Both the position numbers and the translations under genes were made by a program. The notes beneath the pieces are model-generated. The model did no database searches. It had not been told where the DNA came from and was given only the letters and a program-made list of their open reading frames with translations. 64,000 nt of DNA. Source: Clostridia bacterium (GTDB lineage Bacteria; Bacillota; Clostridia; Lachnospirales; Anaerotignaceae). This document shows positions 1 to 64,000 of the stretch, piece after piece (the stretch's first letter is position 1; each line of letters begins with the position of its first letter). Location: contig CAJTDC010000001.1 of the NCBI GenBank assembly GCA_910575055.1, forward strand, positions 62,001 to 126,000, given 5' to 3'.

Positions 1-489
1 AATACTGCCATAAGTATCCTGTTGTGATATTGTAATACTTTGTTTTAAAAGCATATCTCCTGTGTCCATTCCTTTTGCCATATACATCGTTGTAACACCT
101 GTTTGTTTTTCACCATTGATAACAGACCATTGCAAAGGTGCTGCACCTCTATATTTTGGCAACAAAGAACCATGTACATTAATACAGCCATATTTTGGCA
201 TATTTAATATTTCTTCTGGCAATATCTGGCCAAATGCTGTAACTGCAATCAATTCTGCATTATATGTTTTTAATTTTTGTATAAATTCTTTTTCTTTTAC
301 TTTCGCTGGCTGAAGCACTTCAATACCTGCTTGTAATGCTCTTTCTTTTACAGCAGAAAAAGCCATTTTTTTTCCTCTACCTTTGGGTTTATCTGGCTGT
401 GTTACCACAGCAACTACATCATAATGTTTTAAAAGTATTTCTAATGAAGGCACAGCAAATTCTGGTGTGCCCATAAAAATAATTTTCAT
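1..489 (-). CDS. fmt: Methionyl-tRNA formyltransferase, N-terminal part (cut by window edge)
   Basis: Formylates the initiator Met-tRNA in the cytoplasm using 10-formyl-tetrahydrofolate. The 163 visible codons give the N-terminal Rossmann-like formyltransferase domain: it opens [17 protein letters not shown] and carries the family segment [18 protein letters not shown], which includes the catalytic Asn-x-His pair, followed by the conserved [17 protein letters not shown]. The C-terminal tRNA-binding domain lies outside the window. The start ATG (489) overlaps the def stop codon (ATGA), so the two are translationally coupled, the usual def-fmt arrangement. No damage is seen in the visible part. 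Confidence 0.95.
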
Positions 490-956
490 TCTTCGTCCTC
501 CCATATTGTTTCTGTATCAGGTATTGCTTTATCTGTATAAAGTACACCATCTAAATGGTCTGTTTCGTGACAAAGTGCTACTGCTAATAATTCTGTGCCT
601 TCTACTACAATTTTTTCTCCTTGTCTATTTAGTGCTTCTACTTTGACATATTCTGGACGTTCTACATGGGCACTTTTTCCGGGCAAACTTAAACAAGCCT
701 CATCTCCTACTACTGCTCCTTGTGTTTCTACTACAACAGGATTAATTAATTCAATCAGTCCTTCTCCTATATCAATTACAACCACTCTTTTTAATATGCC
801 TACTTGAGGTGCAGCAAGTCCAACACCATTTGCTTGGTACATTGTATCTGCCATATCATCTAATAATGTAGTAATTTTAGGTGTGATTTGTTTTACCTCT
901 TTGCATTTTTTCCTTAATACTTCATCACCTTTTAAACGAATTTCTCTAATAGCCAT
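486..956 (-). CDS. def: Peptide deformylase
   Basis: Removes the N-formyl group from nascent proteins; metal-dependent cytoplasmic hydrolase of 156 aa. All three family motifs are visible: motif 1 GVGLAAPQ, motif 2 EACLS (the usual EGCLS with Gly to Ala; the Cys metal ligand is kept) and motif 3 HETDH with the two His ligands and the catalytic Glu. I start at [15 protein letters not shown] (ATG at 956), preceded by AAAGGAGAAAAAGT; a longer frame to 1007 has no such ribosome site and would add 17 residues unlike the family. It overlaps fmt by 4 nt and follows the Cys-rich ORF by 23 nt, in the priA-def-fmt run. Confidence 0.95.
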
Positions 957-979
957 TACTTTTTCTCCTTTCAAAATTT

Positions 980-1339
980 TTATTCTACTATCACACGAAA
1001 GCGACACTTTTCAGCACCGTTTAATACTGTTTCAATCGTTTCTACTGTAATTTTTTTATCTGGTATTAAATTTTCAAGTACATATATAATGCTTTGTCTA
1101 GAACATTCACAAATAGAAATATCTTTATTGTTTCCACATAATACATCAGTACAAAAGCATTTTGGATAACCAATTTCGTAAATATGTTCTGGTTGTATTA
1201 TTTTTGCAAAAAAATATTCTGTATTTCCATATTTTTTATACTGTTCATCTAAACTACAACCACATTCCTCAAATTGTTTCTGCATTACTGGCAAAACACT
1301 ATCTTTTACACAATTTATTGCTTTATTTCTATAATCCAT
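980..1339 (-). CDS. Cysteine-rich hypothetical protein between priA and def
   Basis: A 119-aa protein I do not recognise with certainty. It holds a set of cysteines: one near residue 10, an ECGC pair in the N-terminal third, CFC and a further Cys around residues 62-68, CEC near residue 78, and a final C in [10 protein letters not shown]. The last segment ([12 protein letters not shown]) resembles the closing strand of V4R-like and ATC-hydrolase-like small-molecule-binding domains, which is a weak resemblance only. The start at 1339 has a good site (TGAGGAGAAAAAT-ATG). It lies 39 nt after priA and 23 nt before def, so it is co-transcribed with them. The clustered Cys suggest metal or Fe-S binding; this is inference. 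Confidence 0.6.
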
Positions 1340-1378
1340 ATTTTTCTCCTCAAAATACTTATACTATTATCATTTTTA

Positions 1379-3826
1379 TTATACCACATTTACTGGATCC
1401 ATTGTTAAATTTAAAAGCACGTCCCATTTTTTAAGAGCATACCACTTTTCGCAACAATATACTACAAATTGACGTAAAAGTTCCTCCTCTGGACATTTTA
1501 TTAATATTCTCCAGCGATATTCTTGACGAAATTTAGAAAGTATTGCAGGTGTAGGGCCTAATATTTCAAATTGTTTTTTACGATTATAATATAACATAAT
1601 ATCTGCTAAATACCTAGCACTTTCTATTACTTCCTTTTCATTTTTTCCAGAAAATACAACAGTAAAAATATGACAATAAGGTGGATAATTCATCATTTTA
1701 CGAATTTGTATTTCTTGTTCATAAAATGCTTCATAATCTTGTCTTGCTGCTAATAAAATACTATAATGTTCTGGAGAATATGTTTGTATAAATACCTCTC
1801 CAGACAATTCATCGCGTCCTGCTCTACCTGCTGCTTGTGTAATAAGCTGAAAACTAATTTCACTTGCTCTATAACTTGCCATATGCAATGATAAATCTGC
1901 TGCTAATATTCCTACTAATGTTACATTAGGAAAATCGTGTCCTTTTGCAATCATTTGTGTTCCTATCAATATATCTGCTTTTCCTTTACCAAACTGTTCT
2001 AATATTTTTTGATGACTATTTTTAGAGGTAGTTGTATCCAAATCCATACGCAATACCGTAGCTTCAGGAAATATTTTTTTAATTTCTTGTTCTATTTTTT
2101 GTGTTCCTGTTCCAAAATATTTGATATATTTTGAACCACATACTGGACAAACAGAAGGGTTTTGTATTCTTTCTCCACAGTAGTGACACACAAGTTCTTG
2201 TTCTGAATAGTGATAAGTGTATGCTATATCACATTGGTCACACTTCATAACGTGTCCACACTGTCTGCAAGACACAAATGTTGCATATCCTCTTCTATTT
2301 AAAAAAAGTATTGTTTGTCTTTTATTTTGTATATTTTGTCTTATTGCTTCCAAAAGTTTTCTACCAAATACAGAACGGTTTCCTTCTTCTAATTCCTGAC
2401 GCATATCTGTTACAGTAACACAGGGTAAATGACTTCCTTTTGTTCTATTTTTTAATGTTAAAAGAATATATTGTCCTGTTATTGCTTTATGATAAGTAAC
2501 TAAATCTGGTGTAGCACTTCCCATCAACAACAAACAGCCTGTCATATAACTCATTTGTATTGCCACTTCTCTTGCATCATATTTCGGCGTAGTATCAGAA
2601 CGATAACTACTTTCGTGTTCTTCATCTATTATAATCATTCCTAAATTATCAAACGGCATAAAAAGTGCAGAACGTGGGCCAATAATAATAGAAATTTCTT
2701 TTTCTCTTGCTTTTTTCCATTGGTCATACCTTTCGCCATAATTCAATCTACTATGCGTTACAGATACTTTTTCACCAAAACGAGATAAAAACCTTTCTAC
2801 CATAAGAGGCGTTAATGAAATTTCAGGTACAAGTACAATCGCCTGCTGTCCCCTTTGAAGTACCTTTTCAATCATCTGCATATAAATTTCTGTTTTTCCA
2901 CTACCTGTAATGCCATGCAATAACACAGGCTTTTTTTGTTTTTTCTCCAATAAATCAGTGAGAACAGCAAGTGCTTGTTTTTGTTCTTGTGTTGGTATAA
3001 ATGCCTCTGTAGACAACACATTACTTTTTGTTACTTGTCTTTTTTCTATTCTTTTTATTTGTTTTAAAACGTCCTTTTTCAGCAATGTTTTAATAGGGGA
3101 GTCTGTTAAAAACAATTCTTGTTTTAAATGCTTTGCTGTCACTTCTTTGCCATCTGCCAAATATTCCATTATTTTTTTTTGTGCTAACATATTCGCTTTA
3201 TTTTGTACTTTCTCCCACGTTTCTTTTATAGCAATATCATTGTCACTTAATGTATACAATATGATTTCCTTTTCATAGCTTTTTTGCTTTATTTTTTGTT
3301 TTAAAACAATCATTTCTTTTTCTTTTAAATATTGTATTGCATTTTGTGTATTTTTTCCAAGTTCTTCTTCTACTTCTTCTATAGAAGCAGTTCCTTGTTT
3401 TTGTTTTAAAAAATCAATCAGACTTTTTTCAATAGAAGAAATAAAAACGCCTTCTTCCGCTTCTTTTTTTAAAACAATCTGCCATTGAAATTTTGTTTTA
3501 ATTCCTGCTGGCATCATTGTTTGAAGGCACTGGCTTAATGTACAAAAATATTTTTTCTGCATCCATTGTGCAAGAATTATGCTTTTTTTTGTAAAAATTG
3601 GTTTTCCTTCGTCCAGTACTTTTATAATAGATTTTAATTTTTGTGATGGTACTTCTGTTTGTTCTGTTATATCTACAACATAGCCTTCTGTACTTTTATT
3701 TCCCTTACCAAAAGGAACAATGACACGAACACCTACACAAAGAGGACAATATTGTTGTGGTACAAAATAATCAAATACTTTATCTACTTCTTTATTTTTT
3801 AGACTTAATATGACTTTTGCATACAT
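1379..3826 (-). CDS. priA: Primosomal replication restart helicase PriA
   Basis: 815-aa 3'-5' superfamily 2 helicase that reloads the replisome at stalled forks. The N-terminal 3'BD domain (MYAKVILSLKNKEVDKVFDYF) is followed by Walker A HGITGSGKTEIYM (about residue 305), Walker B IIIDEEH, and a zinc-binding insertion with paired cysteines (CRQCG, CDQCD, CHYCG, CPVCG), then FGTGTQKIEQ and helicase motifs V and VI (ADLSLH, QLITQAAGRAGR). Length and order are normal. The site AGAGGGCAAATGTT precedes the ATG. It is separated from upstream rpoZ by a terminator-like hairpin at 3904-3931 and starts the priA-Cys-rich ORF-def-fmt run. Confidence 0.97.
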   Translation of the reverse strand: MYAKVILSLKNKEVDKVFDYFVPQQYCPLCVGVRVIVPFGKGNKSTEGYVVDITEQTEVPSQKLKSIIKVLDEGKPIFTKKSIILAQWMQKKYFCTLSQCLQTMMPAGIKTKFQWQIVLKKEAEEGVFISSIEKSLIDFLKQKQGTASIEEVEEELGKNTQNAIQYLKEKEMIVLKQKIKQKSYEKEIILYTLSDNDIAIKETWEKVQNKANMLAQKKIMEYLADGKEVTAKHLKQELFLTDSPIKTLLKKDVLKQIKRIEKRQVTKSNVLSTEAFIPTQEQKQALAVLTDLLEKKQKKPVLLHGITGSGKTEIYMQMIEKVLQRGQQAIVLVPEISLTPLMVERFLSRFGEKVSVTHSRLNYGERYDQWKKAREKEISIIIGPRSALFMPFDNLGMIIIDEEHESSYRSDTTPKYDAREVAIQMSYMTGCLLLMGSATPDLVTYHKAITGQYILLTLKNRTKGSHLPCVTVTDMRQELEEGNRSVFGRKLLEAIRQNIQNKRQTILFLNRRGYATFVSCRQCGHVMKCDQCDIAYTYHYSEQELVCHYCGERIQNPSVCPVCGSKYIKYFGTGTQKIEQEIKKIFPEATVLRMDLDTTTSKNSHQKILEQFGKGKADILIGTQMIAKGHDFPNVTLVGILAADLSLHMASYRASEISFQLITQAAGRAGRDELSGEVFIQTYSPEHYSILLAARQDYEAFYEQEIQIRKMMNYPPYCHIFTVVFSGKNEKEVIESARYLADIMLYYNRKKQFEILGPTPAILSKFRQEYRWRILIKCPEEELLRQFVVYCCEKWYALKKWDVLLNLTMDPVNVV

Positions 3827-3903
3827 AACATTTGCCCTCTTTCTGCTTTACAATTCTTCAAAATATTATCTGTAAAAATAGATTGCTGTATTTTATCAAA
3901 TAA

Positions 3904-3931
3904 AGGGAAACTAATTTCTATCAGTTTCCCT
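3904..3931 (-). terminator. Terminator after rpoZ
   Basis: A 9-bp perfect stem AGGGAAACT/AGTTTCCCT with a 10-nt loop. On the minus strand it is followed by TTTATTTG. It sits between rpoZ and priA and probably ends most yicC-rpoZ transcripts. Confidence 0.6.
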
Positions 3932-3969
3932 CACACTGTCAAAAACAATTTTTACGCTTTATATGTCTT

Positions 3970-4242
3970 TTATTCTTCTGTGTCTTCTTGCCAAATATCT
4001 TCCTCTTTTTGTGAGGAATTATTTTGTATAATTTTAATTTTTCCTTCCCATAGTTCATTGACAGCAATAGAAACAGAACGGTCAACTTTTGTTCTTGTTG
4101 TCATAGGTTCTGCGTGGTCTACTAATTGCCTTGCTCTTTTTGCCGCTGCAATAACTATAGTATATCTACTTCCTATTACATTCTCTGTATCAGCATCTTT
4201 ATTTAATACTTCTAATAAATCAGAATAAGATGGTCTTAACAT
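3970..4242 (-). CDS. rpoZ: RNA polymerase omega subunit
   Basis: 90-aa small subunit that chaperones beta' in RNA polymerase assembly. The N-terminal MLRPSYSDLLEVLN and the core motif VIGSRYTIVIAAAKRARQL are diagnostic, followed by the conserved VDRSVSIAVNELWEGKI. An acidic tail (about 15 residues) ends the protein. AAAGGAGAGATTGCGTT precedes the ATG. It lies 15 nt after gmk, the usual gmk-rpoZ pairing in Firmicutes. Confidence 0.95.
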   Translation of the reverse strand: MLRPSYSDLLEVLNKDADTENVIGSRYTIVIAAAKRARQLVDHAEPMTTRTKVDRSVSIAVNELWEGKIKIIQNNSSQKEEDIWQEDTEE

Positions 4243-4257
4243 AACGCAATCTCTCCT

Positions 4258-4857
4258 TTAAATAAATTTTTCTTTAATATTAATATTTCTACTGCTTTTC
4301 ATACTTTCTGCTTTTACAATAGCACAAATTGCTTCTGCTGCTTTTGCTACAGTATCATTTATTACAATATAATCATACTGAGGTACAAATTCCATTTCTT
4401 CTATTGCTCTATTCATACGACGGTCTATTGTCTGTTTATCTTCTGTACCTCTTTGTATTAATCTCTTTTTTAATTCTTTTACATCTGGTGGTACCAAAAA
4501 TACTAATATACAATCAGAATATAATTTTTTAATTTGTAAAGCACCTTGTACTTCAATTTCTAATATGACATTTTTTCCCTCTAGCATCTGCTGCTCTACA
4601 TACTTTCTAGGCGTACCATAATAATTACCACAAAATTCTGCCCATTCCAACAGTTCATTTTGTTTTTTCATATTTTCAAATGTTTCTTTATCATAAAAAT
4701 AATAATGTGTGCCATCTATTTCTCCAGTTCTTGGTGTACGAGTAGTTGCTGAAATAGACAAAGCAAAATCTTCTTTTTGTACTAACTCTTTTACAACAGT
4801 CCCTTTTCCAGAACCAGAAGGCCCAGAAATAATGACTAACATTCCTTCCTTTTTCAT
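4258..4857 (-). CDS. gmk: Guanylate kinase
   Basis: Phosphorylates GMP to GDP with ATP. The 199-aa protein has the P-loop GPSGSGKGT, the GMP-binding loop region [21 protein letters not shown], the conserved [13 protein letters not shown] and [13 protein letters not shown], and the lid [16 protein letters not shown]. The start ([15 protein letters not shown]) matches the family's length; its ATG overlaps the remA stop (ATGA), so translation is probably coupled. A nested ATG at MLVIIS is possible but has poor spacing to a ribosome site. Confidence 0.97.
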
Positions 4858-5141
4858 TCTTCTTGTATTCTCCCTTCAACAGCCTTGTCTGTCTGTTTTA
4901 CTGAGTCCAGCCTTCCCCCTATTGTTACTGGTATGTTAGGAGAAAGTACAACCTGTCCTGTATCCATTATAATAACACTTCTTGTTTTTCTGCCATAAGT
5001 GGCATCAATAAGTATTCCTTTGTCTTTGCTTTCCTGCACAATTCTTTTAATTGGTGCGGAGTCTGGACTTAATATAGCAATAATATGATTTGCACAAACC
5101 ATATTGCCATATCCTATATTTAAAAATTGTATGCAATCCAT
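4854..5141 (-). CDS. remA: RemA/YlzA family regulatory protein (DUF370)
   Basis: 95-aa DNA-binding protein of the RemA family, which in Bacillus subtilis activates extracellular-matrix genes. Visible signature: [33 protein letters not shown] and [18 protein letters not shown] choose the ATG at 5141 (MDCIQFLN), which has GGAG six bases upstream and fits the family N-terminus; the in-frame ATG at 5153 would put the ribosome site inside the gene. It sits between yicC (11 nt upstream) and gmk (4-nt overlap), the classic yicC-remA-gmk-rpoZ order. Its role in this organism is inferred from the family. Confidence 0.92.
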
Positions 5142-5152
5142 TTTTTTCTCCA

Positions 5153-6031
5153 TTATTCTATGTTTTGTATTTGTTCTCTTATTTTCTCAATTTCACTTTT
5201 CATTTCTATTGTAACACCAGTAATTTCAATATCATTTGCTTTAGAAGCAATAGTATTTACTTCTCTATTCATTTCTTGTACCAAAAAATCTAATTTCCTT
5301 CCAATTTGTCCCCCTTTTTGTAATATATCTTTCAACTGTACAATATGGCTTTCCAATCTTGTCACTTCTTCATCTATACAACTACGGTCAGCAAATAATG
5401 CTGTTTCCATAGCAATTCTTTGTTCATCTATTTCTACTGTAGACAAAAGTTCTTTTATTCTATTTTGCAACTTTTCTTTATATTCATTTACTACAAAAGG
5501 ACATCTTTGTTTTATTGTTTCTAGCATTTTCTGTATTTGTTCTCTTTTATTTAAAATATCATTTACAAGTGCTGTTCCTTCTTTTTCTCTCATCTCTACA
5601 AATTTTGAAATCGCTTGTTCTAATGCAGGTAAAAGTATTTTCCATAAAATATCTTCTTGTCCTTCTGTTTTTTCTACTGTAATAACATCAGCAAAACGTG
5701 CCACTAAATCTAATGTATTTTGAGAAGATACATCAAATTTTTGTTCTAATTCATGTAATTTTTCTATATATGCCATTGCTAAAGGTTCATTTACTTTTAC
5801 AATAACATTATCGACAGAAAATGTTTCAAATGTAATGTATACATCTGTTTTTCCTCTTGCAATTTCTTTCATAATTCTCTTACGAATGGCATCTTCCATT
5901 CCATTCATAAAACGTGGTAATTTTATAGATATGTCATTATATCTGTGATTTACAGATTTAATTTCTACTACAAAATGGCACTCATTTGCCATATATTCTC
6001 CTCTGCCGTAACCTGTCATACTTCTTACCAT
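5153..6031 (-). CDS. yicC: YicC/YloC family endoribonuclease
   Basis: 292-aa member of the YicC family, described as an endoribonuclease involved in RNA decay. It opens with the signature [13 protein letters not shown], contains [18 protein letters not shown] and ends with the conserved block [32 protein letters not shown] (split here only for description) and [14 protein letters not shown] start at 6031 because AAAGAGG lies 9 nt upstream and the family begins here; an upstream in-frame ATG at 6055 adds eight non-family residues. It is the first gene of the yicC-remA-gmk-rpoZ operon, divergent from rqcH. Confidence 0.95.
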
Positions 6032-6154
6032 ACTTTTTATACCTCTTTTCTTCAAAACACTTTTAAAAACAGACTTACTTTTTGTATGGTCAAAAATAGG
6101 TCAATATACTTTTTTGTCTGCTCTTAATATAAGTGTTTTTTTGTAATCTTTCCT

Positions 6155-6184
6155 ATTATATAATACTATTGCACTTTTTATCAA
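6155..6184 (-). promoter_or_regulatory. Sigma-A type promoter for the yicC operon
   Basis: On the minus strand TTGATA (6184-6179), an 18-nt spacer and a perfect TATAAT (6160-6155). It lies about 125 nt upstream of the yicC start in the divergent yicC/rqcH spacer. Confidence 0.55.
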
Positions 6185-6318
6185 GTAAAATCAGAATAAA
6201 TTCACTAATTTTAAACTGCAAAGTATCGCTTTTTATGTTATACTAGTTTTTAAACTATCAAACACAAAAGATATATTTTTTGAAATACATCTTTTATATA
6301 CAAGAAAGGAGAGATATT

Positions 6319-8094
6319 ATGGCACTTGACGGTATTACTGTTGCAGGCATTGTATCTGAATTAAATCAAAAATTAATTGGGGGGAGAATTGATAAAATTT
6401 ACCAACCTTTATCTGATGAAATTCTTTTTACAGTAAGAAGCATAGGAGAAAACTTTAAAGTTCTTGTTTCTGCCAATTCTAATCACCCTCGTATTCATAT
6501 TACACAAATACAAAAAGAAAATCCTATTTCTCCTCCTATGTTTTGTATGGTAATGAGAAAATATATTGCAGGAGGAAAAATCACCAAAATATATCAACCT
6601 GATTTTGAAAGAATTATTGTTTTAGAAGTAGAAGCTATGAATGAATTAGGAGATATTACAGCAAAAAAACTTATACTAGAAATGATGGGAAAATATAGCA
6701 ATTTTATTGTTACAGACGAAAACAATAAAATATTAGATGCTATCAAAAGAGTTTCTCATGACAAAAGTTCTGTCAGAGAGGTATTGCCCGGAAAAGAGTA
6801 TTGTATGCCTCCATCACAGCACAAGCAAAACCCTATTTTTATAACAAAAGAACATATTTTAAAACAATTAGATAAACAATCTGGTGCCAAAGTACAAGAG
6901 GTACTTTACAAAAGTTATACAGGTATTAGTCCTATTTTTGCCAGTGAAATCTGTTTCAGAGCAGACATAGAACCTTCTTATTTTTGTGAACAGCTCACAC
7001 AACAAAATAAAGAAACACTTTTTACTGTTTTTTATGATATAGTAGAACAAATTAAAAAACAAGCATTCTCTCCTTACATTTATTATGAATTAGAAAAACA
7101 AAAGCTATTAGATTTCAGTGTAATAGATATGAAACAATTTCAATATTTTTCAAAGCAAAAATATGAAACAATTTCAGCACTTTTAGAAAAGTTTTATGCA
7201 GAAAAAGACAATCTATACCACGTACGCCAGAAATCATACGATATGCGACGTATTTTAAACACAAACATAGAGCGTTGTGCCAAAAAGAAAGAAATTCAAA
7301 AAAAGACAGAAACAGAAGTAGCAGCAAAAGATATATGGAAAGTAAAAGGGGAACTATTGACTGCTAATATACATTCCATTCCCAAAGGTGTTACTACATT
7401 TCGCACTATCAATTTTTATGATGAGCAATTAAAAGAAATTGATATTGCTATTGACCCTACCAAAACACCAGCAGAAAATGCTCAAAAATATTTTAGTAAA
7501 TACAATAAAGCAAAAAGAACATTAGCTGCACTAGAAATACAAAAAAAGCAAAATGATGAAGAACTGATTTATTTAGAAAGTATACTAAATTCTTTACAAA
7601 CTGCCAAAGAGGAGGCTGATTTAGACGAAATTCGTACAGAATTAGCAGAACAAGGATATATGAAGCGAAAAACTGTTAAAAAAAATAAATCCCAAAAACA
7701 AAAAAAGGCAAAACCATTACATTATATTTCTTCTGACGGTTTTGATATTTATGTAGGAAAAAGCAATATACAAAATGATGAATTGACATTACGCTTTGCA
7801 CAAAGCAACGACATATGGCTTCACACAAAAGAAATTCCTGGCTCTCATGTTATTATTAAAACAAATGGTATTGATATACCCAACCAAACGCTTTTAGAGG
7901 CGGCCAATCTTTCTGCATATTTCAGTAAAAGTCAAAACAGTTCTCAAGTACCTGTAGATTATACTTTTAAAAAATTTGTCAAAAAGCCTAATGGTGCAAA
8001 GCCAGGTATGGTAATATATGAAAAATATAAAACAATATATATTACACCAAATGAAACTATGGTTAAAAATTTAAAAAATAAATCGTTATTTTAA
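6319..8094 (+). CDS. rqcH: RqcH (NFACT family ribosome quality control protein)
   Basis: 591-aa homologue of RqcH/FbpA/NEMF, which binds stalled 50S subunits with tRNA-Ala and adds alanine tails to the nascent chain. The N-terminal NFACT-N domain (MALDGITVAGIVSELNQKLIGGRI..KIYQP) is followed by a long helical coiled-coil part (residues about 260-450) and a C-terminal NFACT-R domain with SDGFDIYVGKSNIQNDELT, SNDIWLHTKEIPGSHVII and PVDYTFKKFVKKP. Length is normal. I start at 6319 (AAGGAGAGATATT-ATG) rather than the upstream in-frame ATG at 6280. Monocistronic, with a terminator at 8125-8158. The older name, fibronectin-binding protein, is not supported by anything here. Confidence 0.95.
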   Translation: MALDGITVAGIVSELNQKLIGGRIDKIYQPLSDEILFTVRSIGENFKVLVSANSNHPRIHITQIQKENPISPPMFCMVMRKYIAGGKITKIYQPDFERIIVLEVEAMNELGDITAKKLILEMMGKYSNFIVTDENNKILDAIKRVSHDKSSVREVLPGKEYCMPPSQHKQNPIFITKEHILKQLDKQSGAKVQEVLYKSYTGISPIFASEICFRADIEPSYFCEQLTQQNKETLFTVFYDIVEQIKKQAFSPYIYYELEKQKLLDFSVIDMKQFQYFSKQKYETISALLEKFYAEKDNLYHVRQKSYDMRRILNTNIERCAKKKEIQKKTETEVAAKDIWKVKGELLTANIHSIPKGVTTFRTINFYDEQLKEIDIAIDPTKTPAENAQKYFSKYNKAKRTLAALEIQKKQNDEELIYLESILNSLQTAKEEADLDEIRTELAEQGYMKRKTVKKNKSQKQKKAKPLHYISSDGFDIYVGKSNIQNDELTLRFAQSNDIWLHTKEIPGSHVIIKTNGIDIPNQTLLEAANLSAYFSKSQNSSQVPVDYTFKKFVKKPNGAKPGMVIYEKYKTIYITPNETMVKNLKNKSLF

Positions 8095-8124
8095 TTCCAT
8101 AATATCCAAATAAATAATTTTATA

Positions 8125-8158
8125 GATAGAAGCAAAGTGGAAACCACTTACTTCTATC
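8125..8158 (+). terminator. Terminator after rqcH
   Basis: Stem GATAGAAG/CTTCTATC extended by AAGTGG/CCACTT around a small internal loop, with an AAA tetraloop-like turn, followed by TTTTATC. It ends rqcH and lies just before the ribosome site of the next small gene. Confidence 0.7.
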
Positions 8159-8189
8159 TTTTATCATAAAAGGAGGTATCAAACAAAAT

Positions 8190-8615
8190 ATGAAAAATAA
8201 AGAGATATTATTTATCATATTACTTAGTTTAATTCTTTGTTATCCTGTTATTTCAATACATATCTTTGAAAATAAACAAAGTGATATTTACAAAAACGCA
8301 GTAGAAGAATATAACGCAATTAATATTAATCCATATTTTAATACCAAAGAGGCTTACGAAATGGGGCTTAATTCTTTAGGTAAACCTATTTTTAAAAATG
8401 CAAAAGGGGCTTTTAAACAAGCAATGTCAGACTTTAAAAAATCTTGTGAATTTTTAGAAACAGAATTACAATTCGGAACAGTACAATATAATTGGCAAGA
8501 GTATGTTCAACAAAGAGCATGGCAACCTCAATGTGAAGAAGAACTTCAATATGAGATGAATTTATTGTTTACTTTTTTGAATGTATATAAAAATAGTTTT
8601 GACCAGTTTTATTGA
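8190..8615 (+). CDS. Small membrane-anchored or secreted hypothetical protein
   Basis: 141 aa, not recognised. Residues 5-24 (ILFIILLSLILCYPVISIHI) form one hydrophobic segment that could be a signal anchor; no lipobox Cys is seen. The rest is a helical, Lys/Glu- and aromatic-rich extracytoplasmic domain with no familiar motif. AAAGGAGG lies 16 nt upstream of the ATG, a rather long spacing. It follows the rqcH terminator, so it either has its own promoter inside that short spacer or relies on read-through. Downstream is the convergent spo0A with a shared terminator at 8698-8721. Confidence 0.6.
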   Translation: MKNKEILFIILLSLILCYPVISIHIFENKQSDIYKNAVEEYNAININPYFNTKEAYEMGLNSLGKPIFKNAKGAFKQAMSDFKKSCEFLETELQFGTVQYNWQEYVQQRAWQPQCEEELQYEMNLLFTFLNVYKNSFDQFY

Positions 8616-8697
8616 TTAAATTTGTATATATGTAATATTTTTTATTGTATTATAATACAACATTATAACAGTTATGACTGAAATAAATAGCATAAAT

Positions 8698-8721
8698 AAA
8701 CCCAAGCAAAAGCTTGGGTTT
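8698..8721. terminator. Terminator between the small membrane protein and spo0A
   Basis: Perfect 10-bp stem AAACCCAAGC/GCTTGGGTTT with an AAAA loop. It sits 13 nt beyond the spo0A stop codon and can serve both converging genes. Confidence 0.8.
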
Positions 8722-8734
8722 ATCATTTATTTTA

Positions 8735-9538
8735 CTATATTCTCAAGTATTCTGACATAATCGCTATAAATTGGCTATTTGTTGGCTTTTCTATAGGAGA
8801 ATATCCTGCTAGTTCACTATAAACTTCTTTTCCTGTTCTTTTCCAAGCAGTTTCAATGGCATGACGCATTGCCCTTTCTACTTTTCCTGCTGTTGTATTA
8901 TATTCTTTTGCAATGTCTGGATACAATCCTTTTGTCATAGAAAGAATAGCATCTTCATTTTCTATTACCATCATAACGCCTTTTCTAATAAAATGGTATC
9001 CTTTTATACTTGCTGTAATTCCCATTTTATTTAGTAATTTTGAAATGATAGTTTCCAATTCATTTCTTTTCTGTTCTTCACAATTTGAATTAATTCTTTT
9101 TTGCAAATATTCTCTTTGAAATAAATCAGTATTTTTTTGTACATTTTCTGTTCTTTTTTGTGTATTTAAGATTTGTGTAACTCTTTTTAGCAATATATTA
9201 GATTCTATAGGCTTTACCATATAATACATAGCACCTAAATCTATAGCTTGTTTTACTACATCATCTGTACCAATTACTGACAAAATAATACAATTACTGT
9301 TAATCTTTTTTTTGCTTAATTCCTCTAATACCCATAGACCATCTTTTTCCCCTAAAAGAACGTCCATTAATATCATATCTGGTCTTTTTTCTTCTGCCCT
9401 CTCTAAAGCTTTTTCCCCATTATCGACTATATCTACTACTTCTACTTTTTCATCTTCTTCCAAGTATTGTTTTATACTTTTCATGTAATTTACATCTCTG
9501 TCTGCTAAAAGTATTGTTTTTTTCAAAGTATTCAGCAT
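8735..9538 (-). CDS. spo0A: Sporulation master regulator Spo0A
   Basis: 267-aa response regulator that commits the cell to sporulation when phosphorylated. The N-terminal receiver has the phospho-acceptor Asp in MILMDVLLGEKDG (about residue 59), the Ser of LSVIG and the Lys of YYMVKP. The C-terminal Spo0A DNA-binding domain has the family core KLLNKMGITASIKGYHF, ILSMTKGLYPDIAKEY and recognition helix TAGKVERAMRHAIETAW. AAGGAGG precedes the start by 10 nt. Unusual: the acidic pocket reads ADRD (residues 12-15) where Spo0A normally has ADD, so the second Asp, a metal-site residue in receivers, is Arg. spoIVB, its usual immediate neighbour, is 3.8 kb away. Confidence 0.95.
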   Translation of the reverse strand: MLNTLKKTILLADRDVNYMKSIKQYLEEDEKVEVVDIVDNGEKALERAEEKRPDMILMDVLLGEKDGLWVLEELSKKKINSNCIILSVIGTDDVVKQAIDLGAMYYMVKPIESNILLKRVTQILNTQKRTENVQKNTDLFQREYLQKRINSNCEEQKRNELETIISKLLNKMGITASIKGYHFIRKGVMMVIENEDAILSMTKGLYPDIAKEYNTTAGKVERAMRHAIETAWKRTGKEVYSELAGYSPIEKPTNSQFIAIMSEYLRI

Positions 9539-9661
9539 ATCATCGTTTCCTCCTTTTATCGTATTTTTAACCTCTTCAGTAAAAAATGCAACAAAATGAG
9601 TACTTTCATAAAATTATAGTTAAAAAAGTATTCCCTTTCTCATTTTTTTGTGCATAATATC

Positions 9662-9690
9662 ATTATACAACTCGTTATGATTTTTTTCTA
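9662..9690 (-). promoter_or_regulatory. Possible spo0A promoter
   Basis: On the minus strand TAGAAA (4 of 6 to TTGACA), a 17-nt spacer and TATAAT, about 125 nt upstream of the spo0A start. The -35 match is weak. Confidence 0.3.
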
Positions 9691-9920
9691 CAAAATTGCA
9701 CGAAAAGTACGTTTTTCTTCTTGAAAAGTATCTTTTTTTGCATTTTGTTTTTATTCGTGACTTTTTTTAATTATAAAATGATTTTCACACCATTTTTTTA
9801 CAATTTTTTAATATAAAAAATTCATTAATTTATCAATAAAATTTTTATTTAAAAGTTTTATTCTAATGATACTAATTTTTTTAAAAATACTAAATATAAA
9901 TTATGTTTTATTACTCTTTC

Positions 9921-9948
9921 TTGACTTTATCCTCATTACTCGTATAAT
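9921..9948 (+). promoter_or_regulatory. Sigma-A type promoter for mtaD
   Basis: TTGACT, 16-nt spacer, TATAAT. The predicted start near 9955 leaves a leader of about 45 nt before the mtaD ATG, with CAAAGGAGG in front of it. Confidence 0.65.
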
Positions 9949-9999
9949 ATATTTATAACAAATTATATTTCAAATTATTACAAAGGAGGATACTTTTTT

Positions 10000-11277
10000 A
10001 TGCTTTTCTCGAATTGTAGTATTTTACGTCCTAATGGAGAAATACTAGAAAACGCATATTTGCAAGTAACAGATGACAAAATCACATACATTGGTACAAA
10101 AAAACCTACCAGACATACAGGTGCTATTTATGATTATACAAATAAATTACTCCTGCCTGGTTTTGTTAATACCCATTGTCATGTACCTATGACATTACTT
10201 CGTAGTATTGGTGCAGATTTACCTCTCGATCGTTGGCTTTCTGAAAAAATTTTCCCTTTAGAAGATAAATTAAATAAAGACTGGGCTTTCTCTGGTACAT
10301 TATTAGGTATTGCAGAAATGTTACGCAGTGGTGTCACTTCTTTTTCAGATATGTATTTCTTTGGAGAGTCTCGTGCTAATGCCGTTTTAGAAACAGGTAT
10401 TAATGCAAATCTTTCTATGGGTATATTATGTCTTGATGATAGTCCTTTTGAAAAAGCACCTATGGTACAAGAAAATAAAGACTTATTTCAAGCCTATCAT
10501 AATGCAAATAGTGGACAATTAAAAGTAGACATAGGGCTTCACGCAGAATATACTTCTAATCCTACTATTGCAAAAGCTGCTGGTGAATACGCCAAAGAAA
10601 TTGGTGCTAATATGCACATTCATATTGCTGAAACTAAAAAAGAAACTGATGAATGTATTGCACGTCACGGCAAAACTCCTGTTGCTTATTTTAATGATTT
10701 AGGACTTTTTGACAATCATGTTACTGCGGCTCATTGTGTTTGGTTAACGCCAGAAGACAGACAAATATTGGCAGATAAAAAAGTATTTGTTTCTCACTGT
10801 CCTATCAGTAATTTAAAATTAGGAAGTGGTTTAGCAGATATGACAGCATTATTAGAAAAGGGTATCAATATCTCTATTGGTACAGATGGTGTTGCAAGTA
10901 ATGACAATTTAAACTTTTTAGAAGATATGAAATTAACAGCATTACTCCAAAAAGGTATTCATCACAACCCTGCCCTTTTTTCAGCAGAAACAGTGCTTAA
11001 AATGGCATCTTACAATGGTGCTTTATCACAAAATCGACTTCAAACAGGTGCTTTAAAATTAGGTAATCAAGCAGACATTATTGCTATTGATTATCATTCT
11101 ATTAATCTTTTGCCTTGTATTGATGTTATATCTTCTCTTGTTTATGCTACATTACCTTCAGATATTAAAATGACTATGGTAAATGGTAAAATACTTTATG
11201 AAAATGGTCAATTTCACACAATCGATATTGAAAAAGTAATGTATGAAGTTAGTCGTATTGGTAAAAAACTTTATTAA
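10000..11277 (+). CDS. mtaD: Amidohydrolase of the MTA/SAH deaminase group
   Basis: 425-aa cytoplasmic metal-dependent deaminase of the amidohydrolase superfamily, closest by motif to 5'-methylthioadenosine/S-adenosylhomocysteine deaminases. Metal and catalytic motifs are all present: NTHCH (HxH), GLHAEYT, MHIHIAETKKE, HCVWLTPED, SHCPISNLKLGSG and GTDGVASND. Length is right for the family. It would deaminate SAH or MTA to the inosyl forms in methyl-cycle recycling; guanine or chlorohydrolase-type substrates cannot be excluded from sequence alone. It has its own promoter and terminator (11296-11335) and sits between spo0A and spoIVB. Confidence 0.85.
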   Translation: MLFSNCSILRPNGEILENAYLQVTDDKITYIGTKKPTRHTGAIYDYTNKLLLPGFVNTHCHVPMTLLRSIGADLPLDRWLSEKIFPLEDKLNKDWAFSGTLLGIAEMLRSGVTSFSDMYFFGESRANAVLETGINANLSMGILCLDDSPFEKAPMVQENKDLFQAYHNANSGQLKVDIGLHAEYTSNPTIAKAAGEYAKEIGANMHIHIAETKKETDECIARHGKTPVAYFNDLGLFDNHVTAAHCVWLTPEDRQILADKKVFVSHCPISNLKLGSGLADMTALLEKGINISIGTDGVASNDNLNFLEDMKLTALLQKGIHHNPALFSAETVLKMASYNGALSQNRLQTGALKLGNQADIIAIDYHSINLLPCIDVISSLVYATLPSDIKMTMVNGKILYENGQFHTIDIEKVMYEVSRIGKKLY

Positions 11278-11295
11278 TTTAGTCAAAGTTAAATC

Positions 11296-11335
11296 AAAAA
11301 AGCAGAAGTAATATATTTATTTCTTCTGCTTTTTT
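11296..11335 (+). terminator. Terminator after mtaD
   Basis: Stem AAAAAAGCAGAAG/CTTCTGCTTTTTT with a 14-nt AT loop, ending in a T run. A strong intrinsic terminator. Confidence 0.85.
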
Positions 11336-11615
11336 CATATTGTCTATTACTTTACGAAAGTAATAATTGCAAAATTTCTATCAATGATATATAATTTTCA
11401 TATAGTAGTATTTATTATTTATTACTAAATTAACATATATTTTTAAATAATAATTTTTTGTTAAAATTACACAACTAAAAATCGAATTTGCATAAATTGA
11501 CACTTTTATATTATTTCAATTGCAAAATATCAAATGACTTTACAAAAGTAAATTCCTATTATAAAGTTAAAATTGTGTCATTTTATGAAAGATTTCTTAT
11601 TCTGGGGGGAATACT
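11336..11615 (+). promoter_or_regulatory. Upstream region of the chemotaxis receptor with two palindromes
   Basis: About 280 nt with no ORF. It contains two near-identical 17-nt palindromes: TTACTTTACGAAAGTAA (11347-11363) and TGACTTTACAAAAGTAA (11535-11551), 15 of 17 identical. The second overlaps a possible -35 (TTTACA 11539-11544) with TATAAA at 11560-11565 at a short 15-nt spacing. They look like sites for a dimeric regulator; the regulator is unknown. Confidence 0.4.
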
Positions 11616-13301
11616 ATGAAAAAAGCAATGAACCAGTCCACTCTAACACTCATATTAAACGGAATTTGCATCTTTGTATTATTGTTAATGGCATTTTCAT
11701 TATTTATTTATCACAATATAAATAATCAACTTGCTGATGCTATGGAAGCACGTTTTGATTTAACTTATAATGCCAACCGCTTTATGAATGGTTCTTCTTA
11801 TTTAACAAATGAAGTAAGAGCATTTGCTTCTACAGCAAACAAAGAACATTATAATAACTATTGGAACGAAGTCAATCATTTAAAAAATCGTGATTTAGGT
11901 GTTGCTGCTATGCAGGAAATTGGTATTACTGCTGAAGAGCAAAATATGATTGACACTATGTCTTCTCTTTCTAATGAATTAGTGCCTCTTGAAGAAGAAG
12001 CTATGAAAGAAGTAGAACAAGGACAAATGCAACAAGCTATTGATTATGTTTATGGAACAGAATATAATACTTCTATTACACAGATTAATGCTTTAAAAGA
12101 AAAATTTCTGGAAATGCTTGACACAAGAACAGCAAAAGAAGTGCAAGAAATTGCTGTACAGAAAAATATTATTCAATTTTTTATGATTTGTACATTAATT
12201 TTAGTAGGTGTTATTCAATTTTTTAATATGGTTATTATTAGAAAACGTATATTATACCCTGTTATTGCAATAAAAGACCAAATGACAGAAATTTCTCAAG
12301 GTAATCTTTCTATGGAATTTCCTTTACAATCAGATACCTCAGAAATTGGAATGTTAATAGCATCTATTCATGAAACAAAACAGGAATTAAAAAAATATAT
12401 CAATGATATTGATTTTAAATTAGCACAAATGGCGAAAGGGAATATGTCTTTGACAATAGAAAATGATTACAGAGGAGAGTTTTTACCTATTCAAACTGCT
12501 ATGGCACAAATTTTAACTTCTCTTAATGAAGCTCTTTCTCACATTAACTTAACAGCAGAAAAAGTATCTCAACAGTCCAGAAAAATGACATCTAGTGCAG
12601 AAATATTATCAGATGGTGCGGTACAGCAGGCTTCTACTGTGGAAAAATTATCTAATAATATTCAAACGATTTCACAGCAAGTTAGTCGTACTTCTTCTGA
12701 TGCAGACAATGCAAAACAATATTCTGCTAATTCCACAGCACAATTAGAAATTTGCGGACAAAAAATGAAAGATTTAACATCTGCAATAGAGGATATATCA
12801 AAATCGTCTCAACAAATTGCAGGAATTATTAAAACGATTGAAGATATTGCTTTACAAACAAATCTTCTAGCTTTAAACGCTGCTGTAGAAGCAGCACGTG
12901 CAGGAGAAGCAGGAAAAGGATTTGTTGTAGTAGCAAATGAAGTGCAAACTTTAGCAGGTAAAAGCTCCGAATCTGCTAAAAATATTACAAAATTAATTGA
13001 AGAGTCTGTACATTTAGTATCCTATGGAACTTCTTTATCAGAACAAACTACTTCTGCACTTGAATCTGTTATAACCAGTGCAGAACAAACAGCAGATATT
13101 GTAGAACACATTGCAGAGTCTGCAACAAGCCAAGCACAGGCTTTACAGCAAATAACATATGGTATGGAACAAATTTCTAATGTAGTACAAACAAATGCTA
13201 CAACCGCAGAGGAATCTGCTCTATTTGCTAAAACTTTAGATACTCAAGCAGAAGAATTAAAAAATTCTGTTCATAAATTTCAGTTAAAAAAATATCACTA
13301 A
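11616..13301 (+). CDS. Methyl-accepting chemotaxis protein
   Basis: 561-aa transmembrane chemoreceptor. TM1 is residues about 12-32 ([20 protein letters not shown]), then a helical extracellular four-helix-type sensor domain to about residue 185, TM2 ([15 protein letters not shown]), a HAMP domain, and the cytoplasmic signalling domain with the hairpin tip [28 protein letters not shown] (given in part: contacts CheA/CheW) and [18 protein letters not shown]. The ligand is unknown. GGGGGGAATACT precedes the ATG. No other chemotaxis gene is nearby, so it is an orphan receptor. It shares a terminator with the convergent spoIVB. Confidence 0.93.
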
Positions 13302-13313
13302 TATAAATGATAA

Positions 13314-13346
13314 AAAGGCATTGAAAATAATCATTTCAATGCCTTT
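13314..13346. terminator. Bidirectional terminator, chemoreceptor / spoIVB
   Basis: 13-bp stem AAAGGCATTGAAA/TTTCAATGCCTTT with a 7-nt loop, flanked by A and T runs on both sides. It sits 12 nt after the chemoreceptor stop and 4 nt after the spoIVB stop. Confidence 0.85.
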
Positions 13347-13350
13347 ATTG

Positions 13351-14646
13351 TTATATTGTACTTTCTTGCTTTAACATATTTTCAATAAATATGCCATATC
13401 CTTTTGTAGGGTCATTTACAAACACGTGAGTAACTGCTCCTACAATTTTTCCATTCTGTAATATAGGAGAGCCAGACATTCCTTGTACAATACCACCTGT
13501 TTTAGAAAGCAATTCTTTATCTGTAATTTTAATTATCATACCCTTACTTTCATTTTTACTATATCGATTGACATTTTCTATTTCAATTTCATATTCTTTT
13601 ACTTCCTCTCCCTCTATATTAGATAATATACTAGCTTTTCCTTCGTAAATATCTTGTTGTAATGCAATAGGAAGCTTTTTGCCTGTAAAATAGCTTTCTT
13701 TTCCTTTTTCTACTTTTCCGTAAATACCAACTTCTGTATTAATAGAAATACTACCTAACACTAAATCTCTTCCTACATTTCCTGTTAATGCACCTGGTTC
13801 TCCTTTTTCTCCTTTTTTTACGTCAATAATAGAAGATTGCGTAATTTGTCCATTTTTAATTTGCATTAATTCTTGTGTGTCTACATCATAAACGCCGTGC
13901 CCTAAAGCACCAAATCCATTTGTATCTGGATTAAAAAAAGTAATGGTACCAATTCCTTGTGTGGAGTCCCTTACCCAAATACCTATTTTACAACTATTGT
14001 CATCTTGACTAAATACAGGCGTAATTTCTACTGTTTGTTGTACTCCATTTCTATCTACCAAAAAATCCATACTTTTTTCTCCATTTTCTTCCACTACTTT
14101 CATCAAATCTTCTTTATTTTTTAGACTTTTTCCCCCTGCTTGTAATATCATATCTCCAGATTGTAATATTCCTTTTGCAGGCTCATAAATTTTATTTCCT
14201 ATACCATTGACATATCCTGTACCAAGCACCATAATCCCTCTGGTATCCATAGACACCCCTACTGCTATACCTCCTGCAACAACTTCTGTATTTGGTATCA
14301 CTTTCGCTTCTACTGTTTTTACAGGCAATATTCCCATTACTGACAATTCTAATTTTGCTGTTCCCTCTTTTTCTGATTTTATAGTAAACGGTTTTGCCAA
14401 ATTAAAATGAATATTTTCAGAAACAGCTTTATTATTTACACTTAATACTCCAATATTTTCTTCTACTATCTCTGCCTGCAAAGGCAAATTTCCATCAAAT
14501 ACTACCTCTTTTCCTTTTATAATACTAATCTCATCAGGAATAGAATAAGCAAAGCTGCACCATGACAAAATAAATGCCAAAATACAACCTACTGGCAATA
14601 TTTTTTTTAAATATTTCTTTTTTGGTTTTATAAACATTTTTTTCAA
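13351..14646 (-). CDS. spoIVB: SpoIVB serine peptidase (S55 family)
   Basis: 431-aa forespore protein that in Bacillus is secreted into the intermembrane space and triggers SpoIVFB cleavage of pro-sigma-K. It has a basic N-terminus and TM segment (residues about 15-34), a PDZ domain (about 120-205; GKSLKNKEDLMKVVEENG), and the S55 peptidase domain with the catalytic His in GALGHGVYD and Ser in GMSGSPILQNGKIVGAVTH. AGGAG precedes the ATG at good spacing. A sigma-F/G-like promoter candidate lies at 14744-14773. It would normally sit next to spo0A; here mtaD and a chemoreceptor separate them. Confidence 0.95.
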   Translation of the reverse strand: MKKMFIKPKKKYLKKILPVGCILAFILSWCSFAYSIPDEISIIKGKEVVFDGNLPLQAEIVEENIGVLSVNNKAVSENIHFNLAKPFTIKSEKEGTAKLELSVMGILPVKTVEAKVIPNTEVVAGGIAVGVSMDTRGIMVLGTGYVNGIGNKIYEPAKGILQSGDMILQAGGKSLKNKEDLMKVVEENGEKSMDFLVDRNGVQQTVEITPVFSQDDNSCKIGIWVRDSTQGIGTITFFNPDTNGFGALGHGVYDVDTQELMQIKNGQITQSSIIDVKKGEKGEPGALTGNVGRDLVLGSISINTEVGIYGKVEKGKESYFTGKKLPIALQQDIYEGKASILSNIEGEEVKEYEIEIENVNRYSKNESKGMIIKITDKELLSKTGGIVQGMSGSPILQNGKIVGAVTHVFVNDPTKGYGIFIENMLKQESTI

Positions 14647-14743
14647 CTCCTGACTGTAAAAGAGTATAAAATTTTGTAAATTTGTTATACTATTAATACC
14701 ATATAATATAGATTTAGAGTTTATTTTTAAATCCTACACATAT

Positions 14744-14773
14744 TAAAATAACCCGATTACAAAAGAGTTATAC
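14744..14773 (-). promoter_or_regulatory. Candidate forespore (sigma-F/sigma-G) promoter for spoIVB
   Basis: On the minus strand GTATA, a 15-nt spacer and GGTTATTTTA, one mismatch from GGNNANANTR. It lies about 98 nt upstream of the spoIVB start. spoIVB is under forespore sigma factors in Bacillus, which supports the reading. Confidence 0.35.
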
Positions 14774-14787
14774 AACCAATACTTTTC

Positions 14788-14822
14788 AAAAAAAAAGGAT
14801 TGAAAACTAAATATTCAATCCT
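14788..14822 (-). terminator. Orphan minus-strand terminator upstream of spoIVB
   Basis: 9-bp stem AGGATTGAA/TTCAATCCT followed on the minus strand by an uninterrupted run of nine Ts. No gene ends directly before it: pspC already has its own terminator at 14881-14918, so this is either a second, tandem terminator insulating spoIVB or the end of a short unannotated RNA. Confidence 0.65.
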
Positions 14823-14880
14823 CAAAATTTTAAATTATACATTATAAAATAGTATCATTTTTTCTTTTCTTTCCTTTTAC

Positions 14881-14918
14881 AAAAAGAACCTACTAATTTC
14901 ATATAGTAGGTTCTTTTT
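14881..14918 (-). terminator. Terminator after pspC
   Basis: 15-bp perfect stem AAAAAGAACCTACTA/TAGTAGGTTCTTTTT with an 8-nt loop, 3 nt beyond the pspC stop codon. Confidence 0.85.
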
Positions 14919-14921
14919 GTA

Positions 14922-15152
14922 TTATTTTATCTCTTTTTCTTTATATTCTGCATCTATACAACCGTCATCTAACGGAATAATACAAGCACAAATAATATAA
15001 AGCAATATTCCTGTCATAAATGCTGTCATAAAAGAACCAACAATCCAAAGTAATCTTACTATTGTTACATCAATATTAAAATATTCTGCCAAACCACCAC
15101 ATACTCCAGCTAATTTTACATCTTTTGCAGAACGATATAATTTTCTATTCAT
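14922..15152 (-). CDS. PspC-domain membrane protein
   Basis: 76-aa protein made almost entirely of a PspC domain: MNRKLYRSAKDVKLAGVCGGLAEYFNIDVTIVRLLWIV, then a hydrophobic helix (residues about 35-60) and an acidic tail. Single PspC-domain proteins are membrane-associated and linked to envelope stress; the function here is unknown. I start at ATG 15152 with GGAG 9 nt upstream; a TTG six bases earlier is in frame. It lies 18 nt after radC and closes the rimM-trmD-DUF402-radC-pspC run. Confidence 0.88.
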   Translation of the reverse strand: MNRKLYRSAKDVKLAGVCGGLAEYFNIDVTIVRLLWIVGSFMTAFMTGILLYIICACIIPLDDGCIDAEYKEKEIK

Positions 15153-15170
15153 TTTCAATTTCTCCTTTTT

Positions 15171-15881
15171 TTATTTTTGTATTATTTGTTTCATAATGCC
15201 ATTTTTTACAAAACTAAAATATTGGTCATTTGCTGTAATGATATGATCCATTACATTTATATTCATAGTATCTAAAGCTTCCTTTAATCTTATAGTTAAA
15301 TCAATGTCTGAACTGGAAGGGTGTAACGTTCCTCCAGGATGATTATGTGCAAATATTACACTAACTGCTCTACAAAATAATGCTTCTCTTACTACAGTTG
15401 CTAGTTCTATCTGTACTCTTGACTGAGAACCTTGTGCTACATCTATTACTTTTATTAAATTAGAACCTGCATCTAAACAAAACATATAAAATCTTTCTGC
15501 TGTTTCATATTTTAACAAATCCATTGCATATTTTCCGCTTATTTCTATTTCATTTAAAACAATTTTTTGTTGTAATACCTCCTTTTGACATCTTTTCAAC
15601 ATTTCTGCCATTGCATTTAAAAATATTGCTGTATTTGTAGAAACATTTCCTTTTTCTACAATATCCCTGTGGTCACTATTTATTAGCATTGTTAGAGAAT
15701 TATTAAAACTATTTAACAGCCTATGAGCAATTACATTTGTATTTTGCATAGGAATAATATTATACAACAGCAATTCTAATAACTCATGTTTTTCAAAAGA
15801 AGCTCCTCCTTCTTTTAAAAAACGTTCTCTCATTCTATTTCTATGACCAGCATGAGGATTGGGTTTCTTTTTTTCACTCAT
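15171..15881 (-). CDS. radC: RadC family JAB-domain protein
   Basis: 236-aa RadC/YsxA-like protein. The N-terminal third is the helix-hairpin-helix-like region (HRNRMRERFLKEGGASFEKHELLELLLY), the C-terminal half the JAMM/MPN fold with the metal motif FAHNHPGGTLHPSSSDIDLT (His-x-His and Asp). The usual HNHPSGD reads HNHPGGT here. The family name implies DNA repair but the role is not established. Its start codon overlaps the stop of the DUF402 gene by 1 nt (TAATG-type coupling). Confidence 0.9.
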   Translation of the reverse strand: MSEKKKPNPHAGHRNRMRERFLKEGGASFEKHELLELLLYNIIPMQNTNVIAHRLLNSFNNSLTMLINSDHRDIVEKGNVSTNTAIFLNAMAEMLKRCQKEVLQQKIVLNEIEISGKYAMDLLKYETAERFYMFCLDAGSNLIKVIDVAQGSQSRVQIELATVVREALFCRAVSVIFAHNHPGGTLHPSSSDIDLTIRLKEALDTMNINVMDHIITANDQYFSFVKNGIMKQIIQK

Positions 15882-16366
15882 TACTTTAACCCCATTTCAA
15901 AATATTTTTCTGTTTTTTGTTTCCATGTGCCGTCATATATCATACAAAGTAGTGTATCTAATCTATAAAGTGCTTTTTTTGCTAATGTTATAGATAGTAT
16001 TCCTTTTTCTAACGCTTCTGCAATTTCTCCTACATCTACTACTTTTACTAAACCATTTTCATATATCAATACATCTGCTAATAAATCTGTAAAAATATAG
16101 CTATTTTGTTCAGCAATAAATTCTGTTTCTATAATATCACAATAATAATAAATTATTTTGTCATATTTATTAATAAAACAACTAATTTTATAACCTTCCT
16201 TAATAAAATAGCAAGAAATTCCTTTTACAAAGTCTTCTCTAGGTTTTAATACATTCCACTTTGTTACAATTACAGTTTCATCTTGAAATAATACAACATC
16301 ATCTTTTAATAAAATTGTTTCCATTGGAATAAAACGCTTGCGATATAATATCAAATCTTTATTCAT
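15881..16366 (-). CDS. DUF402 domain protein
   Basis: 161 aa. The pattern YYYCDIIETEFI, then FTDLLADVLIYENGLVKVVDVGEIAEALEKGIL, matches the DUF402 family (related to FAU-1/YgaC nucleotide-processing domains), in which conserved Asp/Glu residues bind metal and nucleoside phosphates. Whether this member has such activity is unknown. GGGGGAAAAGAAGACAA precedes the ATG. It is coupled to radC downstream and lies 37 nt after trmD. Confidence 0.75.
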   Translation of the reverse strand: MNKDLILYRKRFIPMETILLKDDVVLFQDETVIVTKWNVLKPREDFVKGISCYFIKEGYKISCFINKYDKIIYYYCDIIETEFIAEQNSYIFTDLLADVLIYENGLVKVVDVGEIAEALEKGILSITLAKKALYRLDTLLCMIYDGTWKQKTEKYFEMGLK

Positions 16367-16403
16367 TTGTCTTCTTTTCCCCCAATATTATTTTTAAATA
16401 CTT

Positions 16404-17078
16404 TTATTTTAACAAATCAGGTCGTTTTTGTTTTGTCCTTAATATAGACTGTTCTTTACGCCACTTTTTAATATTGCTATGATGTCCTGAAAGAAGCACA
16501 TCGGGTACTGCTCTACCCATAAACACTGAGGGTCTTGTATATTGAGGATACTCTAAAAGTCCATCAGAAAAACTTTCTTCTTGAAAAGAAGCCTCTTTTC
16601 CTAAAACACCAGGCACTAATCTCGCTACAGCATCAATAACTGCAATAGCTGCAATTTCTCCCCCTGTTAATACAAAATCGCCTATTGAAATCTCCTCTAC
16701 TTCTAATTGCTCTAATACTCTTTCATCTACTCCTTCATAATGGCCACAAAGAAACACTATATTTTCTTCTCTTGCTAATTGTTGTGCTAATTGTTGTGTA
16801 AATGTTTTTCCTTGAGGAGATAAATAAATAACACGCCCTCTTTTTTGTTCTGGTATACTTTGATAAGCATCATAAATTGGTTGTGCTTGCATTACCATAC
16901 CCGCACCTCCGCCATATGGATAGTCATCAACGTGTTTTTGCTTATTTTTAGAAAATGCTCTAATATCTATTGCTTCAATACAAATATGATTTTCTTTTTG
17001 TGCCCTTGCTAATATACTATGAGAAAATGCTTGCATAATCATTTCAGGAAATAATGTCAAAACAGTATATTGTTTCAT
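16404..17078 (-). CDS. trmD: tRNA (guanine-37-N1)-methyltransferase
   Basis: 224-aa SPOUT methyltransferase that makes m1G37 in tRNAs and prevents frameshifting. Visible motifs: [11 protein letters not shown] at the start, [13 protein letters not shown], the knot [15 protein letters not shown] and [16 protein letters not shown], and the C-terminal [11 protein letters not shown]. It overlaps rimM by one nucleotide. In most Firmicutes rplS follows trmD; here a DUF402 gene and radC follow instead, and rplS is not in the window. Confidence 0.96.
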
Positions 17079-17584
17079 TATCTCAATCCTTCCAACAATT
17101 CTACAATCATTTTCTTATTTATAATGTCTACAGATAATATACACTGTTTTATTGCAGGAATGAGTAAGTCTTTTTGTCCCTCTTTTCTAACAGCATATAC
17201 GTCATTTGCTCCTGTTTCGTAAATATCAGCCAATATACCTAATTCTTCTCCTTCTTGTGTCATTACAGTTAAACCATATAAATCACGCATATAATATTCA
17301 TTTTCTTCCAATGGCAATGCTTCTTGTTCTGGTATCCAAATTGTTGCCCCTTTATAACATTCTGCTTCATTAATGTCTTTTAATTCTTTTACTGTTACTA
17401 ACACAAATTTTTTATGATATGCAATTTTTTCTATATGAAAGGTTTCTTTTTTTCCTCTATTTTCTACAATAAATTGTTTTAATCGTTCAAAACGAGATGG
17501 GTCTTCTGTTGTAGGAAACACACGCAATGTGCCTTTTAAGCCATGTGTACCTGCAATTTTTCCTATTTCAAAATAACGTTCCAT
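17078..17584 (-). CDS. rimM: Ribosome maturation factor RimM
   Basis: 168-aa 30S maturation factor that acts on the 16S 3' domain with S19. The N-terminal RimM barrel has the signature [27 protein letters not shown]; the C-terminal PRC-barrel contains [20 protein letters not shown] and the conserved [17 protein letters not shown] start at MERYFEIG (ATG 17584) with AGAGGTGCATT upstream; the in-frame extension to 17653 is leader sequence. A hairpin with a competing pairing lies in that leader (17618-17704). It is coupled to trmD. Confidence 0.95.
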
Positions 17585-17617
17585 AATGCACCTCTTTTTT
17601 TGTAAAAATGTAAAATA

Positions 17618-17704
17618 GCACAGGGAAATTCCCTGTGCCAAAACTATTTTCAACTTAGTATGTCAAAACATTCAACATACTTAACACAAAGCAGTTCCCT
17701 ATGC
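17618..17704 (-). promoter_or_regulatory. Candidate attenuator-like leader of rimM-trmD
   Basis: A 9-bp hairpin (GCACAGGGA/TCCCTGTGC, 17618-17638) sits about 34 nt before the rimM ATG. On the minus strand a near copy of its 5' arm, GCATAGGGAA (17704-17695), occurs 57 nt earlier and could pair with the same TTCCCTGTGC arm, with one G-U pair. A second small stem (AGTATGT/ACATACT) lies between. The hairpin's T-rich tail is interrupted, so it may be a weak terminator for khpA or a switch. No known riboswitch or r-protein leader was recognised. Confidence 0.35.
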
Positions 17705-17786
17705 TTATTTTATCATACTTATTGTACAATGTGAACTGCCGATTTGTGAACTATACTCTTCTTATAGAAGTGTTTTTTTAGTCAAA

Positions 17787-18014
17787 TTACATAATTTCAA
17801 TTACAACTCTTTTATCTTCATGAATTGCAGATGCTTTTACAACAGTACGAATTGCTTTGGCAATTCTTCCCTGTTTTCCAATAACTTTTCCCATATCTTC
17901 AGGTGCTACATGAAGTTCTAACACCAATGAATGTTCTCCTTGTATCTGTTTTACTTCCACTTTTTCAGGATAATCCACAAGATTTTTTGCAATTACTTCC
18001 AATAAGTCTTTCAT
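17787..18014 (-). CDS. khpA: KH-domain RNA-binding protein KhpA
   Basis: 75-aa protein that is essentially one KH domain, with the GxxG loop in GKVIGKQGRIAKAIRTVVKA. KhpA pairs with KhpB in Firmicutes and affects division and sRNA biology. I start at MKDLLEVIAKNLVDYPEKV (ATG 18014) with AGGGGGGC upstream; the longer in-frame start at 18050 lies only 10 nt from the rpsP stop region and is not family-like. It follows rpsP by 25 nt, the usual order. Confidence 0.93.
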   Translation of the reverse strand: MKDLLEVIAKNLVDYPEKVEVKQIQGEHSLVLELHVAPEDMGKVIGKQGRIAKAIRTVVKASAIHEDKRVVIEIM

Positions 18015-18039
18015 ATGAAAGCCCCCCTGCTTACTTGCC

Positions 18040-18288
18040 TTACTCGCCAATTACGCCAGCTTTTTTTAACAGAGCCTTTGCTGTATCAGAAGGCTGTGCA
18101 CCTGTAGATAACCATTTTTTTGCTTGTTCAGCATCTACTTTTAACACGTTTGGTTCTTTTGTAGGGTCAAAATAACCAATCTCTGCGATAGACTTACCAT
18201 TTCTTGATGTTCTGGAATCTGCAACAACAATTCTATAAAATGGAGCCTTTTTTGCACCTAATCTTTTTAATCTAATTCTAACTGCCAT
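18040..18288 (-). CDS. rpsP: 30S ribosomal protein S16
   Basis: 82-aa S16. Opens [31 protein letters not shown], then IEEIGYF-like GYFDPTKEP and the C-terminal [20 protein letters not shown]: the family pattern over its whole length. GGGAGGTGAAACAA precedes the ATG at 18288. It lies 32 nt after ffh in the ylxM-ffh-rpsP-khpA operon. Confidence 0.97.
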
Positions 18289-18320
18289 TTGTTTCACCTC
18301 CCATAATTTTTCTGGCAAAT

Positions 18321-19664
18321 TTATCTAAAAAAAGGAAATTTCATTTTCCCTCTTTTGCCCTTTTGCATATCACTCATTTGTTTCATCAGTTTTTTCAATT
18401 CTTCAAACTGTTTTACTAGACGATTAACATCTGCAATACTTCTGCCGCAACCATTTGCAATTCTTTTTTTTCTAGGACCATTCAATATAGAAGGATTTGC
18501 TCTTTCTTCTTTTGTCATAGACTGTATAATTGCCTCTGTACGACTCATTTCTTTTGCTGGGTCTACATTATTTAAAGCGTCCATATTTAATTGGTTCATA
18601 CCTGGTATCATTCCAATTAAATCCTTAATAGGCCCCATTTTTTTGACCTGCTGCATTTGTTCCAGAAAATCATCTAATGTAAAATCATTTTCACGCATTT
18701 TCTTTTGCAATTCCATTGCTTGCTTTTCATCAAAGCTTTGCTGTGCTTTCTCTATCAGAGAAAGTACATCTCCCATACCTAATATACGAGAAGCCATTCT
18801 ATCAGGGTGAAATGGCTCTAAATCCTCCATTTTTTCACCCATACCAATATATTTAATAGGTTTACTTGTTACACTTCTAACTGAAAGTGCAGCACCACCT
18901 CTGGCATCACCATCTAATTTTGTTAATATAATACCATCAACACCTAGCTGACCATCAAAACTTTCTGCAACTGTTACAGCATCTTGTCCTGTCATAGCAT
19001 CTACTACAAGAAGTATTTCTTGAGGGTGTACTGCTGTTTTGATATTTTTCAGTTCTTCCATTAATTCCTCATTGATATGCAAACGTCCAGCTGTGTCAAT
19101 CAATATTACATCATATTTCTGTTCTGCTGCATATTCTACAGCTTTTTTAGAAATTTCTACAGGACTTATTTTATCTCCCATTTCAAAAACAGGTATATTA
19201 TATGTCTTTCCTACTACCTGTAATTGTTTAATTGCAGCAGGACGATATACGTCACAAGCTACTAAAAGAGGATTTTTTCCTTGTTTTCTCAAAAGCCCTG
19301 CTAATTTTCCGCTGCTTGTTGTTTTACCAGCACCTTGCAAACCTACCATCATATATATTGTAGGTGGTCTATTGGCAAATGTTAATTTACTTTGCGTTGT
19401 GCCCATCAAATCAATTAACTCTTCATTTACAATTTTAATAACCTGCTGTCCTGGATTTAATCCTTCTAACACTTCTGTGCCAACAGCACGCTCTGTTACT
19501 TTTTTAATAAATTGTTTTACAATTTTAAAATTGACATCTGCTTCCAACAATGCAATTTTTACTTCTCTCATAGCTGTTTTTACATCATTTTCTGTCAATT
19601 TTCCTTTGCTTCTGAGTTGTTTAAATACTTCTTGTAATTTACTAGAAAGACTTTCAAATGCCAT
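18321..19664 (-). CDS. ffh: Signal recognition particle protein Ffh
   Basis: 447-aa SRP54 GTPase that binds 4.5S/SRP RNA and signal peptides and docks to FtsY. N domain (residues 1-90), G domain with [42 protein letters not shown], and a C-terminal M domain that begins near residue 300 and is rich in Met, ending in [14 protein letters not shown]. Length is typical. AAAGGAGAAAGCAT precedes the start. ylxM lies 16 nt upstream. Confidence 0.98.
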
Positions 19665-19680
19665 ATGCTTTCTCCTTTAC

Positions 19681-20034
19681 TCAGCCTATAATTTCAGCGG
19701 CAATTTTTTGAATTGTTTCAATATTATTTTTTGTACTATAAGAAAGAGTTTCTTCTTTTTCTATTTCTTCAATAATACTTTTAATTTGTTGTACAGCCAT
19801 TTTTTGTTTTAAAAATCTTTCTACTAACTGCAACTTTTTTTCATAATTTTGCAGTATTTTTTCCGCTCTTTTTAATTGGTCACGAACGGCTTGACGACTA
19901 ATAGAAAGTTCTTCTCCAATTTCACTCAATGATAAATCATTTTGATAATACATTTCATATACTAATTTTTGTTTTTCTGTTAGTAATTCTCCATAAAAAT
20001 CATAAAGCAGTGTTAGCTGTAAAATCTCTTTCAT
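19681..20034 (-). CDS. ylxM: YlxM family HTH protein (UPF0122)
   Basis: 117-aa sigma-70 region 4-like helix-turn-helix protein: LLYDFYGELLTEKQKLVYEMYYQNDLSLSEIGEELSISRQAVRDQLKRAEKIL (family core; helix-turn-helix at LSLSEIGEELSISRQAVRDQ). The rest is a charged coiled-coil. YlxM is encoded next to ffh across Firmicutes and has been linked to SRP assembly in streptococci. First gene of the ylxM-ffh-rpsP-khpA operon, with a strong promoter at 20086-20114. Confidence 0.93.
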   Translation of the reverse strand: MKEILQLTLLYDFYGELLTEKQKLVYEMYYQNDLSLSEIGEELSISRQAVRDQLKRAEKILQNYEKKLQLVERFLKQKMAVQQIKSIIEEIEKEETLSYSTKNNIETIQKIAAEIIG

Positions 20035-20085
20035 AATTGCTTGCCTCCATATCAGGCTGTAAAGTATTTTACCTTCACCTCAAGT

Positions 20086-20114
20086 AGGGTATCATATTTT
20101 AAATATCCTGTCAA
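20086..20114 (-). promoter_or_regulatory. Promoter of the ylxM-ffh-rpsP-khpA operon
   Basis: On the minus strand a perfect TTGACA, a 17-nt spacer and TACCCT. Near-identical 11-12 nt repeats, AAGTATTTTAC at 20062 and AAGTATTTTTAC at 20113 (plus strand), flank it, which may be chance in AT-rich DNA. Confidence 0.6.
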
Positions 20115-20219
20115 GTATTTTTACTTTACATTAATAAAAATTATTTTGATTTTTATTAATGATAATGATATGTAATAAATTTATTTGATATGTTATACTA
20201 ATTATAAGGAGGAATATTT

Positions 20220-20720
20220 ATGTTTAAAATAGATGCAAGTGATATGTCTTGGTTAGATGGTAAAATTGATAATTGCGAAGATTTATGTTTGCACGGACAC
20301 GCTGTTGCTTTTATTGGTTCTAAAAAATTGGAATATGATGCTACAATAAGTGCAACTGCTCTATATTTACTAAAATCTCTTACAGAAAATCATATTATAA
20401 ACGAAGATAATCAAATGTTGCCTTGTTGTGGCTTTTTTCTGATTGCTGATGATAAATCAGAAAACGTGATAATAGTTGGCTGCAGAAATGGTATTGATTG
20501 GTCTATTATTCATAGTGGAGAAAATATAAAACTAATTTTAGAAGATGGCTCTGAAACAATAGTATCATTTGAAGAATACAAAAAAGAAGTATTTCAATTT
20601 GCAGACAAAGTGGAAGCATTCTATAAAGCAAGCCCTCCAAGAAAGTTACCAAAAGATGAATTTGATAGAAATGGATACATTACATTTTGGAAAGAATGGC
20701 ACAGAAGAAGAACAGAATAA
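20220..20720 (+). CDS. Hypothetical cytoplasmic protein in the SRP-operon island
   Basis: 166 aa, not recognised. No signal peptide or membrane segment. The N-terminal 90 residues look like an alpha/beta domain (CLHGHAVAFIGSKKLEYDATISATALYLL; CCGFFLIADDKSENVIIVGC), the C-terminal part is helical and ends with the aromatic, basic segment FWKEWHRRRTE. The general look, a small acidic cytoplasmic protein beside unknown genes, recalls immunity-type proteins, but no motif proves this. TAAGGAGG precedes the ATG. It is divergent from ylxM and convergent with the 421-aa protein. Confidence 0.6.
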   Translation: MFKIDASDMSWLDGKIDNCEDLCLHGHAVAFIGSKKLEYDATISATALYLLKSLTENHIINEDNQMLPCCGFFLIADDKSENVIIVGCRNGIDWSIIHSGENIKLILEDGSETIVSFEEYKKEVFQFADKVEAFYKASPPRKLPKDEFDRNGYITFWKEWHRRRTE

Positions 20721-20735
20721 CATTCATAAAATAAT

Positions 20736-20765
20736 AAAACCTCCTATAAATTATAGAAGGTTTTT
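20736..20765. terminator. Bidirectional terminator in the SRP island
   Basis: Stem AAAACCT.CTAT/ATAG.AGGTTTT with one mismatch, followed by T runs on both strands. It serves the converging 166-aa and 421-aa genes. Confidence 0.7.
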
Positions 20766-20790
20766 ATTAATAAGTATTAAACTCTTTGTA

Positions 20791-22056
20791 TTAACTTCCC
20801 CATACTTCTTGAGTTGTACGAACAATCAATTCTTCTAAAGGTGTGCCCATAACAGTATCCCCTAATATATTTAATTCTCCACTATTAAACATAGCAGTTA
20901 ATTTTGCTTTTGCTTCTGCCTTTTCCTGTAGTTGTTGAGAGGAAAGCATAGGCATATCATAATGTTGTGACAACTTCATTAGACCAGACAAATTTGCTGC
21001 ACTCAATGTGCCTCCAGCCAAATCAAACAATCCAGAGGACTTTGGAGTACCTGTTAAACCATACAAAAGCATTTCATGTCTTAATTGTCCCTCTAATTGT
21101 AACTGCATAAAATATTTATGACGCAAAGAGCGTTCTGTCCAAAAATCTAATGCCATATCAGTACCGCTGCTACTTTCAGAATAAGAAAACCTACCTTGAC
21201 TATGTGATTGTGCATTAACAATTTCTCCATTTTCTCCTATTGCAACGCTTCTTGAAGTTCTTGCAGTAATACCTGGCATTATTGCCTCATTTCTTGCAGC
21301 ATCAAATTCAAACCATTTATTAATTCTATCATATATTTCTTTGGCATACTCTGGTTCTTTTTCCATACGTTGCTGTACTTTAGGGTGAATTACTACAGCA
21401 GTTGTACCTACAGGTACAGAACTTAAAGCCTTTATTTCTTTTGGAGCAGTAAATACACCACCTATAGAGCCATAAAAAGGATTTTCTCCTGTAGGTTTCC
21501 AATTTTCCAATGCTTCTGTATCAATATCATCTTGATAAAGTAAATAATGTGGATAATCATTTCTTGTTCTCCAATAACTACTGCTTGCATCAAAAACATG
21601 ATATTTTAAATTAGGATACTTTGCTTTTAACATACCTTCTAATGTAGTTTCTTGTACTGAGGAAGCATTGTCTATTGATGAAACATTTTCTACTGGTAAA
21701 ACATTCTGTACAGATGAATTCATTTGTGATGGTGAAACAAATTTTATAGAATATTTTGGTATTGTTGACATATTTATTGTTTTTGTTGATGTACTCGTTT
21801 TTACAGGAGTACTTGTCTTTGTTAATGTACTTGTTTGTGTTTTTGACTGCGTTTGATTGCTTGTTTTTGTTACCATATCTTTAAAAGCACTATTTTGTGT
21901 AGTATTCTTTTCAGACTTTTTATTCGTTTTTGGTATATTAACATTCACAAACTGTACATTACTTGATTTTTGTGTATTTGCTTTTACTATTTTTACTATA
22001 TTTGTTTCTGGCTTACTAGCATTCGTAAATTTTACATTTCCATTGACTGACTGCAT
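20791..22056 (-). CDS. Large hypothetical protein, paralogue of the 237-aa neighbour
   Basis: 421 aa, no known family assigned with confidence (some resemblance to DUF6033-type proteins). Residues 1-130 are low-complexity, Ser/Thr/Asn/Lys-rich with repeated VKFTNAS / VQFVNVN / IKFVSPS-like and KTSTPVKTSTSTKT units. The folded part has IHPKVQQRMEKEPEYAKEIYDRI and then RSVAIGENGEIVNAQSHSQG, which align with NPKLIEKMKNDPEQEKETMELI and RHSYIDENGKYCSIS in the next gene. A helical C-terminus with LEGQLRHEMLLYG follows. No signal peptide, so it is cytoplasmic or exported by a non-Sec route. Start at ATG 22056 after GTGGAGGTAAAAAAT. Confidence 0.6.
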   Translation of the reverse strand: MQSVNGNVKFTNASKPETNIVKIVKANTQKSSNVQFVNVNIPKTNKKSEKNTTQNSAFKDMVTKTSNQTQSKTQTSTLTKTSTPVKTSTSTKTINMSTIPKYSIKFVSPSQMNSSVQNVLPVENVSSIDNASSVQETTLEGMLKAKYPNLKYHVFDASSSYWRTRNDYPHYLLYQDDIDTEALENWKPTGENPFYGSIGGVFTAPKEIKALSSVPVGTTAVVIHPKVQQRMEKEPEYAKEIYDRINKWFEFDAARNEAIMPGITARTSRSVAIGENGEIVNAQSHSQGRFSYSESSSGTDMALDFWTERSLRHKYFMQLQLEGQLRHEMLLYGLTGTPKSSGLFDLAGGTLSAANLSGLMKLSQHYDMPMLSSQQLQEKAEAKAKLTAMFNSGELNILGDTVMGTPLEELIVRTTQEVWGS

Positions 22057-22106
22057 ATTTTTTACCTCCACATCTATTTTTAATTATTATTTCGAAATAA
22101 AATATT

Positions 22107-22820
22107 TTATATTTTCAAATTTAACATTGTATTTGCTGTAAAACTATTTTGTTGTTTGTTTTGTTCTGCTGCTTTCATAATGCTTTTCATATCTTTATCA
22201 TTCATATAAATAATACCATTTTCAGCATTAGCAATTTTTTCATTGATAAATTCTTCTATATTATCTGTTTTTTGATTTCCTTTTTCAGTTTTCTTTTTTT
22301 CTAATATCTTTTGTAAATCTTCTTTCTTTTTTGTTATTTTCTCTTTTGATTTCTCAATTAGTTGTTCAGTATTCTTTTTTGTTTTTTCTCGAAGTTTAGC
22401 ATTTAATTTATCATCTTTTTTGGTATAAGAAATAGAACAATATTTTCCATTTTCATCTATATAACTATGACGGTATACAACAGTTCTTCCAGTAGCTTTA
22501 TTAATACCATCTACCAATTTTGTCATACTTTCGACACCTTTTATTAATTCCATAGTTTCCTTTTCCTGCTCTGGGTCATTCTTCATTTTTTCTATCAATT
22601 TTGGATTTACTGTCAGCGTTTTACCTGTTTTTGCTGTTGAAAATCCATTTCCAACTTTAAATTCTACACTTGGCACAAGTTTTGCTAATTTAGTTATATA
22701 GTCTGATGTGCTGTCTTGTTTGCTATTTGCTGTTGTTTGTGCTGTTTCCTCTTTTGCTGTTACATTTTTATACCTACTTTCATATACATTATTATAGTTG
22801 CTCATTACTGTCATTGCCAT
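22107..22820 (-). CDS. Hypothetical protein, paralogue of the 421-aa neighbour
   Basis: 237 aa. N-terminal MSNYNNVYESRYKNV and a variable linker are followed by the shared domain: TLTVNPKLIEKMKNDPEQEKETMELIKGVESM, then TGRTVVYRHSYIDENGKYCSISYTKK. The C-terminal half is a Lys/Glu-rich coiled coil (residues about 140-200) and the tail reads FTANTMLNLKI. This layout resembles DUF6033-type proteins of Lachnospiraceae; I hold that loosely. AAAGGGGGCAACAAT precedes the ATG. It is in one orientation with the genes on either side, 50 nt before the 421-aa gene, so probably one operon. Confidence 0.6.
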   Translation of the reverse strand: MAMTVMSNYNNVYESRYKNVTAKEETAQTTANSKQDSTSDYITKLAKLVPSVEFKVGNGFSTAKTGKTLTVNPKLIEKMKNDPEQEKETMELIKGVESMTKLVDGINKATGRTVVYRHSYIDENGKYCSISYTKKDDKLNAKLREKTKKNTEQLIEKSKEKITKKKEDLQKILEKKKTEKGNQKTDNIEEFINEKIANAENGIIYMNDKDMKSIMKAAEQNKQQNSFTANTMLNLKI

Positions 22821-22980
22821 ATTGTTGCCCCCTTTATATTCTATTACCTTTTATTTCATTATAACATATAATTAATACATGGCCTTATTTTAGCTAACAT
22901 TTGCATTTAATTAGTCATTTGCACATACTGTTGGCTGCATACCATTCAAAACTTTTATTTCATTTTGCTTTGCATAATGT

Positions 22981-23265
22981 TCATCTACTACTTTTTTCCC
23001 TTTCCCCTAATGCTTTCAGAGGTTCTAAATGCGGAAATGTTGTTTCACTATCATTTACTGTTGCAGAAATATCAATTTCAGACATTGTTTGTCTTTCCAA
23101 AACATCTTTGTGTAATTTATTAAAATCTTTACTACTTTCTAATTCTTCTGTAAAACATTTTAATTTTTTGCTATTTTCTTGTTTTGACTTTTGTAATGCC
23201 TCTCTCATTTTTGCAGCTTGTTCTGGGTCATTCATTGTAAGCATTTGCGTATCTATAATCCTCAT
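22981..23265 (-). CDS. Small hypothetical protein, probably frameshifted at its C-terminus
   Basis: 94 aa as read: MRIIDTQMLTMNDPEQAAKMREALQKSKQEN and a helical, charged remainder with FPHLEPLKALGE. The NDPEQ..KM segment echoes the shared motif of the two downstream genes. The frame ends at SSR-stop right after a G/A homopolymer run (GGGGAAAGGGAAAAAAG). In the +1 frame a further 26 codons continue without a stop (KVVDEHYAKQNEIKVLNG, then MQPTVCAND) to a TAA at 22911. I think the intact gene spans 22911-23265. AAAGGGGATTTTTT precedes the ATG. Function unknown. Confidence 0.5.
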   Translation of the reverse strand: MRIIDTQMLTMNDPEQAAKMREALQKSKQENSKKLKCFTEELESSKDFNKLHKDVLERQTMSEIDISATVNDSETTFPHLEPLKALGEREKSSR

Positions 23266-23360
23266 AAAAAATCCCCTTTCCTATTGTTTAACATAAATCT
23301 CTGCCCTTACAATAAATATCGTCAAAATGTGGTAATACTTTACACTTTCTGTATAAAAAT

Positions 23361-23400
23361 AAGAAACCACTTTATACATAAATATACTTTATGGTTTCTT
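23361..23400 (-). terminator. Terminator after ftsY
   Basis: 9-bp stem AAGAAACCA/TGGTTTCTT with a 22-nt loop that can fold further; on the minus strand it is followed by ATTTTTATAC. It closes the aroB-ftsY run. Confidence 0.75.
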
Positions 23401-23410
23401 ATATTTCTAT

Positions 23411-24784
23411 TTATTCTCCAAATAATGCTTTTGCAAATTCTTTTGCATCAAATTTTTGTAAATCTTTGATGCCTTCTCCTACACCAATATATCTTACTGG
23501 CAATTTCAATTCAGATTTAATTGCAATCACAATACCACCTTTTGCAGTACCGTCCAATTTTGTCAATATAATTCCTGTAATATCAGCTACTTCTTGAAAC
23601 AATTTCGCTTGTTGCATAGCATTTTGTCCTGTAGTGGCATCTAATACTAAATAAACCTCTTTATGTGCTTGAGGATATTCTCTTTCAATTACTTTTGCAA
23701 TTTTTTTCAGTTCTTCCATAAGATTTTTTTTGTTATGAAGCCTACCAGCAGTATCGCATATCAGCAAATCCATATTTCTATTTTTTGCTGCATTTACTGC
23801 ATCAAATACTACTGCTGCTGGGTCAGAGTTTTCTTGGTGTTTAATAACATCAATGCCTGCTCTTTGCCCCCAAACTTCTAATTGGTCAATGGCTGCTGCT
23901 CTAAAAGTATCTGCTGCCCCTAAAAGCACATTTTTTCCTTGTTCTTTAAAATTATGAGATAATTTTCCTATTGTAGTTGTTTTTCCTACACCATTTACAC
24001 CTATCACAAGCATAACTGTTGGAGAGGGTAAATTTTCCTGTTGTTGTGTATCTTCTTCTAATATTGCCGTAATTTCTTCTATCAACATTCCTCTAATTGC
24101 TTGTGGGTCAGTGATATGTTCTTTTTTAACACGTTTACGCAGATTTTCTATAATATTCATTGTTGTTTGCACGCCTATATCTGCCATAATAAGTACTTCT
24201 TCTAGTTCTTCGAATAAATCTTCGTCTATTTTTGTAAATGCTCCTAGAACATTATCTACGCCACCTAATATATTTTTTCTTGTTTTATCCAAACCAGCAA
24301 ACAATTTTGCAAAAAATCCTTTTTTCTTTTCTTTTGTTTGTTCTGTGTTTTGTTCTTGTTCTGTTTGCTGTATTTGTTGTGAAACTTTTTCTGCTTCCTG
24401 TTCTACTTTTTCTATTTGTTCTAATTCCTCTGTTTTTGGTGTAGACATTTCTACTGCTTTTGTTAATGCCTCTTGTATTGTTTTTGTTTCTTCTTCTGTT
24501 AATGGAGGCACTTGTTGTAAATCGGCTGTTTCTTGATAAAGTTTTCCTCCTGTAGCAGTATGCAGTTCTATTTCTTCTCCATCAATGGCTTTGTGTACTG
24601 CTTGATTGATAGCAGTAGTATTGTCTTCTCCTACTAAATCTAATTTTATAGTACTTTCCTCTTTTTCAGCAGAAGGCAATTCTATCTCAATATCATTTAA
24701 TTTTATACTGTCACTATCCTGTTTTATTTCTATTTCTTTTGTTTCTTCTTTCTTTTTTCCTTTTAAAAAATCAAATAAACCCAT
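23411..24784 (-). CDS. ftsY: SRP receptor FtsY
   Basis: 457-aa membrane-targeted SRP GTPase. MGLFDFLKGKKKEETKE begins a long acidic, Glu-rich A region (residues 1-150), then the N domain and G domain with GVNGVGKTTTIGKLSH, DTFRAAAIDQLEVW, CDTAGRLHNKKNLMEEL, TKLDGTAKGG and the closing GVGEGIKDLQKFDAKEFAKALFG. Start at ATG 24784 with TGAGGTGA upstream; a GTG twelve bases earlier is in frame. It lies 23 nt after smc. Confidence 0.97.
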   Translation of the reverse strand: MGLFDFLKGKKKEETKEIEIKQDSDSIKLNDIEIELPSAEKEESTIKLDLVGEDNTTAINQAVHKAIDGEEIELHTATGGKLYQETADLQQVPPLTEEETKTIQEALTKAVEMSTPKTEELEQIEKVEQEAEKVSQQIQQTEQEQNTEQTKEKKKGFFAKLFAGLDKTRKNILGGVDNVLGAFTKIDEDLFEELEEVLIMADIGVQTTMNIIENLRKRVKKEHITDPQAIRGMLIEEITAILEEDTQQQENLPSPTVMLVIGVNGVGKTTTIGKLSHNFKEQGKNVLLGAADTFRAAAIDQLEVWGQRAGIDVIKHQENSDPAAVVFDAVNAAKNRNMDLLICDTAGRLHNKKNLMEELKKIAKVIEREYPQAHKEVYLVLDATTGQNAMQQAKLFQEVADITGIILTKLDGTAKGGIVIAIKSELKLPVRYIGVGEGIKDLQKFDAKEFAKALFGE

Positions 24785-24807
24785 TTTTTTATTCACCTCA
24801 TTTTTAT

Positions 24808-27800
24808 TTATACATATGCTTTGTCCTCAAAATTAACAGAAATCATTTTTGATACTCCCTTTTCCTGCATTGTTACACCATACATTACATCTGCTGCTTC
24901 CATAGTACCCTTTCTATGTGTAATCACTATAAATTGTGTATCTTTTGAAAATTTCTTTAAATAATCGGCATATCTTTTTACATTTGCATCATCTAAAGCA
25001 GCCTCAATTTCATCTAATATACAAAAAGGAGAAGGTTTCATTTTTAATATGGAAAATAATATTGCAATCGCTGTTAGTGCTCTTTCTCCTCCAGAAAGCA
25101 ACAACATATTTTGAAGGCTTTTTCCGGGAGGTTGTGCAATAATTTCTATAGAGGACTCTAGCACTTTTGTTTCATCACTTAATTTTAAATAAGCTTTTCC
25201 TCCTCCAAACATTTCACGAAACACTTCTCCAAAATTTTTAGAAATAACATCAAACTGCTCTCTAAATCTATTTTCCATCATTTGGGATAAATCCGAAATA
25301 AGCAAATGTAATTTTTGTTCTGCCTCTAATATATCTGTTTTTTGTGTTATTAAAAAATTATAACGCTGTTTTACTTCTTTATAATTTTCAATAGCTTCTA
25401 CATTAACAGCACCTAGTTCTTTTATTTGATTTTTCCACTGTTTTGTATCAGATTTTAACTTTTGATAAGAAGCTGTTTGTACTTGTGTATCATATTGTTT
25501 TTTTACTATTTGATACGTCATTTCATATTCTTCCCATATTTCATTAAAAAGCCTTTGTTTTTCTTCTGTTATTTTTTCTTGTTTTGTTTCTATACGAAAT
25601 ATCTCATTACTCAATAAAGAAATATTTTCTATCATTTGTTTTTGCTCTTGTTCTAACACGGCAATTTGTTGTTTTTTTTGTTCTCTATTTTCTGTTAATT
25701 CTGTAAAAACAGACTGCTTTTTTTGTTCTTGTTGTTTATAAAAAATGTTTTTTTGTTCTAATTCTTTTTGCTCTAATTCTTTTTGTTTGCTCAATTTCTG
25801 AAAAGAAATCATTTCTTGTTGTATTTGTTCTTGTTCTTGTTTTAATGTAACATTTTGTTGTTTCAAACGTTGTATACTTTCTTTTACTGCCTTTTTATTT
25901 TGTTCTTCTGCTGAAATATTTACTTTTAATTCTGTTATAGTATTTAAAATAGTTTCTCTTTGTTGTTTTTCTTCTGTCATATTATATTGAAATGCAGAAA
26001 GTTTTTCATTAATATAGTTCATTTTTTGTTCTGTCTGTTCTACTATTTTTTTAAATTCAGTCACTTCTTTTTCAGCAAATTGGCATTGTTCTACTATCTG
26101 TTTTTGTTCTAAATCATATAATTTTTGTTTTTGTTGTCTTTCTAACAATAAATTTTCTGTATTTTGTTTATCTTCTTGGTTTTTTTGTAAAGATAACTGT
26201 ATTTCTTGTTTTTTCATTTGTTTTTGCATAAAAAGCTCATTATTTTGTTCTAGTTGTTGTTCTAACATATGAAATTGCTTTTGACAATTTTGTAAAAGTA
26301 TTTGTTCTTTTTCTATATCTTCTGACAAATCATTAATTTCTCTGCTTCTACTAAAAACACTTGTTGTTTTTTTTGCCATACTTCCACCTGTCATAGCGCC
26401 GCCTATATTAAATAAATCTCCTTCTAATGTTACCATACGATATTGATTATGATATTTTTTAGACAGCAAAATGGCTATATCAATATTTTCTACTATTACT
26501 GTTCTACCTAAAAGAGACTGTATTACATTATCATAAACAGTATCATATTCTATTAAATCGCTAGCTACACCTAATACACCGTTTTCTGACAGTATTTCTT
26601 CTTTTATTAATTTTCTTCCCTTTATAGAAGTAACAGGCAAAAATGTAGCACGTCCCAAATGGTACTGCTTTAAATACTGTATTGCCTCTTTAGCATCATA
26701 TTCTGTTTTTGTAATGATATTTTGAATATTTCCCCCTAATGCAATTTCAACAGCAGTTTCATATTTTTGAGCAACACAAATTAATTCTCCCACTACACCA
26801 CAAATTCCCTGCCATTTTTCATTTCCCGAATGTTTCAAATGCAATATACTTTTTACACTTTTATAATATCCTTCATGCTCTTTTTCCATTTCAGAAAGAA
26901 CAGAAAAACGAGAGCGTTTTTGTGTTAATTGTTGTTCTCTTTTTTTCTGTTCTTCAGAAATATTTTCTTTTTCAGCATATAATTTTTTTACATTTTGTTG
27001 CAACTGTAAAAGTGTTTGTTCTATTTCTTTTTGCTGTTTTTCAAAATCTCGTTTTTGTTTTGAAAGCACCTCATTATGTATCTGATGTGTATGAATTTGG
27101 TCTTTTAAATATTCTTTTTCTGAAGAAAGCTGTTTTTTTCTTTGCTCAAACTGTTCCAGTAAAGACTGTCTTTGACTCATATCACCTTTTGCTTCTGTAC
27201 TAATACGTATTTGTTCTACCATTTCACTTTTATAATCTTCTACATTTTTTTCATTTTCAGAAAGATTACTATTTAATTCATCAAAAATTTTTTCTTGCTG
27301 TTGTAATTTTTCTTTTGCACTTTTTGTTGTTACATCAATTGCTGTTATTTTTGTTAAAAGTAATTGCTCTTCTTTTTGATTTTGCTCTTGTTGTTTTTGA
27401 TGAGAACTGTTTTCTTTTTCTAATCGTTGTATATTTTGTAAAAAATGTTGTATTTGTTCTTTTGCTAAACGAACATCACTTTCTGTTTTTTCCTGCTGAG
27501 AGCGAAAAAAAATTATTTCTTGTTGTATTTTCTGTATTTCATTTTTTAATTGTTCTGACTGTTGTTGTAGATTTTGTTTTTGTTCTGTTTTCTGTTCATT
27601 TTGTTTTAATAAATTTTGTTTATTTTCCAGTGCAATATCTTTGTTATTTTGCTGCTTGACATATTCCTTTTCTATATTGTCTATATCAGTACAAAACATA
27701 GTTAAAGTTGCATATTTTATTTTTTCTCTTAAATCTAAATATATTTTAGCTTTATTGGATTGCTTCTCTAAACTATCCATTTGTCCTTCTAGTTCTGCAA

Positions 27801-28383
27801 TAATGTCTTCTACTCTCATTAAATTTTGCTGTTCTTTTTCTAATTTTATAATTGCTTCATTTTTACGCACTTTATATTTTACAATGCCTGCCGCTTCTTC
27901 AAATATACGCCTTCTGTCATCTGCTTTTGCACTCAATAATTCATCTATACGTCCCTGTCCTACTATAGAATAGCCTTCTCTCCCTACCCCTGTATCCATA
28001 AACAACTCGTGAATATCTTTTAATCGACAGTTTGTACCATTGATTTGATATTCGCTTTCTCCAGAGCGATATACTCGGCGCGTTACTGTTACTTCTGTAT
28101 AATCAATAGGCATTTTTTGGTCTTGATTATCTATTGTAATAGCAACCTCTGCAAATCCTAATGCTTTTCTTGTTTCTGTGCCAGCAAATATGATATCTTC
28201 CATTTTATCTCCACGAAGTGATTTCGCTTTTTGTTCTCCTAATACCCATCTTACTGCATCAGAAACATTACTTTTTCCGCTCCCATTTGGTCCTACTACT
28301 GCTGTAATTCCTTTATTGAATTCTAACTTTACCTTATCTGAAAAAGATTTAAAACCATGTACACTTAATTGTTTTAAATACAT
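24808..28383 (-). CDS. smc: Chromosome segregation protein SMC
   Basis: 1191-aa condensin ATPase. N-terminal head with GPNGSGKSNVSDAVRWVLGEQ, long coiled coil 1 (about 170-500), hinge with GICGVVGELICV and GGAMTGGSM (about 510-660), coiled coil 2 (about 670-1010), and the C-terminal head with signature LLSGGERALTAIA and Walker B FCILDEIEAALDDANV. Gln/Glu-rich coiled coils are long but uninterrupted. Start at ATG 28383 (AAAGAGGTGTATCA upstream). In many Clostridia acpP and rnc precede smc; here pyrC does, 26 nt away. Confidence 0.98.
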   Translation of the reverse strand: MYLKQLSVHGFKSFSDKVKLEFNKGITAVVGPNGSGKSNVSDAVRWVLGEQKAKSLRGDKMEDIIFAGTETRKALGFAEVAITIDNQDQKMPIDYTEVTVTRRVYRSGESEYQINGTNCRLKDIHELFMDTGVGREGYSIVGQGRIDELLSAKADDRRRIFEEAAGIVKYKVRKNEAIIKLEKEQQNLMRVEDIIAELEGQMDSLEKQSNKAKIYLDLREKIKYATLTMFCTDIDNIEKEYVKQQNNKDIALENKQNLLKQNEQKTEQKQNLQQQSEQLKNEIQKIQQEIIFFRSQQEKTESDVRLAKEQIQHFLQNIQRLEKENSSHQKQQEQNQKEEQLLLTKITAIDVTTKSAKEKLQQQEKIFDELNSNLSENEKNVEDYKSEMVEQIRISTEAKGDMSQRQSLLEQFEQRKKQLSSEKEYLKDQIHTHQIHNEVLSKQKRDFEKQQKEIEQTLLQLQQNVKKLYAEKENISEEQKKREQQLTQKRSRFSVLSEMEKEHEGYYKSVKSILHLKHSGNEKWQGICGVVGELICVAQKYETAVEIALGGNIQNIITKTEYDAKEAIQYLKQYHLGRATFLPVTSIKGRKLIKEEILSENGVLGVASDLIEYDTVYDNVIQSLLGRTVIVENIDIAILLSKKYHNQYRMVTLEGDLFNIGGAMTGGSMAKKTTSVFSRSREINDLSEDIEKEQILLQNCQKQFHMLEQQLEQNNELFMQKQMKKQEIQLSLQKNQEDKQNTENLLLERQQKQKLYDLEQKQIVEQCQFAEKEVTEFKKIVEQTEQKMNYINEKLSAFQYNMTEEKQQRETILNTITELKVNISAEEQNKKAVKESIQRLKQQNVTLKQEQEQIQQEMISFQKLSKQKELEQKELEQKNIFYKQQEQKKQSVFTELTENREQKKQQIAVLEQEQKQMIENISLLSNEIFRIETKQEKITEEKQRLFNEIWEEYEMTYQIVKKQYDTQVQTASYQKLKSDTKQWKNQIKELGAVNVEAIENYKEVKQRYNFLITQKTDILEAEQKLHLLISDLSQMMENRFREQFDVISKNFGEVFREMFGGGKAYLKLSDETKVLESSIEIIAQPPGKSLQNMLLLSGGERALTAIAILFSILKMKPSPFCILDEIEAALDDANVKRYADYLKKFSKDTQFIVITHRKGTMEAADVMYGVTMQEKGVSKMISVNFEDKAYV

Positions 28384-28409
28384 TGATACACCTCTTTGAT
28401 ACAAAATAA

Positions 28410-29681
28410 TTATGTCAATATCCTACCGCCCACAATAGTACAAATTACTTTACCTTTGACTTTTTTGTCAGCAAAAGGAGAAAATTTGGCTTTTGAAACA
28501 AATTTTTCAGGTTGTATGGTATAACTTTCTTCCAAATCTACTACCACTAAATCTCCGTCCATACCTTCTGCAATTTTTCCTTTTTTGTGTAGCCCTAATA
28601 TTTCAGCAGGTTTTGTAGAAAGTAATTCTACTAACTTACTTAATGGTACTTTTTGTTGTACTACCAATTTACTATAACTTAATGCGAATGCTGTTTCAAA
28701 AGCAGAAATACCATAATCTGCATTATCAAATTCTTTATTTTTATCTGTTAATTTTGTAGGGCTATGTCCTGATGTAATAACATCAATAGTACCATCTAAT
28801 ATCCCCTCTATAATTGCTTTTACATCTTCTTTTGTCCTTAATGGAGGCTTTACTTTTGCTAATGTATTATAATTTTCGACTGCTTCTTCTGTTAATAAAA
28901 AATAATGAGGGCTTGTTTCACAAGTAATACGTGTTCCTCTTTTTTTTGCTTCTCTAATCAGTTGTACAGAACCTTTTGTTGTAACATTTGAAATATGTAA
29001 TTTTGCTCCCATACCTTCTGCTAATATAATATTTCTTGTCACTATTACTTCTTCTGCTTCTTTTGGTATACCCAAAAGTCCCAAACTAGAAGACATATAT
29101 CCCTCATTCATAACACCCTTTCCTGCAAGGTTTTTGTCTTCACAATGTGTTAATACAGGCATATCAAACATTTTAGAATAGCGAAATACATTCGCTAAAA
29201 AAGAGGCATTCATAATAGAACGTCCGCCATCAGCAATCCCTACGATACCTGCTTCGTACATTTCTCCAATTTCTGACATATGTTCTCCCAAACACCCTAC
29301 GGACATACTGCCATAAGGAAATATATTTACAAGAGAGTATTCTTTACTTTTTGAAACAATATATTCTACTACTGTTTTATTATCAATGGCAGGATTTGTA
29401 TTTGGTTCACAAGTAATGCTTGTAAAGCCTCCTCTCGCTGCACTACAAGAAGCCGTTTCAATATCTTCTATATATTCATATCCTGGGTCACAGACACTAC
29501 AGTGCATATCAATAAATCCAGGTAGTATATATTTCCCATCTGCATCTAATATTTCTGCTCCATTTTCCTCTAAGTTCTCGCCGATTTTACATATTACACC
29601 ATCTTCCATATAAATATCAAGGCGTTTATGATGATTAAAATCTTTTCCTATAATACGACCATTTTTTACAATACTTTTCAT
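28410..29681 (-). CDS. pyrC: Dihydroorotase-like protein with a degenerate metal site
   Basis: 423 aa, clearly of the dihydroorotase fold over its full length (GGFTSITCEPNTNPAID, VLTHCEDKNLAGKG, LLGIPKEAEE, ETSPHYFLL, KVKPPLRTKED). The catalytic pattern is broken: the zinc HxH reads HCS (H60, S62), the substrate Arg of REPG is Cys (CDPG), the SDDG Asp is Gly (ADGG, G152), the HIS(T) zinc His is Asn (N232), and the catalytic Asp of TDHAPH is Gly (SGHSPT, G305). Four of six metal-site residues of Bacillus PyrC are gone; H60 and H179 stay. It starts inside the pyrB stop (ATGA). A non-catalytic partner of PyrB, like the pDHO of Pseudomonas, or a new function, is likely. Family call sure, active enzyme very unlikely. 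Confidence 0.85.
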   Translation of the reverse strand: MKSIVKNGRIIGKDFNHHKRLDIYMEDGVICKIGENLEENGAEILDADGKYILPGFIDMHCSVCDPGYEYIEDIETASCSAARGGFTSITCEPNTNPAIDNKTVVEYIVSKSKEYSLVNIFPYGSMSVGCLGEHMSEIGEMYEAGIVGIADGGRSIMNASFLANVFRYSKMFDMPVLTHCEDKNLAGKGVMNEGYMSSSLGLLGIPKEAEEVIVTRNIILAEGMGAKLHISNVTTKGSVQLIREAKKRGTRITCETSPHYFLLTEEAVENYNTLAKVKPPLRTKEDVKAIIEGILDGTIDVITSGHSPTKLTDKNKEFDNADYGISAFETAFALSYSKLVVQQKVPLSKLVELLSTKPAEILGLHKKGKIAEGMDGDLVVVDLEESYTIQPEKFVSKAKFSPFADKKVKGKVICTIVGGRILT

Positions 29682-30604
29682 TTTAATCCGCCTCCTATCT
29701 GTGATAAAATATAAAGCATTGCCATACGTACTGCTACACTATTGGCTATTTGGTCATTAATAATACATCTCTTACTATCTATAACATCAGCAGAAATCTC
29801 AATTCCTCTTTGTATAGGTCCTGGGTGCATTATAATCGTATCTGGTTTAGCATAGTGAAGTAAATTTTCATCTACTCTAAAAAAATGTTTATATTCTGTT
29901 AAAGAAGGTACTAAATTTTTATTTTTTGTTTCATTTTTCATTCTGCTTGTTAATATGACATCTGCTCCTGCTACTGCCTTTTTCGCATCATAATAAACAT
30001 CTACACCAAATTTCTCAATATCTGAAGGCAAAAGTGTAGGAGGCCCTGAAACACAAACACTTGCCCCTAATTTTGTTAATGCCCATATGTTACTTTTACA
30101 AACTCTACTATGTATCAAATCTCCTATAATTGCTACACGAAGTCCTTTAAAATCTCCTTTTTGTTCTTTAATTGTCATTAAATCTAATAAAGATTGTCCT
30201 GGATTTTCATTAAAACCATCTCCTGCATTGACAACAGATGCACTTACATTTTTTGCTAATAATCTTGCTGCTCCTGCCATAGGATGACGTAATATAATAA
30301 AATCTGCTCCTGTTTGGTCAACTAACTGCCCCATATCTTGCAATTTTTCTTGATAAACATTTGTTGCCATTGTCATATCTACCACATTTGCACTTAAATG
30401 TTGTGCTGCCATTTCATATGATAATTTTGCTCTTGCACTTGGTTCATAAAATAATATAATAACAGATTTCCCTTGTAAATGAGGTGACTTTTTATTTTTT
30501 TGATTTAATATATATTTCATTGTTTCTGCTGTACTTAATATATATCGTATTTCTTCTGCTGTTAAGTCACGCATACCAAAAAAATCTTTCTTTTTAAAAA
30601 CCAT
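29678..30604 (-). CDS. pyrB: Aspartate carbamoyltransferase-like protein with a degenerate active site
   Basis: 308 aa, full ATCase length and order: ILFYEPSARAKLSYEMAA, ILRHPMAGAARLLA, NAGDGFNENPGQSLLDL, GDLIHSRVCKSN, IMHPGPIQRGIEI. Against E. coli PyrB the carbamoyl-phosphate loop S52-T53-R54-T55 reads SARA (56-59), S80 is Ala, K84 is Tyr, H134 is Asn and Q231 is Lys, while R105, Q137, R167 and R229 are kept. Loss of the Thr pair, K84 and H134 should abolish carbamoyl transfer to aspartate. It has a good ribosome site (AGGAGG) and lies 37 nt after rluD and overlaps pyrC by 4 nt, the ancestral lspA-rluD-pyr locus of Firmicutes, but without pyrR, pyrP or carA/B. Confidence 0.85.
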   Translation of the reverse strand: MVFKKKDFFGMRDLTAEEIRYILSTAETMKYILNQKNKKSPHLQGKSVIILFYEPSARAKLSYEMAAQHLSANVVDMTMATNVYQEKLQDMGQLVDQTGADFIILRHPMAGAARLLAKNVSASVVNAGDGFNENPGQSLLDLMTIKEQKGDFKGLRVAIIGDLIHSRVCKSNIWALTKLGASVCVSGPPTLLPSDIEKFGVDVYYDAKKAVAGADVILTSRMKNETKNKNLVPSLTEYKHFFRVDENLLHYAKPDTIIMHPGPIQRGIEISADVIDSKRCIINDQIANSVAVRMAMLYILSQIGGGLK

Positions 30605-30641
30605 ATACTAGCCTCCTATCTATCAGAAATACAATGTCATT

Positions 30642-31574
30642 TTACAAACGTATTCTTAATTTTTCTATCAGTTTTAAAAAATATTCTGGAAGTGGTGCTT
30701 CAAATTCCATATATTGCTTTGTACTAGGGTGTATAAATCCCAATACTTTTGCGTGAAGTGCTTGTCCTTGTAATGAAAAAGGTTGTTTTTTGCTGCCATA
30801 TACCACATCTCCCAAAAGGGGGTGTCCTATTGATGTCATATGCACTCTAATTTGATGAGTACGTCCTGTTTCCAGTTGTGCTTCTATATAAGTATAATTT
30901 CCTAATCTTTCTAACACTTTATAATGTGTTACAGCACGACGACTATTTTTTTGTGTCACAGCCATTTTTTTTCTGTCTTGGGCACTTCGCCCAATAGGTT
31001 TATCTATTGTTCCATTTTCTTCTTTTATGCCATTGAATACAATCGCATGATATTTTCTTGTAATGCTATGCTCTGCTAATTGTAGTGCCAAACACTGATG
31101 TGCTTTGTCATTTTTTGCTACCATCAATACACCAGAGGTATCTTTATCAATTCTATGCACAATACCTGGTCTTTGCTCTCCATTAATACCAGAAAGCTGG
31201 TCTTTACAGTGATACAAAAGTGCATTGACAAGTGTTCCTGTCATATGTCCTACTGCAGGATGTACTACCATACCTTGAGGCTTATTCACAACAATAATAT
31301 CTTTATCTTCATACAAAATATCAATATCAATATCTTCTGGTAATATTTCCACTACTTCTACATCTGGTATTATCAATACTACAACATCTTTTTCTCTTAA
31401 TTTATAATTTGATTTTACACTATTTTCATTTACTTTTAAATATTGCTTCTCTATCAATTTTTGTATTCTACTTCTGGAAATCGTTTGTTCTATTTGTTCT
31501 ATTTGTTCTGTTACAAATACATCAATTCTTTTGGATTTATCTTCTTGCTCTGCTACCCATGTTAAAACTTCCAT
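30642..31574 (-). CDS. rluD: RluA/RluD family 23S rRNA pseudouridine synthase
   Basis: 310 aa. N-terminal S4 RNA-binding domain (residues 15-85), then the catalytic domain with motif I NKPQGMVVHPAVGH and motif II GIVHRIDKDTSGVLMVAKND, which holds the catalytic Asp, and LETGRTHQIRVHMTSIGHPLLGD. Equivalent to YlyB of Bacillus, next to lspA. Start at ATG 31574 (AAAGGAGTAAAA) rather than the longer basic extension from 31646. Gap to lspA 11 nt. Confidence 0.93.
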   Translation of the reverse strand: MEVLTWVAEQEDKSKRIDVFVTEQIEQIEQTISRSRIQKLIEKQYLKVNENSVKSNYKLREKDVVVLIIPDVEVVEILPEDIDIDILYEDKDIIVVNKPQGMVVHPAVGHMTGTLVNALLYHCKDQLSGINGEQRPGIVHRIDKDTSGVLMVAKNDKAHQCLALQLAEHSITRKYHAIVFNGIKEENGTIDKPIGRSAQDRKKMAVTQKNSRRAVTHYKVLERLGNYTYIEAQLETGRTHQIRVHMTSIGHPLLGDVVYGSKKQPFSLQGQALHAKVLGFIHPSTKQYMEFEAPLPEYFLKLIEKLRIRL

Positions 31575-31585
31575 TTTTACTCCTT

Positions 31586-32083
31586 TTATACTTCTTTTTT
31601 TTCTTCTTCTTTTATTACAAAAAGGCTTAAAAACAATATAAAGCAAGCTCCTACTACAACATAAATATCGGCTAAATTAAATACTGGCCATTTTATAAAC
31701 GTTACTTCTAAAAAATCTACTACATATCCTCTTACAGCTCTGTCAATTACATTTCCTATTGCTCCTGACAACACAAGAACTAATCCACATTTTAACCAAT
31801 TATATTCTTTTGTTTTAGGTAATTTATAAAAACTATAAATAATTCCTGCTGCAACAACAACTGTCAAAAGTATAAAAAATACTCTTTTTCCTGACAATAT
31901 TCCAAATGCTGCTCCTCTATTTTCTACAAATGTAAAATCTAAAAATCCCTTTATTACAACGGTATTTTTAATTGGTTTTAGTTTTGTCAATGCCTGCCAT
32001 TTTGTAATTTGGTCTAATATTACTAATATAATTACTGTTATTGCAGAAATGATATAAAATTGTTTATCGCTTTTATTTTCCAT
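31586..32083 (-). CDS. lspA: Lipoprotein signal peptidase
   Basis: 165-aa membrane aspartyl protease that cleaves prolipoprotein signal peptides. Four TM segments are seen. Family motifs: DQITKW, VENRGAAFGIL, GNVIDRAVRGYVVDF and FNLADIYVVVG; the two catalytic Asp are in VVDF and NLAD. A very basic/acidic tail (KEEEKKEV) ends it. It overlaps aroB by one nucleotide. A second, more divergent copy lies at 52642-53118. This one has all conserved residues and is the likely housekeeping enzyme, serving the several lipoproteins in this window. Confidence 0.96.
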   Translation of the reverse strand: MENKSDKQFYIISAITVIILVILDQITKWQALTKLKPIKNTVVIKGFLDFTFVENRGAAFGILSGKRVFFILLTVVVAAGIIYSFYKLPKTKEYNWLKCGLVLVLSGAIGNVIDRAVRGYVVDFLEVTFIKWPVFNLADIYVVVGACFILFLSLFVIKEEEKKEV

Positions 32084-33168
32084 TATATTTTCACCACGAA
32101 ATTGATTGCTTCCATAATCTCTTTTTCTGATACTTCACTTGTAGTATAAACCTGTCCCACTCCTTTTGGCAATACAAAGCGAATTTTATTTTGTTTTACT
32201 TTTTTATCTAAAAACATTTGTTCATAAATACTTTTTTGAGATACTTTATTTACAAAAATAGGCAAATCAAAATACTGCAAAAGCTGTTTTACCTGTTGTA
32301 ATTGTTCTTCTGTTACTTCTTCTCTTTTTCTTCCTAACTCCAATACTGCAATCATTCCTAATGCTACACATTCTCCGTGAAGCAGTTCAAATTCAAATTT
32401 TGTTTCAATAGCGTGACCAATGGTATGACCAAAATTTAATATTTCTCTAAGACCACTTTCTTTTTCATCTTTAGAAACAACATCTGCTTTCATCAAACAA
32501 CATTGTTTTATCATATCACACAAAATCGTATGCTCCATAGATTTTATCAATTGTTTTTGTTCTATTAGAAATTGAAAAAATTGTTCTGAAAGTATACAAC
32601 CATATTTTATGACTTCTGCCATACCTGCTGAAAATTCTCTTTTAGGCAATGTTTTTAATGTAGCTGTATTGATATATACAAATTCTGGCTGATAAAATGC
32701 TCCTATACTATTTTTGGCTCCATTAAAATCAACGCCTGTTTTTCCTCCTACACTACTGTCTACTTGTGCTAATAATGTAGTTGGTATTTGTACAAAAGGT
32801 ATTCCTCTCAAATAAGTAGCTGCAGAAAAACCAGCCATATCTCCACAAACACCACCACCTAATGCTACAATGACTGTTTTTCTATCAAAACGATTTTGTT
32901 GAAAAAATTTATAAAAATCATATATTGTTTCTAAATTTTTATGTTGTTCTCCTGCTTTAAAACAATAACAATATACATCATCTGTTACCTTTTTTAATTG
33001 TTCTGTTACTGCTTGTTTATACAATTTATCTGTATTTTCATCTGCTACAATACACATTTTTCTGTTAGAAAGTTTTTGCTCTTTTATCAATTCTGATAGT
33101 CCCTCAAAAGACTGTTCTAACACAATAGGATATGTTTTTGCTGGTGTTGTTACTAATATACGTTCCAT
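32083..33168 (-). CDS. aroB: 3-Dehydroquinate synthase
   Basis: 361-aa NAD- and metal-dependent enzyme of the shikimate pathway. Motifs: ALGGGVCGDMAGFSAATYLRG, PTTLLAQVDSSVGGKTGVDF, FSAGMAEVIKYG, LNFGHTIGHAIE (metal His) and LLHGECVALGM. AGGTGAATAGAAGAA precedes the start. It heads the aroB-lspA-rluD-pyrB-pyrC-smc-ftsY run, but only 30 nt separate it from the hairpin that ends divIVA, leaving little room for an independent promoter. Confidence 0.96.
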   Translation of the reverse strand: MERILVTTPAKTYPIVLEQSFEGLSELIKEQKLSNRKMCIVADENTDKLYKQAVTEQLKKVTDDVYCYCFKAGEQHKNLETIYDFYKFFQQNRFDRKTVIVALGGGVCGDMAGFSAATYLRGIPFVQIPTTLLAQVDSSVGGKTGVDFNGAKNSIGAFYQPEFVYINTATLKTLPKREFSAGMAEVIKYGCILSEQFFQFLIEQKQLIKSMEHTILCDMIKQCCLMKADVVSKDEKESGLREILNFGHTIGHAIETKFEFELLHGECVALGMIAVLELGRKREEVTEEQLQQVKQLLQYFDLPIFVNKVSQKSIYEQMFLDKKVKQNKIRFVLPKGVGQVYTTSEVSEKEIMEAINFVVKI

Positions 33169-33197
33169 TTCTTCTATTCACCTCATTATATTATTAC

Positions 33198-33243
33198 AAA
33201 AGCTGCTGTAAATACTGATAAAACAGCACTCACCGCAGCTTTT
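33198..33243 (-). terminator. Terminator or attenuator between divIVA and aroB
   Basis: Stem AAAAGCTGC/GCAGCTTTT (9 bp), alternatively AAAAGCT/AGCTTTT with an inner GCTGT/ACAGC. A T run follows on the minus strand (TTTTGTAATAATATAATG). TTTACA (33212-33207) and TATAAT (33190-33185) with a 16-nt spacer overlap it, but transcripts from there would start within the aroB ribosome site. Confidence 0.65.
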
Positions 33244-33246
33244 CGC

Positions 33247-33840
33247 TTAGGATTGTTGTGGATTTTGAAATTCTTCTTCTCCTTGTTGATAGTTGGCTTC
33301 TTTCTGAGAAATAATTTCGTTTTTATCCAACAATTCAATTTCTGCATATAACAACAGTTTTACACGAGTTTTCATAAGCTCATAACGGCTTTCTAATCTA
33401 TGTATATCTTGTTCTAATTCAAATGCTCGTGTTCTTGCACTGCCAATAATTTCTTCTGCTTTTGCAACAGCACTTTCTGTAATTTGTGCTGCTGCTGCCC
33501 TTGCATTTTCTTTGGTTTCTTCTGCTACTCTTTCTGCTAATGTTAATGTTTTTGCTAGTGCCTTTTCAATAGACTGACTTGTTTGCTGTGGTGAAATTGG
33601 TGTTACTGGTATTGGTGCTGTCTGCTGTTGTACTGGCTGCACTTTCGGTACTGGTGCTGTCATTTGAGAAGTATTACTATTTGACATATTATTTAATTTC
33701 ATTTTCATTTCTCTATTTTCTCTAAACAGCTGTTCATAGTCTACACAAATTTCATCTAAAAAACGGTCAACTTCTTCTGGAGAATATCCAACTGCAACCT
33801 TTTTAAACTCCTTATCTTCAATATCAGATGGTCTAATCAT
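33247..33840 (-). CDS. divIVA: DivIVA-domain cell division protein
   Basis: 197 aa. N-terminal DivIVA lipid-binding segment MIRPSDIEDKEFKKVAVGYSPEEVDRFLDEICVDYEQL, a Pro/Gln-rich linker (residues about 65-100) and a long coiled coil. It recognises curved membrane at septa and poles. Start at ATG 33840 with GCGAGGAGGATTTATTTC. Last gene of the ylmE-sepF-ylmG-ylmH-divIVA cluster; the upstream frame to 33900 overlaps ylmH and is not family-like. Confidence 0.93.
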   Translation of the reverse strand: MIRPSDIEDKEFKKVAVGYSPEEVDRFLDEICVDYEQLFRENREMKMKLNNMSNSNTSQMTAPVPKVQPVQQQTAPIPVTPISPQQTSQSIEKALAKTLTLAERVAEETKENARAAAAQITESAVAKAEEIIGSARTRAFELEQDIHRLESRYELMKTRVKLLLYAEIELLDKNEIISQKEANYQQGEEEFQNPQQS

Positions 33841-33875
33841 GAAATAAATCCTCCTCGCTACAACAAAAAGCAGTA

Positions 33876-34661
33876 TTATTCCCGCCCTATTGTTACACAA
33901 ATTCTATCTTTTTTTGTTACATTACCTATTTCAAAAAGTTTTGCACGTCCAAAACTTCTTATAGATATCATATCTCCCTCTTTCAACAATAAAGAAGGAT
34001 TTATTACAGTATTCCAATTTACTTGAACAATTTCTTTTTTAATATACTGCTGCACTTTCGCCCTTGATAAATGAAAAGCTGCACTTGCTATAGCATCTAA
34101 TCTTAATGACGCTACTGTCATAGTATGATATTTCCATACTTTTTCAGGTAAAGTTACAACAAAAATATCACTTACTGATACTTTTACCTTTGTACGAGAA
34201 ACAAATTCTAATGCTGTTTGTACATATTCAGCTAAATCTTTATGAATATAACATATTGTTTCTTTTTCTAAAATAATAATATCCCCTACTTTTGCTCTAT
34301 CTATACCTAAACCTAATATAGAACCTAAATAATCTCTATGACTCAAATCTGCTTGTCCAAATTTATTATTTTTCGTAATGTGTAATGCTTTTATAGGAAA
34401 ATCTTCTTCTGTTAACTCCATATTATTTGGTGCAAATGCCATCATACACCTTTCACTTTCAGAATTTCCTCCAAAAACCATTACCTCTAAATCTTGTATA
34501 CATTTTACTTTTTCAAAAAAAATGCTGCTTTTTCCTTTATCTATAAAATCTGTTATTGTTTTTTTATGACGTATGATACTGCTTTGAGCTGCATCTAACA
34601 CTTTAGCAAATAAAAGTCTTTCTTGGGGTTGTACTTGTTTCAGCCATTGTTCTTTTTGCAA
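33876..34661 (-). CDS. ylmH: YlmH family S4-domain RNA-binding protein
   Basis: 261 aa. N-terminal YlmH domain with RDYLGSILGLGIDRAKVGDIII and C-terminal S4 domain (SLRLDAIASAAFHLSRAKVQQYIKKEIVQVNW..). YlmH homologues bind stalled 50S subunits and take part in ribosome quality control, which makes it a functional partner of RqcH encoded here at 6319. The start is TTG at 34661, chosen because GGAGGAGG lies six to seven bases upstream and no ATG fits. Confidence 0.9.
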   Translation of the reverse strand: MQKEQWLKQVQPQERLLFAKVLDAAQSSIIRHKKTITDFIDKGKSSIFFEKVKCIQDLEVMVFGGNSESERCMMAFAPNNMELTEEDFPIKALHITKNNKFGQADLSHRDYLGSILGLGIDRAKVGDIIILEKETICYIHKDLAEYVQTALEFVSRTKVKVSVSDIFVVTLPEKVWKYHTMTVASLRLDAIASAAFHLSRAKVQQYIKKEIVQVNWNTVINPSLLLKEGDMISIRSFGRAKLFEIGNVTKKDRICVTIGRE

Positions 34662-34686
34662 AGGATACCTCCTCCTTTATTCATTA

Positions 34687-34965
34687 TCAAAATATCCCCA
34701 TTAATAGACTAATTATAAGTGTTTGAACAAAATACAGCAATATTACTGCAAACCATGCAGAGAAATCTAGCATCATACCCCCTAAAGGTGATTTGTCCAA
34801 TAATGACCTAATAGGAGAAAGTATAGGTTCTGTTAATGTATACAAAAGCTGTACTAATGAATTGTTTCTTCCAATAGGAAGCCATGATAATATTACTCGA
34901 GCTAATATTAAAAACTCTAGCAACTTAAAAAAAGTATTCACTGTTTGTATTAATAGTATTTGCAT
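34687..34965 (-). CDS. ylmG: YggT family membrane protein (YlmG)
   Basis: 92 aa, two TM segments (residues about 7-27 and 65-90) with the family motif ARVILSWLP between and TEPILSPIRSLLD on the loop. Membrane protein of unknown role in the division cluster. AAAGGCAGAATAT precedes the ATG. Confidence 0.9.
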   Translation of the reverse strand: MQILLIQTVNTFFKLLEFLILARVILSWLPIGRNNSLVQLLYTLTEPILSPIRSLLDKSPLGGMMLDFSAWFAVILLYFVQTLIISLLMGIF

Positions 34966-34987
34966 ATATTCTGCCTTTCTCTCTTAA

Positions 34988-35524
34988 TTATTTATTACTT
35001 GCCCAAGGAAATACGACACTACTTCTGCTTTTGATTTCCTCTTTAAATTCACCAGAAATTTCTACATTTTCAGGAGCAATTACAAAAATATTATTTGCTA
35101 CCCTTTGTATACTGCCCTCCAATGAATAACAAGTTCCACTCAAAAAATCCATAATTCTTTGTGCTACAGGATATTCTACTTGTTCCAAGTTTACTACAAC
35201 AGGTTTTTTCCCTTTTACTTGGTCACAAATCTGTTGTGCATCTTCATAACAAGTAGGTTGTATTACAACCACCTGCATTTGTACATTTGTATTAATACTA
35301 TATACATTAGGATTTGTTCTATTACTTGAGGAAGTTCTTCTGCTTGGTGAGCTATATTCTGGTTCTTTGTTTCTGTTTACATCTCTTAAAGGAGTACGAC
35401 GTCTTGCGGGTTGTTCCTCATATTCATCTTCCTCTTCATATTCGTCGTCATCTGGGTCATCATAATCTGGGTCATCATATTCGCCAAACATCAAATCCCT
35501 TAATTTATCAAATACTTTTGCCAC
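34988..35524 (-). CDS. sepF: Cell division protein SepF
   Basis: 178 aa. N-terminal amphipathic membrane anchor (AKVFDKLRDLMFGEY), an acidic Asp/Glu/Tyr-rich linker, and the SepF domain from about residue 85 (VVIQPTCYEDAQQICDQVKGKKPVVVNLEQVEYPVAQRIMDFLSGTCYSLEG in the family pattern). It anchors FtsZ and bundles filaments. I choose a GTG start at 35524: GGGAGGAATTTGTAAC is its ribosome site, and the upstream ATG at 35542 lies inside that site. Confidence 0.93.
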   Translation of the reverse strand: MAKVFDKLRDLMFGEYDDPDYDDPDDDEYEEEDEYEEQPARRRTPLRDVNRNKEPEYSSPSRRTSSSNRTNPNVYSINTNVQMQVVVIQPTCYEDAQQICDQVKGKKPVVVNLEQVEYPVAQRIMDFLSGTCYSLEGSIQRVANNIFVIAPENVEISGEFKEEIKSRSSVVFPWASNK

Positions 35525-35575
35525 GTTACAAATTCCTCCCATATCTTATTTGACTTTGGTTATTACCCTCTTTAT

Positions 35576-36277
35576 TTATTTCTGAGGATAAACTCTTTTG
35601 CCGAAAATATTGGTTCCCACTCTAACAATGGTTGCCCCCTCTTCAATGGCCACCTCAAAGTCATTAGACATGCCCATTGATAAAACGTTCATATGTACAT
35701 TATCAATTTTTTCACTGTTAATGTCAACCAATAATTGTTTCATTCTTCTGAAACAATCCCTGTTTTCTTCTGGATTATCGACAAAAGGTGCTACTGTCAT
35801 AAGACCTTTGACGGAAATATTGTCTAAAAAAGCAATATTTTGTATCAAAGAAAGTGTTTCTTTTGGCGAAACACCAAACTTACTTTCCTCCCCAGCCATA
35901 TTCACTTCTACCAAAATATCCATATTTACATTTGCCTGTTTTGCACGCTTGCTAATTTCTTCTGCTAATTTCATACTATCCACAGAATGTATCATTTTTA
36001 CTTTGTCAATTATATATTTTACCTTATTTGTTTGCAAATGTCCAATTAAATGCCAGCAAACCTCTTTTCCCATAGGTTCATATTTTTCCAAAATCTCTTG
36101 TACTCTATTTTCTCCGAGCTCTTTTAAACCACAATCTACTGCTTGTTTAATATGTGGTACATCAATCGTTTTACTTACTGCTAACAATAGCACATCTTCT
36201 CTTTTTCTACCGCTTCTTTGTACTGCTGCTGCAATTCTCTTTTCAATTTCTGCTATATTTTGTTTTATTTCACTCAT
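35576..36277 (-). CDS. ylmE: YggS/YlmE family PLP-binding protein
   Basis: 233-aa alanine-racemase-fold PLP-homeostasis protein. The PLP Lys is in LLLAVSKTID; further motifs are LGENRVQEILEKY, WHLIGHLQTNKVKYI, VNMAGEESKFGV, GLMTVAPF and LSMGMSNDFEVAIEEGATIVRVGTNIFG. AAAGGAATGTAAAAT precedes the ATG. First of the ylmE-sepF-ylmG-ylmH-divIVA set; 26 nt after the HlyD-like gene. Confidence 0.95.
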   Translation of the reverse strand: MSEIKQNIAEIEKRIAAAVQRSGRKREDVLLLAVSKTIDVPHIKQAVDCGLKELGENRVQEILEKYEPMGKEVCWHLIGHLQTNKVKYIIDKVKMIHSVDSMKLAEEISKRAKQANVNMDILVEVNMAGEESKFGVSPKETLSLIQNIAFLDNISVKGLMTVAPFVDNPEENRDCFRRMKQLLVDINSEKIDNVHMNVLSMGMSNDFEVAIEEGATIVRVGTNIFGKRVYPQK

Positions 36278-36303
36278 ATTTTACATTCCTTTCTACAATT
36301 GTC

Positions 36304-37944
36304 TTAATATAACGTTTGGTTTTCTCCAATATTTTTTGCATCTGAAACAATGGTGTCATAAGCCTGTAATTCATAAGAACTACTACCTGGACTTACAATA
36401 GTGTATTCTTCATTTTGTCCTATAATTGTAATTGCTGTGAATTTTGCAATAGAACTATTTCCAACAAAAACACCTTTCATTGTTTCTACTTCACTAATAG
36501 CATATGTATTCGGATTTTCTTCTGTTGGCTCTATTACAGTATCTCCAACTTTCAAATTACTAAAATCCTGCACTACATAACCAAAGCCTTCTGTAATGCT
36601 GTATCGTGTCAACTGTAAAGTAACAAATTCTCTTTTGCCATTTACTACTTTAAATACACCTTGTTCTCCTTCATTATCCACAATATAGTTAATTGGTATT
36701 TTTAACACTGTTTTTTCTATAATAGCATTGTTTGGTATTTTAATGCCCTCCAATGATGTACTTTGTACACGGAAAGAAATATTTCTTAATCCAATGACAC
36801 TTAATATATCCTGTGTGGCACTAAACACTACTCTAGCTTCTTTTTCATTTATAGAAAGTGTTTGTATTGTAACTGGAAATCTTTTTTCTTCTTCATTAAT
36901 TGTTGTATATAAATATTTTAATTCTCCTTCTTGCCAGCCACTTACTACCTCTGGAGGCAAATAGGAAACAATATACCATTTATTACTTGTTACAATTTTA
37001 AACATTACTTCATTTTGTTCTACAGCACCTGTTTTTGAAAGATATTTAGGTGTGATTTGTGTAGAAACCTGTTTTTCTTCTATAGCATCTAAATTTTCTG
37101 GTGTCAATACATCTTCTTGTCCATCAATTTGAAATGAAAGTAAACCGCTTTTTTCTGCTTTTATTGTAGAAATACTATCAGCTAACTGTTGTTGATATTG
37201 ATTTTTTTCTTCAGATAAATTAGACACTCCTTCTATATTTTCTGTCAGCCAAATTTCTGTTCTTTGGTTCATTTCTGCTGCAATTTGATTTTTTAAAGAA
37301 GCAATATCCATAATATTTTCATTCATAAATTTTCCATTATAAGCACTGATTAACTGTGTAATATTACTTTCAATACGAGAAACATCTTCTTGAAAAATAG
37401 AAAGGTCGCTTCTCTTTTGCAAGCTCTTTAAAATGTCTTTATCTATATTGTCAATTTTATCTTCTATTGCAGAAGAAGTTTCTTCATCTCTTATTACACA
37501 TATTGTTTCTCCTTTTGGTATTTTTTCATTTTCAGAAAAGTTATACACTGGCATACCTGCTCTATCACTTGTTACAACATATTCTTCTCTTATAACTAAT
37601 CCTTTTAAAGAGGAAGCACTTTCAATACTTCCATATGTTACCATCTCTACTGGCACAGATGGTCTATTTAAAAACACCCAAATATAGCCACAAAGATATA
37701 TTGTAAAAAATAAAAATATCATAATAGTAAACACTTTATAACTACCTTTTGGTGCCGGCATTTTTTTTACAATATGCTGTTTATTCTTTTGTATTGGCAC
37801 TTTTATTTTATTTGTTTTTTGTGGTTTTTGTACTTTCTTTGGTGTTGTCTTTTTTGGTTGTTTTTGTGCTGATGATAATTTTTTTCGAGTGCTTGTTCTT
37901 CTTGGTATTGTATTTTTTTTTCTATTTGAAGTATTCCCTGCCAT
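36304..37944 (-). CDS. HlyD-like membrane-anchored adaptor protein
   Basis: 546 aa. A very basic 65-residue cytoplasmic N-terminus (RKKNTIPRRTSTRKK...), one TM (VFTIMIFLFFTIYLCGYIWVF), then an extracytoplasmic HlyD/biotinyl-lipoyl-like region: GSIESASSLKGLVIREEYVVTS, a coiled coil (about 150-250), and barrel strands with PNNAIIEKTVLKIPINYIV. Such proteins are annotated as efflux adaptors, but no transporter gene is nearby; the position before ylmE-sepF is common in Clostridia and suggests an envelope or division role (inference). Start at ATG 37944 after GGAGGGTGTTT. Confidence 0.8.
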   Translation of the reverse strand: MAGNTSNRKKNTIPRRTSTRKKLSSAQKQPKKTTPKKVQKPQKTNKIKVPIQKNKQHIVKKMPAPKGSYKVFTIMIFLFFTIYLCGYIWVFLNRPSVPVEMVTYGSIESASSLKGLVIREEYVVTSDRAGMPVYNFSENEKIPKGETICVIRDEETSSAIEDKIDNIDKDILKSLQKRSDLSIFQEDVSRIESNITQLISAYNGKFMNENIMDIASLKNQIAAEMNQRTEIWLTENIEGVSNLSEEKNQYQQQLADSISTIKAEKSGLLSFQIDGQEDVLTPENLDAIEEKQVSTQITPKYLSKTGAVEQNEVMFKIVTSNKWYIVSYLPPEVVSGWQEGELKYLYTTINEEEKRFPVTIQTLSINEKEARVVFSATQDILSVIGLRNISFRVQSTSLEGIKIPNNAIIEKTVLKIPINYIVDNEGEQGVFKVVNGKREFVTLQLTRYSITEGFGYVVQDFSNLKVGDTVIEPTEENPNTYAISEVETMKGVFVGNSSIAKFTAITIIGQNEEYTIVSPGSSSYELQAYDTIVSDAKNIGENQTLY

Positions 37945-38167
37945 AAACACCCTCCTTTACGTTACGTATTTAGGCATTGTATCATTATAATATATTTTTT
38001 GTCATAGGTAAACCCAAAATTATAGAAATACTATAACATAATTTATAATGTATTTGTATTGTTTCACTTTCTTTTTATAGTAAATTGTTATTAATGTCAC
38101 AAATCATTTTATAATATTATTAAATTTCTAAACCAAATTTACAAATAATGATATTACAAAAACAAAA

Positions 38168-38196
38168 GCATATCACTGCTTCATTTTTCATATACT
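38168..38196 (+). promoter_or_regulatory. Sigma-E promoter of spoIVA
   Basis: GCATATC, a 14-nt spacer and CATATACT, a close match to the mother-cell sigma-E consensus (KMATATW N14-15 CATACAHT). It lies 44 nt upstream of the spoIVA ATG; spoIVA is a sigma-E gene in Bacillus. Confidence 0.6.
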
Positions 38197-38239
38197 GCAT
38201 TGTATGGATACATTTTTTATTATAAAGGAGGTTTATTTT

Positions 38240-39721
38240 ATGGAACAATTTGATATTTACAAAGATATCGCTGAACGTACAGATGGCTGTGTCTACTTAG
38301 GAATTGTAGGTCCTGTTCGTACTGGAAAATCTACTTTTATAAAACGCTTTATGGATTTACTCGTACTACCTAATATAGAAAACAGCTATGCAAGAGAAAG
38401 AGCACAAGATGAATTACCACAATCCGCATCTGGAAAAAACATTATGACAACAGAACCAAAATTTGTACCAAATGAAGCAGTTGCTATTACAATAGGTGAT
38501 GATGTTAATTTAAAAGTACGTCTAATTGACTGTGTAGGCTATATTGTACCAGAAGCAGAAGGACATATGGAAGAAGAAAATACCCCTCGTATGGTGCATA
38601 CTCCTTGGTCACAAGATGCCATTCCTTTTTTAGAAGCGGCAGAATTGGGAACAAAAAAAGTAATTACTGACCATTCTACTATAGGTATTGTTATTACAAC
38701 AGATGGTTCTGTAACAGATTTATCTCGTGAAAGTTACGAAGATGCAGAACAGAGAGTAATAAACGAATTAAAACAAATTGGAAAACCTTTTGTTGTATTA
38801 TTAAATACTGCTAGACCTTATAATGATGATACCATTTCATTGCAGCAGGAATTAATGGAAAAATATGCTGTTCCTGTACTACCTGTTAACTGTGCTCAAT
38901 TAAAAAATGAAGACATTAAAACAATATTAGAAAAAGTTCTTTATGAATTTCCTATGAAAGAAATACGTCTTCATTTTCCTACATGGATTGAAACATTAGA
39001 AGAAAACCATTGGTTAAAACAAAGTATTATAACAAGTTTAAAAAATTTAATGAATGCTGTTGAAAAACTGACAGATGTAAAAGAAAATCTAAACACTTTA
39101 GAGCAAAATGAATACATAAAAAAAGCATATACTGATGGAATTATGTTAGGAGAAGGTGCGATTGACATTGCATTATCTGTAGATGACAGTTTATTTTACA
39201 AAATATTAAGTGAAACCATTGATATGCCTATTGAAAATGACTCTCAACTGATTTCTACAATCAAAATGCTTTCTGATATTAAAAAGAAATATGATAAAAT
39301 AGAATGTGCACTTCACGACGTCAAAAGAAAAGGCTATGGTGTAGTATCTCCAGTATTTGAAGAAATTAAATTAGAACAACCCGAAGTATTCAAACAAGGT
39401 TCTCGCTTTGGTATCAAGTTAAAAGCAAAAGGAGAATCTATTCATATGATTAAAGCAGATATTGAAACAGAAGTATCTCCTATTATAGGAAATGAAGAAC
39501 AATCTAAGGAATTTATAGATAGTTTAATACAGGATTATGATGTTGACCCTCAAAAAATATGGGATTTGAATATATTTGGGAGAACATTGCAATCTATGGT
39601 GAGTGATGGTATGCAAAATAAAATTTACAGAATGCCTGAAGAAGCTCAAATGAAACTACAAGAAACATTACAAAAAATTGTCAATGAAGGTAGTGGCGGT
39701 TTAATTTGTATTATATTATAG
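38240..39721 (+). CDS. spoIVA: Spore coat morphogenetic ATPase SpoIVA
   Basis: 493 aa, same length as the Bacillus protein. It polymerises on the forespore outer membrane with ATP hydrolysis and forms the coat base. Opening MEQFDIYKDIAERTDGCVYLGIVGPVRTGKSTFIKRF includes Walker A GPVRTGKST (residues 24-32); LIDCVGYIVPEAEGHMEE, TDHSTIGIVITTDGSVTDL and PFVVLLNT follow. The C-terminus ends hydrophobic (GGLICIIL), as needed for membrane/SpoVM localisation. Start at ATG 38240 after AAAGGAGGTTTATTTT. Confidence 0.97.
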   Translation: MEQFDIYKDIAERTDGCVYLGIVGPVRTGKSTFIKRFMDLLVLPNIENSYARERAQDELPQSASGKNIMTTEPKFVPNEAVAITIGDDVNLKVRLIDCVGYIVPEAEGHMEEENTPRMVHTPWSQDAIPFLEAAELGTKKVITDHSTIGIVITTDGSVTDLSRESYEDAEQRVINELKQIGKPFVVLLNTARPYNDDTISLQQELMEKYAVPVLPVNCAQLKNEDIKTILEKVLYEFPMKEIRLHFPTWIETLEENHWLKQSIITSLKNLMNAVEKLTDVKENLNTLEQNEYIKKAYTDGIMLGEGAIDIALSVDDSLFYKILSETIDMPIENDSQLISTIKMLSDIKKKYDKIECALHDVKRKGYGVVSPVFEEIKLEQPEVFKQGSRFGIKLKAKGESIHMIKADIETEVSPIIGNEEQSKEFIDSLIQDYDVDPQKIWDLNIFGRTLQSMVSDGMQNKIYRMPEEAQMKLQETLQKIVNEGSGGLICIIL

Positions 39722-39724
39722 TAT

Positions 39725-39754
39725 AAAAGGACAATGCAAAAGCATTGTCCTTTT
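39725..39754. terminator. Bidirectional terminator spoIVA / 43-aa mini-ORF
   Basis: 13-bp perfect stem AAAAGGACAATGC/GCATTGTCCTTTT with an AAAA loop, 3 nt after the spoIVA stop and 11 nt beyond the mini-ORF stop on the other strand. Confidence 0.85.
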
Positions 39755-39765
39755 ATTGAAAATTT

Positions 39766-39897
39766 TTAAAATATTGTACCCCATTCTCCACAATAAATAC
39801 TATACAGCAAAAATACTATTCCTATTATCACCAAAAATATCCCTATTTTTTCTTTTTTAGTTAGTTTCTGTTGCTGCTTGTTGTTCCGCTGCACCAC
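39766..39897 (-). CDS. 43-aa single-TM mini-protein overlapping the redoxin gene (CD1871A-like, truncated?)
   Basis: A short frame missed by ATG-based calling. GTG at 39897 (a second GTG follows at once) has GGGGAG six bases upstream and overlaps the last 41 nt of the redoxin-like gene in another frame. The product has a basic N-terminus (QRNNKQQQKLTKKEK), one TM helix (IGIFLVIIGIVFLLYSIY) and ends CGEWGTIF-stop. The pattern G.....GEW.T(I/V) recalls the CD1871A family of small CXXC proteins encoded next to TlpA-like redoxins, but the KA..IC.ECIG tail with the CXXC is missing, so it would be a truncated version. Short length keeps confidence moderate. Confidence 0.5.
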   Translation of the reverse strand: MVQRNNKQQQKLTKKEKIGIFLVIIGIVFLLYSIYCGEWGTIF

Positions 39898-40984
39898 TAT
39901 TTTCTCCCCTCAAAATTTCTAGCTCTTTTTGTATTATTTCAATTAAATTTTCTTTCGGTCTTGCTCCCAAATAATACTCTCCTACAATATTTCCTTGCTT
40001 GTCTACAAAAAATGTTTCAGGAAAAGCAGTTACTCCTTTTAGTCTTCCTTCTGTTAATATACTATCTGGTATAATGATGTCATATGTGACATTTAGTTCC
40101 TTTTGTATCTCTTTCGCTAATTCTGTTACTTCTTCTTTTTTCTCTTGTGAAGCATCATACAAAATGCCAATAACATTGACAGACTGTGCTGTTATTGTTT
40201 CATCTGTATAAACTTTTTCTAACTCTACCATTTCATGCAAACATGGTATTGATTGTGTTGTAAATATACTTATCAATGTTAAATCATAATTTGAAAAAAT
40301 ATCTTTTGTAACAATATTGCCATAAATATCTGTTGTCTGAAAATCTCCTATATTTTGCTCTATTTTTCTTTGTTCTGCAAATATACTAACTCCTTCTGTA
40401 AAAGGTATCATATCATATATTGTTACAAGTGTTCTGCTAAATCTTTCTGCTGCTATCTGTACCTCTGCTATGTCATTACTACTAATATAATATTGCCATA
40501 CACCATCAGGTGTTTCTCCTATATTTTTATTTTGTATACAATCTGTCAATTCGGAAATATCCGTTTGTTCCAAAATACTTCTTTTATATACACCAATATA
40601 GCCAAGTTTTTGTGCTTGTTCTCTCCAATTTTTTATTTGTTGTTCATCATTTTCCCATATTTTTTCTCTATCTTCTTTTGGTACATATAACACTGCTTGA
40701 CGTGCATATGCTAATTCTTGTGTATCTTGTTCATAGCCTGCATCAAGATACATAAATAGTTTTCCTTCTTCTAATGCTCTATTTACTTCTTCGCCTAGCT
40801 GAAAACGCATACCCAAATAATCATATACATATTCTGTTTGTATTGGCATAGAAAAAGCAGACAGTTTATAATTTTCTGTTTTTTCCTGTGTTTTAGAAAG
40901 CTGTGGTTGTTCTGTACTATTACAGCTTGTTAGACCTACTATTAACATACAAAATATTATCACTTTACCTAATAATTGTTTCAT
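39857..40984 (-). CDS. Redoxin (TlpA-like) lipoprotein with SxxC in place of CxxC
   Basis: 375 aa. Lipoprotein signal peptide with lipobox LTSC (Cys21), an unrecognised middle region (residues about 40-205) and a C-terminal thioredoxin/TlpA fold: IGDFQTTDIYGNIVTKDIFSNYDLTLISIF, then the active-site position TTQSIPCLHEM (S245-I-P-C248) and the cis-Pro segment GVTAFPETFFVDKQGNIVGEYY. The N-terminal, nucleophilic Cys of CxxC is Ser and the usual Trp before it is absent, so normal dithiol exchange is not possible; C248 stays. AGAGGGAAAAAAGTAAT precedes the start. plsC lies upstream, the 43-aa mini-ORF overlaps the end. Confidence 0.8.
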   Translation of the reverse strand: MKQLLGKVIIFCMLIVGLTSCNSTEQPQLSKTQEKTENYKLSAFSMPIQTEYVYDYLGMRFQLGEEVNRALEEGKLFMYLDAGYEQDTQELAYARQAVLYVPKEDREKIWENDEQQIKNWREQAQKLGYIGVYKRSILEQTDISELTDCIQNKNIGETPDGVWQYYISSNDIAEVQIAAERFSRTLVTIYDMIPFTEGVSIFAEQRKIEQNIGDFQTTDIYGNIVTKDIFSNYDLTLISIFTTQSIPCLHEMVELEKVYTDETITAQSVNVIGILYDASQEKKEEVTELAKEIQKELNVTYDIIIPDSILTEGRLKGVTAFPETFFVDKQGNIVGEYYLGARPKENLIEIIQKELEILRGENSGAAEQQAATETN

Positions 40985-40985
40985 A

Positions 40986-41705
40986 TTACTTTTTTCCCTC
41001 TCTAATTATTTTTTCGACCATTTCTGGCAATTTTCCTTCCTCTTGTTTTGGTATAGTTACTGTTTCAATGGGTTTATGAACATACACATTGACTTTTGCT
41101 GGACAAATGCGATAATGACTTCCTTCCATTATTTTATAAGAACCATCTATTGTAACAGGCACAATAGGCACTTTTGATTTTGTTGCTAGTTTAAAACTTC
41201 CTGCTTTAAATTCTCCTATTTGTTCTCCTTTACTTCTTGTACCTTCTGGAAAAACTACCATAGAATGTCCACTTTTTAAAAGCTTAATTCCCTCTAATAT
41301 TGTTTTTGCGGACTGTTTCATATCTTTTCTATCCAAAAAAATACAATGTATTCTTTTCATCCAAGCACTTAAAAAAGGGATTTTCTCTAATTCTACTTTT
41401 GCTACAAATCCTTCTTTTTTTTCTGGAAGCATAGCCAAAAATATTGCAATATCAAAGTCACTTTGATGATTACTTACAAACAACACTGTTTTATCTTTTG
41501 GTATATTTTCTTTTCCATATACTTTAATTTCTGCTCCACTATCTTTTACTCTTGCCATAGCCCAGCGGGAAACTACATCATAAACAAATTCGTTATAAGC
41601 TTCTTCTCCTTTTTGTTTTAATATTTTGTCTGCTTTCTTTGCATCAATCGATTTCCAAATTAAACAAAAAACAAATTTAAAATACCACTTTATTGTACGT
41701 AACAT
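40986..41705 (-). CDS. plsC: 1-Acyl-glycerol-3-phosphate acyltransferase
   Basis: 239-aa membrane-associated acyltransferase making phosphatidic acid. N-terminal amphipathic/TM segment (MLRTIKWYFKFVFCLIW), the catalytic HX4D in VSNHQSDFDIAIFL, IHCIFLDRKDMKQS, and FPEGTRSKG, then VPIVPVTIDGSYKI. Start at ATG 41705 with AGAGAGGATTGTATAAT upstream; a TTG nine bases earlier is in frame. It lies 1 nt before the redoxin lipoprotein and is probably co-transcribed. Confidence 0.93.
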   Translation of the reverse strand: MLRTIKWYFKFVFCLIWKSIDAKKADKILKQKGEEAYNEFVYDVVSRWAMARVKDSGAEIKVYGKENIPKDKTVLFVSNHQSDFDIAIFLAMLPEKKEGFVAKVELEKIPFLSAWMKRIHCIFLDRKDMKQSAKTILEGIKLLKSGHSMVVFPEGTRSKGEQIGEFKAGSFKLATKSKVPIVPVTIDGSYKIMEGSHYRICPAKVNVYVHKPIETVTIPKQEEGKLPEMVEKIIREGKK

Positions 41706-41965
41706 ATTATACAATCCTCTCTTTTTTTATATTTCAGTGATAAACAATATAACTATTATATACATAAACACCACGAAAAAAAAGCACTTTTTACCAAATT
41801 ATTTTATGTAAAATACTTTCATTTTTATTAAGCTATTTGCCTTTTATTTGCATTTCTGTCCATTCCGTATTATAATAAAAAAATACATCAATGTATGAAA
41901 ACTCATTGATAATGTAATACAAAACAGATAATTTTATTGAACTGTTTTGTAAAAGGAGGATTACA

Positions 41966-42382
41966 ATGGACGAAACTGTTATTGTTATTATGCTAAGAGA
42001 TAAAAAAACAGGTTTTTTAGAAAAAGAATTAAACTGCTACCATTTAGGAGAACAGCAAAATATTATGCTTAACATTTATGCAGAAGAAGACGAACAAAAC
42101 AATATTACTGTTTTTCTAAAATTAACCTGCGAAAGAGATGTATCAGACTGGGAATATAATGCTATATTAGATTATTATGATACAGAAACAGTAAAGCCTT
42201 TTGTAGATACTATAGAAGAATTAGCAGAAGAATATAATCCTGTTTGGCTTGTATCATTTCCTTTTTTAGAACAGCAACAGCAAATGGAGCAAAAATTGTG
42301 CTCAATACTACAAGCACATCAAAAAGAATTAAATTCTGTATACGAAGTCATAGCGGATAAAAAGGATGATTATATTGAATAA
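41966..42382 (+). CDS. DUF6762-like hypothetical protein
   Basis: 138-aa soluble protein. The opening ETVIVIMLRDKKTGFLEKEL and CERDVSDWEYNAILDYYDTETVKPF recall the DUF6762 family of Clostridia; function unknown. No signal or TM. AAAGGAGGATTACA precedes the ATG. Two small hairpins (ATCAATG/CATTGAT 41887-41909; ACAAAACAG/CTGTTTTGT 41919-41950) lie directly before the ribosome site and could affect its exposure. It overlaps the following lipoprotein gene by 8 nt. Confidence 0.65.
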   Translation: MDETVIVIMLRDKKTGFLEKELNCYHLGEQQNIMLNIYAEEDEQNNITVFLKLTCERDVSDWEYNAILDYYDTETVKPFVDTIEELAEEYNPVWLVSFPFLEQQQQMEQKLCSILQAHQKELNSVYEVIADKKDDYIE

Positions 42383-43682
42383 AATTTTAAAATTTTTCTC
42401 TGCTTTTATTGTACTTCTTATTAGTCTTACTGGCTGTGATACTATAACAGAAACTTCTTCCATACCATCAAAACCACCAAAACAGTCACAGCAAGTAATT
42501 ATTGAAGAAAATACTTCTTCAAAACCAAATACACAACCACCTCAAAATCAACAACAGCAAAATCAAAATACAACAGAGGTACAACTACAGCAGCAAGACC
42601 AATATGAGGAACCAACTACAGAAACGCCAGATACAACAGAAAATCAAACACCTTCTGCTCAAACAGAAAAAACAGAAAAACCAAAAACTGCTCCTTTTTT
42701 AAATTGGGGAGAAAGCAATAATCAATACTGGACAAAATTAAAAACAGTAGCAGAAGCAGCCTCTGCTTTTTATCAAAATAACGGAAGCCGTTTTACATTA
42801 CTCAGCAAAGGCGGAAAACTTTACAGTAGTAGCAACGACTGTTATATTACTACAAATTACTTAAAGAACAATGGTTTTTTAGAACAAGATTTTTCTGAAT
42901 TTCAATGTGACATTCTTTTAATAAAAGGATATGATATTGCAAATTATATTGATATTGATATGCCTTCTTCTTCATTAGATACAGGCATTTTTACAGCAAT
43001 CAAACAGCCTTCTGGAAATAAAATTATGATTTCTTCTTCTACAGAAAAAATAGCAAGTATTTCAGAAGAAGATTATGCCAGACTTTTAAAAAAATATGAT
43101 ACATATCACGGTGCTGTTACTATACTTTCTCCTGAAATGGAGGAATATGAAAGAATATTAAATTTTATACGCGTTTATGAAGGAAATTATGATAAATATT
43201 ATGTTAGAGATATTAGAATAGACAAAAAATATGCGGTTGTTACATTTTCTACCCAAAATGCTCCTAATAATATCAAACAGTATGTACTAGTTAATAAAGA
43301 TGGTTTTTGGGAAGTAGCAATTAATAATTTAGATAGACAATCTAATTTATATTTTGCTGTAAACAGTATATTGCCTGACTTTAATCTTTCTTTATTGCCA
43401 CCTTATAATGTATATTTTTATAAAAATGATATGAAGGCAGATTTTTCAGATGTATTAAAAAATATGGTTTTTTATGAAATGATAGAACAACAAAGTCAAG
43501 TACGTTATATTTGTGGTACTACTAATTATTGTTATATTATACTTTATGGCAACGAGTGTTATTTAGGTAAAAAAATAAATGATGATTGGGATATTAAAAA
43601 AGTACAGTCTGCTTCAGATGCTGTACAGTCTATGCAGTTAGACAATAAAAATGCACCTACATTTATTGTATTAGATGAATAA
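42375..43682 (+). CDS. Hypothetical lipoprotein
   Basis: 435 aa from the chosen TTG. Signal peptide NKILKFFSAFIVLLISLTGC with lipobox LTGC, then a 75-residue Pro/Gln/Thr/Ser-rich linker, and a 300-residue extracytoplasmic domain with no motif I know (FLNWGESNNQYWTKLKTVAEAASAF; ISEEDYARLLKKYD; DILLIKGYDIANY). I prefer TTG at 42375 with AAAAGGATGATTATA upstream over ATG at 42366, which would have the ribosome site touching it. Coupled to the DUF6762-like gene; ybaK follows 14 nt later. Confidence 0.75.
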   Translation: MNKILKFFSAFIVLLISLTGCDTITETSSIPSKPPKQSQQVIIEENTSSKPNTQPPQNQQQQNQNTTEVQLQQQDQYEEPTTETPDTTENQTPSAQTEKTEKPKTAPFLNWGESNNQYWTKLKTVAEAASAFYQNNGSRFTLLSKGGKLYSSSNDCYITTNYLKNNGFLEQDFSEFQCDILLIKGYDIANYIDIDMPSSSLDTGIFTAIKQPSGNKIMISSSTEKIASISEEDYARLLKKYDTYHGAVTILSPEMEEYERILNFIRVYEGNYDKYYVRDIRIDKKYAVVTFSTQNAPNNIKQYVLVNKDGFWEVAINNLDRQSNLYFAVNSILPDFNLSLLPPYNVYFYKNDMKADFSDVLKNMVFYEMIEQQSQVRYICGTTNYCYIILYGNECYLGKKINDDWDIKKVQSASDAVQSMQLDNKNAPTFIVLDE

Positions 43683-43696
43683 AGGAAGTAATATTT

Positions 43697-44176
43697 ATGA
43701 CAAAAACAAATGCTATGCGTTTATTAGAACAAAATCATATCAACTACGACACAACAGAATATGAATATGACGAAAATAATCTTTCTGGTATTCACGCCGC
43801 AGAAGCCATTGGATTACCTCCAGAACAAGTTTTTAAAACACTTGTTACAAAGGGTGATAAAACAGGTATACTTGTTTTTTGCATACCTGTTCATTTAGAA
43901 CTAGATTTAAAAAAAGCTGCTGCTGTTTCAGGTAACAAAAAAGTTGAAATGACACATATGAAAGATTTATTACCACTCACAGGATACATAAGAGGAGGTT
44001 GTTCTCCTATTGGTATGAAAAAAAAATATACTACTTATATTGATGAAACTGCAATACTTTTTGAACAAATTGCAGTGAGTGCAGGTATTAGAGGACAGCA
44101 AATACTTATTTGTCCAGAAACACTGATTGCTTTTATACAAGCAAAACAAGCAGATATTACAAAGAATATCGAATAA
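43697..44176 (+). CDS. ybaK: YbaK/EbsC family Cys-tRNA(Pro) deacylase
   Basis: 159-aa trans-editing enzyme that hydrolyses mischarged Cys-tRNA(Pro). Family residues: HAAEAIGLPPEQVFKTLV (with the functional Lys), FCIPVHLELDLKKAAAVSGNKKVEM, LTGYIRGGCSPIGMKKKY and SAGIRGQQILICPETL. Length and order are normal. Third of the plus-strand set 41966-44504. Confidence 0.95.
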   Translation: MTKTNAMRLLEQNHINYDTTEYEYDENNLSGIHAAEAIGLPPEQVFKTLVTKGDKTGILVFCIPVHLELDLKKAAAVSGNKKVEMTHMKDLLPLTGYIRGGCSPIGMKKKYTTYIDETAILFEQIAVSAGIRGQQILICPETLIAFIQAKQADITKNIE

Positions 44177-44204
44177 TACTTCATTGAAAAAAGGAGTGTC
44201 GTTG

Positions 44205-44504
44205 ATGCGTCATAACATTTATGAAAAGGGATATGGATATATTCCACGTTTGATTATGGAAGATAGAAGACTTTCTGCTCTCTCAAAATCAATTTATGCT
44301 TATTTCTGTAGTTTTTCTGAGGGAAAAGCATCTCTTTTTCCTCCTCAAGACAAAATTATTGCAGACTTAAATATGACAGAGGAAGTATATCGTACTCACT
44401 TTCAGCTTCTCGTAAGATGTGGTTATATATCATTGCAACAAGAAAAACGTTCTGATGGCGGTGTCAGAAATATATTTACATTACAAAAACAAATTGATTT
44501 TTAA
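44205..44504 (+). CDS. Helix-turn-helix protein (replication-protein-like winged helix)
   Basis: 99 aa. YGYIPRLIMEDRRLSALSKSIYAYFCSF, then FPPQDKIIADLNMTEEVYRTHFQLLVRCGYI is the winged-helix pattern (HTH_36) seen in replisome-organiser and DnaD-like N-terminal domains. Only the HTH is present, with no DnaD-like C-terminus. It is likely DNA-binding; the target is unknown. Start at ATG 44205 after AAAGGAGTGTCGTTG, not at 44127 within ybaK. Confidence 0.8.
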   Translation: MRHNIYEKGYGYIPRLIMEDRRLSALSKSIYAYFCSFSEGKASLFPPQDKIIADLNMTEEVYRTHFQLLVRCGYISLQQEKRSDGGVRNIFTLQKQIDF

Positions 44505-44510
44505 ATAATA

Positions 44511-44533
44511 ACGTGTCAACTTTGTTGGCACGT
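44511..44533 (+). terminator. Terminator after the HTH gene
   Basis: 10-bp stem ACGTGTCAAC/GTTGGCACGT (one G-U) with a TTT loop, then ATTTTTAT. Confidence 0.75.
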
Positions 44534-44541
44534 ATTTTTAT

Positions 44542-45011
44542 ACATTAATATTGTATGACAAGCATTTTTTAGCAGTGTTTTATTACTTTTTTTATTATCA
44601 ATATTATTTAAAAACTATGTATTTATTTTATTGTAATTACTTATATTATCATTGTATGATAACGATATTATAATCACTTTAAAAAGATACAAAAATAATA
44701 TATTATAATGCACTTTTTTTCTCATTTTACTCATTTCCTTTGTATATTATTTCAGCAATATGACGATTTTTTTATTTTTTTATTTAAAAAAACATATTCT
44801 CTTTTTTGCCTTCTTAAAAAATATTACAAATCATTTTTTCATTTTTTAAATATACAAAATGATTTCTAAAATTTTAAATAAAATAATATACATAAAATTA
44901 CTTTTTTATCTCTTTTTTGATAATACATTTTTTTATCATATTCTTTTTTATTATCCAAAATAACCATCTGTATTCTTTTTTGCTATTTTTATTTTCCAAA
45001 AAAAGTAAATA
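44542..45011. other. AT-rich gene-free stretch
   Basis: About 470 nt of extreme A/T with long T runs and no coding frame, conserved structure or repeat that I can support. It precedes the promoter of the 32-residue peptide unit. Confidence 0.6.
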
Positions 45012-45040
45012 TTGTATTTTCAATGCTCTATTGTTATAAT
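45012..45040 (+). promoter_or_regulatory. Strong sigma-A promoter of the 32-aa peptide unit
   Basis: TTGTAT, exactly 17 nt, perfect TATAAT. Predicted start near 45047, giving a 45-nt leader. Confidence 0.65.
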
Positions 45041-45091
45041 AGCCACAAACAAACTATCACATACTATATTAAAGAATGGAGTGAAAAGACC

Positions 45092-45190
45092 ATGAAGAAA
45101 AAAACAAAAAAATTAATGTTATCTTTATTATTAGCATCTATGGCAGTAAGTGTATTTCTTCCTTTGACTATGACATCGTGGATTTTTTAA
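45092..45190 (+). CDS. 32-residue hydrophobic, signal-peptide-like peptide
   Basis: Product: five Lys/Thr-rich residues (MKKKTKK), a hydrophobic stretch LMLSLLLASMAVSVFLPLTM and a short TSWIF tail. It has a ribosome site (AATGGAGTG) 8-9 nt upstream, a strong promoter (45012-45040) and a terminator (45233-45262), so it is a complete, roughly 220-nt transcription unit. It could be a membrane micro-protein, a type I toxin-like peptide, a peptide pheromone precursor or the remnant of a secreted protein; sequence alone does not decide. No homologue is recognised. Confidence 0.5.
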   Translation: MKKKTKKLMLSLLLASMAVSVFLPLTMTSWIF

Positions 45191-45232
45191 TACCATTCTT
45201 TTTTTACAATATATCACTTCTTTTTGGCATAT

Positions 45233-45262
45233 AGAGGGGTACTTTATAGTATTCCTCTTTTT
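45233..45262 (+). terminator. Terminator of the 32-aa peptide unit
   Basis: 10-bp stem AGAGGGGTAC/GTATTCCTCT (two G-U pairs), TTTATA loop, then TTTTC. Confidence 0.7.
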
Positions 45263-45286
45263 CTTATATATTGTGTTTTTTACATA

Positions 45287-45317
45287 AAAAAAGAATATCA
45301 CAATGATATTCTTTTTT
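45287..45317. terminator. Terminator after rpsT
   Basis: 14-bp perfect stem AAAAAAGAATATCA/TGATATTCTTTTTT with a CAA loop, 17 nt beyond the rpsT stop; it can act on both strands. Confidence 0.8.
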
Positions 45318-45334
45318 ACTATTACATTTTAATA

Positions 45335-45595
45335 TTATAATCCATTTACCATTCTTGTTAAACTAGATTTTTTTCTAGCTGCCGCATTTTTATGATAAAC
45401 ACCTTTTGAATATGCTTTATCAATCGCAGATACAGCACCTTTTAATGTTGCTGTTGCTGTTTCTTTATCTCCCGCATTTACAGCTACTAATACTTTTTTA
45501 ATTGCTGTTTTTGTTTGAGATTTAATCATTCTATTTCGTAATGTCTTTTTTGTGATGACTTTAATTCTTTTTTTTGCAGATTTAATATTTGCCAA
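45335..45595 (-). CDS. rpsT: 30S ribosomal protein S20
   Basis: 86-aa basic helical protein: [36 protein letters not shown], then [33 protein letters not shown], the full S20 pattern. AGGAGGAACAG precedes the start. Divergent from gpr, a conserved neighbourhood in spore-forming Firmicutes. Confidence 0.97.
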
Positions 45596-45759
45596 TTTCT
45601 GTTCCTCCTATTTTTTATAATTTTTTTAATACTTTGGATATTTTGGGGAATATCACTTTTTACACTTCTATTAATCACAAAAGCAATTTTTTATGCTCCG
45701 ACACATCTGTGATTAACTCAACATAATCTATTTTAACCGAAAGCAATCCATAAGTCAAT

Positions 45760-45788
45760 GTATATATTTAAAATTCGAGGTAAAAATA
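45760..45788 (+). promoter_or_regulatory. Candidate forespore (sigma-F/sigma-G) promoter of gpr
   Basis: GTATA, 14 nt, GGTAAAAATA, which fits GGNNANANTR fully; the spacer is one shorter than usual. It lies about 35 nt upstream of the gpr start. gpr is a forespore gene in Bacillus. Confidence 0.4.
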
Positions 45789-45822
45789 ATGGCAAAAAGA
45801 AAGTAATACAGGAGGAAACAGT

Positions 45823-46824
45823 ATGGAAAAGAATATAGTATGGAATTTTAGTCCTAGAACAGACTTAGCGATTGAAGCAAGAGAACTTGCACAACAGGAA
45901 CAACAAAATACACAAGAAATAGATGGCGTAAAAGTAAAAACAGAACAAACAGACATTTATCAAATTACCCATGTCCAAATATTAAATGAAACAGGAAGCG
46001 AAACAATGGGAAAACCTATAGGAAATTACATCACAATAGAATCGGAATTATTAAAGGAAAATGACATTACAAGTCACGAAGAAATGATGAAAGTTGTTGC
46101 AAATCATATTAACAATTTAACAAAACTAAATGCAAAATCTACTATACTTGTTGTTGGCTTAGGAAACTGGAACATTACTCCTGATGCACTAGGCCCTAAA
46201 GTCATTGATAAAATACTTGTTACACGTCATTTAGAAGGTGTGCTTCCAGAAGAACTAGAACATTCTGTCAGAAGTGTTGCAGCACTTAGCCCGGGTGTTA
46301 TGGGCATTACAGGAATTGAAACAGGCGAAATTATAAAAGGTGTTGTTGAAAAATTAAAACCCGATTTAGTTATCGCTATAGATGCTCTAGCTGCTCGTAA
46401 ATTCAGCAGAATTAATAGTACAATACAAATGTCTGACACAGGTGTCTCACCTGGTGCTGGTGTAGGAAACAAACGAATGACATTAAATAAGCAAACGCTT
46501 GGTGTACCTGTTTTAGCACTAGGTGTACCTACTGTTGTAGATGCTGCAACACTGATAAATGACACTATGGACAGAATGTTAGAAGAAATGATTGCTCAAA
46601 CAAAAAAAGGCAGTGCTTTTTACGAAATGCTTCAGTCTATGGATACAGACGAAAAATACAAACTTATTGTAGAAATATTAAATCCTTATGTAGGCAATAT
46701 GTTTGTTACACCAAAAGAAGTAGATGCTGTAGTAGACCGATTAGCAAATATTATAGCTAATGCTATCAACATTGCTCTACAGCCAGGCATCACTATGGAA
46801 GATATCAATCGCTTTACTTATTAA
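45823..46824 (+). CDS. gpr: GPR germination protease
   Basis: 333-aa aspartic-type endopeptidase (A25) made in the forespore as a zymogen; on germination it degrades the small acid-soluble proteins. The N-terminal propeptide contains FSPRTDLAIEAREL, the autoprocessing-type sequence. Core motifs: VVGLGNWNITPDALGPKVID, TRHLEGVLPEE, LSPGVMGITGIETGEII, AIDALAARKFSRIN and SDTGVSPGAGVGNKR. GAGGAAACAGT precedes the ATG. Confidence 0.96.
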   Translation: MEKNIVWNFSPRTDLAIEARELAQQEQQNTQEIDGVKVKTEQTDIYQITHVQILNETGSETMGKPIGNYITIESELLKENDITSHEEMMKVVANHINNLTKLNAKSTILVVGLGNWNITPDALGPKVIDKILVTRHLEGVLPEELEHSVRSVAALSPGVMGITGIETGEIIKGVVEKLKPDLVIAIDALAARKFSRINSTIQMSDTGVSPGAGVGNKRMTLNKQTLGVPVLALGVPTVVDAATLINDTMDRMLEEMIAQTKKGSAFYEMLQSMDTDEKYKLIVEILNPYVGNMFVTPKEVDAVVDRLANIIANAINIALQPGITMEDINRFTY

Positions 46825-46837
46825 AATACTTTTGAAA

Positions 46838-46859
46838 GGGTTTCAAATTACTGAAACCC
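46838..46859. terminator. Hairpin between gpr and the XRE regulator
   Basis: 8-bp stem GGGTTTCA/TGAAACCC with a 6-nt loop. T runs are weak on both sides, so efficiency is uncertain. Confidence 0.5.
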
Positions 46860-46884
46860 AAACAAAAACAAAAATTTAAAAACA

Positions 46885-47199
46885 TTATTTAGAAATATTT
46901 ATCTCCTTTATGAGTTCTAATACAGCATAAGCTTGTTTTTCCGTTAGTGTACGAAAATGACGTAAAAGTTCTTTTTCAATATCATTCAGATAGTATACTT
47001 CTGTATCATTATTGAAAAATTCTACTAAAGTTACTCCCATACAGCTCAAAAGTTTTTCAAGAATATAAATACTTGGTTGACTAGTGCCTTTTTCTATTTT
47101 GTGGATATGTGTTTCTGAAATATCAGAAAGTATAGATAATCTGTAAACACTAATCTTTTTTTGTTCTCTTATTTTTTGAAATCTTTGTGCAATATTCAT
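46885..47199 (-). CDS. XRE family regulator
   Basis: 104 aa. N-terminal HTH_3 domain (FQKIREQKKISVYRLSILSDISETHIHKIEKGTSQPSIYILEKL), then a helical C-terminal part (FFNNDTEVYYLNDIEKELLRHFRTLTEKQAYAVLELI), a typical small DNA-binding regulator. GGGGTATATACT precedes the ATG. Divergent from another XRE protein at 47361; the 160-nt spacer between them may carry their operators. Confidence 0.88.
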   Translation of the reverse strand: MNIAQRFQKIREQKKISVYRLSILSDISETHIHKIEKGTSQPSIYILEKLLSCMGVTLVEFFNNDTEVYYLNDIEKELLRHFRTLTEKQAYAVLELIKEINISK

Positions 47200-47360
47200 A
47201 GTATATACCCCTACAAATATTATGCTATATACTACATCAAATTATAATCTAATTAAAGTTTTGGTTTTTACAAAATTATAGTTGTGTTTCTCATTTATCT
47301 ATTTTATAATAAAACTGAATAACAGTCATTCCTAAATCTATGCCAGAAAGGGTGATTATT

Positions 47361-47873
47361 TTGGAATTTAAAGACAGATTAAAACACTTAAGAAAAGAAA
47401 AAAATCTTACACAAATAGAACTTGCTTCTATACTTCATTATGGTTATACTGCTATTGCAAACTATGAAAATGGCCGAAACCAACCTAGAATAAATGATTT
47501 GATACGTTTAGCAAATGTCTTTGGTGTATCTTTAGATTATTTGGTAGGTATTTCTGATGTAAAATATTACATGACACAAGATACTGTATTGCAAGAAAAT
47601 ATTGCAAAAAAAATATACGAAAAAGGTATGGAATTAACGCTCATGGACAAATTAATTATTTGTTTTCTATACAATACATCAAAAAGTTCATTAAATACAA
47701 AAAACTTCAATCTTGACCAAATCAGTAAAATCAACAAAACACTTCAAAATGCAGAGCAAGAATGTTATATTGAATTTTCAAAAAGATTTTATATTTTTTT
47801 AAAAGATAGTTCTTTTAGAAAAATTATACTGGAACAAATTCAAAATGAATTAAAGCAGCACTATTTACAATAA
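47361..47873 (+). CDS. XRE family regulator with C-terminal helical domain
   Basis: 170 aa. HTH_3 domain: EFKDRLKHLRKEKNLTQIELASILHYGYTAIANYENGRNQPRINDLIRLANVFGVSLDYLVG (in part), followed by about 100 helical residues of unknown role. I take the TTG at 47361 as start (AGAAAGGGTGATTATT upstream, family N-terminus); the in-frame ATG at 47340 lacks a ribosome site. Resembles SOS-independent phage-type or stress XRE regulators; target unknown. Confidence 0.85.
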   Translation: MEFKDRLKHLRKEKNLTQIELASILHYGYTAIANYENGRNQPRINDLIRLANVFGVSLDYLVGISDVKYYMTQDTVLQENIAKKIYEKGMELTLMDKLIICFLYNTSKSSLNTKNFNLDQISKINKTLQNAEQECYIEFSKRFYIFLKDSSFRKIILEQIQNELKQHYLQ

Positions 47874-47903
47874 TAATTTATTAATGTATTTACGTTATAA
47901 TAT

Positions 47904-47945
47904 AAAATAGCCTTGAAAGTATACACATTCTTTCAAGGCTATTTT
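47904..47945. terminator. Bidirectional terminator XRE / PFL
   Basis: 16-bp stem AAAATAGCCTTGAAAG/CTTTCAAGGCTATTTT with a 10-nt loop between converging genes. Confidence 0.85.
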
Positions 47946-47952
47946 CATTACA

Positions 47953-49311
47953 TCAATTTTTAAAACTGTGTATTGGTGCTGGTATTCTGCCACATCTTTT
48001 TATAAATCTTTCACAGCTATAAGCATTTACAGGCATAATTGGTGCATACCCTAAAAGACCGCCAAATTCTACTTTTTCTCCTACTTTTTTTCCTATTACT
48101 GGTATCAAACGCACTGCCGTTGTTTTATTATTTATCATACCAATGGCTGCTTCATCTGCAATAATACCAGAAATTGTTGTTGCTGAAGTATCACCTGGTA
48201 TTGCAATCATATCTAATCCAACAGAACAAACACAAGTCATAGCTTCTAATTTTTCTAATGTTAAAGCACCTTTTTCTGCGGCAACAATCATACCATGGTC
48301 TTCACTGACAGGAATAAAAGCACCACTTAACCCACCTACATAAGATGATGCCATAACGCCACCTTTTTTAACATTATCATTTAATATAGCAAGTGCTGCA
48401 GTTGTACCTGGTGCACCTGCTTCTTGTAATCCCATTTCTTGAAAAATTTCTGCAATACTATCTCCAATTAATGGTGTTGGTGCAAGTGATAAATCTATAA
48501 TGCCAAAAGGCACATTTAATCTTTTGGCTGCCTCTTGTGCAATAAGTTGTCCTACTCTTGTAATTTTAAATGCTGTCTTTTTTATTGTTTCACAAAGTGT
48601 TTCAAAATCGGCATCTCTTACTTCTTCTAGTGCTTTTTTTACTACACCAGGACCACTTACTCCTACATTAATGACACAATCCTTTTCTCCCACACCGTGA
48701 AAAGCACCTGCCATAAAAGGGTTATCCTCCACTGCATTACAAAACACTACTAATTTTGCACAACCCAAACAATCTTGTTCTTTTGTTAATTCTGCTGTTT
48801 GCAGTATAATTTCACCCATTTTTTTTACAGCGTCCATATTTAAACCATTTCGAGAAGTACCAATATTTACAGAAGAACAAACAACATCCGTTTCTTTTAA
48901 TGATTGTGGTATAGAATTAATTAAAATTTCATCTGATTTTGTACAGCCTTTTTGTACTAATGCAGAAAATCCACCTATAAAATTTACTCCTACTGCTTTA
49001 GCTGCTTTATCTAAAGTATGTGCTATACTAACATAGCTATCTGTTTGACAGCCTGCTGCTGCAATAGCAATCGGTGTTACAGAAATTCTTTTATGCACTA
49101 CAGGTATACCAAATTGTTTTGCTAATTCATCTCCTACTTTTACCAAATCTTTTGCACAAGTGGTAATTTTTTGATATACTTTTTCATTAAACTTATCAAT
49201 ATCAGCATCAGCACAATCCATAAGATTGATACCCATAGTAATCGTACGCACATCTAAATTAGACTCTTCTATCATTTGATTTGTTTCTAAAACTTCATTT
49301 CTTGTAATCAC
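47953..49311 (-). CDS. PFL family protein (UPF0210, DUF711)
   Basis: 452 aa. The family pattern runs over the whole length: [98 protein letters not shown] and [21 protein letters not shown]. It is distantly similar to pyruvate formate-lyase folds; its reaction is unknown. I choose a GTG start at 49311 (AAGGAGG upstream, family N-terminus); the GTG at 49335 overlaps the ACT-domain gene. The pair ACT domain-PFL is conserved in many anaerobes. Confidence 0.92.
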
Positions 49312-49327
49312 AAAAGACTCTCCCTCC

Positions 49328-49597
49328 TTAAACACGGTGCATAGAATTAAAAATGTCTTCGTGTTGCATTTTTACTATAACATTCATATCTTCTCCTAAT
49401 TTTACCAATTCATCTGATAAAATAGTAAACTCTTTTTTTGCCGCAGATAAATCTACAATCATCATCATATTCAAATAGCCGCCTACAATAGTTTGAGAAA
49501 TATCTAAAATATTAATACTGTTTCTTGATAAATGTGTACAAACAGTTCCTATAATACCTACGTGGTCTTTTCCTAATACTGTAATAATACCCTTCAT
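49328..49597 (-). CDS. ACT-domain protein (UPF0237)
   Basis: 89 aa, a single ACT domain: [53 protein letters not shown] domains bind small ligands, often amino acids. It is encoded directly before the PFL protein with a 16-nt gap and probably regulates or senses for it (inference from the conserved pairing). Confidence 0.93.
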
Positions 49598-49710
49598 TTA
49601 TATCCTCCTTTATTTTTTATCATACCTGTTTCACAAAATAATTGTATACATAAAATACTATTTTTGCAATAGAAAGACTTAAAAATATACTTTATTTTGA
49701 TAAAAATACT

Positions 49711-49748
49711 AAAAAAGGCTTAAAAGTATACACCTTTAAGCCTTTTTT
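49711..49748 (-). terminator. Terminator after the SpoIID-like lipoprotein
   Basis: 14-bp stem AAAAAAGGCTTAAA/TTTAAGCCTTTTTT with a 10-nt loop, 1 nt beyond the stop codon at 49750. Confidence 0.8.
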
Positions 49749-49749
49749 A

Positions 49750-52191
49750 TTACAAATCTTGTTCTGTATTGATAATTCTTTGTACTTGTGCTCCATCAAA
49801 ATAATGTTCTAATATCTGTTTATAATCAAATCCTTGTTCTGCCATACCCATAGCACCATATTGGCTCATACCTGCACCATGTCCATTTCCTCCACCATAT
49901 ATTGTAATGCTTTCTAATTCATTTTCTGGTGTTTTTTGTTGTTCTATAGCAATAAAAGCACTTGGCAATATGGCATAATTTATTTTTTCGCTGCCATCTT
50001 TTAATTGCAATATCACATCATTTTGACCAGCTTTTACCGGCTTTAATATATTTCTAATAGCATATTCTGTTTTAATACGTGCAGTGCCATTTTCTCCTGT
50101 TATTGTCAAAAACATAGCATTTCCCCCTTCTCCCCTTTGAGAAATAGCGATATCCTTTATTGCTCCCAAATTAGAAGGGTCTGCTACTTTCCACGTGCCA
50201 TCTTGCTGCAATATTTCTACTAAATTATGATTAGACTGATATACTTGTTGTATTCTTTCATTGATATTATTGATTACCTCTTTTGGTAATGTTGTTTTCC
50301 AGCGAAACCATGGTGAAGCACTATCATAACTTTGTACTTCCCAATTTTTGAAAAATGCTTCTGCATTTTCTTGTTTTGTTAAATCTCCTACTTCTTCTGT
50401 TAATCCTTGTTTTTTACTAATTAAATATCCTTTATTTTCAGAAGGAAATGTCTTTCCATTATCTGCTGCCCAAACTTCACCTGAATTTGCTGTTACACCT
50501 GCTGATGTAGAATAAAAATTAGCATTTACTACTTTATCTCCATATGTTACTCCCATACCTTCTGTTTCTTCTACTGCTCTATCTGAAATTTGTTGTGTTT
50601 GACTGCCATTATATACTTGGCTATTTGTAGAGTCATCTACATGAGCACCATAGTCACTATAGCGATTAGCAAAAAATTGATTAAAAGCATAACTTCTTGC
50701 AGAAACAGCTTGTACTTTTAAAGGTTCTAATCCAAAACTGACAGGCATTTCAAAAGGTACTACTCCTTTTAAATAGGTTTCAAAAGGTACTTCATTTATA
50801 ATAATAAATCCATTTGCTGTCTTTTCTAATTCTAAAGTCCCTCTATACTGTGGAGAAACGCCATTTCTTGAAATGCTTTTTATTGTAAATTGTCCATCAT
50901 CTTCTGTTGTAATATATACTCTATTATTTTCAAAAAGCCCCATATCGTTCTCTGGTGTCAATGTAACTTCTTCTCCTGCTTGAAATGTTTTTATCACATC
51001 TCCTCCCTGTAATGTAAAAGGTTTATCTGCTGTTAATATAACATTTTTTTGATTATAACCAGTATATCCTGTATCACTCAAAAGCACCCTAATGTTATTA
51101 GGAACGGCTTCCCTTCTTATTACAGCGGCTGCTACTTTTCCATCTTTATAATAATAATCTGCTATATCTGTTCCACTAATTAAACGTGTTACAGGTCTTC
51201 TTGTTACAACATCATCATTTTCTTCATATATTTTTGCATTATCTGCCCATTCTAAAACACCACGATTTTGTAATTCTATACTATTATTAGTTGCTTTTTT
51301 AATAACATCGCTTCCGCCATTTTCTAATGGTGTAATAGAGATAACGGTATTTCCTTCTATTTGTATATCTGCAATGCCACTTTCTGGCAAATTTTCTGTA
51401 TCTATATATTCATATAATTTTACACCATCACCTGTATCAATTTCTATACCATTTTTTGAAGTGGTAAAATAGGCATTTTGTATTATAGGACTATCTTCTA
51501 ATATTTCCTCTATTGCAACAACTTCTCTATCTTTTTCTAATATTTTTATTTTTTTATTTTGTAAAGGTTTTAAATTTCTTCCTGTTGCTGTAAAAATGCC
51601 ATCTTCCATCAAAAGTATTGTGCCATTATCTGCTGTATCCAATAAAATCTGTTCTCTAGGCTGTATACCATAAGAATATAAACTATCTTCTGCTCTTCTG
51701 CCTTTTAATGCCTCCTCAAACAGTTCTAACCACAAACTATATGCTACTGCTTTATTTTTATTTTCATCATTTATTGTAATTTTCGTTTCATTATCTGGAT
51801 TTAATCGGTTAATTAAAGACTGTGTTTGTTCTAATGTTACATTTTCTTCTGGTAAAAAGCTTTCTCCTTCTCCTGAAAGATAACCATCTGTTACAGCTGC
51901 ATTAATATATGGATAATACCAATCTTCCACACTCACATCATTAAATTGAATATTATTTTTTATTTCTGTAATTTCTTCTGGCGTATAAAATGATAATGCT
52001 ATCATTTTCGCCATTTCTCCTCTTGTAATAGGAATATCATCTCCAAATCTCCCCACATTTGTTCCCTCTATTTGTAGTAATGTACCTGTTTTAGGCGATT
52101 GCATAGGTTGTTCTCTAGATTGTACATTCTCTTTTTTGCAGCCTCCTAGCAAAAGCATAGCAATACAAAATAAAAGAGTTGTTTTTTTCAT
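49750..52191 (-). CDS. SpoIID/LytB-domain lipoprotein with SLH repeat
   Basis: 813 aa. Signal peptide MKKTTLLFCIAMLLLGGC with a lipobox Cys, one SLH module (PITRGEMAKMIALSFYT, FNDVSVEDWYYPYINAAVTDGYLSG), a long beta-rich middle part, and a C-terminal SpoIID/LytB domain (from about residue 470): NEVPFETYLKGVVPFEMPVSFGLEPLKVQAVSARSYAF and the closing GHGAGMSQYGAMGMAEQGFDY. SpoIID is a lytic transglycosylase acting at engulfment; the PFEMP Glu is the likely catalytic residue. Much longer than SpoIID, so a wall-remodelling relative rather than SpoIID itself. ATG 52191 follows AAGGAGAATAAAGAC. Confidence 0.9.
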   Translation of the reverse strand: MKKTTLLFCIAMLLLGGCKKENVQSREQPMQSPKTGTLLQIEGTNVGRFGDDIPITRGEMAKMIALSFYTPEEITEIKNNIQFNDVSVEDWYYPYINAAVTDGYLSGEGESFLPEENVTLEQTQSLINRLNPDNETKITINDENKNKAVAYSLWLELFEEALKGRRAEDSLYSYGIQPREQILLDTADNGTILLMEDGIFTATGRNLKPLQNKKIKILEKDREVVAIEEILEDSPIIQNAYFTTSKNGIEIDTGDGVKLYEYIDTENLPESGIADIQIEGNTVISITPLENGGSDVIKKATNNSIELQNRGVLEWADNAKIYEENDDVVTRRPVTRLISGTDIADYYYKDGKVAAAVIRREAVPNNIRVLLSDTGYTGYNQKNVILTADKPFTLQGGDVIKTFQAGEEVTLTPENDMGLFENNRVYITTEDDGQFTIKSISRNGVSPQYRGTLELEKTANGFIIINEVPFETYLKGVVPFEMPVSFGLEPLKVQAVSARSYAFNQFFANRYSDYGAHVDDSTNSQVYNGSQTQQISDRAVEETEGMGVTYGDKVVNANFYSTSAGVTANSGEVWAADNGKTFPSENKGYLISKKQGLTEEVGDLTKQENAEAFFKNWEVQSYDSASPWFRWKTTLPKEVINNINERIQQVYQSNHNLVEILQQDGTWKVADPSNLGAIKDIAISQRGEGGNAMFLTITGENGTARIKTEYAIRNILKPVKAGQNDVILQLKDGSEKINYAILPSAFIAIEQQKTPENELESITIYGGGNGHGAGMSQYGAMGMAEQGFDYKQILEHYFDGAQVQRIINTEQDL

Positions 52192-52319
52192 GTCTTTATT
52201 CTCCTTCCTCTTTTGCAAAGACTTGTACCATTTTTATCATTTTATTCTAAAAGAGTAAATTTATTCCTAAATTACAATAAGACAATTATTTTCCAATTTT
52301 TAGTATATCTATTTTTTGC

Positions 52320-52360
52320 AAAAAAAATATACTCTACTATCTTATTTGACAATAGAGTAT
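52320..52360 (-). terminator. Terminator of the candidate 6S RNA
   Basis: On the minus strand stem ATACTCTA/TAGAGTAT followed by ATTTTTTTT. Confidence 0.7.
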
Positions 52361-52369
52361 AAAAATTTT

Positions 52370-52586
52370 TAATCCCAAAATGCCGGTTCCCACCTCTTGA
52401 CACCTAGCCTACGCCAGGTGGGCAACCGCAGCAAAGACTCTGTCTTCCTCTGCCCAAAGGGAATTATGTTGAGGCCTGACATATCTTTTACATATAGGAA
52501 TCCCGTTTAAGTCATGTAGGTTCAAATATGGCAGGAGTGTCGAACACTTCAGGAATTTAAAACATATTGTAGTTATTTGTTTTACA
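52370..52586 (-). ncRNA. ssrS: Candidate 6S RNA
   Basis: A non-coding block of visibly higher GC than its surroundings with its own promoter and terminator. Read on the minus strand the ends pair in an irregular long closing stem (AAUUCC.GAAGUG with CAUUUU-GGGAUU, extended by UUUU/AAAA), a hairpin GGUUGCCCACCU / AGGUGGGAACC closes the 3' half, and a central segment GAACCUACAUGACUUAAACGGGAUUCC forms the UACAU/AUGUA arm. A long rod with an internal open region about 190 nt in size fits 6S RNA, the product that mimics an open promoter and binds sigma-A RNA polymerase. The identification rests on architecture and partial memory of Firmicute 6S sequences, not a covariance search. Confidence 0.6.
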
Positions 52587-52592
52587 ATTTAT

Positions 52593-52621
52593 ATTATAGT
52601 ATGTTTTTTTCAATATGACAA
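52593..52621 (-). promoter_or_regulatory. Promoter of the candidate 6S RNA
   Basis: On the minus strand TTGTCA (52621-52616), 17-nt spacer, perfect TATAAT (52598-52593). Predicted start near 52586. Confidence 0.65.
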
Positions 52622-52641
52622 TACCTAAGTAGCACAAAATT

Positions 52642-53118
52642 TTATTTTTCTTTCTGCAATAATGTTGAAAGAATAAATATAACTGCTCCTAATGCCACAA
52701 ATATATCTGCTATATTAAATATTGGCTTACTTTTTTGAATGAGCTTTTTTACAAAAGTATTTTCAGATTTATTTTGATTATCAATATAAATAAAATCTGT
52801 TACTTCTCCATATTTTATTCTTTCTATAAAATTGCCTAGTCCTCCTCCCAACAAAAAGCTGCAAGCAATACGATGTATTTTACTACCTCTGTCTATCTGA
52901 AAAGCACAATATAACATACCAATTACAGAAACACATTTTATTGCTTTTATATGCCCTTCAAAACTATTATATGCTGCACCTTTATTTTTTATGTGCCAGA
53001 AATAGAGCCGTTTTTTTACAATTTCTTTTTTTTGACCTACTTTCATATTTTCACATATTATTTTTTTAGTCACACTATCTATTGCCACTATCAATATTAC
53101 TATAATAAAATAGTTCAT
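52642..53118 (-). CDS. Second, divergent signal peptidase II-like protein
   Basis: 158 aa, LspA fold with four TM segments. Motifs: AIDSVTKKII, KNKGAAYNSFEG, GLGNFIERIKYGEVTDFIYI and FNIADIFVALGAV. The two catalytic Asp (in VTDF and NIAD) are kept, but the conserved Asp of NxxDR is Glu (NFIER), and a basic insertion of about a dozen residues (DNQNKSENTFVKKLIQKSK) precedes FNIAD. This copy may act on a special substrate or be a reduced-activity paralogue of lspA at 31586. It stands alone, between fba and the 6S RNA. A GAGATGAAAT site precedes the ATG. Confidence 0.85.
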   Translation of the reverse strand: MNYFIIVILIVAIDSVTKKIICENMKVGQKKEIVKKRLYFWHIKNKGAAYNSFEGHIKAIKCVSVIGMLYCAFQIDRGSKIHRIACSFLLGGGLGNFIERIKYGEVTDFIYIDNQNKSENTFVKKLIQKSKPIFNIADIFVALGAVIFILSTLLQKEK

Positions 53119-53174
53119 ATTTCATCTCCTCCTGTTAAAGTATACCATATTTTTATAAAAAATACTAAAAACTC

Positions 53175-53203
53175 TTGTCACAAACAAAATACTATATTAT
53201 AAT
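53175..53203 (+). promoter_or_regulatory. Promoter of fba
   Basis: TTGTCA, 17 nt, TATAAT, 58 nt upstream of the fba start codon. Confidence 0.65.
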
Positions 53204-53260
53204 TTAGTAGAAGGTATTTTATTCAAAATTTTTTAAATAAAAAGAGAGAGGTGTTTTAAA

Positions 53261-54208
53261 ATGGCTTTAGTTACAACAAAAAAAATGTTTGAAAAGGCTT
53301 TTGAGGGACATTATGCAATTGGTGCATTCAACATCAACAATATGGAAATTATACAAGGTGTTGTAAATGCTGCAAAAGCACAAAACTCTGCTGTAATATT
53401 GCAAGTTTCTAAAAGTGCTTTAAAATATGCTGGTCCTCTTTACTTAAAAGCAATGGTTGATGCTGCTATACAAGAAACAGGCATTGATATTGCTTTACAT
53501 TTAGACCACGGTCCAGATATTGAAACAGTAAAAGAATGTATCGCTGCTGGATTTACATCTGTTATGTTTGACGGTTCTCACTATGACTATGAAGAAAATG
53601 TAGCAAAAACAAAAGAAGTTGTTGACTTTGCTCATTCTCACGGTGTTGTTGTAGAGGCTGAATTAGGTAAATTGGCTGGTGTAGAAGATGATGTAAATGT
53701 AGATGCTGCTAATGCAACATACACAGACCCAGACCAAGCTGTTGATTTTGTAAAACGTACAGGTGTAGACTCTCTTGCTATTGCAATTGGTACAAGTCAC
53801 GGTGCTTACAAATTTGCCGGAGAAGCTAAATTAGACTTTGACCGTCTGGATACTATTACAGAAAAATTAGAAGCAGCTGGTTTCCACAATTTCCCTATTG
53901 TACTTCATGGTGCATCTGCTGTTGACGAGTCTTCTGTTGAAACTTGCAACAAATACGGCGGAAAAATTGCTGGTGCTAAAGGTGTTCCAAATGAAATGCT
54001 TCGTAAAGCAGCTTCTAAAGCAGTTTGTAAAATTAATATGGATACTGACTTAAGACTTGCTATGACAGCAGCTATTAGAAAGAGCTTTGGCGAAAAACCA
54101 GAAGCATTCGACCCAAGAGGTTATTGTGGTGATGCAAGAAAATTAATTCAAGAATTGGTTGAAATGAAAATCAAAGATGTACTTGGTGCTACTGGTTCTA
54201 TGAAATAA
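53261..54208 (+). CDS. fba: Class II fructose-1,6-bisphosphate aldolase
   Basis: 315-aa zinc-dependent glycolytic aldolase. Motifs: AIGAFNINNMEIIQGVV, ALHLDHGPDIETVKECI (zinc His and catalytic Asp), MFDGSHYDYEENV, VEAELGKLAGVEDDV, IAIGTSHGAYKF, LHGASAV and KINMDTDLRLAMTAAIR. GAGAGAGGTGTTTTAAA precedes the ATG. The codon choice is visibly more selected (few rare codons) than neighbouring genes, as expected for a highly expressed enzyme. Monocistronic. Confidence 0.97.
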   Translation: MALVTTKKMFEKAFEGHYAIGAFNINNMEIIQGVVNAAKAQNSAVILQVSKSALKYAGPLYLKAMVDAAIQETGIDIALHLDHGPDIETVKECIAAGFTSVMFDGSHYDYEENVAKTKEVVDFAHSHGVVVEAELGKLAGVEDDVNVDAANATYTDPDQAVDFVKRTGVDSLAIAIGTSHGAYKFAGEAKLDFDRLDTITEKLEAAGFHNFPIVLHGASAVDESSVETCNKYGGKIAGAKGVPNEMLRKAASKAVCKINMDTDLRLAMTAAIRKSFGEKPEAFDPRGYCGDARKLIQELVEMKIKDVLGATGSMK

Positions 54209-54222
54209 TTCTTTATAATAAT

Positions 54223-54254
54223 AAAAACCCTGTGAATTTTTTCATAGGGTTTTC
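54223..54254 (+). terminator. Terminator after fba
   Basis: Stem AAAACCCT.TGAA/TTCA.AGGGTTTT with one internal mismatch and a T-rich tail. Confidence 0.75.
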
Positions 54255-54283
54255 TATTTTTTAATAAAATTGGAGAAAATAAT

Positions 54284-54613
54284 ATGCTTATCAATTTTAA
54301 TGAAATAGTAGAAAAAAACATATCACAAATGAATGGTGGTAATGGTGAAATATCTGCAAAAATGTATGTTGATAAACATAGAAAAATTATACCCTGTAAA
54401 ATTCATACTGGTAGTTCTATAGGTAGCCATAAACACACAACAAGCGATGACATCAATTATATCCTCTCTGGCACAGGAAAAGCAATTTGTGATGGTAAAG
54501 AAGAAATACTTTCTTCTGGTGTCTGCCATATTTGTAAAAAAGGTTCAGAACATAGCATTATCAATACTGGAAAAGAAGATTTAATTTTACTTACAATTGT
54601 TGTAGAACAATAA
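54284..54613 (+). CDS. Cupin-domain protein
   Basis: 109-aa single beta-barrel. Cupin motif 1 is IGSHKHTTSDDINYILSGTG with the metal His and Glu/Asp positions, motif 2 GSEHSIINTGKEDL. Small single-domain cupins bind a metal and a small ligand; no substrate is indicated. GGAGAAAATAAT precedes the ATG. It may be co-transcribed with the MBL-fold gene (gap of about 35 nt). Confidence 0.9.
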   Translation: MLINFNEIVEKNISQMNGGNGEISAKMYVDKHRKIIPCKIHTGSSIGSHKHTTSDDINYILSGTGKAICDGKEEILSSGVCHICKKGSEHSIINTGKEDLILLTIVVEQ

Positions 54614-54648
54614 ATAAAATAAATTTATTTTTTAAGGAGATGATATTT

Positions 54649-55527
54649 TTGTACGAATTAGTTCAAGTAGCAGAACATACCTATTATATAGAATGTCCTG
54701 CAAAAATAGGAGTTTATGAAGATACAGACGGCGTTTATATTATTGACAGCGGAAATGATAAAGATGCTGGAAGAAAAATCAAAAAAATATTAGAGCAGAA
54801 AAATTGGAATTTAAAAGCAATATTAAACACACATTCTAATGCTGACCACATTGGAGGTAACCAATTTTTACAAAAACGTTTTCATTGTACTATCTATTCT
54901 ACACCTATGGAAAATATTGTAACAGAAAATACTATATTAGAACCTTCTTTTCTTTATGGTGGTTATCCTTTTGCTGCTTTACGTCATAAATTTCTTATGG
55001 CACAACCAAGTCAAACACAAAATATTGCAGATGCTTGTCTGCCTAAAGGATTTGAAATACTTTCTTTACCAGGACACTTTTGGGATATGATTGGCTTTAA
55101 AACACCTGATGATATATATTTTTTAGCAGACTGTGTTTCTAGTGAAACAATATTAAATAAATATCATATTTCATTTATATATGATGTTAAAAAATATTTA
55201 GAAACATTGGATTATATCAGCACACTACAAGGGAAACTTTTTATACCAGCCCATACAGAAACTACAGAAAATATTGCTTCACTTGCAGAAATAAATAGAA
55301 ATAAAGTTCACGAAATAATACAGCTTTTGTTATCACTTTGTAAAACACCTTCTACAGCAGAAGAATTGTTAACAAAAGTATTCAATCATTACCACTTAGT
55401 AATGGACGCAAGCCAATATGTTCTTGTGGGTAGCACCATACGTTCCTATTTGTCTTATTTAATAGACGAACAAAAATTAACAACAGAAATTGTTGATAAT
55501 AGATTTTTATTCCATACTATAGAATAA
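54649..55527 (+). CDS. Metallo-beta-lactamase fold hydrolase (variant HxNxDH motif)
   Basis: 292 aa. N-terminal MBL fold: NTHSNADHIGGNQFLQK, LPGHFWDMIGF, YFLADCVSS and IPAHTET. The canonical HxHxDH reads HSNADH, with Asn for the second His; remaining ligands are in place. The C-terminal 80 residues are helical with a winged-helix look (PSTAEELLTKVFNHYHLVMDASQYVLVGSTIRSYLSYLI). Start at TTG 54649 with AAGGAG nine bases upstream; ATG at 54640 touches the ribosome site. Substrate unknown. Confidence 0.85.
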   Translation: MYELVQVAEHTYYIECPAKIGVYEDTDGVYIIDSGNDKDAGRKIKKILEQKNWNLKAILNTHSNADHIGGNQFLQKRFHCTIYSTPMENIVTENTILEPSFLYGGYPFAALRHKFLMAQPSQTQNIADACLPKGFEILSLPGHFWDMIGFKTPDDIYFLADCVSSETILNKYHISFIYDVKKYLETLDYISTLQGKLFIPAHTETTENIASLAEINRNKVHEIIQLLLSLCKTPSTAEELLTKVFNHYHLVMDASQYVLVGSTIRSYLSYLIDEQKLTTEIVDNRFLFHTIE

Positions 55528-55542
55528 ATTTATATTTTGGCT

Positions 55543-55576
55543 GGGGAAACTTTTCACAAGTGAAAAAAGTTTCCCC
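55543..55576. terminator. Terminator after the MBL gene
   Basis: Stem GGGGAAACTTTT/AAAAAGTTTCCCC with a CACAAGTG top, between converging genes. Confidence 0.75.
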
Positions 55577-55593
55577 TTATACTACTTTTCCAT

Positions 55594-55800
55594 TTAGTTA
55601 TTTTTCAACCATTTTATATAATTGCTTTCGCTTCCATTCCAATAACAATAAATACATTTTCCATTTTCAAAAATGTGCTTACAATTTGTATAACCATATA
55701 AATAATGTGCACATTCAGGACATAAATTTATCATATGAGAACTTTCTTTTAAAAATTCACTTCCACATTCGTCACAAATTGCTCGTTCTTTTTTGTCCAT
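55594..55800 (-). CDS. Small zinc-ribbon-like protein
   Basis: 68 aa with three CxxC pairs (CDEC, CPEC, CIYC) plus a single Cys-Lys-His (NCKHIF), the spacing of two small zinc fingers. Function unknown; likely nucleic-acid or protein-binding. AGGTATGGTTTT lies upstream. It follows the DUF6809-like gene with a 14-nt gap. Confidence 0.7.
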   Translation of the reverse strand: MDKKERAICDECGSEFLKESSHMINLCPECAHYLYGYTNCKHIFENGKCIYCYWNGSESNYIKWLKNN

Positions 55801-55814
55801 AAAACCATACCTTT

Positions 55815-56105
55815 CTATTTATTGAATGCTGGAGAATTTAAAACAGAATAAATATCTATCATCATTAAACTACCTAATTGATAGCCATATATAAATTCCT
55901 CTGTTCTGATAATATCTCGTAAGTCACTTGTTATATTATTATACTCGTCAAATAATTTTTTTCCTTCATCATCTAATTTTTCTATTATCATTTTTTCTAA
56001 TTCTTCTAGCTTTTCATATGTTTTTAAATGTTCTTTACTATATTCATAACTTCTTGAATTAACTTTTATTTCATCTTGTGCAAATAATTCTAAAATAGTT
56101 TTCAT
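55815..56105 (-). CDS. DUF6809-like hypothetical protein
   Basis: 96 aa, all helical: YEYSKEHLKTYEKLEELEKMIIEKLDDEGKKLFDEYNNI, then EFIYGYQLGSLMMIDIYSVL. This resembles the DUF6809 family of Clostridia, often seen on mobile or accessory DNA; function unknown. GGAATATTATT precedes the ATG. Divergent from a small HTH gene. Confidence 0.65.
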   Translation of the reverse strand: MKTILELFAQDEIKVNSRSYEYSKEHLKTYEKLEELEKMIIEKLDDEGKKLFDEYNNITSDLRDIIRTEEFIYGYQLGSLMMIDIYSVLNSPAFNK

Positions 56106-56255
56106 AATAATATTCCTTTCAAAAATATATTTTATCTATTTTTTAGTATAACTCATTCAATAAATAGTGTCATTATACGAACACTACCATTAAATCAATT
56201 TTACAAGGATAATTAATAAAATGCAAGTATTATTTTGAAAAAAGTAGGAATAAAA

Positions 56256-56468
56256 ATGATAAAATATGACCGTTTATGGATAACTATGAAAGAAAAAGGA
56301 ATTACACAATATGACCTTTATACAAAACACAATATAAATCGTTCTCAATTAGATAGACTACGCCATAATAAAAATATAGAAGTGAACACAATAGATAGAC
56401 TTTGTAATATTCTACATTGTAATGTTGAAGATATTATGGAACACTTTGAAGATGATAATATTTTTTAA
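56256..56468 (+). CDS. Small XRE/YozG-like HTH protein
   Basis: 70 aa: IKYDRLWITMKEKGITQYDLYTKHNINRSQLDRLRHNKNIEVNTIDRLCNILHCNVEDIMEH, a single HTH domain of the YozG/XRE type, followed by an acidic tail. AGTAGGAATAAAA precedes the ATG at 56256; the in-frame ATG at 56235 lacks a site. Unknown target; divergent from the DUF6809-like/zinc-ribbon pair, so possibly its regulator. Confidence 0.85.
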   Translation: MIKYDRLWITMKEKGITQYDLYTKHNINRSQLDRLRHNKNIEVNTIDRLCNILHCNVEDIMEHFEDDNIF

Positions 56469-56581
56469 TAAATTTTATATATTTTTTCAAACCTAATAAA
56501 AAATTCTTTATAAAATTTATAGAATTCAGTCAAATTTTTCAAGCTATCACTTATAGAACTATCTTTTCATATTTTGAACTC

Positions 56582-56615
56582 AAATAAGGACATACCTTTC
56601 GGTATGCCCTTATTT
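56582..56615 (-). terminator. Terminator after the aminotransferase gene
   Basis: 15-bp stem AAATAAGGaCATACC/GGTATGcCCTTATTT with TTTC loop. It lies 28 nt beyond the stop. Confidence 0.75.
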
Positions 56616-56642
56616 ATAAGAAGTTAAAAAAGAAATGAATTA

Positions 56643-57821
56643 TTATAATTTTCCAATTTGTTTCAAGAACGCTTCAATTTTGCCTATAGCAAATTTTAAT
56701 TCGTCCATAGAGTAAGCATAAGAAATTCTAATAAATCCTTCGCCACAATCACCAAATGCTGTACCTGGAACAACTGCTACTCTTCCTTCAAAGAGCATTT
56801 TGTCACAGAATTCAGCAGATGTTAAACCTGTTAACTGTATAGATGGGAATACATAGAATGCTCCCTTTGGTTCAAAGCAAGTCATACCTAATCTGTTAAA
56901 TTCACCTATTAAGTATTTTCTTCTTTCATCATATGCTTCTCTCATTTCTGCTACATCTTTGTCACATTGTGCAGGGTCTTTTAATGCTTCAATCGCTGCA
57001 TATTGGCTCATTGTAGGAGCACACATAATTACATAAGCGTGTACTTTGTTCATAGCTAATATTAAATCTTTAGGACCTGCTGCATAACCTAATCTCCAAC
57101 CTGTCATAGCAAAAGATTTTGCAAAACCATTCAATACGATTGTTCTTTCATACATTCCAGGAATAGACGCAATAGAAACATGGTCTAAACCGCCATAAGT
57201 AAGCTCTGCATAAATTTCATCACTAATAACAAGTATGTCATGTTTAATCAATATAGGAGCGATTTTTTCCAAATCTGCTTTTTCCATAATACCACCAGTA
57301 GGGTTATTTGGATATGGGAATATCAATGCTTTTGTTTTTGGTGTAATAGCAGACTCTAATTCTTCTGGTGTCAATTTGAATTCATTTTCTACTTTTGTTG
57401 TTAAAACAACAGGTACACCACCCTGCAATGTAATACTTGGTTTGTAGGAAACATAAGAAGGTTCTACAAGAAGAATTTCATCGCCTGGCTCGATAATTGT
57501 TCTTAATGCAATATCAATCGCTTCAGAAGCACCTATTGTACAAACAATTTGGTCAGCAGGGTCATATTTTGTTCCAAATCTTCTATCAAGATAATCAGAA
57601 ATTAGTTTTCTTAATTCAGGCATACCTTGATTAGAAGAATATCTTGTAGTGCCTTCCTGCAAAGATTTAATTGCAGCCTGTCTAACGTGTTCAGGTGTTT
57701 TAAAATCTGGTTCACCCACGCCCAATGAAACAACATCTTCCATAGTAGCAGCTACATCAAAAAATTTTCTAATTCCAGATGGTGGCATTACTTCAACGTG
57801 TTTTGCGATAAAATTTCTCAT
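56643..57821 (-). CDS. Class I/II aminotransferase
   Basis: 392-aa PLP enzyme of the aspartate/aromatic aminotransferase group. The PLP Lys is in NGFAKSFAMTGWRLGYAAG; SLGVGEPDFKTP, FPYPNNPTGG, VISDEIYAELTY and FIRISYAYS are all in place. Substrate specificity (aspartate, aromatic or branched) cannot be read from sequence. AAAGGATTGATTTGCA precedes the ATG. Monocistronic. Confidence 0.93.
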   Translation of the reverse strand: MRNFIAKHVEVMPPSGIRKFFDVAATMEDVVSLGVGEPDFKTPEHVRQAAIKSLQEGTTRYSSNQGMPELRKLISDYLDRRFGTKYDPADQIVCTIGASEAIDIALRTIIEPGDEILLVEPSYVSYKPSITLQGGVPVVLTTKVENEFKLTPEELESAITPKTKALIFPYPNNPTGGIMEKADLEKIAPILIKHDILVISDEIYAELTYGGLDHVSIASIPGMYERTIVLNGFAKSFAMTGWRLGYAAGPKDLILAMNKVHAYVIMCAPTMSQYAAIEALKDPAQCDKDVAEMREAYDERRKYLIGEFNRLGMTCFEPKGAFYVFPSIQLTGLTSAEFCDKMLFEGRVAVVPGTAFGDCGEGFIRISYAYSMDELKFAIGKIEAFLKQIGKL

Positions 57822-58256
57822 TGCAAATCAATCCTTTCAATACATAAAATTATCATATAGAAATTATTTTGTTTACCTTTTGTTACATTTTATTTTATTA
57901 CTTTACTCGTTTTTGCAGAAAAGTGTTATTTTTTCAACACTCTTTTTTCTTATAGAAATATCATACAATAAAATAGCATAAAAAGCAATAGATAAATACG
58001 ATTTTGACAAAAAATATTTATTTTTTATATTTTCAAATAGTATACAGTACTATTTTTTCAATAAAATTTTATAGAAATATTGTTTTATTCGTATTTTGTT
58101 TTCTATGTAAAATTGTTTTTTATAGTATTAAAAATGATATAAATGACTAAAATTAATTGCAAAGTTGTGAAATATTTATCTTTTTTTGGAAATAAAATGA
58201 AATAAATTACATATTTTTACTTGTTTTTTTTATTTTTGAAGTTTTTTCTTCAAAAT
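57822..58256. other. Aminotransferase / GNAT intergenic region
   Basis: 435 nt of AT-rich non-coding DNA. It must hold the promoter of the aminotransferase on the minus strand. A small hairpin TTTTGAAG/CTTCAAAA (58234-58255) follows the GNAT gene without a T run. No other structure or ORF is supported. Confidence 0.5.
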
Positions 58257-58727
58257 TTATATGATATCAAAAACATACATCCTTTCTGATATACCTTCAT
58301 TATCTTTCACCATACACAAAAACTTCCAACCACATTTTTCATAAAATTCTGTATGGTCTGTCACTAAATATAATTTTTGAAATCCTATATCTTTCATATC
58401 TTTTATCACAAAATCTAATATGTATTTTGCAATTCCCTTTTTTCGATATTCTTTTTCTACAAATAAAGCACACAAATTCGGTGTTAAATGCTTATATTCG
58501 TGAAAATCATTTTCTATTACTCCAGCACCAGCTATAATTTCATTGTTTTCATTTACTATTATATACCATTGTGGTATATAACTTTTTTGAGAAATACATT
58601 GATTTATACTATTTTCATATTCTTTCTGGGGTATCCCCCATTTTGTTGAAAACCATTTTGCTGCTTGTTGTGCAAATTGAGTATTATGTTGTAATTTTTT
58701 TAACATTATTGCTTGCATTTCTATCAT
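58257..58727 (-). CDS. GNAT family N-acetyltransferase
   Basis: 156 aa. Acetyl-CoA-binding segment LCALFVEKEYRKKGIAKYILDFV (the R/Q-x-x-G-x-G/A loop as RKKGIA), followed by YLVTDHTEFYEKCGWKFL, the typical GNAT C-terminus. Substrate unknown. AGAAGGTGAA lies upstream. It is 28 nt after the AIR-synthase-like gene. Confidence 0.88.
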   Translation of the reverse strand: MIEMQAIMLKKLQHNTQFAQQAAKWFSTKWGIPQKEYENSINQCISQKSYIPQWYIIVNENNEIIAGAGVIENDFHEYKHLTPNLCALFVEKEYRKKGIAKYILDFVIKDMKDIGFQKLYLVTDHTEFYEKCGWKFLCMVKDNEGISERMYVFDII

Positions 58728-58755
58728 TTCACCTTCTTTATTACAACAAAAGCAC

Positions 58756-59748
58756 TTATTTAAATTTTACAGAATACAAAGCGTCACTTTTAGGTTGGTT
58801 TAATATTTCTATATGACCATTTTTTATAATTTGTTTTTCTTTTTCTGTAATTTTTCCTATTACAGCACATTCAATGCCTTCCTGTTGTAATGCTTTTACT
58901 ATTTTTTCTCCTTCAAAAGCAGTAATAATTAAACTTCCACTAGAAATTAATTCATATGGACTAATGTGTGCTGTTTGACAAATTACTCTTGTTTCTTCTT
59001 TCACTGGAATTTTATCCAATTCTACTACAATACCTGTTCCAGAACAGTCTGCTACTTCCCAAACTGCACCTAATATTCCTCCCTCTGTTACATCGTGCAT
59101 TGCTGTTGCTCCCATTTTTTTAGCAATATTACTTTCTTTTATTACAGATAAAAATCCTCTCATTTGTTTTGCTTTTTCAATTAAATTTTTATCAATTTTG
59201 TCTGACAATATTGTTTCATATTGTTTTGCTAATATGGCTGTACCTTCCAAACCAGCACATTTTGTCATAATAACATCTTGTCCAACTTTTGCACCACCTG
59301 TTGCAATGAAATTATTTTTATTCGTTCTACCTATTACTGCAGCAGAAATGACTGGTTTATTCACAACTGATGTTACTTCTGTATGTCCTCCTAATATTTC
59401 AATGCCTACTTCTTTTGCTGCTTCATATGCTCCTGCCATAATGTCAGACAATATTGTTTCCGTACTTTCTTCTGGCAACAATATCGTCAAAAGTATTCCT
59501 ACTACTTCTGCACCACTTGATGCTATGTCGTTACAATTAATGTGTACTGCAATATATCCTATATCCTGCTCTGCTCCTGTAATAGGGTCTGCTGACAATA
59601 CACAAAGTTCCTCTCCAAATGTTATGGCAGAGCAATCTTCTCCCGTTTTAGGTCTTAAAAATACATCTTCTCTTTTTACATCAAAATCATTGATAGGATT
59701 TAATATAATACGATTTAACGTTTCTGGTGGTATTTTTCCAATTTCCAT
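58756..59748 (-). CDS. AIR synthase-related protein (PurM/HypE fold)
   Basis: 330-aa ATP-binding protein of the PurM/SelD/HypE/ThiL superfamily: GEDCSAITFGEELCVLSADPITGA, YIAVHINCNDIASSGAEVVGILLTILLP, GGHTEVTS, GQDVIMTKCAGLEGTAIL and MHDVTEGGILGAVWEVA. It has the HypE-like look but lacks the PRIC/cysteine C-terminus of HypE and ends LYSVKFK, and no hydrogenase genes are nearby. Reaction unknown. Start at ATG 59748 (AAGGAGGAATACT). Confidence 0.82.
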   Translation of the reverse strand: MEIGKIPPETLNRIILNPINDFDVKREDVFLRPKTGEDCSAITFGEELCVLSADPITGAEQDIGYIAVHINCNDIASSGAEVVGILLTILLPEESTETILSDIMAGAYEAAKEVGIEILGGHTEVTSVVNKPVISAAVIGRTNKNNFIATGGAKVGQDVIMTKCAGLEGTAILAKQYETILSDKIDKNLIEKAKQMRGFLSVIKESNIAKKMGATAMHDVTEGGILGAVWEVADCSGTGIVVELDKIPVKEETRVICQTAHISPYELISSGSLIITAFEGEKIVKALQQEGIECAVIGKITEKEKQIIKNGHIEILNQPKSDALYSVKFK

Positions 59749-59765
59749 AGTATTCCTCCTTATTA

Positions 59766-60125
59766 TTATAATATCCTTTTTCCTAGCCACACTCCTATGA
59801 TACAAATCAAAACACTACTTGTAATGTAACAAAATGCCATTACAATATTTTTCTGTTCTATCAATGTGATACTCTCTAGTGAAAATGTCGAAAACGTTGT
59901 AAATCCTCCACAAAGTCCTGTTTTTAAAAATAACACTGCATTTTCTGATATAGTATACTTTATTGCTTCGTTTACTACAAGCCCTATTATAAATGCACCT
60001 ACGAAATTGATACATAATGTTATAATAGGAAATGTCATTTCAAAAGGCAAATTAATTTTTCCTATCAAATAGCGAAATATTGCACCTATACCGCCTCCTA
60101 AAGCTACAATTAAACATTGTAACAT
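59766..60125 (-). CDS. crcB: Fluoride exporter CrcB/Fluc
   Basis: 119 aa, four TM segments. Hallmarks: GGGIGAIFRYLIG at the N-terminus, FVGAFIIGLVV with the membrane Asn, and GLCGGFTTFSTFSLES. Dual-topology dimer that exports fluoride. Only one gene is present, so a homodimer. Start at ATG 60125 (GAAGGGAAGTT upstream). I looked for a fluoride riboswitch in the upstream 75 nt and saw none. Confidence 0.95.
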   Translation of the reverse strand: MLQCLIVALGGGIGAIFRYLIGKINLPFEMTFPIITLCINFVGAFIIGLVVNEAIKYTISENAVLFLKTGLCGGFTTFSTFSLESITLIEQKNIVMAFCYITSSVLICIIGVWLGKRIL

Positions 60126-60154
60126 AACTTCCCTTCTTTCTATAAACAGAATAA

Positions 60155-60184
60155 GCACATCAATACAATTACAAATTGATGTGC
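60155..60184 (-). terminator. Terminator after the VanW gene
   Basis: 10-bp stem GCACATCAAT/ATTGATGTGC with a 10-nt AT loop, 15 nt beyond the VanW stop; the T run on the minus strand is short. Confidence 0.6.
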
Positions 60185-60199
60185 CTCTTTATATCATTA

Positions 60200-61828
60200 T
60201 TACTCTGCACCAATCGGTGTACTATCTACTTCTCCTTGTTGTTCACTATTTGTATTTTCTGTTGTTGTAGAAGTGTCTGTTGTTTGCTCGTTTGTTTCTG
60301 GTGTTTCTGTTGGTGTTGTTTCTGGTGCTGGTGTTGGTGCCACTTCTGCCTTTTTGGTGCCAACTGTTACTTCATCTGCTGTTGCTCTATATGTGGAACT
60401 AGAAAACCATTCTTTACTAATTTGTTTTCCATTTTCTGTAATAATTTTATAAGTGCTCACTTTACTTCCTGTTTTTCCAGTATAAGTCACTTGTCTGTAT
60501 CCTTCTGGTTTTGTAGCATCTTGTGTTACTTTTTCTGCAGGTTTTGGTATTGTTCCATCAAATACCATTTCAAAATCAACTTTGTGCCCTGCATCATGTA
60601 TTTCGTGTCCATATAAATTACATACCACTTTTCCATCTCTTGCATAAGCCTCTAAATAAACAGGATATTCTGTATCATTTCTAAATTTTAAATCTTTATA
60701 ATCTCCTGCTACTGCGGCATCTCTGCCCAATGGTACATATCCCACTGTCATAGAATGAGGATACCTTTCTACAACTTCCAATTCTGCTAATATCACTGCA
60801 TTATATAATGTTGATGTTACTTGGCAAACGCCTCCTGCAACGCCCTGCTCTACTTTACCATTTACATATACTCCTGCATCTTTATAACCATTAGCATATG
60901 TTTGAGGTCCAAGCCCTACATTCATAGAAAATACTTCTCCTGGTGCTATGACAGTACCATCTATATTAGCACAGCCTACACGAAGGTTTTCATTTCTTCC
61001 TGCTGCATTTGCTGAATAAGTTGTACTATATGTTCCTATCAAATCTGTTACTTTTTCATTATCTGCTTTTGTTACTTTTGGTTCTGTTATAGTAATTTCT
61101 GGTTCTATCGTACCTCCTGTATTTTGTTCTAGCATTTCCTCTACTTTAGGTACTGTTTTATCTACATCCATAGCATAACCTTTTTGTTCCTCTGTAATTT
61201 GAAAAGCACCATTTTTTCTTGTTATAGTACTATCTTGTGCTTCAACATTAAATTCTGTAGCAATTTCTTGCAATTTTTCTACTACTTTTTGTTTATCATG
61301 TGTATATGATATGGGAATATCTTCTTTATTTTGTGCAACATCTGTTACTACTTTATATCTGTCTTTTAATTCTCCTGTTCTTCCAATTTCCCATGCTTGC
61401 TCTACAGATGCCTCTATATCATACTTTACATCTAAATCAGAAAATGGAATATCCCAAATTTTATCTTCTTGTTGTATTGTAATTTTTTGATTACCTAAAT
61501 GTACATCTGCCTCTTGTTGTAGTTGCTGCAATGCTTCTTCTTTTGTTTTTCCTGAAACATCTGTTCCATTGATAGAAATACCACTATAAATTGTATTTAC
61601 ATTTACAGCCTCTTCCATTTTACTTTTCATGTATTGGCCATAAGCAAATACACTTCCTCCTGCAATCATACCAACTGCTAATATTCCAGCAAAAAACGCT
61701 TTCTTTTTTGCTTTTTTTCTTTTTTCTGTTCTTTTCTGTGTTCTCTTTGGAGTAACATTACGACTATTATAAGCAGTATGGTTATTTTGATTGTTTCGAT
61801 TATTATGACGATTTCGTTGTTGTGGCAC
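60200..61828 (-). CDS. VanW-family wall protein with peptidoglycan-binding domain and G5-like region
   Basis: 542 aa. Basic cytoplasmic N-terminus (RNRHNNRNN..KRTEKRKKAKKK), one TM (AFFAGILAVGMIAGGSVFAYG), a PG_binding_4 region (residues about 85-260), then VanW: NLRVGCANIDGTVIAPGEVFSMNVGLGPQTYANGYK, GVYVNGKVEQGVAGGVCQVTSTLYNAVILAEL, RYPHSMTVGYVPLGRDAAV. A G5-like region (VTQDATKPEGYRQVTYTGKTG) and a Thr/Pro/Glu tail follow. Starts at GTG 61828 after GGGGGAAGCCGACT. Role in the wall inferred from the family. Confidence 0.9.
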   Translation of the reverse strand: MPQQRNRHNNRNNQNNHTAYNSRNVTPKRTQKRTEKRKKAKKKAFFAGILAVGMIAGGSVFAYGQYMKSKMEEAVNVNTIYSGISINGTDVSGKTKEEALQQLQQEADVHLGNQKITIQQEDKIWDIPFSDLDVKYDIEASVEQAWEIGRTGELKDRYKVVTDVAQNKEDIPISYTHDKQKVVEKLQEIATEFNVEAQDSTITRKNGAFQITEEQKGYAMDVDKTVPKVEEMLEQNTGGTIEPEITITEPKVTKADNEKVTDLIGTYSTTYSANAAGRNENLRVGCANIDGTVIAPGEVFSMNVGLGPQTYANGYKDAGVYVNGKVEQGVAGGVCQVTSTLYNAVILAELEVVERYPHSMTVGYVPLGRDAAVAGDYKDLKFRNDTEYPVYLEAYARDGKVVCNLYGHEIHDAGHKVDFEMVFDGTIPKPAEKVTQDATKPEGYRQVTYTGKTGSKVSTYKIITENGKQISKEWFSSSTYRATADEVTVGTKKAEVAPTPAPETTPTETPETNEQTTDTSTTTENTNSEQQGEVDSTPIGAE

Positions 61829-61884
61829 AGTCGGCTTCCCCCTTTCCCTTATTATAAATACTTCCTTTTTTTATCCATATGCCT

Positions 61885-61909
61885 AAAATATACTTTTTAA
61901 GTATATTTT
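61885..61909. promoter_or_regulatory. Perfect palindrome upstream of the VanW gene
   Basis: AAAATATACTT-TTT-AAGTATATTTT, 11-bp arms, about 57 nt before the start. It could be an operator or a leader hairpin; no partner regulator is known. Confidence 0.35.
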
Positions 61910-62073
61910 CAAATAATGATATAATATTAGCATATTACTCTATAATAGCGGAGCAATGTTGAAATATAGTGTCAAATATATTAAATTTTCTTTACAAAGT
62001 TATAAATTATTATAAACCGATAAAATTGTACAATATACCACAAATAAAATCCTTTTTTTACAATATTATTCCG

Positions 62074-62104
62074 AAAAAAGAAGCAGCATTTTTCACTGCT
62101 TCTT
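62074..62104 (-). terminator. Terminator after the VWA gene
   Basis: 9-bp stem AAGAAGCAG/CTGCTTCTT, followed on the minus strand by TTTTTT. Confidence 0.8.
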
Positions 62105-62111
62105 TATCTAT

Positions 62112-64000
62112 TTATCTTTTTCTTCTTTTCTTTGCTTCTGCTAGTTGTATCGCCATATTTTCACTACTTTGTTGTTGTTCTTTTTGTTTTTTCTCTTTTT
62201 TCTGTTGTCTTTTTTGTGCTTGTTTCATTTCTTTTTCAAAATTATTATTTTGTACTTTTTGTTGTGTAACTGTTTGTTTTTTCTCTTTTTTCAGTCCCTT
62301 TAATACACTTTCTAATTTTTGTGTTACAATATAAAATCTTCTAAAAAAAACATCCAACAAAAATACAATCAATGCTAATATTAAAAATAGATTTGTTAAG
62401 CTTTTACTTTCTGATACTGCCTGTGGTTTTTGTGTAAATACATCTTCTCCACTTGTTAATACACGTCCTCCTGTTGCTTCTGCAATTCTATTTAAAAGAA
62501 CATCTCCTTTTCCCCAATTTCGTCTATCATATTCTTTAGGGTAAGCAATAGCAAAACCTGTATTTACACTATCTGTTTCTCCTTTTGTATTCGTTATTTG
62601 CAAATTTAATATATATCCACCTTCTGCTATTGTATCCATACTTCCCACATATACATTAGGTGCTGTTCTATTTAATATTATATCATATGTTCTATTGTCA
62701 TTTGAAACAACAGTACCTTTTACTTCTGAAACACTTTCATCATATGCCATTGTGACAGTCAAAAGGCTTTTTTCTCCTTCTATTGCTGCAGACGCTGTTA
62801 CATCTTTACTACTTTGCTTTTTCATTATCCAAGAAACACTATTTTGCAATATTTGTCTTCCTTGTTGAGAGGCAAGCCAATTTTTACTCCATTTTCCACT
62901 GACATCACTTGTCCAAACTGCTGTTCTACCTAAACCATACTGCCATGTAGCAAGTATAGGTTCCTGTTTATCACTTTCTAATACAACATCTGCTCTTGGT
63001 TTTGCTGTTGTACCAACATATCCTTCTAGTGTTGCTATACTGCTAATATCTGCCATAATTGCAGAAGCATTTTTTTGTTTTGGATAAAATGTTCTATTAT
63101 TAATATACTCTTTTCCTGCAAGTAATGTTTCTTTTGCAAAAATTTCGGGCAAGTCACTAAATTCATTTGTAAAGTAATATCTTCCTCCTCCTTGCTCTGA
63201 AAGTCTTTTTAATAATGCAGTATCTGCTCCTGTTCCTACTGCTACAGTAGATAATGTAATACCATTTTCATTCATTCTTTCTAATACACCATCATATCCT
63301 GTTTGTTCTGCCTGTCCGTCTGTTAAAAGTATAATATGTTTTTGTTTTGTATTGGCATCTTTTAAAACATCATATGCTGCATTTAGTCCAGGTAATATGC
63401 TAGTACCTCCTCCAGGCTGTATACTGCCTATACCCATACGAATATCTGCAATGTTGTCTTGTACTGTTTGAAATGGTACTGCCCATTGTGCTATGTCATC
63501 AAATGCAATAATGCCTACACAATCTCCTGGCATAAAACTACTTAAACTTCTGATACACGCTTCTTTTGCCATTTCAATTTTTGAAACACCATACTGTCCC
63601 CCGTCCATACTTCCAGAACGGTCAATTACCATTATCATACCTAGACTGTTATTTTCCCCTTCTGTTTTTAGTTCCATTTCTACTGGCAATATATCTTCCA
63701 ATTTTGTTTTATAATAACCACCTAATGCAAATGAGTTTTCTCCTCCTGTTACAAGAAGTCCTCCTCCTGTTGTTTTAACATAGCTTTCTAAGGCATCTAA
63801 AAATCCACTTGGCATACTTTCTATAGAAACATCTGACAATATTACAGCATCATATTGATTAAACTGCTCCACTGTAACAGGTGCATTTTCTACTGCTATT
63901 TTAGTAACAGTCGCTTGACTATTTTGTAAAAAGTCTTCCCATACATTTCCGCTGTCATATTGTTCCACAAGCAATATTTGTGCAACATCTGTAATATAAC
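62112..64000 (-). CDS. VWA-domain membrane protein (N-terminus outside the window)
   Basis: The open frame continues to the right edge, so the true start lies beyond it; about 629 codons are visible. First a glutamine-amidotransferase-like domain (ILLVEQYDSGNVWEDF.., YDAVILSDVSIESMPSGFLDALESYVKTTGGGLLVTGGENSFALGGYYKT), then a VWA domain with the MIDAS motif MVIDRSGSMDGG and LLTDGQAEQTGYDG, later SWIMKK and a beta-rich part, and one TM near the end (LFLILALIVFLLDVFFRRFYI) with a basic cytoplasmic tail. Likely an envelope protein similar to those encoded with MoxR/DUF58 genes. Confidence 0.88.
   Translation of the reverse strand, partial: YITDVAQILLVEQYDSGNVWEDFLQNSQATVTKIAVENAPVTVEQFNQYDAVILSDVSIESMPSGFLDALESYVKTTGGGLLVTGGENSFALGGYYKTKLEDILPVEMELKTEGENNSLGMIMVIDRSGSMDGGQYGVSKIEMAKEACIRSLSSFMPGDCVGIIAFDDIAQWAVPFQTVQDNIADIRMGIGSIQPGGGTSILPGLNAAYDVLKDANTKQKHIILLTDGQAEQTGYDGVLERMNENGITLSTVAVGTGADTALLKRLSEQGGGRYYFTNEFSDLPEIFAKETLLAGKEYINNRTFYPKQKNASAIMADISSIATLEGYVGTTAKPRADVVLESDKQEPILATWQYGLGRTAVWTSDVSGKWSKNWLASQQGRQILQNSVSWIMKKQSSKDVTASAAIEGEKSLLTVTMAYDESVSEVKGTVVSNDNRTYDIILNRTAPNVYVGSMDTIAEGGYILNLQITNTKGETDSVNTGFAIAYPKEYDRRNWGKGDVLLNRIAEATGGRVLTSGEDVFTQKPQAVSESKSLTNLFLILALIVFLLDVFFRRFYIVTQKLESVLKGLKKEKKQTVTQQKVQNNNFEKEMKQAQKRQQKKEKKQKEQQQSSENMAIQLAEAKKRRKR

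What the first reader, a model, noticed from the sequence alone, without database searches (positions are those of the whole stretch)
20220..23265. Accessory island wedged between ftsY and ylxM-ffh
Seen: smc-ftsY ends with its own terminator at 23361-23400, ylxM-ffh starts with its own promoter at 20086-20114, and the 3 kb between hold four genes of unknown function with bidirectional terminator. Known: ftsY and ylxM-ffh are adjacent in most Clostridia. Inference: a recent insertion or a lineage-specific module, unlike the backbone around it.
Basis: partly seen in the sequence, partly recalled or inferred. Interest (0 to 1): 0.5.

Follow-up and report, generated by a model that had tools for sequence, protein, structure and literature searches.

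The report
Flagellar-sigma-driven operon of export-type proteins
A small gene cluster inserted between two housekeeping genes in a gut Clostridium seems to be switched on by a flagellum-type promoter and encodes relatives of a barely studied protein family that is almost always found in bacteria with flagella, so these proteins may be cargo exported through the flagellum.

Summary
In detail: four ORFs (A+, B-, C-, D-) lie between ftsY and ylxM-ffh. A-B-C lies beside ylxM in 2 of the 4 other genus genomes searched; the other two carry a MatE transporter gene there; D was seen only here. B and C are related to each other and to DUF6033 (below Pfam's cut-off). The D-C-B strand starts at a sigma-28-type promoter (23342-23316, TAAA-N15-GACGATAT), conserved upstream of C in sister genome G001. 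Classical DUF6033 genes are enriched for such promoters (18 of 26 against 39 of 389 neighbouring genes). DUF6033-positive genomes carry flhA, the flagellar export gate gene, in 67 of 68 cases against 120 of 226 others; genomes with B relatives in 48 of 50. Elsewhere B usually lies beside a LytTR regulator and GHKL kinase (47 of 59 assessable loci; 0 of 33 and 0 of 26 control regions). Many B relatives have a disordered leader with an F-x-x-x-hydrophobic element near residue 33, like flagellar rod/hook export signals. Best reading: flagellar-regulon proteins, probably exported by the flagellar type III apparatus, here uncoupled from their usual regulator. Export is inferred. Defence libraries gave nothing convincing. 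A is a separate, scattered protein.

The parts
23316..23342 (-). sigma-28 (SigD)-type promoter TAAA-N15-GACGATAT in front of D-C-B
   Evidence: Only match of TAAAN{14,16}GMCGATAT in the window, 0.08 expected, 8 of 100 shuffles had one (pattern written after seeing the site); 3 matches in the whole genome, the reversed control pattern 26; same site upstream of C in sister genome G001. Own-genome flgM, flagellin, fliD and cheA have comparable sites
22981..23265 (-). gene D, 94 aa, first gene after the promoter; unknown
   Evidence: ORF; not found in the G001 region or the other fetched loci; weak profile match, 4.3 bits
22107..22820 (-). gene C, 237 aa, DUF6033-related; predicted core residues about 36-179 = 22284-22715
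   Evidence: Pfam PF19498 20.9 bits against cut-off 25; model pLDDT 74; nearest array relative in alignment A3 is L249, 35%, which lies directly behind a regulator/GHKL kinase pair
20791..22056 (-). gene B, 421 aa, DUF6033-related with conserved HVFDASSSYWRTRNDYPHYLLY block
   Evidence: 68 related loci; shares a core with C
21871..21885 (-). B residues 58-62 FKDMV, F-x-x-x-hydrophobic element in the disordered leader
   Evidence: in 30 of 64 aligned rows the phenylalanine of the element is at residue 33
21187..21657 (-). confident folded core of B, residues 134-290
   Evidence: AlphaFold2 pLDDT mostly about 90 in this stretch; residues 1-132 nearly all below 50
20736..20764 (.). terminator-like stem between convergent A and B
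   Evidence: listed on the - strand; T-rich on both sides in the sequence
20220..20720 (+). gene A, 166 aa, scattered small protein, in other genomes also the C-terminal domain of larger proteins
   Evidence: 12 of 295 order genomes, own included; one fusion partner is DUF3885, PF13021 E 6.5e-25; 27 plasmid records
23361..23400 (.). inverted repeat ending the ftsY operon; a similar one in G001
   Evidence: seen in the sequence

Best explanation
D-C-B is a flagellar class-3 (sigma-28) operon. B and C belong to a DUF6033-related superfamily of proteins that travel with the flagellar type III export apparatus. Proposed mechanism: when the hook is complete, FlgM leaves and sigma-28 transcribes D-C-B together with flagellin. 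The unfolded N-terminal leader (B: FKDMV, the F-x-x-x-hydrophobic gate-recognition type) docks at the export gate and the proteins leave through the flagellar channel, to act outside the cell. In most loci found, the same kind of protein is instead encoded beside a LytTR regulator and GHKL kinase; in this genus the B-C pair stands at the ftsY-ylxM site under a flagellar-type promoter. A is a separate convergent gene. SHOWN: gene order, promoter-like site and its conservation in G001, family relation, flhA co-occurrence, array association, leader sharing. INFERRED: transcription by sigma-28, control by the LytTR pair, export, extracellular action.
For: Promoter; flagellar genes of the same genome give the yardstick. 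Classical DUF6033 genes: sigma-28 score 10 or more of 12 in 18 of 26 against 39 of 389 neighbouring genes, p 1.5e-11; 11 or more in 8 of 26 against 4 of 389, p 3.2e-8. Published consensus TAAA-N15-CCGATAT, and TAAA-N16-17-MCGATAa in Butyrivibrio (PMC3720852, passages). flhA: 67 of 68 DUF6033-positive against 120 of 226 negative genomes, p 1e-14; by genus 39 of 39 against 59 of 103, p 2.5e-8 (recounted in 111); DUF3879, an array neighbour, 16 of 16; genomes with B relatives 48 of 50. Contrast: of 12 genomes with gene A, 3 are not in the FlhA list (the two samples differ). Leader: F at residue 33 in 30 of 64 rows; F-x-x-x-hydrophobic in residues 25-60 in 46 of 59 against mean 19.6, largest 29, in shuffles; first 38 residues 45-76% identical in 10 chosen paralogue pairs whose bodies are 19-36% identical. 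Rod/hook signals lie in residues 30-50 (PMC6123715 section 13), about 26 or more residues after a short N-terminal signal (PMC8983047, passages).
Against: No export or expression data. Window C has no F-x-x-x-hydrophobic element before its folded part, and for the C/DUF6033 alignment the count (13 of 29) does not exceed the largest shuffle (13). Array regulator genes do not look sigma-28 driven (0 of 47 score 11 or more, 4 of 47 score 10 or more; measured from the open frame, not from a mapped start). The own-genome DUF3879 gene has no such promoter; of the ten DUF3879 loci looked at (own included) two score 11. The GMCGATAT pattern was written after seeing the site, and its reversed control is commoner in the genome (26 against 3); the flagellar yardstick sites score only 10 of 12, a score also met by chance inside genes. 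The flhA link is not corrected for a tree: 45 of the 68 positive genomes are one family, and the 48 of 50 has no matched control.
Confidence: 0.5

Rival explanations
1. D-C-B is sigma-28 driven but the proteins stay in the cell, for example as motility, chemotaxis or export-chaperone accessories.
For: Same promoter and flhA evidence; long charged helices in C; C lacks the gate-recognition element.
Against: B-type leaders with an F near residue 33 and leaders shared between different bodies have no obvious use inside the cell.
Confidence: 0.27
2. B, C and the arrays are outputs of a LytTR quorum-sensing-like system with another export route or none; the flagellar link is lineage coincidence and the promoter match is chance.
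For: Regulator pair next to B in 47 of 59 assessable loci against 0 of 33 and 0 of 26 control regions; 21-bp direct repeat with GTCCAGT-type halves before the regulator in 33 of 47 (counted by me).
Against: Classical DUF6033 genes carry sigma-28 sites far above neighbours; the genus-level flhA test; site conserved in G001.
Confidence: 0.13
3. A toxin/immunity or anti-phage island, with A as immunity protein.
For: A sits beside B in all three genomes that have it here; A is a small scattered protein.
Against: No PADLOC, Pfam or NCBIfam toxin or defence match of weight; A is convergent, not co-transcribed, and among the B loci it was found only in the genus.
Confidence: 0.06
4. A neutral accessory insert without a common function.
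For: The site is variable in the family; D was seen in one genome only; B is interrupted by a stop in G002.
Against: B stays 76% and C 71% identical with open frames between the window and G001; promoter conserved.
Confidence: 0.04

Closest known systems
DUF6033 (PF19498) and DUF3879 (PF12995)
   Same: C matches DUF6033 weakly (20.9 bits); B and C fall into one iterated profile with DUF6033 proteins; DUF3879 proteins lie in some of the same arrays.
   Different: C is below the curated cut-off of 25 bits and B gave no DUF6033 match; B has an extra conserved block; Pfam calls both families unknown in function, and the library searched held no paper with either name.
MakA, flagellum-secreted Vibrio cholerae protein (PMC6123715: outline with abstract, and section 13)
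   Same: Non-flagellar protein leaving by the flagellum, with an F37-dependent N-terminal motif; a section title links it to quorum sensing.
   Different: No sequence or fold relation tested or implied; Gram-negative; here export is only inferred.
Flagellar rod/hook substrates FlgD, FliK, FliE (PMC8983047 passages; PMC10936197 abstract)
   Same: N-terminal F-x-x-x-hydrophobic element; own-genome FlgD, FliK and FliE (Pfam) read FLKLI, FYGFM and FADVF in their N-terminal part.
   Different: B and C do not lie among flagellar genes here, and nothing shows them to be structural parts.
AgrC/AgrA-type LytTR two-component systems
   Same: Most assessable B relatives stand beside a LytTR regulator and GHKL kinase.
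   Different: The window's locus has neither. No AgrB/AgrD-like gene stood out among the conserved neighbours printed, but ORFs under 60 aa were not looked at and no specific search was made.

Membership tests
DUF6033 (PF19498) | score over the curated cut-off (25 bits) | tested here: not met
   C 20.9 bits, B no match. Filed only as DUF6033-related
DUF6033-related superfamily (this report) | shared core by profile and by predicted order of elements | tested here: met
   C-seeded profile, iterated with relatives (166 sequences, drift possible), finds B with 131 bits in one domain; both models have strand, helix, long helix, two strands, long helix
sigma-28 (SigD) regulon | TAAA-N15/16-(G)CCGATAT-type promoter upstream | tested here: met
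   23342-23316, 11 of 12 positions, conserved in G001
sigma-28 (SigD) regulon | loss of transcription without sigma-28 | not testable with these tools
   needs RNA data
flagellar type III substrates | host has the export apparatus | tested here: met
   FlhA in G000 (C1:503921-505930), with flagellar genes around it
flagellar type III substrates | F-x-x-x-hydrophobic gate-recognition element in an unstructured N-terminus | tested here: inconclusive
   B: FKDMV at 58-62 in a disordered leader; C: none before the folded part
flagellar type III substrates | FlhA-dependent secretion | not testable with these tools
   needs culture work
LytTR/GHKL-controlled array | regulator and kinase adjacent | tested here: not met
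   none found in the G001 locus L086; window neighbours are ftsY and ylxM
LytTR/GHKL-controlled array | LytTR-type direct repeat upstream | tested here: not met
   generic LytTR consensus (recalled) upstream of D, C and B no better than shuffles; the same consensus also failed on array loci where a different repeat was then found
anti-phage defence systems (PADLOC) | match to a known component | tested here: not met
   best E 0.012 (IetA, B residues 18-122, the low-complexity leader)

The most novel reading that the evidence does not exclude
Flagellated gut Clostridia carry a large, unrecognised set of flagellum-exported proteins (DUF6033-related, DUF3879 and others) with a common leader and changing bodies, produced either with the flagellum (sigma-28) or on a LytTR/GHKL cell-density-type signal: a Gram-positive counterpart of flagellar effector secretion, used in community or host interaction in the gut, mouse gut above all.
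Probability: 0.35. Interest if true: 0.85.

Novelty: new variant of a known kind. Interest (0 to 1): 0.6.

Why it matters
Two Pfam families of unknown function would gain one testable role. If right, motile commensal Clostridia would have a protein secretion route to neighbours or host that I found no paper on, and a simple mouse-gut strain such as ASF356 would allow a direct test.

Tried and rejected
Defence/toxin reading: Pfam, NCBIfam, PADLOC and PHROGs scans of the four proteins gave only weak hits apart from DUF6033 for C. Mobile element: no tRNA in the window, no B relative confirmed in viral contigs, none in plasmids or phages by tblastn, ordinary G+C. Rfam: nothing in 17000-26000 at gathering scores.

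Folds: Foldseek against PDB gave no match with E of 1 or less for B (best 2.0) or C (best 1.1); VIA-align second looks gave C at best Z 5.5 over 45 residues of one helix and B at best Z 2.5. PDB sequence search: nothing for the B profile, eight matches with E 0.28-0.72 for the C profile. None of this proves a new fold.

Generic LytTR consensus upstream of D, C, B, of the contig C9 array and of array regulators: not above shuffles as a rule; the 21-bp repeat was noticed in that output and then looked for, so it was found after the fact, and single loci are often matched by one or more of 20 shuffles. Sigma-28 sites in front of array regulator genes: 0 of 47 score 11 or more. Reversed control pattern for the promoter: 26 in the genome against 3. 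D as a DUF6033 remnant: 4.3 bits only, not claimed. Literature: DUF6033, DUF4885 and DUF3879 gave no paper (the one hit was for the unrelated term DUF4886); searches for LytTR/Lachnospiraceae, SigD/Lachnospiraceae and commensal flagellar export were seen as listings with starts of abstracts and showed nothing on this family.

Full report
OBSERVATION.

SYNTENY. I fetched 33 ffh regions from related genomes, 4 of the genus and 29 others, and searched them with the four island proteins and ffh, ylxM, ftsY and smc. G001 holds ylxM-A-B-C-ftsY; G002 holds ylxM-A-B-C and then its contig ends. D was seen only in the window. G003 and G004 have a MatE-family transporter in that gap. Outside the genus 16 of 29 regions show both ylxM and ftsY: 10 have a gap of 340 bp or less, 6 a gap of 652-4172 bp; other genes were seen in the five of these six that I opened. 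B matches in 5 of 60 genomes, C in 3 of 60, A in 12 of 295, own genome counted each time. So this is a lineage-specific module at a variable site, with ordinary G+C.

FAMILY. Pfam sees only a weak DUF6033 match in C (20.9 bits, cut-off 25). B and C match each other (E 0.001-0.002). A C-seeded profile, iterated over fetched loci, takes in B, DUF6033 proteins and the array paralogues (166 sequences, so drift is possible) and then scores B at 131 bits. Independent models of B (pLDDT 68, core about 90) and C (pLDDT 74) show the same order of elements: strand, helix, long helix, two strands, long helix. Fold searches are told under Tried and rejected.

ARRAYS. A scan of species genomes gave 68 loci with B relatives, in records named Oscillospiraceae, Lachnospiraceae, Peptococcaceae and others; several names are, from memory, mouse-gut strains or catalogues (ASF356, Flintibacter muris, MGBC, iMGMC); I did not test host range. 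In 47 of the 59 loci with enough flank a regulator and a kinase lie next to B on the same strand; Pfam confirms LytTR plus receiver domain and GHKL domain in the examples scanned. The same profiles, which were built from B's neighbours, found such a pair in 0 of 33 regions around ffh and 0 of 26 classical DUF6033 loci. Before the regulator, 33 of 47 loci have as their best direct repeat one with GTCCAGT-type halves and a 21-bp period, often at 79 and 58 bases before the regulator's stop-to-stop frame (counted by me; start codons were not mapped). That is the geometry of LytTR operators (recalled). Between kinase and B lie up to two DUF6033-related paralogues; some arrays also hold DUF3879 proteins. 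In 10 chosen pairs from one array the first 38 residues are 45-76% identical while the bodies are 19-36% identical. The own genome has one such array on contig C9 (three DUF6033-related proteins behind a kinase and regulator). The window's B-C pair has no such pair beside it, and the generic LytTR consensus was not found in front of it.

FLAGELLAR LINK 1, PROMOTER. Aligning the region upstream of C between the window and G001 showed a conserved TAAA-N15-GACGATAT. On a fixed 12-position scale for TAAA-N14..16-GCCGATAW it scores 11 in both. A pattern written around it occurs once in the 64-kb window (0.08 expected) and three times in the genome, while its reversed control occurs 26 times: one other match lies inside a 657-aa ORF on C9, the third 30 bp before a small ORF on C10. 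Flagellar genes of the same genome have comparable sites, each 10 of 12: flgM TTAT-N15-GCCGATAT, flagellin TTAA-N15-ACCGATAT, fliD TTAA-N16-GTCGATAA, cheA TTAT-N15-GCCGATAT (identities by Pfam); sites of that score also occur inside genes. The published consensus agrees (PMC3720852, passages seen). Upstream of 26 classical DUF6033 genes a score of 10 or more occurs in 18 against 39 of 389 neighbouring genes (p 1.5e-11), and 11 or more in 8 against 4 (p 3.2e-8). Array regulators do not have it (0 of 47 at 11 or more).

FLAGELLAR LINK 2, CO-OCCURRENCE. In one draw of 294 order genomes DUF6033 is in 68 and FlhA in 187. 67 of the 68 have FlhA (the exception, G188, is 89% complete), against 120 of 226 others (p 1e-14); by genus 39 of 39 against 59 of 103 (p 2.5e-8) (recount of the handles). 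DUF3879: 16 of 16. Of 50 genomes with a B relative, 48 have FlhA. Gene A shows no such tie: 3 of its 12 genomes are not in the FlhA list (the sample was another draw). Limits: 45 of the 68 are one family, no tree correction was made, and there is no matched control for the 48 of 50.

FLAGELLAR LINK 3, LEADER. Residues 1-132 of B and 1-35 of C are predicted disordered. In 53 of 64 aligned B rows an F-x-x-x-type element of a set form was found in the first 75 residues, with F at residue 33 in 30 (often SFLDMAAQA or SFMDMAAQA); window B has AFKDMV with F58. F-x-x-x-hydrophobic in residues 25-60: 46 of 59 against a mean of 19.6 in shuffles; for the C/DUF6033 set only 13 of 29, equal to the largest shuffle. 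Flagellar rod and hook substrates have this motif in residues 30-50 (PMC6123715 section 13), about 26 or more residues after a short hydrophobic N-terminal signal (PMC8983047 passages); FlgD, FliK and FliE of this genome read FLKLI, FYGFM and FADVF. A third, C-terminal signal is reported for early substrates (PMC10936197 abstract); tails in alignment A3 are also alike (FDIKA, IDFKG, LNLKI), which I note without claiming identity.

MECHANISM. The simplest reading that joins the three links: D-C-B is transcribed by sigma-28 after hook completion and its products are exported through the flagellar channel. What they do outside is unknown; changing bodies behind a common leader, and cell-density-type regulators in most loci, would fit roles towards neighbours or host. 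MakA of Vibrio shows that flagellar export of a non-flagellar protein exists (PMC6123715). I hold the flagellar-regulon part at about 0.8 and export at about 0.5.

GENE A. A is not part of the sigma-28 operon. Relatives are scattered, stand alone or form the C-terminal part of larger proteins, in one case scanned behind DUF3885, and occur on 27 plasmid records, 23 of them Leptospira, at under 60% identity. Conserved cysteines and histidines (DLCLHG, LPCCG) suggest a metal site (inference).

VERDICT. Lineage-specific module confirmed; defence reading not supported; a flagellum-linked family emerges that has no paper in the library under its Pfam names.

Noticed in passing
L052 2236-3579; L053 9143-10483: In two other species of the genus a MatE-family transporter (Pfam) occupies the same ftsY-ylxM gap, so the site takes different cargo.
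   Followed up: partly
L070 7588-11963 (own genome, contig C9): Array of three DUF6033-related proteins behind a GHKL kinase and a LytTR-type regulator in the window's own genome.
   Followed up: partly
before regulator genes in 33 of 47 loci among L088-L153: Direct repeat with GTCCAGT-type halves and a 21-bp period: candidate LytTR operator of the arrays.
   Followed up: partly
L241 9779-14754; L239 6459-12239; L249 9465-14082: Arrays hold further small proteins without a Pfam family, several starting with an I-x-N-Y-x-x-Y-like stretch, besides DUF3879.
   Followed up: partly
L269 11306-11941: DUF3879 gene in the own genome, away from any array in the stretch fetched and without a sigma-28-type promoter.
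   Followed up: partly
L217 10107, L223 8354, L237 8799 and 6 more: A second unknown protein (about 370 aa) lies in 9 of 41 DUF6033-region loci, in 7 of them directly beside the DUF6033 gene.
   Followed up: no
L160, L162, L163, L164: Gene A's domain is fused behind another domain in four genomes; in L163 that partner is DUF3885.
   Followed up: partly
L087 1263-2753: In G002 the B gene is split by a stop codon in its low-complexity leader.
   Followed up: no

Follow-up and report, generated by a model that had tools for sequence, protein, structure and literature searches.

A conserved PyrB-PyrC pair of Clostridia that lacks catalytic residues of both enzymes and may act as a metabolite-responsive complex

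Two adjacent genes of the aspartate carbamoyltransferase (ATCase) and dihydroorotase (DHOase) families lie on the minus strand of the window, that is, the whole stretch of 64,000 nucleotides from a Clostridia bacterium that was analysed, and they are called pyrB* and pyrC* here. The gene pyrB* (29678..30604) encodes an ATCase-like protein of 308 amino acids without the SxRT and HPxQ motifs and pyrC* (28410..29681) encodes a type-I DHOase-like protein of 423 amino acids without H61, R63, D151, H231, D304 and H308, both being recognized by their open reading frames (ORFs), Pfam and NCBIfam models, motif alignment and orthologues. The two ORFs are intact and full length and their frames overlap by ATGA, just as they had been read in an earlier note made from the sequence alone, and each has a strong Shine-Dalgarno sequence, GATAGGAGG for pyrB* and GATAGGAGGCGG for pyrC*. 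Upstream of the pair on the same strand are rluD (30642..31646) and lspA (31586..32083), which are conserved neighbours by synteny, rluD across families, and downstream, also on the minus strand, is smc (24808..28404), a neighbour by synteny that is confined to the window's own family, where most loci have it. The 37-base gap between rluD and pyrB* (30605..30641, minus strand) holds the ribosome-binding site of pyrB*, and the terminator scan found no terminator-like site in it, so that transcriptional read-through from lspA-rluD into pyrB* is suggested. The window's own locus carries neither pyrR nor uraA, and an Rfam scan at an E-value of 0.5 found no PyrR-binding leader there. Elsewhere in the window (39719-39798, minus strand) there is a weak Rfam match to DapZ (32.6 bits against a gathering threshold of 56), which is probably due to chance.

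Pfam and NCBIfam assign the two proteins to the ATCase and dihydroorotase families, and the scores are above the NCBI cut-offs, namely 318 versus 263 bits (NF002032) and 258 versus 237 bits (TIGR00670) for PyrB* as aspartate carbamoyltransferase, and 385 versus 279 bits for PyrC* with the dihydroorotase subfamily model TIGR00857. In ATCases, the SxRT motif binds the phosphate of carbamoyl phosphate and the HPxQ motif binds the carbamoyl group (PMC4581275). Alignment to solved ATCases places S56-A57-R58-A59 of the window PyrB* on S52-T53-R54-T55 of the Escherichia coli enzyme, N134 on H134 and K223 on Q231, the motifs of the window protein being SARA, NPGQ, HPGP and RMK; the 80s loop is shortened and remodelled, with Y84 near K84, and it is ambiguous which residues pair exactly with S80 and K84. 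When 66 distinct PyrB* sequences, drawn from nine families of the same order (f1, f4, f5, f7, f12, f17, f21, f22 and f25), were compared with 89 canonical sequences, T53, T55, S80, K84 and H134 were gone from almost all of them: H134 is lost in 66/66 (N in 61, D in 5), HPxQ is likewise lost in all 66 and T55 of SxRT is lost in 60 and kept in six. In the same 66 sequences the pocket residues R54, R105, Q137 and R167 are kept together with P266, and the position of R229 is occupied by R in 46, as in the window, and by K in 18. The earlier note had not remarked on these retained pocket residues, and the basic ones could serve folding instead of ligand binding. The ATCase fold and the C-terminal HP[LG]P motif are both present (HPGP in the window; model TM 0.8). 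The structure model of PyrB* (pLDDT 80, pTM 0.85), of which the active-site loops are among the least certain parts, matches best the Bacillus subtilis structure 3r7l and also the Aquifex complex 3d6n.

In the type-I DHOase of Aquifex, the first metal site (H59/H61/D151 equivalents) is essential and the second is dispensable, and the zinc-free enzyme is inactive (PMC3880350). In alignment to solved enzymes, H60-C61-S62 of the window PyrC* corresponds to H59-V60-H61 of the Bacillus DHOase, and C64, G152, N232, G305 and T309 correspond to R63, D151, H231, D304 and H308, respectively; H60 (the equivalent of H59) and the H178 equivalent are kept, and of the essential metal site (H59, H61, D151 and D304 equivalents) only H59 is left in the window protein. 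Of 64 PyrC* sequences, none retains R63 or D151 and a single one retains H61; H308 is lost in 61 and D304 in 53, N93 is kept in 44, and about two thirds keep H178 and H231, which bind the second metal. Consequently R63, N93 and H308, the substrate residues that as a set mark a type-I DHOase, are not found together in PyrC*. The loss of D151 is the least certain call, DG having turned into GD in most orthologues. The cysteine at position 60 was considered as a new gain and this was rejected, for HCH is already present in active pairs of other orders; the intact enzymes of those orders carry a DMHCHLREPG-like motif, which explains the DMHC of PyrC*. The PyrC* model (pLDDT 65) is too weak for pocket geometry, with type-I dihydroorotases still as its first matches, and both models were built from shallow alignments.

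Some individual copies of pyrC* deserve mention. A single PyrC* (L118 in genome G063, family f7) has H61, in the motif DMHCHLC, and has lost R63, D151 and D304, and it is a possible intermediate. In L132 (genome G089, family f17), an insert of about 0.7 kb (about 5235-5958) interrupts pyrC*; it matches group II introns (RF02004, 140 bits; RF00029, 63 bits), starts with GTGCG and contains no long ORF. In L033 of one draft genome (G004), a frameshift or an assembly error divides pyrC* into two frames that overlap (residues 1-248 and 246-422).

In both proteins the substitutions lie ungapped inside conserved blocks whose flanks are well conserved, so that the catalytic residues are not merely shifted, and an alignment shift that hides them is rejected. 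Among the columns invariant in active enzymes, the losses fall preferentially on residues of the active site (Fisher p = 0.036 for PyrB* and 0.009 for PyrC*), and this concentration, together with the recurrence across dozens of genomes, argues for more than chance. Among the degenerate positions that the earlier note had listed, H61, D151, H231 and D304 of PyrC and the SARA loop, N134 and the lysine at the Q231 position of PyrB are thus real by alignment to the solved enzymes, and its pairing of A80 and Y84 with S80 and K84 turned out to be ambiguous.

Of the 58 genomes of the window's own family, 36 have a PyrB* match with a PyrC* match beside it (in a few of them the two lie at contig ends), and the identities to the window range from 64% (PyrB*) and 51% (PyrC*) upwards. 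The order is probably GTDB Lachnospirales and family f1 the Anaerotignaceae, to judge by the named members Anaerotignum and ASF356. Order-wide, matches at E ≤ 1e-92 occur in 103 of the 392 genomes sampled; four of the 103 (family f24) are canonical, as shown by motif for three of the four, and the absence of the pair from other families depends on this E-value cut-off. In a class-wide sample of 391 genomes, the nearest relatives outside the order (30 loci read) are intact enzymes. Wherever a fetched locus is long enough for both, pyrB* and pyrC* are neighbours, and the two proteins are present jointly and absent jointly. Furthermore, the degeneration is graded among families: D304 and the hydroxyls S53/S55 persist in f21 and f22, the pocket of f22 members being more complete (D304 and Q231 are among the residues present), and f1 and f12 are more fully degenerate. 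A one-contig genome of the window's family (G021, genus g6) has neither gene and its seven congeners have both, a natural loss.

PyrB* forms one clade (support 97) and PyrC* forms another (support 100), with the intact enzymes of the order and the class outside; the clades are rooted only by these outside enzymes, and the branching inside them largely follows the genome families. A tree artefact caused by the shared active-site changes is rejected, the PyrB* clade being whole without those columns (support 93). Both trees place the loss of the catalytic residues of the two proteins earlier than the last ancestor shared by the pairs sampled, in agreement with the earlier suggestion that both activities had been lost, perhaps together.

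The pairs mostly adjoin rluD, and most loci of f21 and f22 have the order lspA-rluD-pyrR-uraA-pyrB*-pyrC*. A PyrR-binding leader lies just before pyrR in four loci (L135, L138, L140 and L141) at 48-49 bits and an E-value of about 0.001, the gathering threshold being 54; in the 12 loci scanned, no PyrR-type leader was found at gathering thresholds, and the leaders of relatives show only at relaxed ones. In other orders, pyrR-(uraA)-pyrB-pyrC occurs with intact residues; in nine of the fetched loci rluD comes immediately before these genes, and pyrF often follows them. Because the same locus thus carries intact pyrB-pyrC in other orders, the pair is most simply explained as the positional, vertically inherited descendant of an ancestral lspA-rluD-pyrR-uraA-pyrB-pyrC locus, and pyrR and uraA would most simply have been lost later in f1, f5, f12 and f17. 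Today's active PyrB-PyrC sets of the carrier genomes sit on other branches of the trees. The ancestral lspA-rluD-pyr locus that had been proposed is therefore real, since relatives keep pyrR-uraA before the degenerate pair; the loss of carAB that had been proposed with it is plausible, no carAB being found at the pair's locus in the relatives examined.

The window genome (3.55 Mb, 98% complete) has a second pyrB (48% identical) and pyrC (40% identical), which are adjacent on contig C22 with catalytic motifs present and are followed by pyrF and pyrK, while carB is on C4 and pyrD-pyrE on C18. This is the second, canonical set that had been named as the thing to look for, and with it in place the window pair seems dispensable for the de novo pyrimidine pathway. 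A third match to the carbamoyltransferase family, on C1, is of the ornithine type. An ORF near the canonical pyr operon (L006, C22, 11233-11841) looks like an IS1-type transposase, judged by eye only. The one-contig genome of Clostridium sp. MD294 ASF356 has the degenerate and the intact pairs on the same chromosome, and contamination or a binning artefact of the window's draft genome is thereby rejected. Most carriers in the window's family also have a separate pyrB, and a second pyrB is present in nearly all of the 47 carriers outside it; none was found in G081, G089, G179 and G233, which are 74-93% complete.

Pairwise Nei-Gojobori dN/dS values, pairs with saturated dS being left uninterpreted, are 0.008-0.08 for PyrB* and 0.027-0.18 for PyrC*. 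In the closest pair, the window versus ASF356, they are 0.014 for PyrB* and 0.029 for PyrC*, and the active copies give 0.048 and 0.070; in the other comparisons, selection on the active copies is as strict as on the degenerate ones or somewhat stricter. Over 32 loci, PyrB* has accumulated 0.79 substitutions per site, which is slower than RluD (0.93), and PyrC* 1.16, which is faster. Moreover, the distances of PyrB* and PyrC* remain correlated after the contribution of RluD is removed (partial r 0.68, partial Mantel p 0.0002). The pair is kept full-length, adjacent and co-evolving under strong purifying selection. The check proposed in the earlier note, of whether the substitutions are conserved in relatives and at what dN/dS, came out in favour of its interpretation: they are conserved, and dN/dS is very low.

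It is very probable from these sequences that the pair is dead in both original reactions and has been functionally retained. The database annotation, by which the two proteins would still work as ATCase and dihydroorotase and only their active sites would be unusual, can call on the scores above the cut-offs of NF002032, TIGR00670 and TIGR00857, but H134, the S80/K84 loop and the two SxRT threonines are gone from PyrB*, and PyrC* has lost H61, R63, D151, D304 and H308 in a type of enzyme that is inactive when zinc-free (PMC3880350), so this is highly improbable. Decay of functionless genes on their way to loss would agree with the lost catalytic residues, with the lack of the pair in certain relatives, G021 among them, and with the frameshifted copy in G004; nevertheless, the frames are open in nearly all copies, dN/dS is far below 1 and PyrB* evolves more slowly than RluD across the order, which leaves decay with hardly any credit.

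The explanation that we modestly favour as a whole is that the ancestral pair has become a retained, non-catalytic and metabolite-responsive PyrB*-PyrC* body. De novo pyrimidine synthesis is now served by a second, active pyrB-pyrC set, and PyrB* trimers would be bridged by PyrC* dimers in the style of the PyrB6-PyrC6 complexes of class A (PMC7053772); by analogy with the known assemblies, the pair probably works as such a complex. The PyrB* pocket keeps the basic residues R54, R105, R167 and R229/K, the histidine of carbamoyl transfer and the phosphate-clamping residues of the neighbouring subunit being gone, so that an anionic metabolite (carbamoyl-aspartate, aspartate, a nucleotide or phosphate) could be bound there and left unconverted. 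A precedent for sensing at this place is the plant ATCase, of which the active site is occupied by UMP (PMC7878868). Ligand binding would then change the complex and its contacts, and the pair may on this basis be a metabolite-responsive regulator or scaffold, a role that we regard as possible but somewhat doubtful. In the families with pyrR-uraA in front, the expression of the pair would follow the pyrimidine supply. Points against this explanation are that pyrR, uraA and a PyrR leader are missing from the window's own locus, that the leaders of f21 and f22 score below the gathering threshold, and that PyrC* evolves faster than RluD. A more specific history is put forward only tentatively: in an ancestor common to many gut Clostridia, the whole two-gene module would have become a metabolite-sensing, non-catalytic PyrB*-PyrC* complex, which was at first under the control of PyrR-uraA and later escaped from it.

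The same purifying selection would be expected if the two proteins were neofunctionalized enzymes that have lost the old reactions and catalyze a new, related one on another substrate. New fixed states (N134 in 61/66, G151 in 61/64 and C63 in 53/64) fit this, published pseudo-ATCases did include an active ureidoglycine carbamoyltransferase (PMC4016543), and f22, with more of its pocket retained (D304 and Q231), is where a new reaction is most conceivable. However, every carbamoyltransferase family in the table of PMC4016543 keeps the SxRT and HPxQ motifs that PyrB* has lost, ligands of the essential metal site are missing from PyrC*, and the less conserved positions S80, K84, Q231 and H308 drift between families, unlike those of a conserved new site; a new reaction is thus fairly unlikely. 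Alternatively, the dead pair might bind the cell's active PyrB or PyrC and activate or stabilize it like a prozyme. The pseudo-dihydroorotase that serves ATCase in class A2 of Pseudomonas (PMC7053772) and a known prozyme (PMC5201418) are precedents, and the models predict that the fold of both proteins is kept. This reading is weakened by the two unrelated active ATCases with which the pair occurs in one family, the clostridial type and an E. coli-type PyrB (with pyrI in 15/15 loci examined); in addition, the same active enzymes occur in relatives that have no such pair, and the active pairs are located elsewhere in the genome; a prozyme role is accordingly judged unlikely.

A pseudoenzyme is as a rule one protein that exists alongside an active relative, while here two successive enzymes of a central pathway have lost their catalytic residues as a unit and have then been retained as a unit. 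If the metabolite-sensing reading of the pair is true, it would be an undescribed layer of pyrimidine or aspartate regulation. The gradation from the less degenerate f21 and f22 to the more degenerate f1 and f12 makes an enzyme-to-non-enzyme transition testable on extant proteins, and a cultured carrier is available in Clostridium ASF356 of the altered Schaedler flora. Since PyrB* and PyrC* pass the NCBI cut-offs, databases and metabolic models likely count them as working enzymes.

Among the fold matches are the CRMP/DPYSL structures 2gse and 4b3z. CRMP/DPYSL proteins are non-catalytic members of the dihydropyrimidinase/dihydroorotase superfamily that are kept for protein interactions, but unlike the pair they are animal cytoskeletal regulators and have no transcarbamylase partner. 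Pseudo-dihydroorotases are already known from class A2 and from fungi, and the present pair differs in that both of its members lack catalytic residues; the searchable literature, which covers few subscription journals, contained no PyrB-PyrC pair that is inactive in both members and accompanied by a separate pathway. The pseudo-dihydroorotase domain of fungal CAD-like proteins (PMC7053772, PMC4581275) likewise has the fold without zinc ligands and substrate residues and plays a structural role, but it is a domain of a fused protein with an active ATCase. The pseudo-ATCases including ureidoglycine carbamoyltransferase (PMC4016543) resemble PyrB* as ATCase-annotated paralogues beside a genuine ATCase; they keep STRT and HPTQ and are changed in the C-terminal (third and fourth) motifs, whereas PyrB* shows the reverse, motifs 1 and 2 being lost and HPGP mostly kept. 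The class A1 dodecamer of Aquifex (3d6n; PMC3880350) is built from the same two folds with a type I PyrC, and both sequence and model match it, but both Aquifex subunits are active, while the association of PyrB* with PyrC* is only inferred. In class A2 of Pseudomonas (PMC7053772), a DHOase homologue that lacks catalysis and zinc ligands is encoded next to a PyrB homologue, as in the pair described here; its PyrB, however, is the cell's active ATCase, whereas PyrB* is itself degenerate and separate active enzymes exist.
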